Positions 1-64,000 of a DNA stretch of 64,000 nucleotides are shown here, piece by piece. The stretch comes from Alternaria dauci (lineage: Eukaryota; Ascomycota; Dothideomycetes; Pleosporales; Pleosporaceae). A program made the translations under genes and the position numbers. The notes below the pieces were generated by a model. The model saw only the letters and a list, made by a program, of their open reading frames with translations. It searched no databases and was not told where the DNA came from. Where the stretch lies: positions 2,356,001 to 2,420,000 of the forward strand of contig NC_091272.1 of the NCBI RefSeq assembly GCF_042100115.1, in the 5' to 3' direction. Position 1 is the stretch's first letter, and each line of letters begins with the position of its first letter.

Positions 1-630
1 AATCCGTATCATAAGCCAAAGTCGCTGCTGGACCTCAACCCGCGCGGCTTGGTTCCAACGCTACAGTACCAAGACAAGCCACTTTACGAGAGTACGATTC
101 TATGTGAATTCCTCGAGGAGGCATACCCTCAGCACACACCGCATCTCATGCCGACGGAGCCGTACCAGAGAGCCAGAACGAGGATTTGGACGGACTATGT
201 GGGTAGTCGCATCATACCTGCGTACCACCGCTTCCTACAACACCAAGGCGGTGATGGCCTGGAAGAGAAGCAAAAAGAGTTTCTCCATCACCTGAAGGAG
301 TTTACACGCGAGATGGATGCCGAGGGCCCATTCTTTTCGGGCAAGGACTTTCAACTCATCGATATCGTATTGGCCCCTTGGGGCGTCCGTCTCTGGGTAT
401 TTGACCACTTCAAGGGCGGGGTAGGTATTCCTGATGAGGGCAAAGGTGGAGAGGACGAGGAGACGTGGAAGAGATTTAGGAAGTGGCTGGCTGCTGTTGA
501 GGATAGGAAGAGTGTCAAGGAAACGCTGAGCGAGAGGCAGCACTACCTGCCGATCTACCAGCGATATGCAGAGGACCGCGCACAGTCTGAAGCGGCAAAG
601 GCTATTCGAGCCGGTCGGGGGATCCCCTAG
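1..630 (+). CDS. Glutathione S-transferase, 3' part (5' end outside window)
   Basis: The frame is open from base 1 to the TAG at 628-630, so the true start lies upstream of the window. The 209 visible residues begin inside the thioredoxin-like N-terminal domain. NPRGLVPTL (residues 13-21) carries the conserved Val-Pro that binds the glutathione backbone, and E30-S31 of YESTILCEFLEEAYP is the usual gamma-glutamyl binding pair. From about residue 50 the chain is an all-helical C-terminal GST domain. The family conjugates or reduces substrates with glutathione in the cytosol. An omega-like or related fungal class is likely, but the catalytic Cys/Ser/Tyr is in the missing part, so class and substrate cannot be decided. 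No intron is seen in this part. Confidence 0.85.
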   Translation, partial: NPYHKPKSLLDLNPRGLVPTLQYQDKPLYESTILCEFLEEAYPQHTPHLMPTEPYQRARTRIWTDYVGSRIIPAYHRFLQHQGGDGLEEKQKEFLHHLKEFTREMDAEGPFFSGKDFQLIDIVLAPWGVRLWVFDHFKGGVGIPDEGKGGEDEETWKRFRKWLAAVEDRKSVKETLSERQHYLPIYQRYAEDRAQSEAAKAIRAGRGIP

Positions 631-875
631 TACTGATACTATTAACTCGTCTTATGCCGTGTGACGTCAAGTTCCCGCGAGTGGTTCGGTTGTTTCGTGG
701 GTGCTGTTGCCCGGGTGATGATGTTGGTAAACGGGGCCCACCCGTGCGCCACAACGGGCTAAGCGTTAGCCCACCACCCCATTGATCCTAAACTCCCTTG
801 GACGAGGATCCCTCACAACCTATGCGCCGGCGCTGCAAACACTTGCAGTAATTTCGACATCACCACCCGCCAAAC

Positions 876-3800
876 ATGTACGGATACACGGCCGGCACGC
901 CCTGCCCGGCGCCCTATGCCTCGAGCAGCAGCGGCTACTACACCGGCTATGGAAGCCACTACGCGCCTACCTACTACAACGACGAGAACAACACGACCGC
1001 AAACCTCGAATACACGACCGAACTGAAGCCCGCCCGCCAGCCCAAGCCACGACGCCCAATGCGCAACGCGCACAAGCCCGCCTTCAACCCATCGCTCGAC
1101 ATCTTCGAGGATGTTGCGCACGAGGAGGAACTGCAGCAGCAACAAGCAGAATTTGACGTCAAGAGGAGGAGCCGCGCAAGCCTTGTTCCCGCAGCTGCCA
1201 GGGCCAAGAAGAGCACCATCCTTGCGTACCCAGCACAGAGGATGCCCAAGCCGGCCGCGCCTGTTCAGGAGCCACACCTTGAGAGGCCGCACCGAAGACG
1301 TGTCTCGCAGATGCCCACCGAAAAACATGCCTCAGACGCCGATGCGACTGTGCAGTTGCAGGAACATGTGCTGGAGAGGAAGGAGCTCAAGAAGCAGGCC
1401 CCTAACAAGGAATTGCGACGAAGGACCATCTACATTCCGTCCGATGACACGTCAGTCTTCACCATCCACCCAGGGCAGCCTACACATGCGCCGCGCAACG
1501 CTCGCGAGACCTCACCAGACATTGGACTAGACCTCGTCACATTATCCGAGGAAGAAGGAAACAACCTGATGCCGGCCTTGAAGAAGGAGAGAAAGGTACC
1601 GCGCAAGTCTCTCGCGGCACCGCCGAAGCGAGGTCCCCTGAGCACAACATCGCGATCATCGCAGAACTCGTCGTTTTCGAGCGACATAGTGGGCTCAGGC
1701 GGCGGGAAGGAGAACGTGCCACCAGGAATCGAGACTATCGAGAAGAAGAAGTGTGGGACGCATATCGAGATTAATTTCACCAAGACAGACACGAAGAAAC
1801 CCGTCGCCAAGGCTCCCAAGGTCCACTTCAGTGCTCCCAAAGAGCCTGAACGCGTATTACATGCCAAAAAACGGCCAGAGGGCTCACAGAAACGACCACG
1901 CACTCATGTGGCTCAAGACGACGCACCAGCGAAAGCGCTCAAGGCGAGGGCAGACGGCACTGCTTCGGCCGCAAGTAGCAGGGCATCTCTGAGGACAACC
2001 ATCAAGACGGAACGAGCGAAACTGGCCAAGGCAAAGCGCGCGCCTCTTTCCTCCTCGCCGTTCCATACCGACAAATCTCCACCAACAGCACTGCGCCGTC
2101 AGAAGACTGGAAGCGTAGCAAGCAGCATTACCATGCTACACGAAGTGGGCCAGCGACCGCAATCAAGAGAGAAGTACCCAGTACTACAGGAGGATCTGGC
2201 GCAGCCAGAGTTGTACGAAGACAACTGGCTTACCTACCAGGAAGTCGCCATTACACAACTTCTAAACTCAGTCTTTGACTCCGCGAACAAAGACCCGACC
2301 GACGAACAGAGCCCTGAGGACATGCGCAAGAAGATGCTTGCCATATACCACGACCCCGCGATGCCTTCACTTCACAAGCGACTACAGGCTTCACTTCAAT
2401 TTGGTGCGCTGAGCATACCGAAGGATCTCCTAGCTCAGACGCTCAGGCTCAAGGACGATGTTGGCTTGCGCAAGAAGTTCCTTAACCTGTGGACCAAGTC
2501 TTACGATCTGAATGCCCTACGCGCTGCAGCTGAGACTATTGTCGGCCGCCAAATCACAACGCCCTGTCGACTATCCACAGGTTCGACGTGCTCAGACGAT
2601 GGCTCCCGCCAGTATCGCGCAGAGCGCCGGGCTATCGAGAGCTTCTTATCCACCTTTCTCATCAAGAATGAGGATGCTGTTCGCGTCAAATCCGGAGGCG
2701 GCAGCATTGCTAGCCTTACACGCGGCGATGATGACTTTGGTTCTCAAGGCTGGTCATGGCGCCGTACTGCTTTGCGGAGTCTGATGCTGATTCTGATTCT
2801 CGACCAAGCCAAGACAACGGATGCTCTACCAGGTTGCCTGTTCCAGACGACATCACCCTACAAAACGTCTGTCGAGATCCTGCATCAGTTATCAAAGATG
2901 CTGCTCCCTTCACACGGTGACATCACTCGACCGCTAAACCACCTCAACTACAAGGTCGGACATATCCAGTATCCACTGCAAGAGTACGACTACCAGATCG
3001 ACAATATCGCTATTGACCTCCGTGATGGAGTCGTACTTACCCGTCTTGTAGAGTTGCTACTTTACCCGTCAACCACCCACCCAACGCAACAAGAGGATAC
3101 CGTCACTCTCAGCCTACCTAGCGGCGAGCTTCTCAACAGTTCCCTCAATTCTTCGCAGAAGGGCATTTGGGTCCTCTCTCAGCACCTCAAGTACCCAGCC
3201 ATTGGTCGTCCCCAGAAGGTCTACAACGTCCAGATTGCCCTCGCTGCATTAAGTCATGTTGCAGACATGCCCAGCGCAGCAGTCAGCGGTATCAAAGCCG
3301 AAGATATCGTCGACGGTCACCGCGAGAAGACACTCTCGCTTCTTTGGTCTCTTGTTGGCAAGTGTGGTCTTGGAAGCCTTGTGAACTGGCCGCAGCTTGT
3401 TAAAGAGACCGAGCGTTTCCGCAGCCAGTGGTACAGGGCCCGGGATATCTATGAGGGCCAAGTCCTTGATTCCGATAACGAAGAGGATGGCACCACCGAA
3501 CTGGATGGCATGGCGTATCATAAACGCCTTCTGCTTTCATGGTCCCGCTCTATCGCTCGTCTTCATGGCCTGCGCGTTGCAAACCTGACAACAAGTTTTG
3601 CAGACCCAAAGGTTCTAGAGGTCATCGTTGACACCTACTTGCCTTCGAATCTCACCGTCTCCACTGAAGGAGATGAACGACTCGGACTAGCAGCAAAACT
3701 CAAGGCTGTCGGCTGCTCAACTTCATTCATTGCGCTTTTCACGCCACAACACAACACAGCTCGTTCAATCCCAAGCCGGGACTTTACCCTTCTTACATTG

Positions 3801-4160
3801 TCTTTCTTGGCAAGTCGATTGTTGCCGCTTACACGCACACACCGCGCTGCTACTACCATCCAAAGCGCTTTCCGACGTTTTCTGCTCCGCCGCCAGGTCA
3901 GCACCCGCATACAAGCAATGAAGATAGCACACAACTGTGCAGTAGTGGCGCAAGCCCGACAGAAGATGGTTGATGCTGCTATTGTGATTCAGAGACGTTG
4001 GAAGGCAATCCAGGACGTTCGCCACAAGCAACTCGAAAGCGACATCTTGGCTTTCCAGGCCTTGGCCAGGGGTTGGGCAATCAGGCGCTGGGTCCGACGT
4101 ATCACCGCTGGCCGAGTGGGTGGCAAAGAGAAAGTCAGGAGGGTCAGGGGCGGATGGTAG
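876..4160 (+). CDS. ASPM-like calmodulin-binding spindle protein (CH domain plus IQ motifs)
   Basis: A single uninterrupted exon of 1094 codons, with ATG at 876 in the context AACATG. The first ~430 residues are basic, Ser/Pro-rich and probably disordered. A central helical region leads into a calponin-homology domain of the ASPM type at about residues 680-860, recognisable by the NHLNYKVGHIQYP and IDLRDGVVLTRLVELL blocks. Three IQ-like motifs follow near residues 988, 1036 and 1056 (ATTIQSAFRRFLLRR, AIVIQRRWKAI and a weaker FQALARGWAIRRW). ASPM/Sha1-family proteins focus microtubule minus ends at spindle poles and bind calmodulin through the IQ motifs. Animal ASPM has dozens of IQ motifs; this short array is usual for fungi. 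The family call is firm; the role is inferred from homologues. Confidence 0.85.
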   Translation: MYGYTAGTPCPAPYASSSSGYYTGYGSHYAPTYYNDENNTTANLEYTTELKPARQPKPRRPMRNAHKPAFNPSLDIFEDVAHEEELQQQQAEFDVKRRSRASLVPAAARAKKSTILAYPAQRMPKPAAPVQEPHLERPHRRRVSQMPTEKHASDADATVQLQEHVLERKELKKQAPNKELRRRTIYIPSDDTSVFTIHPGQPTHAPRNARETSPDIGLDLVTLSEEEGNNLMPALKKERKVPRKSLAAPPKRGPLSTTSRSSQNSSFSSDIVGSGGGKENVPPGIETIEKKKCGTHIEINFTKTDTKKPVAKAPKVHFSAPKEPERVLHAKKRPEGSQKRPRTHVAQDDAPAKALKARADGTASAASSRASLRTTIKTERAKLAKAKRAPLSSSPFHTDKSPPTALRRQKTGSVASSITMLHEVGQRPQSREKYPVLQEDLAQPELYEDNWLTYQEVAITQLLNSVFDSANKDPTDEQSPEDMRKKMLAIYHDPAMPSLHKRLQASLQFGALSIPKDLLAQTLRLKDDVGLRKKFLNLWTKSYDLNALRAAAETIVGRQITTPCRLSTGSTCSDDGSRQYRAERRAIESFLSTFLIKNEDAVRVKSGGGSIASLTRGDDDFGSQGWSWRRTALRSLMLILILDQAKTTDALPGCLFQTTSPYKTSVEILHQLSKMLLPSHGDITRPLNHLNYKVGHIQYPLQEYDYQIDNIAIDLRDGVVLTRLVELLLYPSTTHPTQQEDTVTLSLPSGELLNSSLNSSQKGIWVLSQHLKYPAIGRPQKVYNVQIALAALSHVADMPSAAVSGIKAEDIVDGHREKTLSLLWSLVGKCGLGSLVNWPQLVKETERFRSQWYRARDIYEGQVLDSDNEEDGTTELDGMAYHKRLLLSWSRSIARLHGLRVANLTTSFADPKVLEVIVDTYLPSNLTVSTEGDERLGLAAKLKAVGCSTSFIALFTPQHNTARSIPSRDFTLLTLSFLASRLLPLTRTHRAATTIQSAFRRFLLRRQVSTRIQAMKIAHNCAVVAQARQKMVDAAIVIQRRWKAIQDVRHKQLESDILAFQALARGWAIRRWVRRITAGRVGGKEKVRRVRGGW

Positions 4161-4736
4161 TCGGACAGCACGACGGACGATTAGTAGAGGTTGTAAGCAC
4201 CATGGCTGAATGGCCTATTGGACTTGGGGGTGTGTGGCGAGGAAGTTGGCGAGCTGGAAACGAACGCTTTACGAAGGAGTTGGTCACGTTATTGTTTTAT
4301 GCGGGGCGTTGCAGTATGCTTTCATCCTTCATCGCGATCGCTAGATACCACTTACAGATTTCTGTCTCATTTGAATATTCACACCTTTTCGGGTTAGCAC
4401 TCTCTACATCTACCTCGCTTTACAAATACCATGGTGAACAGGTGAATGCTACGACTTTCATTGAGAAAAAGATCTCTTGAGCAACAAACAAAGACGGCAG
4501 GTAAAAACATGCATTCCCTGGGCTGGGTTCTGCCACATCACAGTGTTGAGACCCAAGGCATCACAGAGAGCAATTGCTGCTTATGCGTTGTTGTTCGAGA
4601 TTGTGGATGCGACGGAATAGCCGTACACTGAAACTACACAAACCCTCGGTTTCTCTCTTGCTCCTTCATCAAATCGTATCTTCATGCCATATACGCCTTC
4701 TCATGCATCTAGCCGATATCTTCTCACATCGTAAAC
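4161..4736. other. Convergent intergenic region
   Basis: This is the 3' flank shared by the plus-strand ASPM-like gene and the minus-strand threonyl-tRNA synthetase. Only short chance ORFs occur. I see no RNA gene or repeat. Confidence 0.6.
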
Positions 4737-7275
4737 TTAGACCTTGTTCTCAATGCTGCGCTCATCCCTCAACTTGACCAGCTTCTCTATTGCTTCATCA
4801 AGCGGCACAATAACACCACGCTGCTGTGTTTCCTGGTCATCACGGTTCCTCCAGTTGACAGCTCGGGCTTGTTGTTCCTCAGCACCAACGACCATGATGA
4901 AGTTGTACAGGGCAAGTTGCGCTGTGCGAATCTTCTTCTGCATGGTGTTGCCGCTGATGTCGATGTCGGCGTGGAGATGGCGTTTGCGGAGGGCGGCTTG
5001 GACTTCCTTGACATAATCATTTGCACCTGGCATGACGGGAATGACCATGACTTGACGAGGGGAGAGCCAGAAAGGCCATCGACCAGCGAAGTGCTCTGTG
5101 AGGATACTATTCTTGTTAACAAGATACTTGATTGTGCCAAGGGAATAGAGCTTACGCGATGAATCGCTCGAAAGATCCATAAATCGCACGATGGATCATG
5201 ACAGGACGAGCATAACCTGGTTGCGGTTCTTTGATCTTCTTGGGAATGGTAACATCGGCGCCTTCCGGCTTCTCCTTCTTTTGCTCGATGTGTTCGCCTT
5301 CCTGTGGTTGGTCCTTGGGTTTTGTAGGAATAACCTCAGATGTCATGTATTCAAGCTCGAACTGGTTAGGCAGTTGGAAATCAAGTTGAATGGTGGCGCA
5401 CTGGAACTCTCGCTTCAGAGCGTCAGAGATGGTGATGTCGATCTTGGGTCCGTAGAAGGCACCGTCACCTGGGTTGAGCTCCCAAGCGCCACCACCAGCA
5501 GCGGTGAACTCATTCAGAGCGTCAGTCAGCTTAGCTTCTGCCTTGTTCCAGGTATCGATATCACCAAGGAAGCCCTCTGGGCGTGTGCTCAGCTTCAGCT
5601 TGAATGTGAAGCCGAACTTCCCATATACCGCCTTCAAAAAGTCGAAGAGTGCGAAGATCTCCTCTGTGATTTGATCTTGGGTACAGAATACGTGCGTGTC
5701 ATCTTGTTGGAATCGACGAACTCGTGTAAGACCAGTGAGCGCACCGCTGGCCTCGTTTCGGTGCAGAATACCAAAGTCAGCCATACGAATGGGCAATTCC
5801 CTGTAGCTTCGCTCGCGATGCTTGAAGATGAGACAGTGTCCAGGGCAGTTCATAGGCTTCAGCGCCCACTTCTCCTTCTCGACGTCAAAGGTAAACATGT
5901 CTTCGGCATAGTGCTGCCAGTGACCAGAGATCTTCCAAAGCGCAGAGTTGTACATGTTTGGTGATGCCACCTCCTGGTACCCACGATTCCAGTACTCCTC
6001 GCGCAGGAATGCTTGCAGTGTATTGTAGATGATTTGACCGTGTGGGAGGAAGAAGCATGAGCCAGGGCTGAACTCATGGAAGAAGAATAATTCCTGTTCC
6101 TTTCCAATCTTGCGGTGGTCTCGCTTGGCGGCCTCCTCGAGGAACTTGAGATGGGCCTGCATCGCGTCCTTGTCAGGGAACGACACACCGTAGATACGCT
6201 GTAAACTGTCGTTCTTGGCATCACCCAAGAAGTACGAAGCAGAGTTCTTCATGACCTTGAACTGCTTTATCCGTCCGGTGTGTGGTACGTGTGGTCCTCG
6301 GCAAAGGTCGATCAATGGTCCGTTGCGGTATACGGTGGTGAAGGTGCCGTCTGCGATTTTGTCCTTGATAATGTGCTGCTTGTACTTGTTCGACTTGAAC
6401 ATTTCGAGCCTGGAGAGGTCAGAACAGATGCCTGCGTATGAGATATGAAGCTTACAGGTCGTCTTTGGAGAGAGTCAAGCGCTGGAACGGCTGCTTCTCC
6501 TTGACAATGGAGTTGACAATGGTCTCGAGCGGCTTATGGTCGGCAGGGTCAACTGCAGCGTTGTCAGGAAGAGCCATCTGTTGCGTGATTAGTTGGTACT
6601 ATTAGCCAATAGGAGCGAACTGACCTCGTAGTAGAAACCGTCCTCGATTGGAGGGCCAATGCAAAGGTCGCAACCGAACCTGCGTTCCGATGCTTCTCCC
6701 AAGATATGTGCGCTCGAGTGCCAGAAGACCTTCTTGCCTTCCGGGTCGTCGAAGGGCAGGAGCTCAAGCTTGCAGCTCTTCTCCAGAGGTCGCTCGAGAT
6801 CCCATAGTGTCTCATCTGGTGTGCCCTTGTCGAGACGTGCAACGACGGTGCGCTCGAACAGACTCTTTGAAATGTTTCGCGCAATATCTGCGGGGCTGGT
6901 GACCCATGACTCTCCTTCAATGTTCTTGCCGTCCTCGAGTGTAATGGTGATCTTCTCTGTAAGGCGTCATGTGTCAGTGGGTGGGTGAGAGGACTGTGGT
7001 CACGATGTGGTGAGCATACCGCGGGGCTTCTGGGCAATCTCTTCGTCGTATTTCGCCTTGAGCTTCTCGAAGATTTGGATGCGGTGGTCGATAAAAGCGG
7101 GCGGAGGGTCGAGCATCAAGGGACGGCCATCGCCAGCGTCTCCCTTGGCTTTCTTCTCCTTCTTGGGTTTAGGGGCCTTGTTCTCCTTCTGGGCGACTTT
7201 CTCTTCGGCAGCTACGGACAGGTTCTTGACGCCCTCGACGGCCGAGTTGACGGCATCTTTGACTGCGTCGGCCAT
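4737..7275 (-). CDS. THS1: Threonyl-tRNA synthetase, cytosolic
   Basis: Five exons join in phase: 7275-7020, 6956-6625, 6577-6456, 6409-5156 and 5106-4737 (777 aa). The enzyme charges tRNA-Thr. Order of parts: a Lys-rich fungal N-terminus starting MADAVKDAV; a TGS domain from about residue 85 ([12 protein letters not shown]); the second additional (editing) domain with [12 protein letters not shown]; the class II catalytic core; and a C-terminal anticodon-binding domain starting near [10 protein letters not shown]. Class II motif 2 ([20 protein letters not shown]) and motif 3 ([15 protein letters not shown], split by the last intron) are intact, as is the zinc-ligand Cys in MNCPGHC. The length is near that of yeast Ths1. 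The frame is open for 100 codons upstream of this ATG, with further ATGs, so a longer form cannot be excluded. Divergent from GAR1 over 407 bp. Confidence 0.93.
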
Positions 7276-7682
7276 GTTGGTGTGGTGATTGAGCGTGAAG
7301 CGCGTTCGGCGGGGTTGTACGAGTTGTGAGTCAGTCGTGTGCGAGGTATGGCAACCCGGGAGCGTAGTCGAGGCCGGATGACTGTATGGCGGAGGTGCAG
7401 GCTGCACTGGCTCTGGCTCTGGCGCAGGGTGAAAAGCCAAGTCGGGAAGCAAAGTAACGTCGGACTGGATGCCAATGCCAAAAAGAAGCGCGCGCACGAC
7501 AGCCCACTCGGGCTTTAGCAGGCGCATTTGGTGGGGTTGCATGCGGCAGAAGGAGCCACCGGCGAAACGTGGCACCGATTGGCTGCGCTATCTGCAACTT
7601 CATTTTCAGTTCGAACTTTTCGCGAAGCTCTAGACCAAGCTCACCTTTCGCGCACCGATCCACCTTCACCACAACGAACAAC
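7276..7682. promoter_or_regulatory. Shared divergent promoter of threonyl-tRNA synthetase and GAR1
   Basis: The 407 bp between the two start codons must carry both promoters. Both genes belong to growth-linked translation and ribosome-biogenesis programmes, so co-regulation is plausible. No TATA box is evident. The minus strand is open across much of it in frame with the synthetase. Confidence 0.5.
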
Positions 7683-8513
7683 ATGGCATTTCGCGGTACT
7701 CCTCGTGGCGGTCGCGGCGGCGGCTTCGGCGGACGTGGCGGATTTACTCCTCGCGGAGGTGTGTAGCACGCTCCAAGCTATCCCCGACTTTTCAGCTAAT
7801 GCGCGACAGGACGCGGTGGCATGGGAGCCTCATTCGGACCCCCAGACACTGTCATCGGTATGTGGAGCGCTTCAGCTGCATGGAAATCTGCTAATCGCCA
7901 TGCTAGAAATGGGCAAGTTCGTCCACGACTGCGAAAACGAAATGTTCTGCGAATCGATAAACACAAAGATCCCGTACTTCAACGCGCCCATCTATCTCGA
8001 GAACAAGGTACATAGACTTCGACGAGAAGCATCGAGCACAATGGGCTGACCCAGCTACAGACGCCCGTTGGCAAGGTCGACGAGATCCTCGGCCCTTTGA
8101 ACCAGGTCTACTTCACCATCAAGCCCCAGGAGGGCATACAAGCCAAGTCTTTCAAGGCTGGCGACAAGTTCTACATTGGAGGCGACAAGCTGCTGCCTCT
8201 TGACAGGTAAGCCAACCTAGACGGTATTTGGGAGTTTTGCGCTGATCAACTTAGGTTCCTTCCCAAGCCCAAGCCCGTTGGCGGTGTCACCAAGCCCAAA
8301 AGGCCTGCCGGTGCCGGTCGCGGAGCACCCCGTGGAGGCTCTCGCGGCTTTGGAGGTCGCGGCCGTGGAGCACCCCGAGGTCGTGGCGGACCCCCTGGGC
8401 GTGGAGGCAGCTTCGGTGGCCGTGGAGGAAGCGGATTTGGCGGCCGTGGCGGCGGCGGTGGAGGTTTCTCAAGAGGTGGACGCGGTGGTGGACGTGGACG
8501 AGGAGGATACTAA
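7683..8513 (+). CDS. GAR1: H/ACA ribonucleoprotein subunit Gar1
   Basis: Five short exons join in phase: 7683-7758, 7810-7857, 7907-8007, 8061-8206 and 8255-8513 (209 aa). Gar1 belongs to the nucleolar H/ACA snoRNP (with Cbf5, Nhp2 and Nop10), which pseudouridylates rRNA. The sequence shows the classic layout: an N-terminal RGG/FGG-rich tail, a central core ([20 protein letters not shown], then [33 protein letters not shown] and [17 protein letters not shown]), and a second long RGG-rich C-terminal tail ending GRGGY. Core and length agree with fungal Gar1. The introns are 46-53 nt; the first donor is a weaker GTGTGT. Divergent from threonyl-tRNA synthetase. Confidence 0.93.
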
Positions 8514-9795
8514 GTGCCTCGGACTGGGACGGCAACCACTTCTTTCGGAACACGCTGGCAATGCGCAACCGTTTGCGCTGCCGTTTCGGCTCGATCCTAC
8601 GACTACCTACCGATACCATGATCATTTGAGGCGTTTTGGAGTTGATGGGATCACTGTATCATGTCTAGACATGGCGCCTTGCTGTGGACACTCTGTGAAG
8701 GGTGCGCGCGTTATATTTTCTAGTCAAATTACTCTAAAGTTCAACTTGCCCGATGCATTTGGGCGAGTGAATCCTTCTTCGGAGGAGAGTTCTGCGATAG
8801 CGCCCGTGCTGAACAAGCTCGGAAGGTGATGCAAGTCGAACTCGTCAAGTCAGCTAGAATGGTTGCGACAAAGCAGACCAATTACTATTGCACGTTCGAC
8901 CTTATTGATCCGTCTTGGAGCACGGCAAAGAGTGCCGAGGCTCTGTGTACACCTACCGAATACTGCTTGCGTAGAGCAGTAGCGGGTACAATGCCCAACC
9001 TCGCAAACATCAACAGCAACAACATGCACAGACTGACTATTTGCAACGTTGCTAAGATTACTCATAAACAATAATTCAGACGTCACAATTGTCAAATGTT
9101 CAGAACATCCCAGATGGCCAACATTTCAGGTTTCCGGCAATGGCTGTTTTTGCCGCGCCCAATAGTCTCGTTTCCAGCCCCCATCAAAGCTTAGGAGGCT
9201 GGCATGATGGTTCCTCGGACCACAACAACAGGGGCTTTCGCAATTTCAGCATCTCATAATTGCGATTCCCATCATTCTCTTCTCCGCGTCTCTGCAGACA
9301 TTGTTCCTGATTCTCTCGCCCATAATTACAACACAACGTCTTGAAGGAAGTTGTTCGCTGCTGAGGCACCTCCGAGACCTCCGCATCCGCCCCGCAACAC
9401 TCTCGCGCGTTGCTGAGGTTACTCGTAACGTCATTTATCATCCGACGCACCTTACAACCGCACGGGCAAGAACTCAACGTGCTTTTGCGACAAAAGCAAG
9501 TGGCGACCGGGAGCGAAAAAGCATCAGTCTTTCGTGGTATAGGAGAAGGGAAACATTGTGGTAGCGCCAAGTCCCAAGCCCAATCTGCGGATAGGCGGCA
9601 TCGCATATCAAGGATACAAGGCTCTGTAGCTAGAAGCGCAAGAGGTTTGGACCTGAAGAAACATCCCACCAGCCGACCGCCACCGTCGTCCACATCGCGC
9701 CCAACAACACCATCTTCCTACAGCCCAAGCTCGACCCCAATCGCATACTCCAGCCTCGTCTCAAGGTAGCCGCCGAGGCGTGAAAAACCAACGCA
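8514..9795. other. Intergenic region
   Basis: Holds the GAR1 3' flank and the upstream region of the small membrane-protein gene at 9796. ORFs on both strands are short, without recognisable composition or splice structure. I see nothing else. Confidence 0.5.
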
Positions 9796-10524
9796 ATGGC
9801 GCGCGCAGGACATTCAGGCACAGTTGTAGGCTCAGCGATAGTAGTACGGGAGAAGTACTACTGGCCTGACCTACAGCTGAATATTTGGACAATTGTCATG
9901 TTGGCAACAGCGGGAACAATATTGGGAGTCAATGCGCAATTCATGGCCATACAAGATCGAATGGGATTAGGAACACCTTGGTACGCTAAAACCGCAACTT
10001 CCGATATAGCCAACACGGCAAGAAGTGAAAACATGTGTCATGAAACAATTGTACTAACAAACTTCCTAGGATCATGCCCTACGGTGTCACAGTCGGCACA
10101 TTGGCTGTAATCTTCATCATTATCGAAATCGTCTTCATTGCGCAGCGAAGACTGCTCCCAGGCACCATGATGCTACTGTCCTTCATCCTTCTCGTCCTCT
10201 TCATCGCCGGAATAATCGGAACCGCGATCCAACTTTTCGCCGGACCAAATATCAACAACCAATGTAACACATTCGTTTTCAACGATGACACAAGTGGACC
10301 AACTTTGGAGACATTGGCGTTTCTGCAGCAGAGGAACATCTGTGAGTATGCTCCCGAGCTCCACAAGCAGCGTGGTAGATTGGACTTGTGGAGTATTACG
10401 TGGCTAACAAAGAATAGGTCAATGTTGGCAAGCTGAATTCGCCTTCTGGATCATCGGCAGCATATTCCTCGTTTGGATGATGGTCATGGCCAGCCAGGTC
10501 AACTCGAACCAATACGTACGGTGA
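9796..10524 (+). CDS. Small four-helix membrane protein, function unknown
   Basis: Three exons, 9796-9980, 10070-10341 and 10418-10524, give 187 aa. The joins are in phase with GTACGC/GTGAGT donors and TAG acceptors. A hydrophilic N-terminus (VVREKYYWPDLQLN) precedes four hydrophobic segments at about residues 30-50, 68-90, 96-120 and 160-180. The loop between the third and fourth carries several Cys and may face the lumen or outside. The chain ends hydrophilic (NSNQYVR). I do not recognise a named family. It resembles conserved small fungal membrane proteins of unknown role. The exon structure and the membrane pattern make it a real gene. Confidence 0.75.
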
Positions 10525-12778
10525 TCTGGCGGCTCGGACCTGCCTGCCTACTTCGCTTCTCAGGACTCTGGTCCATCTTATTTATGTCTTGAATTCTTCT
10601 TTCTTTACTGCCTAAAAGAATGGGCCATGTGTATATGATGGAGTGCCATTGCGCGTGTTCTAGCGGTAGCGGCGGCGTTATACCAATGTTTTTTCTTTCT
10701 CTCTCCATCACGAGATACCGAAGGGATGCATGGAATGAGGGATGAAAGGAAGAGACGATATATGATAGGAGCGACGAGCTATGGAATCATCGCAGTCGTA
10801 TGATGGACAAAAGCGGAACAACCTCTTAAATAGTAACCACTTGAACCTAACGAATTTGTTCACATCTTCAACGTGCCAACATGCGATGAGACTGCCTAGG
10901 GATAAGGGTATATATAACAGTAGTTAGCCGCTGGGCACGCGGCCCTTCTTTCCTATGAATATTGTAACCTTTCGGGCACCGGGAGCATCCAACACGGAGA
11001 CATTGACATATCAGTGACTGGTACCACAGCTTCACCTGCATTCTACATGCCCTGCATCGAATTCCCATCTCCGCTTCCATTTTCCCTTCCCTTCCCTTCC
11101 CTTCCGCGGAACCTAGGACCACTGCTATAAGCACCAAGCCTAATTCCCTTACCGCTAGGCCACAATACGAACACGGGCAATGCACCGCCGAAAGCAGGTT
11201 TGCCAGAACCCCATTTTCAACGAGAGGATTTGCGGTGCTTATTCTACCCGGATATGGAGCCGCGGGTCACGCGAGGACATCAGGCTAACACTGCGGGCAA
11301 AGAACAAAGAAGGTAATGACCGGAAAAAGAAAGGGAAATGGAGATCTTGCACCCTGCAAGATAGATTACAAGATTTTACGCTTTGCCAGAGCAGTGATGC
11401 GTCCTTTCTTTTACTTTTGGCTACGCTACGAGCGAGTACGTGCCATGTCGATTCTTCACCGCACCGTCCCGTCCCATCCATGTCCATCACCCAGCCGACG
11501 AACGTCCAAGCTAGACACCCATGCCCGTGATCCATGCACTAATCACCAGCCATCCATCGCCCGACAAGCACTAAATCGGCGATCATCCCGTCATCAATCC
11601 ACATCAGTCATGCAAGTTTCCCCAATCTGCCTTACATCATCGCGTTTCAATACCAGCCATGCTTCCGCATCAGGTCTTAATCGTTACCCTTGGCGACCAG
11701 GGGCGAGCCTTGCGTTTTCACCCCATGAGCCAATCACAATATTTCAAAGGGGACACGAAGTTGGCACGAAACGCGTCGACTACCCGTGGAGCGCGTCGCT
11801 TTTGTTACCGCTCATTGGTTGAGAGGATATCCGGAGGCTAGGAAGAGGAGGTTTGTGGCTGGCTGCTGCTTGTGTGGAACACTAGGACTCTTATCTGGGC
11901 TAGAGTGGCTCGAGAGTCCTGGAGCTACTCTGTGTCATATATGTAGGGCACATGCAGATAATACCCTTATGGTGTGGTGATCATGATGGTGCAGTGGTCA
12001 CGATAACTTTGGTTAGCTAGCGCTCATTGAGGTTGCGCAAGCGATGGCCAGTTCACACCATCCGCCCACGCCCCGTCAATCATGTTCGCATTTGTCGCGT
12101 AGCGACGGGGTATGTAATTGCTGGAAACGTCGTGGTCGTCGTAACGATGTGGCGTCGCAGTGGTTTGCTGTCGCACACAGCGCAACGCATACTAGGCACA
12201 TTAGCGGAACCAGAAAACCATATATATGTACGGCATTTATGAATCAATGCGTTTTATTAATCGCCTATGTGACCACAACCCGCATTGCAGGTGCATGGTG
12301 GGTGCCTGGCTAGTCCTTCGGTCCCAGTCTACCGAAATCGCATAATGTGATGCTGCAGCACTATGCTGTAATGTGCGGATAGCAAACAAAGGAAACAAAA
12401 ATAGCTTAGAATACAATTGTTAAAAGAAGTGTGCAAATGGGATATGTCAATAAGTGGTACAAAACGCCTGCGTTGTAGCTAGCTCGATTTTATCGCCGGA
12501 GAACAGTTGGCGGATGCATGCGAAAGTTAACGTAGAAGACGTGTGCAGTGATGCGTAGGTTGTGTCGATAATGCCTTCGAAATCCAGAAAGAGGCCAAGC
12601 CTCCGTGAACGCCATGCTTATCAAAGAATCCAGATGAAAAGAAGAGAAGCCACTGGATAGCAGCAATGCATGGAAAAGTAGATGTGCGATGCACCAAACG
12701 TGCTCAATGTCGCCAGGATGTCGTTGCGTCGTGCCCAAACGCTTGCTGGGTTGTTGTATATGGTGGATGAGATGAACT
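10525..12778. other. Long intergenic region
   Basis: 2.25 kb between the plus-strand membrane-protein gene and the 3' end of the minus-strand Whi5-like gene. Contains a short TTCCC tandem repeat and only ORFs of random appearance. No gene, tRNA or transposon recognised. Confidence 0.45.
11082..11105. repeat. TTCCC microsatellite
   Basis: A 24-nt run of about five TTCCC units in the gene-poor stretch downstream of the small membrane-protein gene. No functional sign. Confidence 0.8.
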
Positions 12779-14013
12779 TTACGAGATCAGTTCGCCGCCG
12801 AGGTCCATGCCGAAGCTATCTACTTTTCCCATGTGGCTAGTCATGTGTGAAGCATCACCAGATGGAGCAATATTGTCAAAGGTGAGATGACGCCGTGCTT
12901 CGCGGACAGCAGCGGGTGTCCTGGTGGCAACAGGTGTGCGGTTCCACGACGATGCATTGACCTGCGCAGGGCTCGGCGACATGTTGAGGAACTCTGCAAA
13001 GTTGAGGTTCGTTGACGGTGTCGCAAGACCGAAGCCTGTATAATGAGAGCCACCACCGCCCGGTGTGGACATCATCGACGAGGGAAGGGGTGTGGCTTTC
13101 GGCGGCGGAGTCGACGGGGCAAGCATTTGCGGCTTCTGGTGACCGGGTCGAACCGGCGTGGGTGACGTGGCGAGATACATTAAGAGGCTCGCATCGTTGT
13201 CGCCGTGTTTGCCTTCCCGAGCTGCGCCGGCAGCATTGAACCCACGTTGTCGAAGACGAGCTGAACGTGCAACATCAGGGGGCGGTGTGCGTGGGGCCCT
13301 CGGCGGTGACGACTGGAAGGATGACTGGAAATGCGATCTGTTCAGGGAGAAGGATGTAATGGGTAGGTCTTCGTCATCGTCTTCGGACAGTAGGGGCGAA
13401 TGCGGATCGGGGACGGTCGAGGTCTCAGAGACAAAGGACAGGCTGGGGACATGCTGACGGCCGAAGCGGGCATGTCTGCGGTGGCATACAGGCGAAGACT
13501 CGGGCAGGTGGAAGTTGTTCTTCCACGAGGTGGCAGCACTGGTGGCAGTTCTCACTTTGACACGGGCGTGGTTGCTCGACGCTGGGTACTTTGTTCGGTC
13601 GTAACGGGGTCGCTTGTTTTGGATGTAGCTGCCGGTGCTGACGGACCGACTGACTGAGCGGCGAACGTCGTCTGAGAAGATGGGCGCTTGGAGGGGGGAG
13701 GAGTCGAGGATGCTGGGCTGGTAGAAGCGCTCGGAGACGCTGGATACGTCTGACATGGCCTCGTTGCTGGAGCCGGGGCGCTTGCGCTTACGCTCGACAC
13801 CGTCGAGGACAGGCTCAATGGCATCCAGACTGAGACTCTCCCAGCCGTTCTTCATCTTGACGTTGGCCAGGGCGAGGCGGTTCTGCAGCGTCCGGGTCAT
13901 CTGAAGAGCACAGTGTCAGCAAACAAGGGCGAGGGGCTGGACATAGGGAGCTGGACCTTTGAGACCTGTGCCCTTCGCAGGACCTTGCTCGCAACTTCAT
14001 CCTGTTCGGCCAT
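12779..14013 (-). CDS. Whi5-like putative cell-cycle transcriptional repressor
   Basis: Two exons, 14013-13957 and 13900-12779, give 392 aa. The 56-nt intron has a CTGAC branch and a TTCAG acceptor. The first exon encodes MAEQDEVASKVLRRAQVSK. The second opens with a conserved-looking block (RTLQNRLALANVKMKNGWE, then SLSLDAIEP) that resembles the short helix of fungal Whi5/Nrm1-type proteins, which bind G1/S transcription factors SBF/MBF. The rest is Ser/Pro-rich and disordered with many SP/TP sites (for example SPSP, TPPP and STPPPKATPLP), suiting control by cyclin-dependent kinase. The gene is certain; the Whi5 relation rests on one short motif plus composition and is tentative. Confidence 0.6.
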
Positions 14014-15276
14014 GGTGTAGCAATTGCTGGAGGAGGCGTATAGGGGAGCAGCCGGGCAGATGATATGGCCCTGTCGACGTCTCACTAGAGTTGCTACAGT
14101 CGAAACAGCATGTGGGCGGAGCTGAGGTGACGGTCGGCAAGGACTGTGAGGAGCTGGCGATGCAAGGGGACTAGCTTCAAAGTCTGCGGCAGCACAGGCC
14201 CCGTGCTTGTCAGGGCGTTGTGGGAGTGATGATGAAGTCAAGATGCGACGAGTCGCAAGCGGCACAAAAGCCCTAGTGACCCCATGGCGGGCTCCTATCC
14301 GGCGCTGGAGCCTTGTCCGAGTGCGCCTGCAACAAAGAAAACCTATGCTGCTGAGCGTTTGGCGAGTGGCAGGGGGGTGCGTCTGGTGGCTGCGGTAAAG
14401 TCGCTGACTAAGGCACTGCGAGTGTATTGTATCGTATGCTATTGGTAACGTATCGTCCTTAGGGATTGTTTCAGGCCCGCCTTATCGCTGCACGCCGTCG
14501 TCGGGGAACGGGCGCAAATCCGTGGATTCTGAGGCTACACCAGATGAACGCGCGGATGACGACGTGTAGAATCTGTGCAGCCCTCGCAGCTCACGTGCAC
14601 TGGTCGTGTGTGTGTCAATTGCGTACAGTCCGCCGTGTCATGCCATGGATGTTTCACGCCCACGATACAACTTGACAGTTGAAGGCATGCCATGGCATGC
14701 CATCCCAAAGCGGCTAAATGCTTTCGCAACGTCATCTGTTGAGTCGCGAACCTCATTCACCACGCGCCCGTCTCGATGCAACCCACCATTCTGTCCATCT
14801 TCCGCAGTTGCGAAGTAACAAACGCGCAATTCTTGCCAATTGACCCTTTTGGAAGCCTCTAGCGCGACCATCAGAACTGCCCTGTTCGGTCCTGCTAGCT
14901 TGCATCGCCAGAGGCAGCACTTCGCGTCGGCGCCCTCTCCACCTAGACATTGCTGCCACCTTCTCAAACACAATCTTTCTTTGCTCTCTCCCGCCATACT
15001 GCATATACTGCCTTCACTCGCTTCCCGCATGCATAGTAGCATAGCTATTGCCAGTAAAGCCTCCCGTTCGCTTGTTCCCACTCTACAGTGACTATCACGC
15101 CTGTATTACGCGTCCACCCCAGCTCCCCATAGCTTCCCCGATCGCGCCCCCCCGTGTCGCTCGTTACCGCCGCTCATTACCTACGCCTATGATTCCTTAA
15201 TTTGTCAAGCTTCTCAGACTAGCCCGAGGACCTCCAGACGCTACTCTTAGCCCACACCAGCGCTGTGCTTGTTACG
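14014..15276. other. Divergent intergenic region
   Basis: Upstream regions of the minus-strand Whi5-like gene and the plus-strand metallopeptidase. Pyrimidine-rich stretches precede the metallopeptidase ATG. An 18-nt perfect palindrome lies at 14684-14701. No coding region recognised. Confidence 0.5.
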
Positions 15277-17666
15277 ATGCCGTCTTTCCTGAGAAACCTT
15301 GGTAGGAAGAGCAGCCGCATGTCCAAGAGCGGCGATCGGCCAGCAACCAGTGCAGAAAACCAAACTGTCAATAGTCTCACCCACCACGTTTCCGCCTCCA
15401 CCCTGAACTCGTCCCAAGTCGGCTCGTCGACGCCTTCTACTACCCCAGCTACCTCTACCACGGACGAAATCAACACCCAAACCAAAGACCTCACCAATGG
15501 CCCCACGCCTGCGCCTGCGCGACCCCAGCGACCGACTGTCGAACCCGTAAAACGCTACAGCGCCAATGGCTTAGCATCACCAACCTCGAACGGCTCCAAC
15601 AGTTCGTTCAACAGATCTTCGCTACTCGCGCCGCGCGTCTTATCTGTCTCGGATAACTCATGGGTACACCAACAGGTGCTGCTGATATTCGGTCAGATTG
15701 GAGAGGCACAGAGCAAACCGTTGGACGGCACACTCACGGTTAATCACCATCAGGGCCGCTTCCCATCTACTTGCTGGCCAGTACACGATTCCTACTTCAA
15801 GGCCTTGGTGCATCTCGAGCCGGGTTGGAATAGGATCCGACTCGACTTTGCCTCGCCCAAGGTCTCCTCGCCAAACACCTCCGTATCCGCTCATACTTCC
15901 TTCATCAACATAAACTACCTCCCATTGTCGCAATCGCCGCCCCTACAGCTCGCAATTATTTTGGGTCATGACTCCCCAGGCACATACGACGCCCCACCCG
16001 AGCGCATCGAGCGAGAAGGAAATAACCTAGAACTTGCGACTAAGAAGTTTCGCATGGCTGCATACCTTTGGCAGGCCTTCACTGGCGAGCAGATGAAGCG
16101 CTATGGATTCGGTCGACGCTGTTTCCGTTTCGAAGACGCATGGGAGCCCGGAACGCTAAGTTATCAAGATTGGGAACAGAACCAATACCGGACGCAGGCA
16201 AAGATTCACGTCATTCGCTCCAGGAAATCTGTTGCTGAGATACGCGATCTGGAACGCGCCCAGCAGTACGGTCCAGGAACGAAGAAAAACGAACTTTTCG
16301 ACATTGCTATAGAGGCGTGCAGAGACTACTTCCCCATGGCACCAGGCCAAAAGCATTACGTCTCCTGCTTGTTCCTCGACACCCATTGGGACACGCAGGA
16401 GAAGACAGTTCGAGGGCATGCGGCTTTAGGTGGGGGGACTGGAGATTTGCAACTGGCCATCTTTGGTTCCCACGCGCTTCACAGCTACCCATCGAGCATT
16501 GAAGAGGTTTTCCAGGCTTTCCAGGACTGCACCAAAACCGATACTGCATTCGTCGCGAATGACTGCAACGAGTCCGGAAGCTACTGGGAAGCGGCCAACA
16601 TTGGGATTGGTGCCCATCTCCACGAGACGGGACATCTCTTCGGTTGCCCCCATCAGGAGTCGGGTGTCATGTTACGTGACTACGTTACGTTGAACCGTAC
16701 CTTTACATGCCGAGAGCCATACTCAACACGCACCAAGTCACCTGGTCAGCGGCTAGTATTGCCAAACGATGAATGCAGATGGCACAAACTAGATGTACTA
16801 CGTTTCCGATTTCATCCTTGTTTCCGGATACCCATCGACAACCCGAACATCAACGGAGATGGCAGTGTGCAAGTATGGACAGTTGATGTTAGCCAAGGTG
16901 GCGTCATCGCGACCTCGAAATCGGGCATCGCTTGGGTCGAGCTGTACCTAGAAGGAGAGGATATCTGTCATTACTGGAAAGAGTTTGCTGAACAGGACAA
17001 CCAATATCCACGACAGGTTACACTGGAAGAGAGCACCCTTCGTTCCTTGCTACCGAAAGAGAAACAAAAGTTGCGCCTGAAGCTCGAAGTATACTCCGCT
17101 GGTGGAGGCAAGCACGTCGTCGAAGATTTCAGTCAGCTCTCCAACCAGAAGATTGCCCGCGTCAAGATACCGGATGGCCGATGGGGTTACCGCGGCGGCA
17201 AACTAGGTTACTCGCAGATGGAGGGCTCACAGCCGCAGGAAGTGATTTTCGATTACGTCCACATTCAAACCAAGCTTTTACTCAGCATCAAAGTGTACCA
17301 TGGTTTCGCCATGGATGGATTAGAATTCGTATACGAAGACACAGACACCCAACTCTTCGGCAAGCGAGGAGGCAGCATGTCTGAATTTGCACTAGATACG
17401 CGAAAAGGAGAGCTGTTGCTTGGCTTTTCTCTGCGTGCCGGATTATGGATTGATGGTCTGCAGATACTAACAAGCTTGGGACGGAAGAGCGAGTGGTACG
17501 GAAACCCGAATGGCGGCAGCGGGTATGTATGCATCACATTCGTAATAATTACCAGCTAACCATGTCTAGGCACACGCTTATTCCCCCTCGCGGCTACACC
17601 ATCGGCGGTCTATCCGGTTCCTGCGCACAATGGCTCGACGGCTTTTCGCTCATTATCACGCGGTGA
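15277..17666 (+). CDS. Putative zinc metallopeptidase with C-terminal jacalin-like domain
   Basis: Exons 15277-17522 and 17570-17666 give 780 aa; the 47-nt intron has a CTAAC branch. The first ATG is at 15277 (MPSFLRNLGRKSSRM); an upstream in-frame GTG is not a plausible start. The N-terminal ~120 residues are Ser/Thr-rich and disordered, with no signal peptide. The catalytic zinc site HETGHLFGCPH starts near residue 449 and fits HExxHxxGxxH with all three His present. This is the putative fungal metallopeptidase family of yeast YIL108W. From about residue 620 to the end the Gly-rich repeats (GRWGYRGGKLGYS, FVYEDTDTQLFGKRGG, IDGLQILTSLGRKSEWYG) indicate a jacalin-type beta-prism lectin fold. 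A cytoplasmic location is inferred. Substrate unknown. Confidence 0.82.
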
Positions 17667-18217
17667 TTCTGCTAGTGCGACTTTTCGTATTTTGTTTGCT
17701 TCGGCTTGCGGCCATTACGTTGCCCACTTCGGGCAGCTACCACGAGACACTACATGCTGCGTTGCTCTTATCATGAGTGAACTTTCTGGACAAGTTACCT
17801 TGTTTACTGGAACCGAAACATCCCCTTTGGCATGTTTGTATACCTCCAACTGTGTTGGTCGGGCAAAACTCGATTCGCAAGTTTACCATTATGATACCAC
17901 CGTTATTGAACTTGACCTTCTCTGTAATAGTAACAATTTCAATAGAGTTCTAGGAACACTGGGTTTTTCGTAATAGGATAACCATTTCCGAACGCTTCAC
18001 GTGCATCTGTCTGTTGATGTTTCTACCATTGTTTCATTGATAGTAGGGTATCATCGTGTTTTGTGCGCCCGCTAATCGATCACGGCATCGTTGTGCAACC
18101 TGATGCTTTTCTATCTCTCCCTCTCTCACTACAACCGAGTTCCATTGCTCTCATCGTCCGAACGCGAAGACCCGTGTACCCAAGACATTGAGTCGCATTC
18201 CTCCTGAAGACCATGGT
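17667..18217. other. Convergent intergenic region
   Basis: 3' flanks of the metallopeptidase (plus) and phosphatidylserine synthase (minus). AT-richer than the genes. No feature recognised. Confidence 0.5.
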
Positions 18218-19097
18218 CTAGGGCTTGGGAATCTTGACGCTCTTGCTGACCATCAAACATCCGTGAAGTATGAACATGGCCACAACAGGATGAAACTCAA
18301 ACGCCGTACCCTCGAGCCACAGGCCCATGGGAATCTGTTCCAGCGTCCAGCCCTTGTACACCCAGTACGCCATGACCTGCACGATACCCAGCGACATGGG
18401 AATCGGGGTGCCCTCAAAGTATTTGCTCTTGCCCGTCGCATCCTTGGGGACCATGGCAACCGTGACATTGAACCTCGCCAAACGTGTAAGACCGCAGAGC
18501 ACGAAGAAACTCAGGAGGAAATGGTCGACGGGTGTTCGCAGACCGAGACAAAAGGCAGCGGCGGCGGGGCTAACGCCAAACGAGACGAGGTCAGCCAAGG
18601 AATCGAGCTCCTGGCCCATGAGCGAGGCCTTCTTGCGCCAGCGAGCGACTTTGCCGTCCATGAAGTCGAAGAAGAGACCGAGGGGGATGAAGCCGAGGGC
18701 AAAGTACAGGTTCGTGTAGTTGAAGGGGTCCGACTGCGTGCAGTAGCGGAGCGAGGAGAAGACGGACATGATACCGCAGAAGCCTGGAATTTCTCGTGTC
18801 AGCGCATGCTTTGGTTCTTCGACTTGGACAAGCCAAATGATATGTTGGTCAGGAGAGGATGGTAGAACACGTACCATTGAGCTCAGTAATGAAATCAGCC
18901 AGATGCAGGGCCCTCACAAGAGAAAAATGTCCAGCTTCCTGCGACAGGAGCCTCGCCTGCTTGTCCTGCGCTGTTCTTCCTGTTAGCACTTGTGCTTCCC
19001 ATGCGACAATGTCTTTTTGTGTCGACATACCCTCGCCCTTTGCTGGCGGCATCTCGTCCTTGGGCTGCGGCTCTCCGCCGTTACGTCGTTGCGACAT
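18218..19097 (-). CDS. CHO1: CDP-diacylglycerol-serine O-phosphatidyltransferase (phosphatidylserine synthase)
   Basis: Exons 19097-18875 and 18783-18218 give 262 aa; the GTACGT donor and CAG acceptor are in phase. The enzyme makes phosphatidylserine from CDP-diacylglycerol and serine in the ER, the entry to the phosphatidylethanolamine/choline branch. The CDP-alcohol phosphotransferase signature is intact: DGKVARW, then [14 protein letters not shown], fitting DGxxARx(8)GxxxDxxxD. Several membrane segments follow. The N-terminal ~65 residues are hydrophilic. It lies on the same strand as the next two lipid and wall genes. The large ORF on the opposite strand is a shadow. Confidence 0.92.
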
Positions 19098-19719
19098 GTT
19101 GTGCTTGTGTGATGGTGTCGTAGTAGGCGCTTCTGCTCGCTCTCTCTCTCAAGAGAAGTTTGATTGCGCGAGGATGGAATTTAGAAAAAGAGAAAAGTGC
19201 GGCAGAGTTAAGGATCTAGGTAGGGTTGTTGCATGCAGAAAGCTTGTTGTTGGTGTGAGCAGGCGGGCAGTGACGTGCCCTGCGCCATTAGATCAAGGCT
19301 TGGGAGACCAACGTCATCTTCGTCCTACGCAAACTTCCGCGTTGCTCTGCACTGCACTGCCCGCCTCAGCCCCAATGATTTGCCATGTGCCACAATTCCA
19401 GCGCTGGCTGTTCGACATCGGCACTCACGTCCGGCAATGCAGGCTTTGGCCGTCGATCACGTCGAGCGAGTTGCGCGTCTACTCGGGCTTGCTCGTAGCC
19501 TTTGGAAAAAGTGTTGTGCTTATCCCCAGCGCGTCATGCAACTGTCCCCAGGATATGTACTGATGGAGTCGGCAGCAGTCAAATATTATGCATTACGAGT
19601 ATGTCTACATAGCAAGAAGGTTTTACACCAAGTATATCATACATCAAAATTGGTCATCATCAAATGCTTCAAGTCCTGATACGCCGCCCTTGTCGTAACA
19701 ATTGAAAGTAACCAAGGCT
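19098..19719. other. Intergenic region between CHO1 and LCB1
   Basis: The CHO1 promoter and the LCB1 3' flank on the minus strand. The proximal ~100 bp contain a CT/GA-rich run. No other feature seen. Confidence 0.5.
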
Positions 19720-21492
19720 CTACTTTCGCCTGCTGACCATCTTGGTAATAGCATGCCTTATGATGGTGCCAGCCTTCTCTGTCTCCTTCTTCGTCAGACC
19801 GCTGGTCACGCATACTTTGAGTGCAGGTGTGGGTTGCCAGCCTGCGTCTCGGGGGTTCAGCCCAAGACCGAGAGGGAAAGACTTGAGTCGTGTTATGAGA
19901 ACGCCGTTCGCAAGACACTGTAACAGTCAGCATATTGTCCAGGACCAATCTTGCATACACCATCAGGATACGTACCTCGTCGACAACTTCCCTAAAGATC
20001 TGATTTTGGTCATCGATGCTCAGCTTCTTGCTGTCAATAACTTCGTCTTTCAGAACTAGTAGCATGATCGGGTTATCCACCGAACTACTACACCGGACCC
20101 AATCGCTCCTGGGGTCCAACTGCCCCCTCATGGCCTTTACATTCTCCCTGAGTCCCGCCAGAATATCCGGTTGTTGTTGCAATAAGCTGATAGTCTCACT
20201 AGCGGTCGTACTCAGCAAAGCAGGGAGGGCAGCCGAGTAGGTGTAAGACGCCGAAGAGATGCGCTGGTGCTCGACGACTTCCTCGTTGCCGGCGCAGAAA
20301 CCTCCTGCAGCACAGAGAGGGCCAGAGAGCGAACCAATTATCATGTCTACTTCTGCAGCATCGACGTTTTGCGCTTCCGTGACACCGCCGCCGGTGCGGC
20401 CGAGGACGCCGTAGGACCAGGTTTCGTCGAGGATGAGACGGAATTTGTACTTCAGCTTGAGTTCGATCTTTTCAACATGTTAGCAAAACCATCCATGTCC
20501 CTCGGAAGCATGGACATGTGATGGACGTACGATCTTGGGCAGGTTCACCACATCACCAATGTTCTCAAATAGACCTTCGGTGATGATGAAACGTCTGGTA
20601 AGCGGCTTCTTGGCTTGCTCCTTGACAACCTTCTTGAGCACGTTCTCCAGATCCTCCATGTCATTGTGTTCAAACCACCTGACAGTACTGCGGCTGATTT
20701 GGATGCCCTTTCTTGCAGCAAAGTTGAGCGCGCGGTCCGCCACAATAATGTCTCCTCTCTTGCTGAAACTGGGGATGACGCTGCTTATAGTCGAGAACGA
20801 TTGTGCGTAAATAATGCAGGCAGGAACACCGAGGTGTGCAGCGACGTCGGCTTCGGTCTTCATGTGGACGTCCTGTGTACCGTAGAAGCCAGGGGGCCCA
20901 CAGGGGCCAACGCCGTAGGTCCGTAGGGTCTGAATGGCCTTTTCTTTCAGGACATCGTTGGAAAGGAAGTTGTAGAAGTTGTACGAGGCAAGGTTCGTTA
21001 CGGTACGGCCGTTGGAGAGCTTCGACTTGGGACCGGTCGGCCTGCGCGGTACTTGATTAGCATTGGTCCGCAACGCTGAAAAGGCCACGAGGGCTGTAGG
21101 GTGCTATACCCAACAATGATGGGCCGCTTCTCGTTGTCTAGTTCTTCGAGCGCGGTAGGCGGTGCGACAAGCGGCTCTGGAGTCCAGTCTTCGACCAGTT
21201 CGTCAATCTCCTATCTGCTCGTTAGCCTACCACATCTACGCATCTGTACCCAGGGCGCGGAACATACGGCATCAGTCAGCTGCACTTTCTTCTGGGTGCT
21301 GTATTTGGGTGCAAGCAAGTAGCGCACCGCAAAGAGGAACAGGAATAACTCTATCGCGCTGCGAACCGGGTCGTTCTGGTAACTCGACTTGATGTAGCGG
21401 ACAGCGATGGCGGAGCCTGGTATGCGATTGAATTGCGCATTGGCATCATTAAAGAAGCGCGTAGTGACATTCTGTATCTCATTGAGATCCAT
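19720..21492 (-). CDS. LCB1: Serine palmitoyltransferase subunit 1
   Basis: Five exons join in phase: 21492-21268, 21210-21110, 21041-20531, 20467-19976 and 19917-19720 (508 aa). With Lcb2 it condenses serine and palmitoyl-CoA, the first step of sphingolipid synthesis, at the ER. The start MDLNEIQNV precedes a membrane segment (AIELFLFLFAVRYLLAP). The alpha-oxoamine synthase fold follows: NLASYNFYNFL, GVGPCGPPGFYGTQDVH, CIIYAQSFSTISSVIPSF, LILDETWSYGVLGRTGGG. At the position of the PLP-binding lysine the chain reads GSLSGPLCAAGGFC with no Lys, as expected for the catalytically inactive Lcb1 subunit. It ends in a basic tail, MVSRRK. Confidence 0.93.
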
Positions 21493-22012
21493 GATGGCTA
21501 GTTGTCGCGTGGTTGCTGCTGTTGTTGTTGTTGGGGATGCGGCGAAAGGGCGGAGGTGTGGACCCTGGGCAACTTCAACGCCTAATGCCTCATCTCGCAA
21601 GGGCCTCCATTTCGGGGGCTCAGAAGTAAATTTCGCAAAAGGACGTGCAAATCACTTCAGAAAACACATTTCAGCAGCAACATGATAAGGCACAGGAACA
21701 GGTTGTGTGTTAAGACATCCATATATTTGTCTGCAATGCATTCACTTTCTAAAATATTCGCCTTCCCATGATGAACCAAAACAACCCTTCGTAGTGTATG
21801 TGCAGCCAAGTCCGCGCCTCCAGCGGACATCAGTGTTCAAAATGAGAGAAAGCAGGTCGATAGCCCGCTGTGTAACGCCGAAAGAAACGAAGGAAATGCT
21901 GTAGTGGATATTACAATCATTATGGGACCAACCAAGTCGACACGCTCATGATTCGCCAATGTTGTACAAAACAGGCTGCGAAGACAGAAGTAACGATTCG
22001 CAACGCTTGCTT
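21493..22012. other. Intergenic region between LCB1 and the glucan synthase gene
   Basis: The LCB1 promoter and the 3' flank of the glucan synthase gene. No ORF or repeat of note. Confidence 0.5.
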
Positions 22013-25000
22013 TTAGTATGCCATGTACCGGCGGAATCGACGAGCGGCATCGTCGGTCGCAGCAGCGCCGCCTGCATCACCTCCGGTTGCGCCACCTGCG
22101 TTCCATACAGGGCACGGGCGGCCACCCACACACGATCCAGTGGGAGTGTTAGTGGTGTCGTTGTTGCTGAAGCCTGTAGGCTGCATGATCTCCATGGGCA
22201 GTGAGTCGCCGATGCTGAGCTTGAGGTACTTTCCAGCGACGATCGGACCCACAATCAAGGCCAGGAACACGACAAGGAGGACGAAATAGAGGATGGCGTA
22301 ACGCACGACACGACGCTTGCGAAGCTTGGTCTGCTTGAGCGAGTAGATGGGAGGACGAATCTGGCGACTGTTGAAAGTTAGTAGATGTTCAAACACAAAA
22401 TGAGAGCAGAACGTACCTAGGGCGAAGCCAGAACAGCATGACAGAGTGACCCTTGTCGGCGTAAGGAATCAACAAGATCGGAAGCATGAAGAAGAGAAGA
22501 ACATGGCCGAGAATAAAGTCTGCGGCGAAGAAGCCCAACTCGGTGATCTTGCAGAGGAATTCACGACCAGGTTGCGAGATCGTGTGCCATCCCATGGTGT
22601 ACCACTTTCCTGTCCACCAGGCGATGTTGGCAGTGTCGGCCTTGAACTCACGAGTGAGAGCAAGAGTGATGAGAAGCTTGAAAAAGAATCGCTGGATGGC
22701 GACAACAGCGATCATGCCAGACAAAGCCCTTGGGAAGCTGAAGCCCTCAAGGAACATGAGAACAACGAAGAAGATAAGGAGGACGAGGACAGCGATAGCG
22801 TGCGCAATCGCAGCCAAGACAGCTCCAAATTTCTTGCAGCACATGCTGAGAAGGGGACCCGCACAACAAGCCAAAGCGAACATTCCTCCCAGGACACCGG
22901 CATTGATAGCGATAGGACCGAAGGCGATTATACCAATACGGACAAGGGCACCGGACGCTTTGGGCGTGCCAGTGTTGGTATCGTCTTCCACGTGACGGTT
23001 ATCGTTGACACCAGTCTGGGCGTTGATGAACAAGAATGGGATCAGAGTAATGGCAACCAAAACGAGAGGTCCAAAGATCTCACTCAAGAAGATGTTGGTG
23101 AAATGAGCACGAGGGACATCGCCTGAGAGTTTAGCAGATGGATCGCCGAGTGTCTTGCGCTTGAAACCGGTAATACGTGTTCGGGAGAGACGGCAGTATC
23201 CAATCCATGAGGCGCTGTGGGATCGAGTGTTACCACGGGACAACCAGCGAAGGTACTCCCTGTAATCGATGAAAAAGTCGTCCCATGAGAACTGGTGGGG
23301 GTTGAAAAGGAACGGCGCCAGGCACAAAGACATCAGGGACGCCCAGAAGTAGATGAGCCATGGTCCCCAAACAGTGATGGTAGCGAACAGCAACATCATC
23401 AAGGAGCGAGCACCGATGTAAATGGAGGGACCAGCGAATCGCGAGAACAGGATACCGAAGGGAATGCGAGCAGTCGCGAAACCACGGCCGGTACCGATGT
23501 AGCGAGCACCACCATATGACAAGTTGGTGTGGAGGGCATTGGAGTAGATCTGGGTGACGAAAACTTCAAAGAAGGGCGATCCAGAGGAGAAGTGCTTGGC
23601 AAGACGGGTCGCGGCACGCCAGAATCCTCGCTCAGTCAACTCTTGAACCACAAGCGGCACGAAAGAGATGAAGAAGACGATGAAGATGGAGACGATACAA
23701 CGTGCGACCCAGTCGAACACAGGAACCAGGTTGGCACAACCGTTAGGCCATTGAGGATCGGTGATAGGAATATCCTTGTTGAACTGGCAGAGAATAGTCT
23801 CGTGGTTGAGCGCACCGAGGTGGATCAAGACGAACATGAAGCACTGGACCGACAACATAATGAACATGTTGTTGATGTGGAAACCGGGATGGGCGTAGTA
23901 GAAGGACAGGAAACGGTCGAGAGGAAGCTGGGTACCCATGTAGTAGTACTCGCGAGACAACATCTGCTCTCCCATACCAGTACCAATCTTGGTGGTGAAG
24001 TTGAGAACGGAACCGAAACCCAAATCACGACCCTTACCACACTGGTAGTACTCGCAATGCTTTATGCGACCACCACGAAGGAGGGCGTTCATACCGGCGT
24101 AAATATCCTCGTTAAGATGCAGACCCTTCTGAGCCTTGGACACTCCACCACGAGTCGTCATGAAGATACCGTTGAGGAAATCGGGATGACCGTAATGGAG
24201 CTTGCCACCAATCTGAGCCAGGGTACGAGCAAACATAGTACCGAATGTCTGTTCCTTTCCGGCAGCGATGTCACCAAGGATACCGATGTTCTCAGAGAAA
24301 ATGTATTCACGAGCTCCGAGAATGGCGACAGGGTTGAACTTGGTGTTGGGAAGGCCGGGGGTGTAGGGCGATACGTTGTCAGTGGTCATCTCTTCGAACT
24401 CGGCGAGAACGCTACGAATCTTCAGACACTCCTCGAGGTAGTTGTCCTGGTTAGCGTCGATAAGCTGAATGTATTCTCCACGGTAGAAGATGATCGAGTG
24501 GTTCTGATTGTCAGACTTTCCGTCACCGAGAATGGGGTTGCCGGAGAGTTGAATGCGGAACTTGGGTCGACGCATGCCATTGTCCATGATCTCAGAGTGA
24601 CCGTCGATAAGAGCAGAGTAGATGCGGGGCTCATCTCCCTCGTTCTCCGGTGGCTCCTCATCCAGGTAGGCGATTTGAAGATCGGGGTAAGCACGAAGGA
24701 GGAACTCGGTATTCTCACGCTCTTCCTTGCTGAACTTGGCGTAACGCTGCATAGATACGCAGATCTTGTACTTACGCCTAGCCATGCGCTCCAGTTCACG
24801 CTCGAGCTTGTCAGAGTTGCCACCGAACATCTGGACGACCTCAGGGTTCTCGACACGGTAGAGAAGCTTGATGGCACGACTGTAGTTCATGAAACCAGAG
24901 ATGGTACGGTAGAGTGTTTGCGAGCGGAGCGAAGCCCAGATACGAGTGCGAAGAGTGTACTCAGGAGCGGCCGACTTGAAACCAATGCAGTAGAAAGGAA

Positions 25001-27980
25001 GATCGTCGATCTTGCTCTTAGCGGTATCCTTCTCGCCCTTTTCGTCGTCACCATTGAATTGAGAAGTTTCATCAGCGAGAATCTTGGTGTCCTTGACGAA
25101 GCAGTCCCACTCGTGAGGGTGCAGCTGTTTGAGATACTCGAGGAGCGTGACACGGGAGTATGGCTCGTCTTCGCGAATAATCTCACGAAGAGACAACAGA
25201 ATCTTTTCACCGTAGTGAGGAATCAGGACAGTGAAGGTAGGCATGTTGTCCACGGGAAGAGGCTCAGGAATGGGAGTTGACAAAGACTGAGCGAAGAAAG
25301 AGATACGTCGCTCGGCCTCGCTCTGAGCGGGGAAGAACTCAGTCTTGAAGGAGTGATCTTCCTGGGAGACAAAGAAGGTAGGAGCACGCAGAGTCCGCTT
25401 GCCCTCCTGCTCAGACGGAACCTGGTGGTAGAGGAGCTTCTGGACGTGGTCGATCGCAAGGAGATGTTCGCGGTACATGGAGATAACCACAGCATTCCAG
25501 ATTTGCGAGATGAGAACCTTGGGCTTGTACTTGATCTCCATGTCGGTTGTGGCGAGAACCTTGGAGTAGATACGCTTGGGCAAACGAGAGAAGATGTTTC
25601 TCCAGGGTGTCCAAATGGAGACACCGAGGTAGAAAGACCGGGAGACAGAGAACAACATGTTTGCAATAATGTACCAGAGGTAGGAATCCAAGAAAAACAG
25701 GATCAAGTCCATGAAGTACATGAGACCGAGCAAGATTCTGGGCTGGTACTTGCAAAGGATGTCTCCAATGATGGCGTCTCCTAGGCAGTCGGGTTTCTTC
25801 ATGTGGGACAGGATACGGATGGGGTCCTTGATAGACAGAGTCAAGAAGAAGTAGGACTCGGCGAGCTTGGCGGCGAAGACCAAGACCCACAAGCCGTATG
25901 ACATCCACTTGTCGTTGCCGTTGAGACGAGGGTAGCTGGCGGTGAATGTCTGACTGGCGACATATTTGCGAGAGTTGCGTGTCAAGTAGCTACCGAAGAG
26001 ACCGCCGATGGGCATCAGCGAGAAAAAGATGAAGGTGACCAAGGCAATCGCAAATTGAACACCACCAAGAACGTTGGCGATGGTACCAGTACGCTTGTCC
26101 ATACCAAGGATGTACACACTTGGCGCAACATTAACGACGAAAACCGCGAGGAGGAAGAAAAGACGCTTGGTCAAATGCTGAGCACCGGCCCAACGGCGCG
26201 GGACGTAGCACCATTCGCAGATAGTGGCAACGATCTGGATGAAGGACGCGATGGTACCACCAAGAGCGACAACGGATAGAGTAGCGGCTTTCTCAGGCTT
26301 CTGATCTAGCTGTTGCTGGTAGTTCTTTGTGTAAAGAGGCTGCGAGTTGAACGATGTGTAAAACCAGAAGGAAGTCAAGTGAATGACCCAGATACGGTTG
26401 AAGTTGATGATCATGTGGAACCATGAACGACGCTCGTAGTAAGTCTTGAAGAAGACCTTCTTCCACAGGACATCCTTCAACTTCAGGTAGCGCTCAGCTG
26501 GTGGAATGTCGACGAGGCGAGACTTGTCCTCAAAAACAATGCGTTCAAGACCCTCGGGGTACCAGAAAAGCTGGTTCATGTCATCGTACCCGATAATGGC
26601 GGCGTGATCGCGCTCACGACGGACGTACTTGCCGTCTTGGATTTCGTAACCTTGATCACGGCAGTATTGGTACAGTGGCGTGATGACTTGGTTCAGGTAC
26701 GTGAACTCCTCGATGGGCTCTGTTTGGGCTTGTCCCGCAGGCGAGTTCAGCCAGTCGTCGGCACACTTGAAGATGAAGCACATAAGTTCAGGCATGAAAC
26801 GGACCTGGTTGGCTTCTCCCCAGCAGAGCAGGTAGAGCGCAACTTGGCGTACACGGTCATGTTGGGACATGCGGTTCATGCGGGTCTTCCAGCGGTATTC
26901 GGCTGCCTCAAGACTGTTGTCGCCCTCGTAAGCGTCGAGAGTTTCCTGCTCGTTGCCTGGGTTCTCGTTCGCCTTCTTCTTCGCGGCCTTGCGAGCCTTT
27001 CGGGTCCTGCGGTTGGCTTTTCCAAGGTTCATGTTGGCAAAGCCTACGGCATCATCCAAATCCAGATGGGCGGCGAAGTACCACCTGCGGTAGTTGGCAT
27101 TCTCTCCGCCAATGTAGTCGGCGTGCAGAGAGAGGAGAGCCTGGTTTGGCGACATGCGGGAAGCACGCGAATCGAGCAGAGTCATGAAGTGATCGTACAT
27201 GTTGCGCATGCTGTCACGCTGGAAGCCGAACTTAGCGGTCAAATCCAGAAAAATGTCCTCGATTTCCTCCTTGGTGCAAGGAATCTGGGCCTCAGCAGTC
27301 CAAGCTGGGTACGGCTCGCGAGACCTTTGCCCAGCAGGAAGGGCGTTTGAGTAGTCCATGCCGTAAATGGGCGTCGAAGCACCAGAGGAGCGGTTGCCAC
27401 CGTACGAGACCTGAGACGATGGAGGACGGTAGCCGCGGTTGCCCTCGGCATAACTGTTGTACCTCTCGTCGCCACGACCGTAGTAGTCCATATCCGTGGC
27501 GCGAGCCATGTCGGAACGCATGGTGAAGTCGCTGAACGTCTCGGAGTCTTCCTCGGAGTCGTGTTGACGACGGCGGGGCTGTTGGCCGTTGGCAGCGTAG
27601 CCGTCTTGCGCACCGCCCTGGTCGTAATACTGGTCGTTGTAATACTCGTCTTGGTAGCCCTGCTGGCCTCTGTCGTCGTAGTAGCCGTTTTGCTGGTATT
27701 GGCCGCCCTGCTGCTGGCCGTCATAGTAACCTCTGCTCGTGTGTTAGCAATTGTTTGTGCAAACAGCCGCCAGTGGTAATACGTACTGTTCGTCATAATA
27801 AGCATCGCCATGTTGGCCCTGCTGCTGGTACTGCGCGCCGTGGGCATCATGAGCATCGTCGTGATACTGGCCATATTGGTCGTCGTGGTAGTAGGCGTCC
27901 TGGCCCGGCTGGGCCTGGGCGTTGCCCTGAGTCTGGCCGTAGCCGTCGTCGTAGTGGCCTCCCTGCGGATGTCCGGACAT
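22013..27980 (-). CDS. FKS1: 1,3-beta-glucan synthase catalytic subunit
   Basis: Three exons, 27980-27787, 27732-22417 and 22367-22013, give 1954 aa, matching the usual fungal Fks1 length. It polymerises UDP-glucose into wall 1,3-beta-glucan at the plasma membrane under Rho1 control and is the echinocandin target. The first ~135 residues are Gln/Tyr/Asp/Gly-rich low complexity, followed by the FKS1 N-terminal domain, a first block of about six membrane helices, the large cytosolic glucan-synthase domain ([49 protein letters not shown]) and a second multi-helix block. Hot spot 1 reads FLTLSIKDP near residue 692 and the hot-spot-3 Trp is present in DSYLWYI. Hot spot 2 near residue 1403 reads DWVARCIVS, unlike the usual DW[IV]RRYTL. 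The tail is Ala/Gly-rich. Large plus-strand ORFs inside it are shadows. Confidence 0.95.
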
Positions 27981-28766
27981 CGTGGGAAGCTATTAGGATT
28001 GGATGTAGAATCTGCGGGTCAAACTGTCAGTCACTGTCGCACGGGGAGCCGCCAATGCTGAAACGGCAGTTGTCGGAAGAAGGTCCGTACCTTAAACAAT
28101 GGGCATTGGGAGCGGCAGAGTCGAATTGCTCGGTGATGGGCTGCCGCGTAAGACGATGGATGCGAGGTGCACTTGAGTGCGGATGTGGGTGTTGTTGTTA
28201 TTGTTGAACGAGTGTGTTGGGACGGCGATCTCTCAGTAGCACGGGCGGGTCGCTCGTGCCTGCTTGGGAGCGAGAGTGTCGTGTGTGGTGGTTGTAACTA
28301 GCGAGTGGAAAGCTGGTTATGCAGCTGTGTCGTGGTTGCCAGGAGAGACGCGCGGCGAGTCGGCGCTTGTTAGGCGTTGGGGCAAAAGTTGGAATTAGGC
28401 TGCTGGGAGTGGCGGGTAGCGGCTCTCCTCTTTACGCGTCGATAGGGAGGGGGCAGTCGGCGATTAGACCACACAACCTCAACGCAATGGAACGAGAGGC
28501 AATGTAGAAGCAAACGGACACGGAGGGGAAGAAGGGGTGGGTGAGTGAGCGACAGTGTGGAATGCGGAAGGGCAGGCAAAGAGCTTTTTAGCAGCTTCCC
28601 CTGAAAATGAAAGGCACGACCGCCAAGCTAGCCTAACGCCGTCAGAGACGCTGCGCATGGGTCCCCTTCGCTAGCATTCACTTCCCGATATTGAGTCGCC
28701 CCTCTAAAAACGGCACCGGAGATCATGGGCGTATGCACACTACAAAGCTGCACCATTGCGCTCACT

Positions 28767-29014
28767 CGAGCAACACCTGCTCTGATCTGCTGCTCTCGCT
28801 GCTCCTCCAGCCTCTCTGCTCGCGTCTGCTTTGGCGGTGGCGCGAGATCGCTAGGCTGGGAAACCGGATTCCCATGGGATCTCCGATCTGGTTGCATATC
28901 GATAATGCCTTTTCCCGAAGATATCAACAAAGACATCCGCCCGTTCTGTTTGCCGTCAACCGGTTCAGAGGCAGCATCGCTCTGGGCAGGTAGGCTGACA
29001 GTCGGTGCTACCAC
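28767..29014 (-). CDS. Possible small hypothetical coding exon
   Basis: A minus-strand frame starting MVAPTVSLPAQSDAASEP reads a hydrophilic, coding-like peptide including PPPKQTRAERLEEQREQQ and then meets a good GTGAGC donor after the residues AGVAR (about 28767). Composition (Pro/Gln/Glu/Arg, helical) is unlike the surrounding non-coding frames. I could not find a convincing following exon: a TTTTCAG acceptor near 28610 exists, but the product after it is not distinctive. It may be the first exon of a small gene, or chance. The coordinates cover only the part I think could be coding. Confidence 0.27.
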
Positions 29015-30402
29015 TCTCCCTTGCTCTTCTCCGCTTCTGCTTGCCTCTTACCCTCGTCGGACTCGCCCTGGCCGTCACGTCACGACTGTCCCCCCAGCCG
29101 TAGACAGAGGCTGCACCGCACGGTGCCAGAGCCCCGCGCTGATCACACAACGACTAGCGACCCGGCAGACCAAATCATTCCCGCCTTCTTCGCCCGCTGC
29201 TCGACCGGCGCGATAGCTACGATAAGTTTTCTTATCTGACATCCAATCGCGACGTGGCGCGCTTCCGCAACGCCCCAGTCCTAGCTCATCTTGAGGTCAA
29301 CGGTGCTTGGTGTCGCAATGCATAGGGGGCTGACGGCCGCCAATCGCTGCTAGTGCTTCTGTTGAGCCTGCCACCACACCCGACCACACCGGATGCTCGA
29401 CGCCCCCCAGTTCTTTTGCCCGCCGCGCCTGTATGTTTTGCTTCAGACGTCCCAAAGCCGCTGTCACTTTGCACACATGTGATTCTCCTGAGTCGTGCAT
29501 CAACTTGGACGATACCGCACTATGACGGAATCTCTCACCGCATGCAAATCAAATTCACCCGGGCCCTAGCATGCGTGAGCTATATTAGGCCGCCCGGTTT
29601 CCAACGTCGACTATATGGCAAGCCAAGTGAGCCGGCTACAGAGCGACCAACTGGGAACATACAGTAGTAAGGCTGGGGTAGCTGTGTAGCTCATGATTAC
29701 ATCTGCATGCAAACTCTGTACATGTTACCCTCTAGCTCACAACAGCCCTACTGATTCTCCAATAATCGCGCACCATCCTTGCCAGGCACCACAAGCCATG
29801 AATGCAAGCATTACTCTCACACGCTGTCGGACGCGCCAGCTGCCGGCCCGAAGCATTGCCGCCATGCCATCGTGATGACCAATGGCCGCCTGGGTCCGCC
29901 GCGTCGCAGACAGTGAACACCAGCTCAGCTGCATCTGTTCGTGTGCGCATCATGTTTCATTGGCCGCCCCACGGCTCGAGCGGCTTTGCCACACCTACGC
30001 CTATGTTTCAGCTGCACAAACTGCGTGTCGTGTGCCTCCCGGCGAGAAGTGCCGCTCCGGGTCAAACTCCACGAGGCTGTGCCACCAAGCATAGACGACT
30101 TTTGTCCATGGTCGCGAGGTCTCCATGCTTATGAATCACAGCCTCGACTTCTCGCATATTCTCATACGGCGTACCGGGACTGTTCGGCACACGTACCTTG
30201 ACATCTGAAGAGATGCACTCCAATTTAGCAACATGATCCGCTGTGGGGCGTCAGGCGGCTTCTTGGTGGGGTACACGAAATTGGGTGTACGTATGCGTCG
30301 AGACCGCGACTCTCGACTCCGAGCCGCGCTGACAATTCGCAACGGCCATGGTGACCTGGGAAAGTGTTTCGCAGCAGGCCAATTTTCACATCAAGCGCCT
30401 GA

Positions 30403-30432
30403 CAAGATGTCAAATAAAAGCTTGACATCTTG
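30403..30432. promoter_or_regulatory. Perfect 11-bp inverted repeat upstream of the Gas1-type gene
   Basis: The arms CAAGATGTCAA and TTGACATCTTG are perfect reverse complements around an 8-nt AT-rich loop, about 390 bp upstream of the Gas1-type ATG. It could be a dimeric transcription-factor site or an RNA hairpin in a long leader. The function is inference only. Confidence 0.4.
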
Positions 30433-30822
30433 ACAGCTACTGCTGGTGGAAGAGAAGCTTAGAGGGTCTCGATGGCCAGGCGCTTGGACCAGCGATTGCG
30501 AAACAAGCCTAGTATCAGGGGTACAGGTGAACTTCGCTGATCCTTCTTGGAATGCTTGGTTCACCATACATCTCTTCACTCACTGTGCCTCAGAGTCGTT
30601 TCTACACTCACTTTTCTGTTTTACCAGTCTGTCTTTACGTCCTTGAATAATTTGTTCTTTCGCATACAGCCTCATTTGCTGTTGCGCCACACTCTTTGAT
30701 CTCATTGCACCTTGTCAAACAACTTCTTCACACTCTTTAAACGAGATTCTCGGCGATTCAACCCAAGCTCTCGCCAACACCACCGCAGCTCTTGGAAGCA
30801 GTCTTACACTATTATTAACAAT

Positions 30823-32633
30823 ATGCGCGGAATCTTTGCTACAGCGGCCCTACTCGCGGGCGTCCAAGCCGCCGTTGACCCCATTGTCATCAAGGTATGA
30901 TGTCGCGCATTAGGTGCGACTTCCGTGTCTAACAATGCCTAGGGTCAGAAGTTCTTCCACAAGAACAGTGGTGAACAATTGTAAGAGCCACCAAGACACC
31001 AAGACCGAGCCAAGCTAACAGCTAAACAGTTTCATGAAGGGTGTCGCCTACCAACGTACGCGCCTAGTACCATTCCAACTTACATAGCACACTACTTACA
31101 CCACACAGAGGAAGTCAACTCCAACTCCACAGCAGCCTCAACCGAGGATATTGACATTACCGACCCCCTTGCCGACTCTTCAGCATGCAAGCGCGATATC
31201 GCCCAGCTCAAGAAGCTCCAGACCAACACTATCCGTGTGTACGCCATTGACCCCAAGAAGGACCATGAGGACTGTATGACACAGCTTGCAGACGCCGGCA
31301 TCTATGTCGTAGCCGATCTGTCTGAGCCAGGAATGTCGATCAACCGTGACGACCCCGGTTGGACTGTCGAACTATACGACCGCTACACCAGCGTCGTTGA
31401 CGAGATGATGAAGTACGACAACACCCTCGGATTCTTCGCCGGAAACGAGGTCAGCAACCAGCCCAACAACACCGTTGCCAGCGCTTTCGTCAAGGCTGCT
31501 GTCCGGGACACCAAGGCCTACATCAAGAGCAAGAACTACCGCGAGATCGGTGTGGGATATGCTACGAACGACGATGCCGATATTCGCGAGAACATGGCCA
31601 ACTACTTCGACTGCGGCGACGCTGACAGTGCCATTGATTTCTGGGGTTACAACATCTACTCGTGGTGCGGTGACTCGTCCTTCACCGAGTCCGGTTTCGA
31701 TGTCCAGACCAAGAACTTTGAGAAGTACAATGTCCCAGTCTTCTTCGCTGAATACGGTTGCAACACTCCTCGCCCTCGCAAGTTCACTGAAGTCAAGGCT
31801 CTCTACGGCAAGGACATGACTGGTGTCTGGTCTGGTGGTATTGTCTACATGTACTTCGAGGAGGCGAACGAGTACGGTAAGTTGATTGTGTTTCCCATGT
31901 AGAATGCTTCTAACAACTGTCAGGTCTTGCTTCCATCAAGAACGGCAAGGTTGAGACCAACGAGGACTTTGACAACCTGTCCAAGCAGATCGCCAAGGCC
32001 ACCCCCGTCGGCGTCAAGATGTCCGAGTACACTCCCACCAACACTGCTGCCGCCAAGTGCCCCAAGGTCACCTCTGGCAAGTGGGAGGCCGAGTCTGACC
32101 CCCTCCCTCCTGTCGCCAACGCCAACCTTTGCTCGTGCATGATGGAGACTCTTAGCTGCCAAGTCGCCGACGACACCGACGAGGACGATTTCGGTGACAT
32201 GTTCGGCTTCCTCTGCGGCGAGAAGGATGGCGTGTACTGCCAGGGTATCAACAAGAACGCCACTGCTGGTCCCTACGGCGTCTACGGCATGTGCTCCAGC
32301 CGCGAGCAGCTCTCTTTTGCCCTCAACGCCTACGCCAAGAAGGTCAACGGTGGTTGCGACTTCAAGGGCCAGGCTACCACCAAGAAGGCTGTAGCTTCGC
32401 CCACTGCTTCCGGCTGCTCTGCCCTTCTCAAGGACGCCGGTACTGACGGCACCGGTTCCGTCTCCAACGCTGCTGCCAAGGCTACCGGCGGTTCTTCCGA
32501 CTCTAGCTCTGCGTCTGGCTCCGCTGGTGCCGCGTCTGGTCTCTCTGCTCCTCACTTCACCAACGGAGCTTTTGGCCTCGGTCTGTACGTTGTTGCCGCC
32601 GTCGCCTCTGGCATGGCCATGGTCTTGTTGTAA
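30823..32633 (+). CDS. GAS1: GPI-anchored 1,3-beta-glucanosyltransferase (GH72 with X8/CBM43)
   Basis: Five exons join in phase: 30823-30894, 30943-30980, 31030-31055, 31109-31876 and 31924-32633 (537 aa). Exons 2 and 3 are only 38 and 26 nt. The enzyme cuts and religates 1,3-beta-glucan, lengthening wall chains outside the plasma membrane. It shows a signal peptide ([17 protein letters not shown]), the GH72 domain to about residue 315 with acid/base Glu in [11 protein letters not shown] and nucleophile Glu in FFAEYGCN, then a Cys-rich X8 domain ([12 protein letters not shown] ... [14 protein letters not shown]), a Ser/Gly/Ala-rich stalk and a hydrophobic GPI-attachment tail. It is divergent from the glucan synthase gene, whose product it remodels. 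The symbol denotes the GAS/GEL family; the exact paralogue is not resolved. Confidence 0.93.
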
Positions 32634-33169
32634 GATCTTGGACCGAGTAGTGTGTAGAAAGTAGCAGACATGGTTCGACTTGATATTTATCTTGCATAGT
32701 TTGCGTTGGGTTGCGCTTATTCCCCTTGGGTTCGCTGCCATCGTCTGGACTGTTGTATGTCCCGGAAGAGTAGTGTTGTTTTCTTTGGCTTAGGTGAAAT
32801 TATAATTGTTTTGCTATACTTTTGGTATGGTGCATATTGAAACGAGACCTTGATCTGTCTGAAGTAAACTGGTTTGTTTGAACATGTGATGTGTTGATGT
32901 GTAAGAGTTGTATCATTGTATCTCTACACAAACTCAAGATAATGGCTAATTTTGGAATCATTATCTACAATGCACTTTGGTGTGGTATTTTGCGCGCGAT
33001 ACGAAACTACCTTGACGCACAGAATCACACTTGATTATCTGAAATGCCAATCCCGTTCGCACATATAGCTATCATGACAGATGTCAGACTAAAATCATTT
33101 ACATTTGAGCTTGACCGTCATCACATAGTCTGGTGGCTACTGCGCGCGTTTATCTGACGTGAGATGCCA
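32634..33169. other. Convergent intergenic region
   Basis: 3' flanks of the Gas1-type gene (plus) and fluG (minus). AT-rich; no other feature seen. Confidence 0.5.
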
Positions 33170-36100
33170 TCAATACCTCTCCACCAGGAACACCCTGCGC
33201 TCACCCTCGCCCATTTCCCCCAGCATCTTTGCCTCCTCGCCCTTCATGTACAGATACGTCTTCAAAAACGCGGGATCCAAAGCCTCATTAAGTGGCACAT
33301 CCGCCCTCAGCGATGTGACAGCTTCCTGCATGCTTCTGGGCAACCGTCTCGTTACACCAAACTGGGCGCGCATCTGCTCATCCATGGTCGAAGGGTTAAC
33401 CTGGACGTCTTGTTCCGGGAACGAATGCTCGTTTGCGGCGAGACCGAGTAGGCCGGCGGCGAGAACGGCGGAAAGGGCAAAGTACATGTTTGCGAAGCCG
33501 TCGAGACAGCGAAGCTCCCAGTGGCCCGGAGATATGCGTCGAAGTGGCGTCTCGCGGTTTTGCGTTCCCCATGCGACCTATTTTTTTCCCGCGGGTGTCA
33601 GTATATTCATGACCCTAGGCAATGTTGGTGAAAGGGGGCAAGGGGTATCAACAAAGCACAAAGCAAAGAAAAAACATACCCATGTCCCGCCTGTCCAAGA
33701 GTTTTCCGTCACACGTTCGTAGCTGATTTCCTCGGGCATGCTAAACGCGCAGATGGCAGGCAAATGCTTCAGGACGCCTCCAACGAAGAACTGCATGTCA
33801 CGCTCTGGTGGATGCAAACTGATGTGCGCATGAGCCGCCGTACCAATACCTTTAAAGGGCTTGGGATGAAGCGTCGCACGTAGCCCGTGCAGACTAGCTA
33901 TCTGAGCAATAACTTGTCTGGCCTGGAGAAGCGTGTCGATTGCAAGGAGAGGAGGATGAGGCGGAAGTACGAATTCATACTGTCCCGGTCCCGATTCGGC
34001 ATGGAATTGCTGGACTTCAATACCCATTTCCTCTAGTGCCAGAACGATCTCACTAAGGAAGGGAAGCTGGAGCCATTGTTCTGGTGTTAGGGTACCCCAT
34101 GCGTGGGTTTTTGTCAGGGGTGCTAAATGTGCGCGTACAATGTCAGTATGGGTTTCACATGCAGTTTGGACAAGCACACTGACAGTAAGGGTCGGCTTCG
34201 AAAGGCTTGGTCGATGTCGAAGGTGGGTTTCGGGAAAGAAACGTGACTTCTATTTCACAGCCGATAAGAAGGGTTGTGGCGTAGTTATATTGGAGGTCAT
34301 TGATAAGCGTTTCAAGGTTGTTCCGCGGGTCTTCTGGAAGCGTAGAGCCATTTTCCGTGCGCCAGTAACTGAGTACTGTTGCAGCGGGCAGCGGGTCTTT
34401 GTTGTGTGTTCTGCGGAGGGAGCGCAAGTCCGGCTCGACGTATATCTGCCCAGTCGTATTTGTGACAGGCGTTATGTGGTCATTTTGAAGGGTACCCATG
34501 TTTCCCTGGGATATACCGATGCGTTCTCCTTCGGTTATCATGCGAGCAAACTCCTTGATGGGAACTATACGGCTACGGATCGTGGCCATGTAATCAAGCC
34601 ATTGCACGTAGATGAACTTGACTGTAGGATTCTTCTCCTTGAAGTCGTCAAAAAGCTGGATATCGTAGACTTGCCTGGGGATTGGTGTACGACGTTAGTG
34701 ATTGTCTCACATGCAGTTCGTACAGACATTACTTACGGCGCCTTTGGTGGTGGAGGGAAAGCTGGCTGTGTGTACGGAGATACTGATTGAGTATCTCGGG
34801 CGTTGGAGGCCGCAGGACGGCTGGGAAAGCCCATGGTAGGTATTGGTGTTACTGCTGGAGACTGATAAGGCGAAGCTTCGACTGGCTTTGGGTTGTATGT
34901 GAGCTGCTTCGGATCTGCTTGCACTGTTTCATCGAAGATAGCCTCATAGCGCAGGTCATATAACACGTTGGAATTATTGAACATGATATCCTTCGTCATG
35001 CCAATCGCTTGATGCGGTGTTAGATCACCTTTTTGAATGTACTCCGTGAGCAGCTGTATCAGTTAGTGTGGGCAAGCAGGCGATACGGTGCATCAGCAAA
35101 CTCACATCAAGCCAGACTTCGCGGAACTGTTTATTGGCAAGCCAATATGTCTCTGGAAACCAATGCCCGTCCGAAGAATACAAGAGTTTGCTGGCCGGGA
35201 CAAGTTCCATGGATTGGCGTAGAATTGCTTTCTGACCATCACGACTGACCATTGGGAAGACTTCACCAATATCGAGGTACACGTGTCGATATACAGTTGC
35301 AAGGTAGCCGGCTTCGCGCGTATACGGATAGGCAGAGTGGAGAAGTACAAAGGGTACCTGTGGGTAGTTTTCAATCAATGGCTGGAGGAAAGCTGGGTTG
35401 GACTCGAGAAGGCTAATGTCATTATCTCCAAGACCAGTATGTAGCTGAAATGGCTTCGCAAGAGAATCAGAATGTGGCAGTCGCTCGGACAATATCTCCA
35501 GAGTGCGCAAAACGAGATAGTCATTCAGGTGCTTCTTCTCGATGCGGTAGCTGCGTTTGCGAATGCAGCTCTTGACGTAGCGTTCGAAAGGGTGCCCGAC
35601 GGTCTTTGCAGCTTCCTCGTATTCTGGCTCAATATCGAGCCCTGTACGGTAACAGATGACAGACTTGAACCCAGCGACATTGTCGTCGTCGACGGCGTCT
35701 TGGATCTCGCGCTCAAAGTCCTCGGTGAAGTTTGTCCAGGTCTGTGGTAGAAACTTGGTCTTGCCCAGATCATCTTCTGATGCGTCTTGAACAAGGCTCT
35801 CCATCAAGCGCTCAGCGACCGTCTCAATACGTACAATGCGCTTACTGGGTGCCTTGGTAAAACGGTCATGATAATTGTAAGGGAAGACTTTTTCCGGTCC
35901 AGCAAGTCCGTCATCAATGAGTAGCGCGTGTACGTTTTCGAAGCATCGTTGATGTAGACGCTCGGAATTGCTTCGAATCCATTCAACCCTCTGTTCCAGA
36001 ATATCCTCCCAATCTGCGTCTTGGCCGCATTCGTAAAGTTGGCCTAGTTGTCTTGCTGCTCGCAGGTGAGGAAGGGATTTGAAAGTGTCCCTTAGAGCTC

Positions 36101-36257
36101 GTCCTTGAGCTTCCGTAGTTATGGTCTCGAAAGGTATCGTATCTGCTTGGTGAGGCAGGATGAGATTGTGTGCGTGGTTATCGATGAGGGGGTAGTTGTT
36201 GACAACATGTCGTAATTGTTCGATAGTAGGTCTAGCAGGGGAGCTAGTCTGATCCAT
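33170..36257 (-). CDS. fluG: FluG developmental regulator (amidohydrolase plus glutamine-synthetase-like)
   Basis: Five exons join in phase: 36257-35106, 35053-34737, 34674-34184, 34122-33680 and 33577-33170 (936 aa). Residues ~15-415 form an amidohydrolase-like domain (PLIDNHAHNLIL; HSAYPYTREAGYL; DIGEVFP; YSSDGHWFPETYW). A Pro/Ser-rich linker (~430-490) follows. The C-terminal half is a type I glutamine-synthetase-like domain with ESGPGQYEFVLPP, KPFKGIGTAAHAHISLH and ENSWTGGTW. In Aspergillus FluG is needed to make an extracellular signal that starts conidiation. An in-frame ATG 17 codons upstream (36308) exists; MDQTSSPARP was chosen because the conserved block begins soon after. The third intron (34183-34123, GTCAGT donor) removes a region that is open in two frames, so that join is slightly less certain. 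Confidence 0.9.
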
Positions 36258-36892
36258 TGCGAGTTCCTGGAACCAGGCGCTAGCTGATATTTTAGACTGT
36301 GGAAACACTCTCTAGTGTTGGCCTTGTCGTGGTTTATGCCGTGCTTGTGTGAGAAGAAGGATTGCGATGTTTTGCGTGGTGGTGATTTTCCGGTCGCGGT
36401 AGATGTACTAGAACCAAAGTGAAGACGTAGTTATCCGTATTCTTGCGATTTCGTGCGTTACAGGCATGATCCAAGTTGAAAGAATGCGTTGTTCGTGAGG
36501 TATGTTCCAAGGTCAGTCCGATGACGTCGGCAGAGGCGGAAGTGCTAGTGCAACCTTCAGAATCGATCCTCAGTCGGTCGCATCGATTCTGTCCAGTGAC
36601 TTGGTATTTCTTTTGGTGTCCAACACGCAACGAAGTAGGATTCGGGAGTGGGGAGAGCGGTGGTCCGAAGTGGGGTATATTTCCAAGTTTTGATCTTGCG
36701 AGCGTCAGCAGCCCGCCTGTTGTGTCCCTAGCTGCACTAGCCAGAGTGTTTGGCTCTTCTCTAGAGATGGACATGCGACGCAACTAAACATCGTAGAAAT
36801 GGAAAATGGCCCACAAATTTGTGTGCGCAATCCTAGCACAATGATATTGACTGTAAGCATTAGGGCAACGGCAACATGCATCTTATAATGTG
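36258..36892. other. Intergenic region upstream of fluG
   Basis: The fluG promoter and the 3' flank of the next minus-strand gene. ORFs of about 100-150 codons on both strands look random. No motif recognised. Confidence 0.45.
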
Positions 36893-39384
36893 TTATCTAT
36901 CGGGTATACGAGTTCTCGCGCCTTGCCGACTATGCAACATGGTCTGACTTCCCTCCAACCCCACCATGTTCAACTGTTTCAACCTACCCACCATGGCCTT
37001 CGCCTTCCGATCACCACCAGCGGCAATATGCACTTGCTTGGCATGCATGATCACGTTACCTCTCCAGCGCCAGAAAATCTGCTCAATCTGCTTTGCTACG
37101 TTGACGCCTTCGACCCTAGCAACCAACTGACATACCCAGATCAGCCTCCTCGCGCTAACGAATCTATGCTCCATCATAGGTCGGATAATGGCTGCTCGGA
37201 CTACGGCTTTGCTGAACAGAGGACCGATTGGCAGGGAGTACGACTCGAGGTAGTTGTAAAGAGTGTAGATGGAACGCCAAACCGCCCGCTGTGACCGAGT
37301 GGCATCGAGAGAGTAGTGGTGAGCTAGCTGATGTATAAGGACTGTACGCTGAGAGGGTGAGATGTTGGTATTAAGGTTCGCGTAGATTTGCGGCAACGCG
37401 TGATCGTTTGAAGCGGAATCAAAGATTGCAGTAAAATCTCTGTGGGCCTTCAGATGTTCGATTTCCTCTTGGCTGCTGACGTCTGCACCCGAGATGCTTG
37501 GCTTAGCGGCTTTTGTTAAAGAATTGAGTATATTCTGGCATGTTCGTAATGCGCGAACAAGGTGTCCAGGTCGGTCTTGTGTCTGAGCGTCTGTGTATTG
37601 TCGAAGCAAAGACAGCTCTGCAGTGATGCGAGTTTGTATATTCGATCCTCTGTCCAGTAGAAATTCATGCTTCTCCAAGGCAATGAGGAATCTGTGCATG
37701 GAGTGCAGATTGGCATGCGATGCGAAGAGATCAGCAGCAGTGCGCAAGATTGACCTGTACGGCAGAGAAGCTTTCCGCATGTGCGCGAAGATCATGACCA
37801 CATCCTCCTCGATTTGTACTGTGCTTTGCTGCTCTGGTGTAGAGACGGCAGAGGCGTGGACAACCCGCAACAAGTTTTCCTTGTACTTTTCAAACTGTGG
37901 CTGATGATGTGCCATTCGGAATACAAAGGCATAGAGCACTATATGCAGTCGCACTACACCCGGCTTACTCGTCTTGAATGCATGCTCCACCACTTCCGCA
38001 AAGGCGACATTTGTATAACCGGAGTCGGTGTCGCGAACGTTGGATCTGGCGTCGAGGTTTTCGAGGATAGTCAGCCATACACGCAGACGGTGCCAAGTTG
38101 TCTCCGTTGGTAACTGGCTTTTCCGATCAATGGCATCGACAAGAAACCGCGTAACTGACGGGACCTGTAATCGAAGTTGCTCTTTAGGCAGAAAAAGAAG
38201 CATCTCTTCAACAAGCGCACAAGGAGAATGGCTTTGGGCAGCGCTTGCGACCAGAAGCTTGATGCTTTGGGTTGCGTCATTGGTGCCAGCCAATTGAGAA
38301 AGCAGTGATTTCTTGATCGCAGGTGCCTCAATCTTGTTTGCGAGTATACACAAGTCGTCTACAATGCCTTGCATGGCTTTTGTGCTGCGTGAGCAGCTCT
38401 GAAAGGTTACTCGAACTAGTGTGAGTAGCTCGGTATCCTGCGATGAACTTGTTGAGGCTGCTGCGGATGTAGCTGCTCTAATCATCTTGGAAAAGAGGCG
38501 ATGGTAGACCCGAGAAGCATGGGTAAGAAGATGCACACCGGAAGCCTCGAGGCACCTTAGGAAGTCGAGGTTTTCAGGCGTATAGGTTGGAGGGACATCG
38601 AAGGACTTGAGCTTGGAAAGGATGCGCGTAGGATCCCAGCCAATGCCGGTCAGATGCTTGACCACCATAACATTGTAGGCCCAAGCGTTGCTGTCGGCCG
38701 GTTGACATGACATCCAGGCGTGGTGTGAGAATTGACTGCGTTCAGCCCTGGACAGAGTTCCTGCATTTGAAATCTTTGTCGCAAAATTGTTGAAGTACGT
38801 CTCAGCGGTTGCAGCATCTGCGCCGGATTCTCCAAATTGGTCTACGTTGCTCTGCAGTTTAGTCTGCGCAGTGTTCTGGGAGAAGGGATACGGGGCGCCG
38901 AATGGGAATGCGCTAGGTGTAGACGCTGTGTGTTGGGAAGGTGTATGGTCGGGTTGTGCTATTGACAGGCTTGGAACAGTCTGCGCTAGAACGAATGTCA
39001 GCTGAGGTGTTGCGGTCAGCCGGAATGCATCGACGTACTTGAGTCCAATGGCTCTACATGGTGTCGTAAAGACGGCGCTTCATATCTCCAGGTGGGTTGA
39101 GTGTCTTTGCGGAAGCCGAAGAGTGCGCCGAGACTGAAGAGCGGAGAATAGTTTTCCTGGGGATAAAAGCCGGCTGAGACGGTCATGCGACGTTTTGCTG
39201 CCCTCCTCCTGGCCTCCAATGGTCCCGGAACATGGCTGCCATGGCGCTTCTGCTGCGGGCACGAACTGGGAAAAAAACGAGCGAGGGCGTCGGTGAGGAG
39301 CTTGTCAGAGATCCATACATGCTGGAGGGAGGAAGACTGAAGCGACCGCACTGCTCGGCGGCAGGCAATGGGCGGACGGCGCAT
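36893..39384 (-). CDS. Putative mitochondrial helical-repeat protein, function unknown
   Basis: Exons 39384-39039 and 38985-36893 give 812 aa. The 53-nt intron starts GTACGT, has a CTGAC branch and ends CTAG. The ATG at 39384 begins an Arg-rich, acid-poor leader (MRRPPIACRRAVRSLQSSS) typical of mitochondrial import. The body is almost wholly alpha-helical with repeated helix pairs (KQIEQIFWRWRG, ARRLIWVCQLVARVEG), resembling fungal organellar pentatricopeptide-type RNA-binding proteins that stabilise or activate mitochondrial mRNAs. I cannot assign a family. There is no catalytic motif. The gene and the targeting are well supported; the RNA-binding role is inference. Confidence 0.65.
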
Positions 39385-41030
39385 CAAGCGTGGCTGGTCA
39401 TCGGAGGGTGGTGAAGCTTTACTGTAAGTTCTCGTCCCAATTGGGAAGTGGGAGATTCACGTGACCATGATGACTAAGGCAGGCACAGCTGGGCAGGAGC
39501 AGCCCATGTGGCCGTGGAGGAAGCTTGGGAATTCGGTACCAGTTCAGGCCGGCGACTTGGCGCTGGCTGCAACAAACCTGGGGAATCTTGACACGAGCAT
39601 GAATCTTGGGGCAGAGTTCACACGACACGGTTGCGTCTGCCCATGTCTCAGGTTGCCCAAGCATTCTTGACGTCTGTCTACTTTGACCGTTGCGCGCAGA
39701 GGCGTTGCGCAACGGTGCAATGTTGGATTACTGGGCCACTTGGTCACACAGGAATTGTCGTGCAAGATTTGATTTTTCTCGGAGCGCTATGCTCACCCAT
39801 GCCGCATTTTTAAACTTTGAGCAGGAAGAGGCCGGGCCGGGCATGTGTGGACGGTGGTGTTTGCATGTCGGATGGAGCGGACGAGGGCGTGCATGCTCCA
39901 CATGTGAGTTAAATGAGATTCCCCATCGAGGAGGGGACAAAGGCATTCCCAACAGCGACGGGTGGAGCGCAAGAACGTTCTCGACCTGGCAGGCGATGGC
40001 TAAAAAGCATCGTGCGCGTCGTGGATATCGCAACGTCAGCGACAGCGAGGCGGCCGAGGGCTTTAGACGCTTTCGTGCCTGACCGCGCGGTCTTGGGTTA
40101 GCCCTCGCTCACCCCCTGCCGTCCCCCCGGCAAGCATGCGGCCCCTGGTGAAACACGGACGAGCCAATGACGGCGCCGTTCCTGGAACTAGACGGCCGGC
40201 GCTATGCCCAGCCCGGCCGCCATCGTGGCAGGCTGTCGCGCACCTGAGCGGCCGTGGATGCGTAGGGTCAAAGGTGCGCGTGAATACCGCGAGGATAAAC
40301 TCTGGCACAGCAGATGCACCGTGTGTCTCGGGCGCTGCAGTGCAATCTGGATGCGCGTCGAGAGTGCTCCACGCGGCATGCGAGCGAGTTGGGCAGTCCA
40401 CCCACTGTTCAGTTGGCGGCAGTCAGACGCAGGCTAATTGCCAAGGCTGGCTCCTGCTCCCCTGGTGCATGCCTGCCTGTCCCAACTGGGGCGCACTCTC
40501 CTTTGCTCTTCACTTGCGATCCACTCTCAGGGCCCGAGCCTCCTCTCGTTTGTCTGCTTCACGTCTGTCAGTCGTCGACACCCACAATCGTTTTATCGCT
40601 ACACTACACTCTTTATCCTGAACCCATCTCCCGTCGATTCATTCCTTTTGCGTCACTCTACGGGGATTCTTTCCAAGGGGTGACCGACCAGTTTCATCGC
40701 CTCGACTTCTGTCACGACGCCCCCCCCGTTTCAACACCACCAGACGGCCCTGGGCATCGTTGACCGAGCCTCCAGTCCAGCTCCATCGCGCCTATCGACG
40801 ACGCCATCTCCGCCTCCAAGCCCACACTCACCCACCAACACACCCGCGGCCAAATCCTCACCCTCACTCACCTCGACCACCACACACCCGCACCGCCCGA
40901 CCACCACGCCTGCCAGGCCTTGCATGTGTCCACGCCTCGGCGTATACGACTCCAGTGCGACACACACATAGACACACACATCGGAACGTCGACCCACGCG
41001 CACTACTAACCAACCCAGCACACCGCCGCC
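39385..41030. other. Divergent intergenic region
   Basis: Upstream regions of the putative mitochondrial-protein gene (minus) and the WSC-protein gene (plus). The last ~300 bp before 41031 are C/A-rich and poor in G, typical of a fungal leader. No gene recognised. Confidence 0.5.
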
Positions 41031-41993
41031 ATGGTCTACATCAGACTCGCCTCCGTCCTCGCGGCGGCCTCGATGGTCATGATGGCCGCCGCTGCGGACG
41101 AGGAGCCGACAGCAACCAAGATCAAGAACCCCATCACCACACCAACAGTCACCCTGCCAGCAAGCGCCATGACCAGCATTGGGTGCTTTGAGACTTCAAC
41201 CCCACTCGAGAACCACGGCCCATATGGTTTCCAGTCGCCTGGTAACTGCCAGCTCGTTTGCCTGGAGCAAAACAAGGACGTCATGGGCCTGTCCAACGGC
41301 AAGGAATGTTGGTGTGGTGACGAGATACCGGCCCAAGACTGGCAGATTAAGAACGAGACATGCGGTACTCCCTGCGCTGGCGACAATACGTCGCAATGTA
41401 AGCTGATCATCTCTCCTCGTGTCGCCCGGGACTGACCGTGCATAGGTGGTGGAAAGAACGTCTTGTGGGTCGTTCTCACAGGAAACACTCTGAACCCAGT
41501 CGACTACTACGAGCCCGAAGTGTCCAGCAGCAGCAGTTCAACAGCAGCAAAGCCGTCGTCTGCTGCGCCCACATCCACTGCTGCCGCCCAAGCTTCGGCC
41601 ACTCCGTCCCAGGCGCCCAAAGAAGAAGAAGAAGACAGTAAACCAAACACAGTCGCCATCGCAGTGGGTGTAGTCGTCGGCATACTAGGCCTTGCCTCCA
41701 TCGTATTCGGTGTATGGTTCCTACTGCGCCGGAGACGTCAGCACCAAGCAGAGGAAGACTATCGTCGCAACGCCGCGAACGTGAATGCTTTTGTCAACGG
41801 CGGCAAGCTACACACCAGCAACTCGTCCATGAACGACTCGCGTCTGGACCCAAGCTTCGTTGACCGGAGGCAGAGCAACGGCAGTATTGCAGACAACGAG
41901 GACTACTCGAGGCGGATATTGAAGGTATGCGACCCATGATGCTGCATGACGGAATGCAGCCGACTAATCCTCTGCTAGGTTACCAATGTATAA
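41031..41993 (+). CDS. WSC-domain cell-wall stress sensor
   Basis: Three exons, 41031-41397, 41446-41924 and 41979-41993, give 286 aa; the last coding exon is only 15 nt (VTNV and stop). It shows a signal peptide (VLAAASMVMMAAAA), a Cys-rich WSC domain (GCFETSTPL; GNCQLVCLEQNKDVMGLSNG; ECWCGDEIP; CGTPCAGDNTSQCGG), a Ser/Thr/Ala-rich rod to about residue 190, one membrane helix (VAIAVGVVVGILGLASIVFGVWFLL) followed by RRRR, and a ~75-residue cytoplasmic tail. This is the layout of Wsc1-3 sensors, which detect wall stretch and act through Rom2-Rho1 on Pkc1 and glucan synthase. The tail ends NV after an acidic/Tyr segment (DNEDYSRRILKV). Which WSC paralogue it is cannot be said. Confidence 0.88.
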
Positions 41994-44712
41994 GTGCCTC
42001 CACCACGGCAATTAGCGCAACACTTGCGCTCTTCACGTCGACCCTTTTCCACGACTGGCGTCGCTGACGAACACTTCAATACCCCGACCACGCATACACC
42101 TAATCTCCTTCACACATGTCTCGCACCACGATGCGCGCGATCACGCTTTGACGACGAGAGTAAGAAACATCTTGCGATTTAGCCCGTTACTATTCAGTAC
42201 ACGACGGAACCACCATACCGTTGTTGAGACCAGCATTTGACGAGAATCGAGAAAGATTTGTGGCGGTTGCAGCGAAGAATCTTTTTCCCTCTCTTGTGTT
42301 ATATCCAAACTTTTCTTTTCCTTTCCTCGTCTGGGCGTTTATGGGGTGTTAGATACCGGGCAATTGAATGGGTCACTTATAAACTCCATCCGGCGCACAA
42401 GAGCACCACGGTCGCTCATTTGTCTTTGTTCCTTGTTCCACGGACGGTAATTTCGTCCACGCCATTCCTTTACCCGAGGGCATTAGTTCCTGTCCTGCCG
42501 CTCTCTACCCACATGTGTGCTCCTCTTGTCTGTCGCCATGTAGCCACCACCATCAACAAGCATCCCCCATTTTCTAGCTACTCTATCTACCACCTCCGCC
42601 AATCAAAATTATCATAAACTAGTTCGTTTGCCCTTGATGCTGTAACTACACATGACGAGTCTTTGGCACAGCCACACAACCCATGTCATGAATACAACAT
42701 GATTACCAAGCCCCGTGCACCAATATTGCACATGGTCGTGTGTCACACGAGCATTCACTGTGCATCAGCCACCCCTAGTTATTAGCCCCAACATTTTCAG
42801 CCTCAGCCTTGCCCATCGCCATGAAAACGCTGTCCATATACCACCAATAATACTTTACTTCCTTGCCCACCCCATACCTTTTGCGTCGATCGTCTGGGTA
42901 ATCTTAACCCTTTTCGAGGGGAGACCGAGGTCACACGAACTACCTAGGTAGGATTGAAACGCACTTACAACACTGTATGAAAGACCAGAATAAGAGCCAG
43001 TTGATTAAAGACACCGAGTGAGTGAGAACCTGACCGCCTTTTCCCCGCATTCTCAATGGGCAAGTAGGAAAGGAAAAATTGTCACAGAAAGAACGACATT
43101 TGCGCACAGATGCCATTGTTGTTATTGTTGTTACTGCCCGGAGCTCCGTTCCAAGGTTGTTTGTGGCTGGGTCGAAAGGTGGAGCAGTTCGGTGGATTTC
43201 GGCTTTGCTCTTGTTTCACAAACCCTCAATCCTTCACTCGCGCTTCGCCGTGAGGCTAAGAAAGGGTACTGTAGGTAGGTAAACAATCAATCTCTCCGAA
43301 AGGAATGCTACAAATTTCCCCGACGCCAGGGTCAGTTTAGGGTTAGGTTCCTGTCTTTTGTTTCCTTTTTGTAATCTCTTCTCTTGTTTCTTGTTTCTAT
43401 TCGGCCCTGTGCTGGCTGGCTACCGGCGTCGGTGCGTGCGGTCAGGCGAGGAAATGAAGGAATTCTGCATTGGAGGGTGGGGGGAAAGTATCTTGGAAGC
43501 CAAGCATCTAGACACTTGTTGATGGTTGTTCATGCGGTTGCGGATGATACTGACTCTCTGGTACTAGGTACATCGAAGTACCGCCGAGGTGAGCAGTTCT
43601 TGTTTCCTTTTTTTTTCCCTGGTGCTTTGAAGTACTGGGGTCTGAAACGGGACTGAACCTGATGCTAGTGAACTGGCATTGCAACAGGCATCTTCAGCCG
43701 GGAATTGTGAATTCGAGTATGTTGGAAGGTTTGGTATTGGTGCCATAAAGAGGCTCAATGTCTCCAGATTGTGACTGAAGAGGTAACCGAAATGTCCACT
43801 ATGTTTTACGTCAACATGGAGATCAGTAGCAGGCGGTCGTCGATGCCGTCAAATGACTTGGATTGTAAGAATGAGGAGAGAAAAGGGAGACCACTGATGG
43901 TAATGGCATGGTTGTAATATCTACAAACGGTCTTCTGGTGTTGTGGCGGTTGTGGGAACGGGACTAATTCTTGTCGTGGTCTTTTTGCCAGAGCTTTCTT
44001 TTCTGCAATCCGCCTCGCTTGAAGCCGGTTGTGGCGCAGTGGCTGCTCCATCTGCTCAGCTAGAGACAGGTTCTTTTGTCGAGCTTTGGTCTTCTTTCTC
44101 GATAGCTGGTTCTGGAAGCTCGTCACGGCATCGCTGTTTTCCATGATACCAAAGGCGGGTGAATGGCATCTCCGTTCCCTTTGGAGGTATGTCGTGTAAA
44201 CAGAAGCGCCATGATCTGACTGGGACGTTGTTGGACTATCACATATTACCGATCTCCAAAATTTGACATTGTCATAGCAGGATGCTGATAGTCGGAGTGC
44301 AACTAAAGAACCAGGTATCCACAAGTTGACATATGAGACTTTGATCCTTGAGAACCTTCCAATGAGATTCAAGACAAAAGTGAAAGCCAAAAACAAATTG
44401 CAACAAACTATCAGGCCAAATTACCATCTACGTACTAGTGGGGTGTATCACGCTGGGTATCAAGGGAGAAGGGAAGGCGTATGAGCACGTATGCTCACAC
44501 ACTCTAACGAGAGAAAGAACCGTAAAGAAAAGTGTTACAACATTCATCGCGGACATCCCCACAACGAAAGCAACTCATGTATACCTACTCTTTACCAGAA
44601 ACCCATGGCCCGATATTGTTCATTGGCCTGTATTCCAGTCGTCCGATTCGTGTTCCTACATGATCCATGACCCAGTTCATTCAGTCGTTGCCGTTACTTG
44701 ATCAGTCGTACT
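41994..44712. other. Long convergent intergenic region
   Basis: 2.7 kb between the WSC sensor (plus) and SLM1 (minus). It holds their 3' flanks and one doubtful small minus-strand ORF at 43806-44144 (listed separately). A short TTTAGGGTTAGG at 43336 is telomere-like but isolated. Nothing else recognised. Confidence 0.45.
43806..44144 (-). CDS. Doubtful small hypothetical protein
   Basis: A 112-codon frame from ATG at 44144 encodes a basic, Gln/Lys/Arg-rich helical first half (FQNQLSRKKTKARQKN, RLQARRIAEKKALAKRPRQE) and a hydrophobic end. It shows no signal, domain or neighbour support. The larger frame from 44396 looks random upstream of this ATG. It could be a real small basic protein or chance. 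Confidence 0.22.
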   Translation of the reverse strand: MENSDAVTSFQNQLSRKKTKARQKNLSLAEQMEQPLRHNRLQARRIAEKKALAKRPRQELVPFPQPPQHQKTVCRYYNHAITISGLPFLSSFLQSKSFDGIDDRLLLISMLT

Positions 44713-47607
44713 TCAAAAAGCTGTGGGCTGCTGGGACATTGTAGTTCCAGTGGGCATCCTAGCAGCACTCGCGGCATCGCCGATGGTTGTCTTGGGATAC
44801 TCGCCTGGAACATGGAGGTCACTAACGCTGATGTCGGTGTTTATCCGCTTACCCATCCCAGGGTGAGCCATATCGTCTGCAGCATCCACAAGGTCGACGG
44901 GAACAGGCCCTCCGTTGACAGTCTTGCCAAAGGCAGGGGCAGCGCCGACCTCAGACTCGCCTAAAAAAGACGACATGGTCGCTACTGTGTCTGGACTGCT
45001 GGTATGATGGGGCTGAGTCTGGCCACCGGAAACGGGTGCGACGATCGGGGCAGGTGTTGGCTGCATAGCAGATGCTGCAGACGGAGCTACGTAGCCGGTA
45101 TCATCGATCTGGTCGGGAAGGATATGATCAGGATGTCGTTCTGGAACTTGCGTAGGGGTAGCGTCTGGAAATTCTGCGACCCGAGACTGCTCGAACGGGT
45201 GTTGTGTTTGGCCTTGCTGCTGTTGGGCCTCGAGATGTTGCTGAGCCAACTGCTTCTTCCTGTATGCTTCGTTTGCAAGGACTCCAGTCGCTGCTCCCCC
45301 AACAGCAGGTGCCATCCAGTTACCATAGTTATTACTATCGTGGCGTTGGATAGGCTGAGTATGCTCCAAGGATGACTGGTTGAATGAGGCTGGCTGGGCA
45401 GGGTAAGCCTGAGAAACGGGCGCATAGGAAGAAGTATCGGCGGTCAATGGATCATACGATTGCTGAGTAGGTAGGTATGGATTGGTGAAGTTGGTTTGGT
45501 GTTGGTGCTGAACGGGCTGGGCATACTGAACTGGCTGGACCGGTTCGGGCTGGTAGGCTGAGGTTTGGGCAAGATACATTGGGTGAACCTCCTGTGGGGG
45601 ACCTCCGGACATGGTTGTTAGGTCATTGCCGACCTCTGAACTTCCACTAGATGGCGAAAGAGGCGTTTGTAAGTTACGGTTGACCATCAAATCAGACGGG
45701 AATCGCCCACCTGGAGAAGGTCGTGAAGGTCGCGGAGACTGGTCCTGAATGGCCCGTTCCTTCATCGACTGGTTGGCTGAGAACGGAACCGCGTCTGCCT
45801 CGTCTTCCTCTAGACCGCCATCAGAGCTCGCTGAACGGGCGCTGCCGGCGCTGGTACTCCGGACGCTTGCATGACGGCGGACAAAGGCATTGCGCTCCTC
45901 TCCGCTCTTCTCAGTCAAGGCCTTGATGTCCTCAAACCAAGCAACCATAGTTTCGTAAGTCTCTGCCCGGAATACCCAAGTGTGGCCACGGTGCATGGAT
46001 CCAGCCTGACGGCCCTTGATAACAAACTTGTGGGAGGAACTTCCGGGCTGGGACCGAGAACCAAGCTTCTGGTCAGGCAGATACAAGGACATGACCGGAG
46101 GCTGAGTGTAGATGCGATCGGCCGATTTGAACTCGTGGATGTGCGTGGGAGATAGAACATACCTACTAACTGTTAGACGGAGTTTGTCCACGGGAATGGG
46201 TTGCTTACCAGCCTGGTGTGTATGACTTGAGGTACTTGCTCTTCCGTTCGAGCATACCCGCTCTGACCTCGGTGGTAGCTGGGTGGTATTTTCCAGGGTA
46301 CTGTATGTCTTCCAGTCTGCGCAACGGCATATCTGGGTTGACGAAGTGAGGGTCGCTTCTCACAAACTTGCTCCACTCGAGATCGCGGGGCATCGCAATG
46401 GGACCATTGCGCAACTTCTCAACCGTGTTGTACTGCTCATCGGCGTCGCGCTTCAAGATGGTAGCAAGAGCATTGTAGGCCTTTTGGATTTCACCAACAA
46501 CGATGGATTCGAGTTCGCGGCCAGAGTTTTCAAGGTTCAGGTACGCCTATTTACGTTAGTCATGAGTAGCGTTACTGCGCCCAGTGGCTTACCCTGTGGA
46601 GATAATTCTCCTCGTCAATCTGCCTCTCAACTTGGCGCTCGACGCCCAGACGGACGACATAGGGATCTCCCTTGCCCGCGACAGCCGTGGGGTCAGAATC
46701 AACCAGGGCCAATGCCTCCTCGAGTGCTGTCACGCATTTCCTTGTAGTCTCTTTTTCCTTCTCAACGTTGTTCTTGAAGTCGCCTGAAAGCGACTTGATC
46801 TCCTTGATCTTTTGTGCAAGATCGGCCCTGAGGCCGCTGAGCTGGTTGATGACATCTGCCTCAACGTCTCGTGCCTTGTTGGCCTCTAGAATGGCTTGCT
46901 TGTGGAAGTCGCGGAGGATACGGTTGGCGTCGTTGAGGCCTCCTTCTATGAGAAGGGCAGCGGGCGCATTGGTGTTGTTGATGACGTTGGACACTTTGAG
47001 TAGCGACTTGGCGCGGTGTTCGTAGGAGGCTGCCACCTCGCGGAAGTAGGTGATGAGGTCTTTGAGGAACTTGCGCCAGGCTATCGTATGTCAGTGAGTT
47101 GCACGGGACTGTCACGTGCGCCAACCTACTCTGAAATCGTTCTGCGAGTATCTCGGTGGGTGTGCCCTTGGTAGGCACAGGTGTGTAGAAGACACTGTCC
47201 TCGCGGTCGTAGCCGCGCTCTTGGTCGTCAATGGTCACGCCCCTGATGGATCCGGCATGCATTGATTTCCTGCTCCCGCTGCGCTTCAGGCTGCCCGTCC
47301 TCTTGACTGAGCTCTTCTTCTTGAGGGTGCCGCTTCGTGAAGGCGTTGCGCCCTGGTTCAGCGTGGACGAGCGGGAGGACGAGCGCTGGTGCATGTCAGC
47401 GTCGAGGACGGACGAGCCTCGTGTGCGCGCATCAAAGTCCTCCTCGAATCTCCCCAGGCGCGAACGTTCATGTTGCGCGCCCGCTGGTGAGTTTGCGAAG
47501 TCGTTCACAGAGGAATTGCCATAGCCACGGCTGATATGGGCAGGGTCGTCTATGTGCGGTACCGGGTCGTACGACGCCGAAGGGGTCACTGGTCGCTGCA
47601 TCGCCAT
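44713..47607 (-). CDS. SLM1: Slm1-like phosphoinositide-binding TORC2 effector
   Basis: Four exons join in phase: 47607-47130, 47080-46593, 46546-46209 and 46162-44713 (917 aa). Slm1/2 bind PI(4,5)P2 at the plasma membrane and eisosomes and recruit Ypk1 to TORC2, linking sphingolipid and heat/wall stress to actin. It shows a basic Ser-rich N-terminus (~1-150), an F-BAR-like helical domain (~155-410, from WRKFLKDLITYFREVA to the KAYNALATILKRDADEQYN segment), a PH domain (~415-525: GMLERKSKYLKSYTPGWYVL ... HTWVFRAETYETMVAWFEDI) and a long Gln/Pro/Ser-rich disordered tail. The WYVL of the PH domain is split by the last intron, confirming that join. Confidence 0.9.
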
Positions 47608-48437
47608 GGTTGTGATATTGGCTTCTACGGTAAGGTGGACCCTGACGAATATATGTAAGAAGATGGTTCGCAAACAACCCTGAGCCGCCTTCACTGTGGC
47701 TGGCGATGACGTGTGGAGTCGCGCTAAGGGGTGAGGTGCGCTGCCTCGGAGGGGTCGACGCGCAGATTGCGAGCGACGAATGGAGAATGGCGCCGTAGAT
47801 CACCAGGTACTTACAATTCTGTCCGAAACCACTTGGATTTTACTATGGACGAGTGCCTGAGGATGCTTGCGGTATCAAGAGGCAAACGCCAGGTATATGA
47901 GCATTCGACAGTGGCCGTCGACGGCGGCTTCGCGGCACTGAAGAGGCTCACCAAGATGGCTAGGTGATGTCATGTTCCCTTGAATGCTACCCGCTCAACA
48001 CCTTCCGGACATGATCGTCATCGTGCAGCAGTGCCCGACCCTTGAATCGTCTTAGTCTGTGGCGCGGCTGCTGCTGTCCGGCCATTCACAACTTGCTTCG
48101 TCTCCATTCATTGCCCCGTTGCGTACCCCCCGTCACATCGACTGTCCTGGTAGCTGTCGTACACGCGCTTGCGGAACACGTAGGCGAGCACAAGAGCATC
48201 ATCGTCGTCTGCCAACTTCTTCATCTTGGGAGTTTTAGTTTAGATAGAGCGCTTCGGTGACATTCCAGCTGCATCGTCCGTCGCCACATCCATTGCCGTT
48301 GGCCAAACACGTGGAGACTCCATGTGGGGAGGCCGTCCCCGAACGTGCCGACCCAATTCTGATTTGCATTCATCCTTCCGCAGATCAGTGCAGCAAGGCG
48401 GCGATGCCGGCATCTTTCCTTGACTTTGCTGCCACGC

Positions 48438-48606
48438 CATACAAGGGAAAGCTCGAACACCCAGACAACTACAGAGGTAGCATTTAGCATTTCCCTTATA
48501 CGCTAAAGCCCTACCTAGGCAACTATGGGGGCGTTCAAATCTCCCCTTGTATGGCGATACCCTACCTTGGCAATTATAGGGGGGCATTCGGTTTTTCCCT
48601 TGTATG
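48438..48606. mobile_element. MITE-like inverted-repeat element, copy A (169 bp)
   Basis: Begins CATACAAGGGAAA and ends TTTTTCCCTTGTATG, so the ends are inverted repeats. The left ~43 bp pair imperfectly with the right arm, including GGTAG against CTACC. The right arm occurs twice in tandem (about 48509-48559 and 48560-48606), each copy starting CCCTACCTWGGCAAYTAT and ending in CCTTGTATG. It has no coding capacity. Relatives lie at 58427-58548 and 59461-59577. No clear target-site duplication. A non-autonomous DNA transposon (MITE) is the best explanation. Confidence 0.75.
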
Positions 48607-49378
48607 ACGTGCTGCGACTTGCTCGTGAGACCAATTTCAGTTATTCAGGGGCCCTTTTGTGCCCGACCATGAGACTAAGCTCCATAGTACCTCTAGCCTA
48701 CCTAAGTACCTCGGAGTACTCGTGCACTGCATACAAGAGGAAAATGAAACAAGTCTAGAGATGACAAGTCATGCCTTGCAGCCTACACAGCTTCTAAAAA
48801 CAAAAATTACAGAGACCAATAGCAGTACAGGCTTCTAGGTTTTGTGTTTCTATATACAAACCCCTAATATACGTTATTGTAGTAGGGCAAGATACTCATT
48901 GATTCCTGATCTCGATGAGACAGAGGAAACAACCATGCCAGAGCTTAGCGCGACCATTCATGGTGGACATCTCGTCTCCAAAGATCGGTCATGGGATTTG
49001 CTGTTCACGGGCCTGCATCGCGAAGTATATTAACCGGCTGCACGCAAACATACACTGCCAAGTACTGACTTCAGGCAATTGATCGCACAAAGCCATCTAT
49101 TTCGAAACACCATATATGAGTACCCAGAAAAATCGACGCATCCTTCCCACGATTGGCTGTGTCGTCCTGAAATGCAGGACTGCCGACAGCAGCCACCCAA
49201 CTTCGTAGAAAAGGCGTCCGGGGTGCATGTCGAGATCTCGGAGAACATCTGGCGATGGCTTGCATGTGGTGTGATCATATTACAGCCCAGTGACTGAGTT
49301 AGATGATATGGAGGCAAGGGCTTGGTCATGCTTGTATTCGGGCGGTAGGTAGAGTGTGGTCATGGGAGTGAAAAGAAG

Positions 49379-49386
49379 TATATAAG
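49379..49386 (+). promoter_or_regulatory. TATA box of the AA9 gene
   Basis: TATATAAG lies about 93 bp upstream of the ATG at 49479, a suitable place for an inducible secreted-enzyme gene. Confidence 0.6.
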
Positions 49387-49478
49387 AAAGAAGCATGACA
49401 CCCAGTGACAGCACTTCGAACGCAACTCGACACTTCTTCATTACCTTGAATAACTCTGGTGCCAACATTTCGCTCAAG

Positions 49479-50331
49479 ATGAAGCTCTTCGCTTTTGCCG
49501 TCGCCCTGTTGCCGACACTCGGATCAGCACATACGATCGCTCAGCGCGTCAGGATCAACGGCCAGGACTTTGGTCAAGGCAACGGTATCCGCGTTGCGCC
49601 TTCGAACAACCCCATCACGAACGTTAATGACGGTAACATTGCTTGCAATGCTGGCGCTTCTTCCTCCAGTAAGGTCATCGACGTCAAGCCCGGAGACAAG
49701 ATTGGTGTCAACTGGGGTCATGTAGTCGGCGGAGCACAGTATGTCCTTTTCGTCTCAATCTTTTCACCGATATGTTACTAACTTCCCCAAGATTCGCGAA
49801 CGATCCAGATCACCCGATAGCCAAGTCCCACAAGGGTCCAGCAATCTTCTATATGGCGAAAGTCTCAAACGCCGCATCCGCCTCCCCCTCCGGTCTCCAA
49901 TGGTTCAAAGTCTCTGAAGACGGCCTTGACAGCTCGGGAAACTGGGGTAAGAGATGCATCCGTATGAAATACACATGATACATGCACTGACTTTGTATGC
50001 GCACCTACTAGGCGTTGACCGAATGATAAACAATGGTGGATGGACAGAGATGACAATGCCGTCTTGTGTTGCGCCCGGCCAGTATCTTCTCAGGGCCGAG
50101 ATGATCGCATTGCATAGCGCTAGCACGACTGGTGGTGCGCAATTCTACATGGGCTGCGCGCAGATAAATGTCTCCGGATCAGGATCGAAGACTGGGAGTA
50201 CGGTCAGCTTCCCTGGTGCCTACAAGGCGGATGATGCAGGGATCAAGCTCAGCATCTACAATGCTCAGGGTCAACCCAAAGGAAATGGAACGCCGTACAA
50301 GATTCCTGGGCCCGCGAAGCTGCAGTGTTAG
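49479..50331 (+). CDS. AA9 lytic polysaccharide monooxygenase (formerly GH61)
   Basis: Exons 49479-49738, 49792-49946 and 50012-50331 give 244 aa. The copper enzyme oxidatively cleaves cellulose or related glucans outside the cell. Signal peptide cleavage after GSA (residue 17) exposes His18 (HTIAQRV), the N-terminal His of the copper brace. The second His is in [12 protein letters not shown] and the axial Tyr in [10 protein letters not shown], with the preceding Gln-type proton network partly visible. Cys pairs are present ([26 protein letters not shown] end). There is no CBM1 module; the chain stops right after the catalytic domain. The substrate cannot be told from this. A TATA box lies 93 bp upstream. 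Confidence 0.92.
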
Positions 50332-50973
50332 GACAATCTGAGGATAAGGGGTGGAATTCAGGAGAAGACGGGTTGGAGATAATGCTGGGACTGTTGGTAT
50401 AATGATTGTTGCTTACCGCCCTATTGTAGCCTTCCGGGAGGCATTTGGGCTGGTTTCGCGAGCATCTGTCTAGCTTTGTATGTATATACGGTAAAGGAAT
50501 GCGGAGGGAAACGCGCAGGTGACCGAGTAGTAATACCCAATTTACGTCGCCTGCCGAATAATTTGCGTTGTACATCCTTGATTGAACCTTGGAAGATTGC
50601 GGTACCTTGAAAGACGAGACTTTACTTGCATACTGCAGCAGCTAGCGATAAGCGAGCCTAAGAAAATTAGTGGAAGAAAAAAGGGGGTGGTGTAAAGCCA
50701 ACAGTGTCCCATCTGCGCACTGTAAGGCAAATGCATGTGAATATGTGTACGTAGGCAGGCTTAACATCCGATACTTTACGACGATGAAAAAGCGACGCGA
50801 GGAGGCTATCAATAGCTTTCAATAGATCCTGTGAGTGGGCATTCTCAAACAGTCCGGCCAAGTTCGGCTTGTGTCCCGCCTGGGCCATATGTGCTGGCTG
50901 TCCCCACCAGTACCCAAATTTTATGGTGGATATAATATCATAAATGGCTGGTAATTTCATCAATCAAACACAA
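50332..50973. other. Intergenic region between the AA9 gene and tRNA-Ser
   Basis: 3' flank of the AA9 gene and 5' flank of the tRNA gene. The last ~60 bp are AT-rich. No other feature seen. Confidence 0.5.
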
Positions 50974-51010
50974 GGCGTGGTGCCAGAGTGGTTAATGGGT
51001 ATGACTCGAA

Positions 51011-51031
51011 AGGGCGAAAGCTCAAATAGAT
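51011..51031 (+). other. Canonical anticodon-loop intron of tRNA-Ser(CGA)
   Basis: 21 nt one base 3' of the anticodon, between positions 37 and 38, where the eukaryotic tRNA endonuclease cuts. Removing it leaves a seven-base loop, CTCGAAA. Confidence 0.85.
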
Positions 51032-51055
51032 ATCATATGCCTTCGGGCGCGCAGG

Positions 51056-51105
51056 GTAAGATATGCTTCCAACCACCTACAACCACCAATTACTAATGGT
51101 TCCAG
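51056..51105 (+). other. Spliceosomal-type intron in the T arm of tRNA-Ser(CGA)
   Basis: 50 nt starting GTAAGA, with a TACTAAT branch-like site about 10 nt before the terminal TTCCAG. Its exact removal joins GCAGG to TTCGAAT-CCTGC, making a perfect T stem and 7-nt loop. The length and motifs match the mRNA introns of this window. Its final G also keeps GTTCGAATCC of the B box intact in the unspliced gene. Confidence 0.75.
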
Positions 51106-51126
51106 TTCGAATCCTGCCCACGTCGC

Positions 51127-51135
51127 TTTCTTTTT
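51127..51135 (+). terminator. RNA polymerase III terminator of tRNA-Ser
   Basis: TTTCTTTTT starts two bases after the discriminator. A run of five T is enough for Pol III release, so the gene has an intact end. Confidence 0.8.
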
Positions 51136-52171
51136 GCTGTTTTTATGACCTCGGGGTGTTGTGTATTGCTTGGGGAGTCTTTTGGGAGGTTTTGGTTGAT
51201 TTTTGGTAGTGTGGCGGAACAGTGAAATTCTGAGCGCCAGAACAAATATTTAGACATATTCAAACCTGTCGCATCTTGATCGCCCTCGAATTCTATTTGT
51301 TATACCAATAATTACTTCTCGAGTTGGGGTGTTCAACAAGTATGATGGCATGGAGGCCAAAGGCGCGGAGGCCCCACTTTGTCGCATTCACCCAGTGCGC
51401 AACTTCAATCCTTAGGTATTTCTTAACACCCACCACAACCAACCCATGCTTCTCATACTCCATAATTTTAATGCGCATCACTCCTTCATCACACAAAGAT
51501 GCAGTGTTATGATAATCAAATCCCCTTAGAAGAGTCCATGGTCAACTCTCGCAAATCACGTTGCCATCCTCGAGATTGCAGGGACTAGGGCCTGCACTGC
51601 GAGCATACCTACCTATGCAGAACACGCAACCGTCGCATTTCCCTCCGCACCCTACTTTCCCGAAGTGGCTTCCTTGGCTGGGGCCAAGATGAGACCTTAG
51701 TTGCGAAATCCAAAGTCTCCATGTGGTCCACGCCCCTCCAGGTCTGCTTTGATCTATAGCATCTGGATTTTGCGGTCGCTGCCCAGGTGGGCATGGGCGC
51801 AGTGGTGATAACGGGCTTGCACGCTCTTACAGTGATCATCTGGAGGACACGAACATGTTCAATCCGTTTGCCCGATATCGGTGCGTAATGGCTCAGATCT
51901 AGATCCACGTCTCGCGGTAAGTCCAAGTGAGAGAGCAAACGGTAAGCGGGGGCGCGGTGAGTGGTAAGGCAGTCATTTACACGAAGTGAGACCCGTGCGG
52001 TATCTACTCAAGAGCCTATTTATTCCACCTTTCTGAACATCAAAATCCTAGAATCACGATTACTCTCTCGAGCACTGCGACGATTTGCCATCACAGCAAC
52101 TGCTCTTGAAGCAACAATACACTTCTCACCCTTGACTACCTAGGTACCCACCATCACTGTTTCCGCCTACC
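51136..52171. other. Intergenic region
   Basis: About 1 kb between the tRNA and the hypothetical gene at 52172. The ORF at 51609-51938 (minus) has random composition. Nothing recognised. Confidence 0.45.
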
Positions 52172-53431
52172 ATGCCCGGACCACCTGCATGGGTTTCCAA
52201 GTACATCAAGGACGTCGAACAACACGGACCGCTGCCTGTCGGGATCCACGTTGTCAAAGATGGAGACACCGCCCGGTACCAGATCATTGTCAACAATAAC
52301 CGTACCAGTTCCCTTCATCATCCTCTGTCTTCTGAAGGAAGGGAAGAGTGGAAGGATGTGATGTCAATGGCTAGAGAAGAGGAGGGCAGCAAGGCCGACT
52401 TTCCTGGTTGTGCTCACCCGCCACTCGTCTACAAGCCTGGTGAGTGGCTGTGGAAGAGGATGGATGGAAATGTTGTGACCATTATGATCCGCGCCTTGCA
52501 GATGTCGGGTATCAATGTTGCGACAGAGGACTTCCGCAACCAGAAGAACAAGGATGCAGGTATGTTGTGACCACGCAAAATACATATGAGACATGTACTG
52601 ACTTCAAATCTTCGCTTCTGCAGTCAAACAAATGGAGCTCAGCCACCAATCGCTCTATCACCCGTGCGATCGAGAAGTTCTGGCTACGTTCCAGGAAGAA
52701 CATAAGATATCTTGCTGGGCTCGTTGCTTTGGTAGAGGACTGGTCGTTGTCGCCCCTGAGTTCCACGCGAGCCGCCAAAACTTCGCAGCTCACTTAGAAC
52801 CCGATCCCAAAAACCGACCCGCAGTTCGTGCGCGGTACAGCACTGGATTCCAAGAAGAGTTTCGGCCAATCGTCCTTGGGTGTCTTCCAACCGGTATGAA
52901 TACCAGCGTATGGTTCTGCATGGAACCAGTCGAGGCTACGAAGAATGTCTTCGACAGTCTTTGGAAAGGGTATGATCAAACACATAGAACCATTCTAATG
53001 TACACATGACTAACCATGGCAGTTGCAACTGGGCCTAACAAGCTCCCAGGTTCGGTTACAAAGACACTGAACATTTCATTTGAGCTGCCGTCGCGATTCA
53101 ACGTTCGATTATGGTTGGTGCCTCTACATATGACGATCGTGTCTTAGGTGACGTCCTCAGGGAGTACGGACAGTATATCACGGCAGATGATGGCTATGGC
53201 CAACAGAACTTTCACTACGATCCTGGCAACGGTTCTCCCTCTTCTCCAACGCTTACCTTCCATGAGCTTACTCGGTGGATCATCGCTTCCGACGAGGAGA
53301 GTAGCGCAAAGCGTCACGCAAAGGCCTGGGATGAAGTCATCATGACCCGCGTTACCCATCGAGAGACTCCACGCCTCAGTGATTGGGACAAGTTCATCCA
53401 GGCAGCAGCAGCTGCGCAACTCAAGAAGTAG
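52172..53431 (+). CDS. Fungal hypothetical protein with disturbed 3' reading frame
   Basis: Exons 52172-52559 and 52624-52969 join in phase (GTATGT donor, CTGCAG acceptor) and encode ~244 coding-like residues, starting MPGPPAWVSKYIKDVEQHG and reaching KNVFDSLWKG. No family recognised and no signal or membrane segment. A good 53-nt intron (GTATGA, GACTAACC branch, GGCAG) ends at 53022, but the joined frame stops at once. Coding-like sequence continues in another frame (ATGPNKLPGSVTKTLNISFE, LPSRFNVRLWLVP) to about 53140, then in the first frame again (DVLREYGQYITADDGYGQQN to AAAAAQLKK and stop at 53431). An alternative acceptor at 53049 would give a 255-residue protein ending YKDTEHFI. The gene is probably real at its 5' end and shifted by two small indels, or misread, at its 3' end. 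Confidence 0.5.
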
Positions 53432-54318
53432 ACCTCGGGATGCTTACCGCCCAGAATACTACATAAACTTCCATGCTTGTTGCTTAAACAGTACTGTGGT
53501 ATTGTAAGCGGCAAAGTCTTGTTAGTTTCTCAGACATGAGGTTGGAAGTACCTAGGTAGTCGTGATAAGAGGAGCGTCGGAACGGTCTTTACGAGAAGGG
53601 TGTCAAAGATCACTCACTCAAAAGACTGCATGTAAGAGTACACTCGACACATGTGTTTCATGCCTTGTTCCTCGAATCTCATATATACAAAAGCAGCAGC
53701 ATTACTCGAGTGCTATACACCTGCCATCTCAAGCATCCATTTCATCTATTGCGTCCTAATCTTCTGACCTGAATTATCTAGTACATTCCTATGGTTCGGC
53801 GCTTCCGAATGCTTCCTAATTCACATATTGATATGCTAGTTGTTATTGTGATAGTCTTCCATGAATGTGCACAACAATCTCGAGCGGAGGGCCTGTGAGG
53901 TCTTCTCGTCTGCTGCCCAAAGAACGATGATCATCATTTCTACCCTAGACGACTACATGAGCTCAAGGCCTGATGCCGAGGCTTTACGTTGGTATTGTAG
54001 GCGGCAAGGTTGTGATGGCTCTGAAGACATGGGATTGGATAGGTCCAGGGAGTCGTGGTAAAAAGAGCCTCAACATCTTTCCCGTTGGGCCCCGGGACGG
54101 GTGGGGCGGGAGATGCGCTAGTAGCGCATGTTGCTGGTTGGCCTCATGCATGTCCGCCTCCACCCCAGAAATCACACCCCAAGTCGCGCATCGTGAGCGC
54201 CGCTTCGACCAAAGCGCTGGGCCTGTGCTGCTGGTGAGGGCTTCCGAGGTTTACCCAACGCCGCAGTATGTAGAGGGCGAGCACGACGACTGTACGAAGC
54301 CTCGACTCGCCCGGCACC
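53432..54318. other. Intergenic region upstream of UBP8
   Basis: 3' flank of the hypothetical gene and promoter of UBP8. Only short, random-looking ORFs. Confidence 0.5.
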
Positions 54319-56084
54319 ATGGACACAATAGCAGTGGCCCCAAAGGCGTCGGCGCTGGCGTCGCCCAAGATTGTCAAGAATGCAAAGGGCAACATTGTGC
54401 CGAGCAGCCAGATGGCACATATCGCATACGGATGTGGTGAGCACCGCGCCCCGTAGACGACTCTCGGAAAAGGAGGTTACTGATTCCCCAGCAGAGCACA
54501 TGGGCGAAATGTTTGAGAAGGCGCGCAAGCAGACGCTCCAGCACTACCGCGCCATCCTCCAGAATATTCACGAGAAACCAAGCATAATAGCCCAGACTTA
54601 CAACGCGCCCGCGGATGCGCGCAATGTCGTGTCGCTGAGGCCGCTGTTTCTGTGTCTGCAGTGCCCGAGCATCATGACCGAAGCAGACCGGGACCTGCAC
54701 TTTGAGACAAAGTCACACTGTTTCTGTGCGTTCAGCAGCATGTCGTATCAATCCAGAGGCTAACGGGAAGCAGCCGTGGAATCACGCGATGGCAACATCT
54801 ACTGCGGCAACTGCCAGGACTTCATCTACGACGAGACGCTCGATGTCCTGAGAGTGCAGAAGGGTGCGTGAATGCCTTTGTTTCCATTTCAAGGGCCGGC
54901 GTTGGCTGACCACATGCAGGCAAGAAGCGCAAGTACGAAGACACGACCACGACCGAAGACCACAAGCTCGTCATAAGCAACTCGACCTTCCTCCCCTGCC
55001 GAGCCATAGGCCTGCGCGGGCTCTACAACATGGGCCAGACGTGCTTCATGAGCGTCATCCTACAAACCCTCGTCCACAATCCCTTTATTCGAAACTTCTA
55101 CCTCTCCGAAGGACACAAGCAGACAGAATGCGACAAGGAGGCATGCGTCAGCTGCGCGCTGGACGAAATGTTCGTCGAGTTCCACTCGGCTGAGAAGACT
55201 GAGGGCTTTGGCGCTGTGGGCATGCTCATGGGCAGCTGGCTAGCTGGAGAAGCACTTGCAGGATACCAACAGCAAGATGCGCACGAGTATATGCAGTTTA
55301 TACTCAACACGCTGCATCTGGCAAACGGCGGGTCGGCAGACGACTCGGAAGATTGCAAATGCGTGGTACACCAGACATTTTGCGGCAAGCTGTCAAGTAC
55401 CGTAACATGCGACAACTGCCGCAATGTTACCACGGCCCAGGACCCATACATGGACCTCAGTTTGGATGTCCGGATACAGGGCAAGAAGCGGAAGATGAAC
55501 GCAGACAAGGGCGAAGAGACCCCACTGGATCTGAGAGACTGTCTCGAACGCTTCACAGTCAAGGAGAAGCTGGGCTCGGCAGACTACACATGTCGGAATT
55601 GCGACAGCCCGCAGAATGCGACCAAGCAGCTGAGCATCAAGAGACTACCACCGGTGCTCTCCATCCATCTCAAGGTACGCACCAATTGTTGTTTCTGCGC
55701 GTCTCGATACTAATGTTTGCCCAGCGTTTCGAGCACACCAAATCCACGTCCTCCAAGATAGAAACGCCTGTCCGCTTCCCCGTCAAACTAGACATATATC
55801 CCTATACAACCGCCTACAAAGCCGCCATGCGCGCCGCCAAGGCGTCCGGCGCACCACCTACCAACTACAACGTCAACAGCCCGGCAAATGCCCTCGTCTA
55901 CGAGTTGAGCAGTGTGATTGTGCACAAGGGCAAGATTGACTCTGGACACTACGTCAGTTATAGCAGAGAGGGCAATGACTGGTTCATGTTCGATGACAGC
56001 AAGGTAGTGCTGGTCAGCGAGGCAGAAGTACTCGCTGCCGAGGCTTATTTGCTCTTCTACATGGTCGGTGGACTAGAAGTATAG
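54319..56084 (+). CDS. UBP8: Ubiquitin carboxyl-terminal hydrolase of the SAGA complex, Ubp8/USP22 type
   Basis: Five exons join in phase: 54319-54436, 54495-54725, 54774-54863, 54920-55674 and 55725-56084 (517 aa). It removes ubiquitin from histone H2B as part of the SAGA deubiquitinase module. An N-terminal ZnF-UBP domain spans ~38-140 (YGCEHM; LFLCLQCPSIM; DLHFETKSHCF; IYCGNCQDFIYD). A basic linker follows, then the USP catalytic domain (~165-515): Cys box GLRGLYNMGQTCFMSVILQ with catalytic Cys near residue 188, QQQDAHEYMQF, a structural zinc site (CKCVVHQTFCG ... CDNCRN), and the His box SGHYVSYSREGNDWFMFDDS. The ZnF plus a short USP of this order separates it from other USPs. Confidence 0.92.
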
Positions 56085-56737
56085 GGATGGACCTGAGTGG
56101 AGTTTTTGGCGGTTTGGCGTTCAATATCTGCACGGGCAACATCGCACCTACCGGCTGCATAAATGGCGTTTCGAGAGGCTTTGTGGCGTTTTTTGAGAGA
56201 AGATTAAGGTTTCTCTCCACTTGAAGATAACCGAGCATATGTTGGCTTCTGCATTTACCAATCCATTGATACGTTCACTTTGCCATGTCAATCTACTTGG
56301 AGGCTTAGTTTGATGAAGCTTCTACTAGCCTCATTCAATGACTCTAGTTCATCCTGAATGCAGTGCTATGTGTAGTTCCCTCCCCCATCAGTCGCCTCTG
56401 ATTCATGTTGTCATGATTCCTCCACCCGGGCAAGTTTGCCGCGTCCATTGCCAATGCGGATATAGGTACCCTTCCGCAGACGCCCCGTCTCAACGCACCA
56501 TCGTAGGACAAGCAGCGGTCTGAGCGACTTTTGTCATGACGCAAACGTAGTTATCCGGTGGCTTTACACTGCCCATCGAAATATCCCCAGCTCCCAGATC
56601 TGTCCCCAGACAGCGGCTTACGGAACAGGGCGCCCCACTCGGACAATATATCTTCATCATTCCATGATTCAGTTATTCGTGAACTACATATATTAAGGTG
56701 TATCGCTTTTCTGCCAGATACTACCATGATTTCTATA
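56085..56737. other. Convergent intergenic region
   Basis: 3' flanks of UBP8 (plus) and the rhodopsin-fold gene (minus). No feature recognised. Confidence 0.5.
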
Positions 56738-58001
56738 TCAATTAAACGGCAATTGTGCCTTTGTTGAATCTGAAGAGACATTGCTCCTAGAACTTGATTC
56801 TTCAAACATCGTCTCAATCTGCGTGTTTACTGTTATTCCTTTTCCACCCACAAACTGCTCTACGCTGCCTGCCTGATCTGACGGTGGATCCGTGAATAGC
56901 GAATCTTCTGACCCATTCGCTCGATGTCGCGTGTCGTGCGTCGAGTGTAGTCCGCCAGTTATCTGGCTGGACGGATTCAGGCGGTTTCCGCTGGCTCTTC
57001 GCCGCGCAGCCGAGAGCTCATAATGGGGGCCGTAGCTGTTGGATGCGTCCTTGGAGGTATTATTCGTTCCGAGGATCATGGAGCGCAGGGCGGGAAGACA
57101 AGTCGCAATTATGGCAATGGCCGTCTCGATCATCGAGACAGTGCATGTTAGCATTGTCTCGTTCTTCTTGGAATAATAGGCCCGGACGACTGGTGCAAGG
57201 TTAGCCGAATTCCCCAATCCATCCTTAGACCTGGTGGATACGTACTGCTGGCGATGACAACGAAGAAACCCAAGGCGAAGATTGCGGCCACACCAATCTT
57301 TTGCTTGAGTTTCATTTGCAGTCGAGAGACCATGGTTATAGGCAGGCAAATGATGATTACATCCGTAGTGATGTTGAAAAAGGTGGTGATCCAGTAGTTG
57401 ATCTCGGCGGCTTTGGGACTGCATTGATCTGCGCATGGTCAGAATCCTCCTTCTGCATGCGCGACAGGGTTTGCTCACAATTGGGATCATTGGACCATCG
57501 CTTGTCGTGTGGAAAACACTGGAACATAATATCGAAAAAGATAACAAGGTACGTAACAGCCAACCCAGCGAGCGTAAGGTTATACACAAGGACCAGTCGT
57601 GAGCCTGGGGCTGCGAGGTTTTTGTAGAAAAGCACCAAGGCGAACTTGATGGCCCATAGCGACGAGACGTAGAGTGTTGATCCGGGAATAATCATCTGCA
57701 TTATTCCTTTAAAGTTCTCTGGTGTTACTGTCGATATGTCGCCTAATCCTAAATTCCACATGTGCTGTTGGATGACGAGGTCTCCAATCAGACATGCTAA
57801 TGACAGGAGAATGAGGAAATCGTCTATGCCCAGATTGCCCAGCCTCTTCCATCGTGCATACATGCGCAGCGCGACAAAAGGACAGGCGGCTACAGTACAG
57901 ATGTACCATGAGATCTGCCAGCTGAATCAGCGCTGCACGTAGCGAACGAAGGAAGAGAAAGCAAAGCAACCTACCACCTGTCCGAGCCCATTGTCACCCA
58001 T
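56738..58001 (-). CDS. Rhodopsin-fold fungal integral membrane protein (PTH11/SAT4-like)
   Basis: Four exons, 58001-57975, 57914-57479, 57428-57246 and 57189-56738, give 365 aa. The first coding exon is only 27 nt (MGDNGLGQV); a donor 3 nt earlier would also be in phase. Seven hydrophobic segments run from ISWYICTVAACPFVALRMY to IETAIAIIATCLPALRSMI, followed by a ~110-residue Ser/Asn-rich cytoplasmic tail. The motif set (DDFLILLSLAC; GLGDIS; FNITTDVIIICLPI; ARMR-like YARWKRLG) is that of the large fungal rhodopsin-domain family, which includes the GPCR-like Pth11 relatives. There is no CFEM domain. The ligand and pathway are unknown. The ATG lies close to a GC-rich upstream region without TATA. 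Confidence 0.82.
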
Positions 58002-58426
58002 GCTGCTTTGTTTGTCCGGCCGGTACCGAGATAGAGCCGTAAGGAGTTCGAGCCTGCTCGCTCCACCTTGGTAAGAATTCCAAGAGCAGAGTCTGTGGAG
58101 AGCGACGAGGAGGTGCAAAAGAACTGGCAGCAGGGTGTATCTTTATTTCTTCTCCACAGGCAAACCACCCCTAAAGTAACTTTACAGGACGTTACGGCAC
58201 ACAGTACTAGTATGCCGTCCCGTAGCGTTGTGGCATGATTGCATCAGGGGACTCCCCAAAGGCCCAACCGTGACTGGCAAGTCTAATTCGAAAGTCGTCC
58301 GGACGCTAAAGTCGGCGCCCAGTTCGGAGTTGCGAAACCCTTGGGCGGCCACTACCAAGTGGCGACGTTTTCATGCGTTAGAGCCAGTTTAGCTAAGCTT
58401 TGGAGGAGTTTGACTCGAGACGAGAG

Positions 58427-58548
58427 CATGCAAGGGAAAAGTCGACACCCTACTAAGGCAACTACAGGGAGAGCAATCAACCTTCCGTTGTATGGCGATA
58501 CTCTACCTAGGCGACTACGGGGGTTGCGTTCGATTTTCCCCTTGTATG
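58427..58548. mobile_element. MITE-like inverted-repeat element, copy B (122 bp)
   Basis: Left end ATGCAAGGGAAAA, right end TCGATTTTCCCCTTGTAT, inverted to each other. Internally the right-arm unit is again duplicated: an earlier diverged unit (ACCCTACTAAGGCAACTAC ... TTGTATGGCGATA) precedes the terminal one (CTCTACCTAGGCGACTAC ... CTTGTATG). The layout is the same as copy C, 0.9 kb downstream. It sits about 660 bp upstream of the carboxylesterase ATG. Non-coding. Confidence 0.72.
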
Positions 58549-59116
58549 GCTTATGTATAGATAGCATCGTGCTGACCACGGCACTGGGAAAGCAAACGGC
58601 TCTGCTCACATGTCAAGGAACCGGCGAGTAATGGCATGGCAAACCAATTCTCGTAAAGCCTCGGGACCATGGGTGCGAATGGCAAAATGCGCGATCTCTA
58701 TCGAGCGTGCACGACAGGTTCCGTGGTTCGGTCCGAAAAGGCAAACATGCTTCCTGGCTTGCATGGCGATGAACGACAGGGAACAGTAGTCTGGAAGACC
58801 GTAGGGACGCATGGCACACGATGCCGATGGTTCTAGCGCCTCTCGTGTATCCACCGGCTTCTGGCATGGGTAAAATCTGGGAAATGCGATTGGCACGACT
58901 CGCTTAGCTTGCCAAATTTGCGGTCCCTGATTCCCATCGGACTTCGGGAACGTGCCTGAGACCTGCAGCGACGGAGATGAAAATACCCTTACAGATCCAT
59001 GAGGCTCCTCGCCGGACCATCCTCGGCAGTTGGGGGCAACCTGCAGCATGCTGTTACCGCGCAATTGGCGGCCAGAATCGTTCCCATGGAGTGGTAGGCA
59101 CGCCGAAGTGGTGCCC

Positions 59117-59123
59117 TATATAG
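59117..59123 (+). promoter_or_regulatory. TATA box of the carboxylesterase gene
   Basis: TATATAG about 89 bp before the ATG at 59206, between the element copy B and the gene. Confidence 0.5.
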
Positions 59124-59205
59124 CCATGTGTGAGCCCAAACACGATCTACAGCCTCCCGCCAAACTATATCTTTTACCCACTGTCGTGTCTCGCTGACTT
59201 GCGTC

Positions 59206-61137
59206 ATGAAGGTTCCGACAACTCTCATTGGCCTGCAGAGCCTCTCGCTAGGCCTTTTCCTCGGTCAGGTGGCTGGTACACCGCTGCCTCCGAAACCTTC
59301 AAGAGCAACCGTAACGGACGGGATCGCGACGCTCGATCAAGGAACTGTCAAGGGTTTCACAGATGAATACGGAAACTCTGTTTTCCTAGGCATTCCGTTC
59401 GCGCAGACAACGGGTGGAGAAAACCGGTATGTGACGGTGGCGATCAATGCCATCCAAGCCATACAAGGGAAAAATCAAACACTCTACTAGTTAACCACAG
59501 AGAGTAATTAATCTTCCCTTGCATCGCGATACTCTACCTAGGCGACTACAAGGGTGGCGTTTGATTTTCCCTTGTATAGCGTGATCCCTCTTGCTGACAA
59601 TCTATGTAGATGGAAAGCTCCTCAGGACGTCAGCAAGCTCAAGAAGGGTGAGGTACTCGACGCCACAAAGTATGGCGCCACCTGTCCGCAAGCCATCACC
59701 GGCACAACATACTCCCAACAGGATGAAGATTGCCTGAACCTTAACATCTGGGTGCCTTCTTCAAATGGTAAGTCACCGCGGGCGCCGCCGTTCCCCCACA
59801 AGCCAAATGGACCTCATCCTCATCATCGACCAGGCCCACCCACTTCTCCACCAGGCTTGGATGCACCAGGTCTTCCGATCTTCGTGTACATGTACGGGGG
59901 GGCTATGGTGACTGGATCGAGTAGCAATCCTGCTCTGGTTGGCTCCAACTTTGCTCGCAAGGGCGTCATCTTTGTTAGCTTCAACACCCGTGAGAGTCTT
60001 TGGGCATACCCCAACTCTGCCGAGCTTGCAAACGGCGAAGAGTCGCAGAACTTTGGCATCCTCGATGTCGACAAAGCCTTGCAGTGGGTGCAAGACAACA
60101 TTGCTCAGTTTGGCGGCAACCCTGACCACGTCGTCTTCGGAGGTCACTCTTCGGGATCGGTCCAGGTGGATCATTACCTTTGGAATCATCCCGACACAAA
60201 CTTAAAAGCAGCCGTTCAGATGGCCGCGAACGCAAAGTCAGGTCCGGCCGTGGGTCCCACCAATGAAGCGCTTGACTTCGTCGCTAAGGAGGTTGGCTGC
60301 CCGACTGGTGAAGGCCAACTCGAGTGCCTGCGTAAAGTCGACATGTACGCCTTCCAAACTGAGGCCTTTAACGCTACTTTAAACACGTACTTTACACCTG
60401 TTGTGGACGAGAAGACGCGTTACCAAGACTACGCCTCGCGTTTCGCTGCTGGCAACTACGCCTCCCATGTTCCCCTGCTGACTGGTAACTCTGACAAAGA
60501 AGGCGCTCTTTTCGGCCTCGTGTATGGCAACGAGAATTCCAACTTCTCGGAGTGGCTCAACACTTTTGATGCTGATGTGGCGGCAATTCCAAAGGACCTT
60601 CTCGAAGCCGCGTACGACATCGCCGATTACTCCACTGTCTCCGAGATGAGCGGTGCGCAGTATGGTGATGCACGCTTCTTCTGCCCGGTCGACTATCTCA
60701 TCGATCTGCGTAGCGAGGTACAAGACACCTGGGCATACCGCTTCTTCGGCAGCTACTCCAACATTTTGCCTTTGCCTGTGGATTACCCGACGCACGGCGC
60801 TGAGATAGGATTCTTCTTCGGAGGCAATGCCAATTTTGCTGGCATGGAGGGCGTGACTGCCGAACAGCAGGCACTTGCTGATTTTCAGAATGACTGGTTC
60901 GTCGAATTCATCAAGAACCCGACCGCGGGACCTGGCTGGGACAAGGTTACTCCTCGCAGCGGGCCGATTGCGAAGCTCGGTGTGCCTGGCAACGAGCTTG
61001 CTGTAGAGATTGGCGACACGGCGGACTTCAACGCCAGGTGCCAGAGTGTTTACAACCCATTTCTTCCAAAGTACCCAGTCATTCAAAGCGTACTTTCCGG
61101 CGTGATGGATCTGGTGGAGGGTGTCATCGGAAACTAG
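59206..61137 (+). CDS. Secreted type-B carboxylesterase/lipase
   Basis: Exons 59206-59426 and 59610-61137 give 582 aa. Signal peptide MKVPTTLIGLQSLSLGLFLG ending before TPLPPKP. An alpha/beta-hydrolase of the carboxylesterase/cholinesterase family, hydrolysing esters outside the cell. Seen: GTVKGF and FLGIPFAQTT near the N-terminus, RWKAPQ rebuilt exactly across the intron (CG|A), EDCLNLNIWVP, the oxyanion-hole MYGGAM, nucleophile elbow GGHSSGSV, and the late catalytic His in PTHGAEIGFFFGG. The 183-nt intron (GTATGT, CTGAC branch, GTAG) is enlarged by a MITE-like element. A Pro/His-rich stretch after VPSSNG (59768-59869) begins GTAAGT, ends CAG and is 102 nt long, so it could be an optional intron; retained, it adds 34 residues. 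Confidence 0.88.
59461..59577. mobile_element. MITE-like inverted-repeat element, copy C (117 bp), inside an intron
   Basis: The ends ATACAAGGGAAAAATCAAAC and GTTTGATTTTCCCTTGTAT are nearly perfect inverted repeats of about 20 bp. The interior matches copy B (CGCGATACTCTACCTAGGCG against GGCGATACTCTACCTAGGCG). It lies wholly within the first intron of the carboxylesterase gene. Without it the intron would be about 66 nt, the normal size here. Non-coding; no certain target duplication. Confidence 0.78.
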
Positions 61138-62994
61138 AAGTAACGATCAAAGGAATGTCAATCGCATGGCTATCATAATATCCAACTAGCTTCGATAGTT
61201 AATCATAATCTAACGCGACGATCAGTCTCTCCCCCGGGATATCTTTTCAAGCATAAAAACCAACCAATCGCATCTCTCTGCTAAAACGAAAACACGTGAT
61301 CTGGCTAGGTCGCAAGTCCTTTTGATCAATGAAACTCGCAGTGTCGCTTATGCGGAGAATCTCTGGCTCAACGGTGATGGGCGTGACATGAAGCAATGAA
61401 GCAAGCTTTGGGCCCCCCATCCTGATGAATTTGTGGGAATCGCATTGGCACACGGCGAGACCAGAGTAAAGTACACGAATCGTCTCCACCCGCATTACGT
61501 TAACCGAGCTTGATCGGTGACGTGGTCTCGGCGATATTGTGTTCCAGCGATTGCGCAGCATGCGCTCTTGGACACCGCATCGCTGTAAGGGATCCCTCTC
61601 GAGTTGCAGTCGCATAATGAAGTTTGAGACATTGAACTTGCAAATGCAAGGCTGTAATGGTGGGGGTTCTTTACCTAGGTATTCGGGCGGTATCCGTCTT
61701 GGCGATGAACACTGGCCCGCCAAGAGGGAAAAAGACGGGATAATTGCACCCGTGTTGCGGGTTCCACATCTCAAAAGGCACAAGTACAGTCACACCTACA
61801 AAGTCGCGCAATCCAACCAAACACCAAACGCAATCGGCCGGCTCTTAGTTGCAAAGTATGCCTCTGCCAAATTTGGTTGTACCGTCAAGGTATCTTCACG
61901 TCGCGTAGCAGGTATAACGACAAACGTAGTAGTCGCCGCGCGGAGTTAATCAACATCTCTTCCCCCGCGAAGAACCCTGAACGTATTCGTCTCCCACCCA
62001 CAATTTCTCGTCGTCTCGCCTGTCTGCTACGCCTAGGCCTCCAAGTGCTAACGGGCCGGAGTTGCAGGCAAGTTTCGCAATTAGCCAGGCTTGAGACGAT
62101 TGGACCAATCACCGCAATTTCTTGTTCCCATACACGCTCGGCCACACATGGGAATAATTCACAACGCCCCTTTCATAGCGCTCATGTGATGTGTCCAATC
62201 CAACTCCAATGCGTCGTATAACATTGGAAAATCAAGAGTAGGGACGTGTGAAGCATGAAAAATGAATAGCTCTAGCTGCATCACCGAAACTAGTCGCTAC
62301 CTGCTTGTCACCAGGGATGGACTGTGGACAGGTAACACGACGATCGAAGTTAGGCACTCTCTTGGCGTACGGAGGCCTGACGCTGTCGTGCACCAGTTCA
62401 AGAGGGCTGTATGCTATGTGGCGCGTGTTACAGGGGTACAGTACGGAGTACAGACTGCGCCTCTCTATTCTACGATCGTGTTAGGGGCTACCGGTCGGCT
62501 AGACACGCACTCTGAGACTTATGCACCGATAGATTGCCTACATTCTGTGGCTGATTTGCAAGTGTTCCTACCGCTTCTGTGTGAACGTGGATCTGCTGTC
62601 AGGTTCTAGCCCTTGTATGAAGAAGAAGCAATCTTTCAGCGTGAAATCCTTCTAGAGTCTCTAGGCTCTGCAGGAGCTTCTACATTGGTCTCTTTGGGTT
62701 ACTTACACCGACTAGCCTTGTCGTCCTGGCAGACCCTACTCCACGGCTTTTACATTTGCGCAGCAACTCCGGTCCCCAAGGCCCATTTGTGTTAACCCAC
62801 ACAGCACCCCCCGTCGTCACACGCACTGTACGCCTAACCTCCAGTCTTCAGCTCTTTATAGACTCGCTTCTATGACCTGCAGGTCGATCAGGCAACCGAG
62901 GAAGATTCTGATGGAATCACAATCAAACTTGGGTTTCGTTCTCCGTTACACTTCTTTCATACAACAACCTGTCCAGGGCCGAGTCCGTACCATC
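61138..62994. other. Intergenic region
   Basis: 3' flank of the carboxylesterase and upstream region of the terminal transporter-like gene. ORFs to 178 codons on either strand look random. Nothing recognised. The downstream gene may start at 62911 instead of 62995. Confidence 0.45.
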
Positions 62995-64000
62995 ATGAGC
63001 ACTCGCTATCGTCTCGGACGCATCGATGAAGAGACAAAGTCCATTTCACAATATCAGGCCGTATGCGAACGACTCCAGGACTACCGCCAGCTTCTCTGGC
63101 TTGCATGCGCTACGACCTCGCTGCTGACCACGAGGCATCTGTTGATTGAGAGGAATCTGCACTACCCCTTGCAACTGTTCATATGCCAAATTGCGGCGAC
63201 GGCTGTTGTTGCTTCCTTCTTACATCCATGGAGATCGGACGTCCAGGAAGCCAGCGGGCAAGAACAACGAAGCAAACGATCGGTTCAAGGTGCGCTCTTA
63301 GTGGTCGCGTCAAACGGCCTGCAAGCAGTATCGGCATTCTGCACAGTACAGGCCGTCCTGCATACTTCAAATTTGCCACTCCTCTGCATGATCACAGTAA
63401 GTCACCTCAAGCCAAATTCAAGAATATGTTACGCTGACTTTACCAGACCATCGCCTTCTTCGCCGAAAGCTTAGTACTCTACGTATTCAACTACACCTCT
63501 CGCTCAAATGCCGAACTTCTGTCTCTGGGCTTGCTTCTTCCAGCTTGTGCTGGGACGTTGTTCATGGAATACAGGCTGATGGTACCAAGCTTGATCGCAT
63601 CCATTTTGGCAATGCTCCTCATTGGCGCTGCTAGTGCACTGAGGAAGCTGGTTGCTAAACACTACCCGGGAGACCATGCTACTCGAAGCACGAATGCGAT
63701 TTGGCTAGTTGGTATGGGCAGCCTGCTTGCGTTTGTCTGCACTGTCAGCAATTGGCCCGGTGAGCAATGGGATTCATTCGACATTGGTAGCCTACCTCTC
63801 CGCACCCTGAATGCTTTCTCGACAGCGGCAACATTCTTAGCTGGAGGCTCAATACTCTTTCCCCTAGACATGCAATCAGGAAGTCCACTACCTCGAAGCG
63901 GCTTTGCCGCAACACAACGCGTGCGCAGCGTAACGACGATCTTAGCCATAATGGCAATCACAGGTTGCTCCACGGTCCTCTCGTTGCGTCGCTCATACAC
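62995..64000 (+). CDS. Multi-pass membrane transporter-like protein, 5' part (3' end outside window)
   Basis: Exon 1 runs from 62995 (or an in-frame ATG at 62911) to 63396 with a GTAAGT donor. Exon 2 runs from 63447, after a CTGAC branch and CCAG acceptor, to the window end without a stop. The ~318 visible residues start hydrophilic (MSTRYRLGRIDEETKSISQY) and then alternate hydrophobic helices: LLWLACATTSLLTTRHLL, LFICQIAATAVVASFL, AFFAESLVLYVF, LLSLGLLLPACAGTLF, LIASILAMLLIGAA, WLVGMGSLLAFVCTV. The pattern suits a drug/metabolite or nucleotide-sugar transporter, but no signature decides it. The later start MSTRYRLG is preferred because the residues before it look unstructured. Confidence 0.6.

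Follow-up and report, generated by a model that had tools for sequence, protein, structure and literature searches.

Inserts resembling spliceosomal introns split the D and T arms of tRNA genes in Alternaria dauci

Textbooks describe nuclear tRNA introns as the tRNA-endonuclease type at position 37/38, and spliceosomal introns as a feature of Pol II RNA, a few cases such as U6 apart. We studied a tRNA-Ser(CGA) gene of the fungus Alternaria dauci that raises the question of whether one tRNA gene can carry an intron of each kind. The gene lies in a stretch of 64,000 nucleotides of contig NC_091272.1 (positions 2,356,001 to 2,420,000; hereafter the window), where its body spans positions 50974-51125 of the plus strand and is interrupted by a 21-nt anticodon-loop intron and by a 50-nt insert in the T arm, at 53/54 (Table 1). 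The first-pass annotation of the window had read the insert as a spliceosomal-type intron, GTAAGA...TACTAAT...CAG, and both this insert and the 21-nt intron were found exactly where it had placed them. We take the upstream TATA-like element to be a candidate TFIIIB site; many of the further split tRNA genes described below also have AT-rich elements upstream, as seen by eye and uncounted.

Table 1 Features of the tRNA-Ser(CGA) gene, in window coordinates
Feature	Position	Strand	Remark
TATA-like element TATAATAT	50931..50938	+	about 40 bases upstream of tRNA-Ser(CGA); read from the sequence
5' exon: tRNA positions 1-37, A box, anticodon CGA	50974..51010	+	
Canonical 21-nt anticodon-loop intron at 37/38, tRNA-endonuclease type	51011..51031	+	ARAGORN i(38,21) after removal of the T-arm insert
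Middle exon: 3' strand of the anticodon stem, variable arm, 5' strand of the T stem (GCAGG)	51032..51055	+	
50-nt spliceosomal-type intron, 53/54	51056..51105	+	16 other tRNA genes have inserts like it
5' splice site GTAAGA of the T-arm intron	51056-51061	+	
Branch TACTAAT of the T-arm intron	51091-51097	+	branch-type A at 51096
3' splice site CAG of the T-arm intron	51103-51105	+	
3' exon: T loop, 3' strands of T stem and acceptor stem, discriminator G	51106..51125	+	
T5 run, Pol III terminator-like	51131..51135	+	

The sequence of the window as it stands gave no gene call with a tRNA finder, and the Rfam RF00005 match to the locus, which covered exactly 50974-51125 with the insert included, scored 24 bits, the gathering score being 29 bits. 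Once the 50 nt were taken out, ARAGORN reported Ser(cga) with a 21-nt anticodon-loop intron. Removal of both introns left the predicted 81-nt tRNA-Ser, with G as discriminator and 20 of 20 checked stem pairs formed (G-U allowed). A comparison of 1114 distinct 47-53-nt deletions around the gene put the GT..AG removal first, without ties and with one equivalent placement 1 nt leftward. The likeness to mRNA introns claimed in the first pass held as well: nine mRNA introns of the window, hand-picked from 23 candidates in an ab initio list pre-filtered for splice motifs, were of similar size (43-63 nt) and showed similar signals (GTANG, CTRAY and YAG). An Rfam scan of positions 49000-53000 (E up to 1) for a group I or group II intron returned the tRNA only; inserts of 48-59 nt, the range observed in the assembly (see below), are too short for an intron of either group. 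We also searched the window for copies of the insert, as of an introner-like element, with three mismatches allowed, and found the insert itself only.

The T-arm insert of tRNA-Ser(CGA) is no chance event, as 16 further tRNA genes carried like inserts. The assembly (34.9 Mb in 10 contigs) contained in total 17 split tRNA genes with 11 anticodons for 8 amino acids, and 23 inserts, 13 in the T arm and 10 in the D arm; the 17 genes are a lower bound, the tRNA catalogue being incomplete. The best named hits of one protein of the window were to Alternaria (77% to A. arborescens and 70% to A. panax), which fits a host in this genus or close to it. A genome search with RF00005, in which 63 of 931 first-look candidates were scored, listed 60 matches, 17 of them in a mitochondrial-looking cluster at 3.344-3.399 Mb of contig C3. 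This dense cluster of mitochondrial-type tRNA genes (C3:3344209-3399162) lies close to the end of a large contig and looks like mitochondrial DNA that was assembled into the contig or inserted there. Three of the 43 matches elsewhere stood out as unusual: Arg-CCU (L054) and Ile-AAU (L055) had T-arm inserts of 50-odd nt, and Thr-UGU (L056), matched in its middle only, had an insert in the D arm. All three inserts read GTAAG...CTAA(C/T)...YAG, and their removal restored the cloverleaf. Pattern searches added Arg-UCG. They also revealed D-arm inserts in three Ser-GCU and four Gln genes, and T-loop inserts at 57/58 in Gly-GCC, in two Glu-CUC genes and in Lys-UUU; a second insert was then found in the T loop of the Gln genes and in the D arm of Lys-UUU. 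An exon-only Gln pattern (at most one mismatch) matched five places, i.e., the four known genes and a fifth that was also split twice. Each of the five Gln genes found was split twice, in the D arm and in the T loop, and each of the three Ser-GCU genes found had a D-arm insert, the exon-only Ser-GCU pattern giving no others. Arg-CCU and Ile-AAU were also present as unsplit copies. ARAGORN placed an endonuclease-type anticodon-loop intron in 13 of the 17 split genes as well.

Most of this set was found with patterns holding at least one splice motif, and the motif counts given below are therefore partly ascertained. No splice motif took part in the search that found Arg-CCU, Ile-AAU and Thr-UGU, nor in finding the Gln T introns, the Lys-UUU D intron and the two introns of the fifth Gln gene; all of these show the same splice signals, apart from the exceptions named below for Gln-UUG_e. 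The matches of four pattern searches compared with their reversed controls as 11 versus 17 (four tRNA genes among the matches), 21 versus 28 (the same four being the only tRNA genes seen), 17 versus 39 (eight tRNA genes) and 10 versus 8 (eight tRNA genes): it is the tRNA context, not pattern richness, that singles out the split genes. For the 21-match search, 10 other places were fetched, four were already in hand, and C1:2186961, C3:3082668 and C3:3082678 were left out. Places set aside were judged by eye, and further split tRNA genes may have been overlooked among them. An Rfam scan of 20 such places gave no match; this is uninformative, since the same scan also misses 12 split tRNA genes.

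Removal of the inserts had the same effect across the set as in tRNA-Ser(CGA). With introns allowed, ARAGORN detected none of the 17 split genes as they stand and all 17 without their inserts; it misread the anticodon of Arg-UCG and of one Ser-GCU gene after insert removal, as the anticodon-loop intron of these genes allows more than one placement. When all introns were removed, 339 of 340 stem pairs formed (acceptor, D 10-12/23-25, anticodon and T stems; G-U allowed), the sole failure being the A-C pair 12-23 in the D stem of Lys-UUU. Each removal was compared with about 870-1180 distinct deletions of near-equal length. For the 13 T-arm inserts, with roughly 930-1180 deletions each, no other deletion scored as high as the GT..AG removal in any case; for the D-arm inserts the GT/GC..AG removal was uniquely best in three of 10 and had 1-11 equal-scoring deletions in the other seven. 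Placement in the D arm is less certain, presumably on account of D-loop flexibility.

The 23 inserts were 48-59 nt long (median 52). Their ends were GT-AG in 21 and GC-AG in two, thus conforming in 23 of 23, although some search patterns required such ends. A branch motif, CTAAC in 17 and CTAAT in five inserts, lay 9-13 nt before the end (one search pattern required CTAAY); the insert in which no CTRAY could be seen by eye is the D intron of Gln-UUG_e, and the T intron of the same gene ends in AAG. The GC 5' splice site occurred in the D-arm introns of two of the three Ser-GCU genes, as GCAAGT and GCATGT (L120 and L126). One of these genes, L120 (C7:1601050-1601310), is followed a few bases on by an unsplit Ser(AGA) gene (C7:1601287-1601367), and the two may share one transcript. 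As far as can be judged from gene sequences, the inserts are very probably U2-type spliceosomal introns that would be removed from Pol III pre-tRNAs, a reading that gives strong support to the proposal of the first pass and extends it to 17 tRNA genes of the assembly. Against it count the ascertained motifs, the D-arm placement, the 12-23 mismatch of Lys-UUU, the oddities of Gln-UUG_e and the unsplit copies of Arg-CCU and Ile-AAU.

Could the inserts instead be ectopic introns that the tRNA endonuclease excises, their spliceosomal look being coincidental? The ectopic introns of the model for this reading, the red alga Cyanidioschyzon merolae, are reportedly removed by the endonuclease, and cleavage outside 37/38 would be expected to need a bulge-helix-bulge. 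We inspected the inserts in three placements for the 4-bp central helix of that structure. It was found in 0 of 23, the best result being three of the four pairs, in eight inserts; and we know of no role of GTANG, CTAAC or YAG signals in tRNA-endonuclease cleavage. Position speaks for the endonuclease in part. An excerpt of the C. merolae report (PMC9602550) describes several introns per tRNA in the D and T arms, with those of tRNA-Ile(UAU) at 12/13, 37/38 and 53/54, nearly the sites seen here, and states that little is known of how the ectopic ones are removed. The anticodon-loop introns of our split genes are likewise endonuclease-type by place. However, all 23 inserts lie at D- or T-arm sites, away from the canonical 37/38 location, and carry signals other than those of the canonical introns that 13 of the same genes contain; they also differ from the C. 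merolae introns, which we know by description and not by sequence, in having clear splice and branch signals and no bulge-helix-bulge. Archaeal noncanonical tRNA introns, which tRNAscan-SE 2.0 seeks in archaea, share the location outside the anticodon loop but are recognized by bulge-helix-bulge structure, according to an excerpt on that program (PMC8450103). Taken with these observations, cleavage of the inserts by the endonuclease is highly improbable.

The first-pass annotation had also left room for a tRNA pseudogene hit by an intron-like insertion; applied to the whole set, the split genes would then yield no tRNA. Such a gene would be recognized by broken stems together with an intact copy elsewhere, and an intact second tRNA-Ser(CGA) was accordingly looked for. 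The whole gene, used as a DNA query against the assembly, matched only itself, with no second copy and no mobile element shown. A pattern for the serine A box plus anticodon (at most three mismatches) matched 21 places, versus 14 in the reversed control, with the window gene as the only exact match. Judged by sequence, the tRNA genes among these places were the window gene, three Ser-AGA, two Ser-UGA and one Leu-CAA; C1:299406 was Leu-CAA-like and without a tRNA match when scanned. One of the remaining 13 places (L086) was scanned, with no match, and 12 were judged from their letters. A pattern with looser spacing matched nine places (control nine), of which only the window gene was tRNA-like by its letters, and another Ser-CGA pattern matched none, even the window gene being too long for it owing to the T-arm insert. 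By these patterns the window gene is the only Ser-CGA gene found, and copies departing further from them would escape.

The exons of the split genes point the same way. The bodies of the three Gln-CUG genes are identical, as are those of the three Ser-GCU and of the two Glu-CUC genes, and beside them the introns have diverged: 39-47 of 51-52 columns agree in the Gln-CUG D and T introns, 28-35 of 52-53 in the Ser-GCU D introns and 43 of 54 in the Glu T introns. The two Gln-UUG genes show four exon differences, which form two compensatory pairs, 6-67 and 27-43 (each C-G versus U-A), and in their introns 25 of 53 and 24 of 52 columns agree. Similarly, the split Ile-AAU gene differs from two unsplit copies (L017 and L018) in two T-stem pairs, both compensatory. 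To judge by these comparisons, identical or compensatory bodies next to diverged inserts would not be expected of pseudogenes. The stems of the window gene and nearly all those of the set are intact, no unsplit Ser-CGA, Ser-GCU or Gln gene was found, and every insert has GT/GC..AG ends. The unsplit copies of Arg-CCU and Ile-AAU would suit the pseudogene explanation. Weighing both sides, we regard it as the least probable of the readings considered here. The stretch at 50974-51125 is, in all likelihood and jointly with the general explanation favored above, a functional nuclear tRNA-Ser(CGA) gene whose T arm holds a U2-type spliceosomal intron in addition to an ordinary endonuclease intron.

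The remaining question was which polymerase would supply the transcript. Spliceosomal introns mostly belong to Pol II RNA, and the tRNAs might accordingly be processed from Pol II transcripts, in which case the spliceosome would act on its ordinary kind of substrate. We inspected the split genes for Pol III signals and found two type-2 gene features, the T-run terminator and the B box. A run of at least four T started within 40 bases downstream in 16 of the 17 genes, and in the 17th the fetched stretch ended first. As to the B box, the first-pass annotation had claimed that the last intron base keeps most of it in the DNA. This stood for introns at 52/53 or 53/54, which leave it almost whole in the 3' exon (in tRNA-Ser(CGA) it is whole, first base excepted, within 51106..51125), but not for introns at 57/58, which halve it. 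The T-loop half of the B box was unsplit in eight genes, six of them matching the textbook B-box core TTCRANTC and the others reading TTCGACCC (Ile-AAU) and TTCGATCC (Arg-UCG). The A box, read by eye only, was interrupted by the D-arm introns in 10 genes.

Where the B box was halved, an extra core was present. In seven of the nine genes split at 57/58, TTCRANTC occurred within the T intron, at intron base 22-26, near the middle, whereas dinucleotide shuffles predicted 0.35 of nine T introns with such a core. Gln-UUG_d had the extra core in its trailer, ahead of the T run, and Gln-UUG_e had its sole extra core in the D-arm intron, upstream of the A box, which would be an unusual position for TFIIIC. 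The extra core was thus found in the T intron or trailer of eight of nine genes with a split B box, and in the ectopic introns or trailer of none of eight with an unsplit one; counted anywhere, the comparison was 9/9 versus 0/8 (Fisher p 4e-5, the motif having been chosen after some introns had been viewed). These extra cores, placed where the normal B box is split, and the T runs make processing from Pol II transcripts very unlikely.

A spliceosome acting on a Pol III transcript has a precedent in the U6 snRNA of fission yeast, a fungal Pol III transcript with an mRNA-type intron, as stated in an excerpt of PMC10484740. U6 differs from the present case in being a component of the spliceosome itself, and its intron is thought there to stem from reverse splicing; here the hosts belong to many tRNA families, and some of them hold two such introns and most an endonuclease-type intron in addition. 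In the A. dauci assembly we found two full-length U6 matches of 100 nt, with no room for an intron, and the intron-less state of these genes also counts against our preferred explanation. There were five U6 matches (L061, L062, L063, L064): besides the two full-length ones, one of 61 nt lies beside a full-length one, one of 110 nt narrowly misses the cut-off, and the last is weak.

If the inserts are spliceosomal introns, the following order of events may be proposed. Pol III would transcribe the split genes by way of the A and B boxes and stop at the T run; the B box used would be intact, almost restored by the sequence at the junction, or replaced by a copy in intron or trailer. The spliceosome would excise the 48-59-nt introns of the D and T arms from the pre-tRNA, after which the tRNA would fold. 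The tRNA endonuclease and ligase would then take out the anticodon-loop intron, which probably goes last because the endonuclease measures the folded tRNA body. The anticodon intron of C. merolae is likewise removed last, in the account excerpted from PMC9602550, and the U6 intron shows that a Pol III transcript is open to the spliceosome (PMC10484740). All Gln genes found and genes of several other essential families are split, and the 57/58 introns mostly carry a B box; from such gene structures it appears likely that tRNA synthesis in this fungal lineage depends on the spliceosome. The codons of the split Gln, Ser-GCU and Ser-CGA genes are common in five ORFs of the window, where 205 of 4595 codons were CAA or CAG (Gln), 71 were AGC and 57 were TCG.

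Spliceosomal introns in Pol III RNA are already known from U6; as a class of tRNA intron they are, to our knowledge, undescribed. No report of spliceosomal introns in nuclear tRNA genes was among the matches listed from titles and abstract openings of open-licence PMC papers, and exact-phrase queries returned no paper in the same collection; an earlier report is possible in subscription papers or preprints. If our reading is right, one small RNA is processed by two unrelated splicing systems, translation is linked to splicing capacity, and essential tRNA families that need the spliceosome break both of the textbook rules given at the outset. One would then have to ask how a Pol III transcript, lacking a cap, is brought to the spliceosome before it folds, and intron gain into a structured RNA would have a natural test case. 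Gene finders that allow only anticodon-loop introns would overlook essential tRNAs of such fungi or annotate them wrongly; the Rfam tRNA model (E up to 1) found none of the 12 split genes tested.

As to where the introns came from, we can offer only the guess of reverse splicing or T-arm duplication, the latter of which would explain the B-box copy in the intron. Patterns for split Gln genes (genome and viral contigs), Glu genes (viral contigs) and Ser-GCU genes (genome contigs) gave no matches; these collections are non-fungal and thus uninformative on conservation. The T introns of Gly-GCC and Glu-CUC (L132, L133 and L134) resembled each other beyond the splice signals, with z scores of 6.2 and 4.2, which rank first and second among 229 cross-family pairs. 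They are the only clearly related introns across families, and their likeness suggests, as a guess, exchange or spread between tRNA families. Finally, downstream of the terminator run of Gln-CUG_c (L131, C8:593430-593560, minus strand) lies a near-complete second tRNA 3' end, GTTCGATTCCGGGCAAGA, which suggests a partial tandem duplication and is a possible source of an intronic B box.
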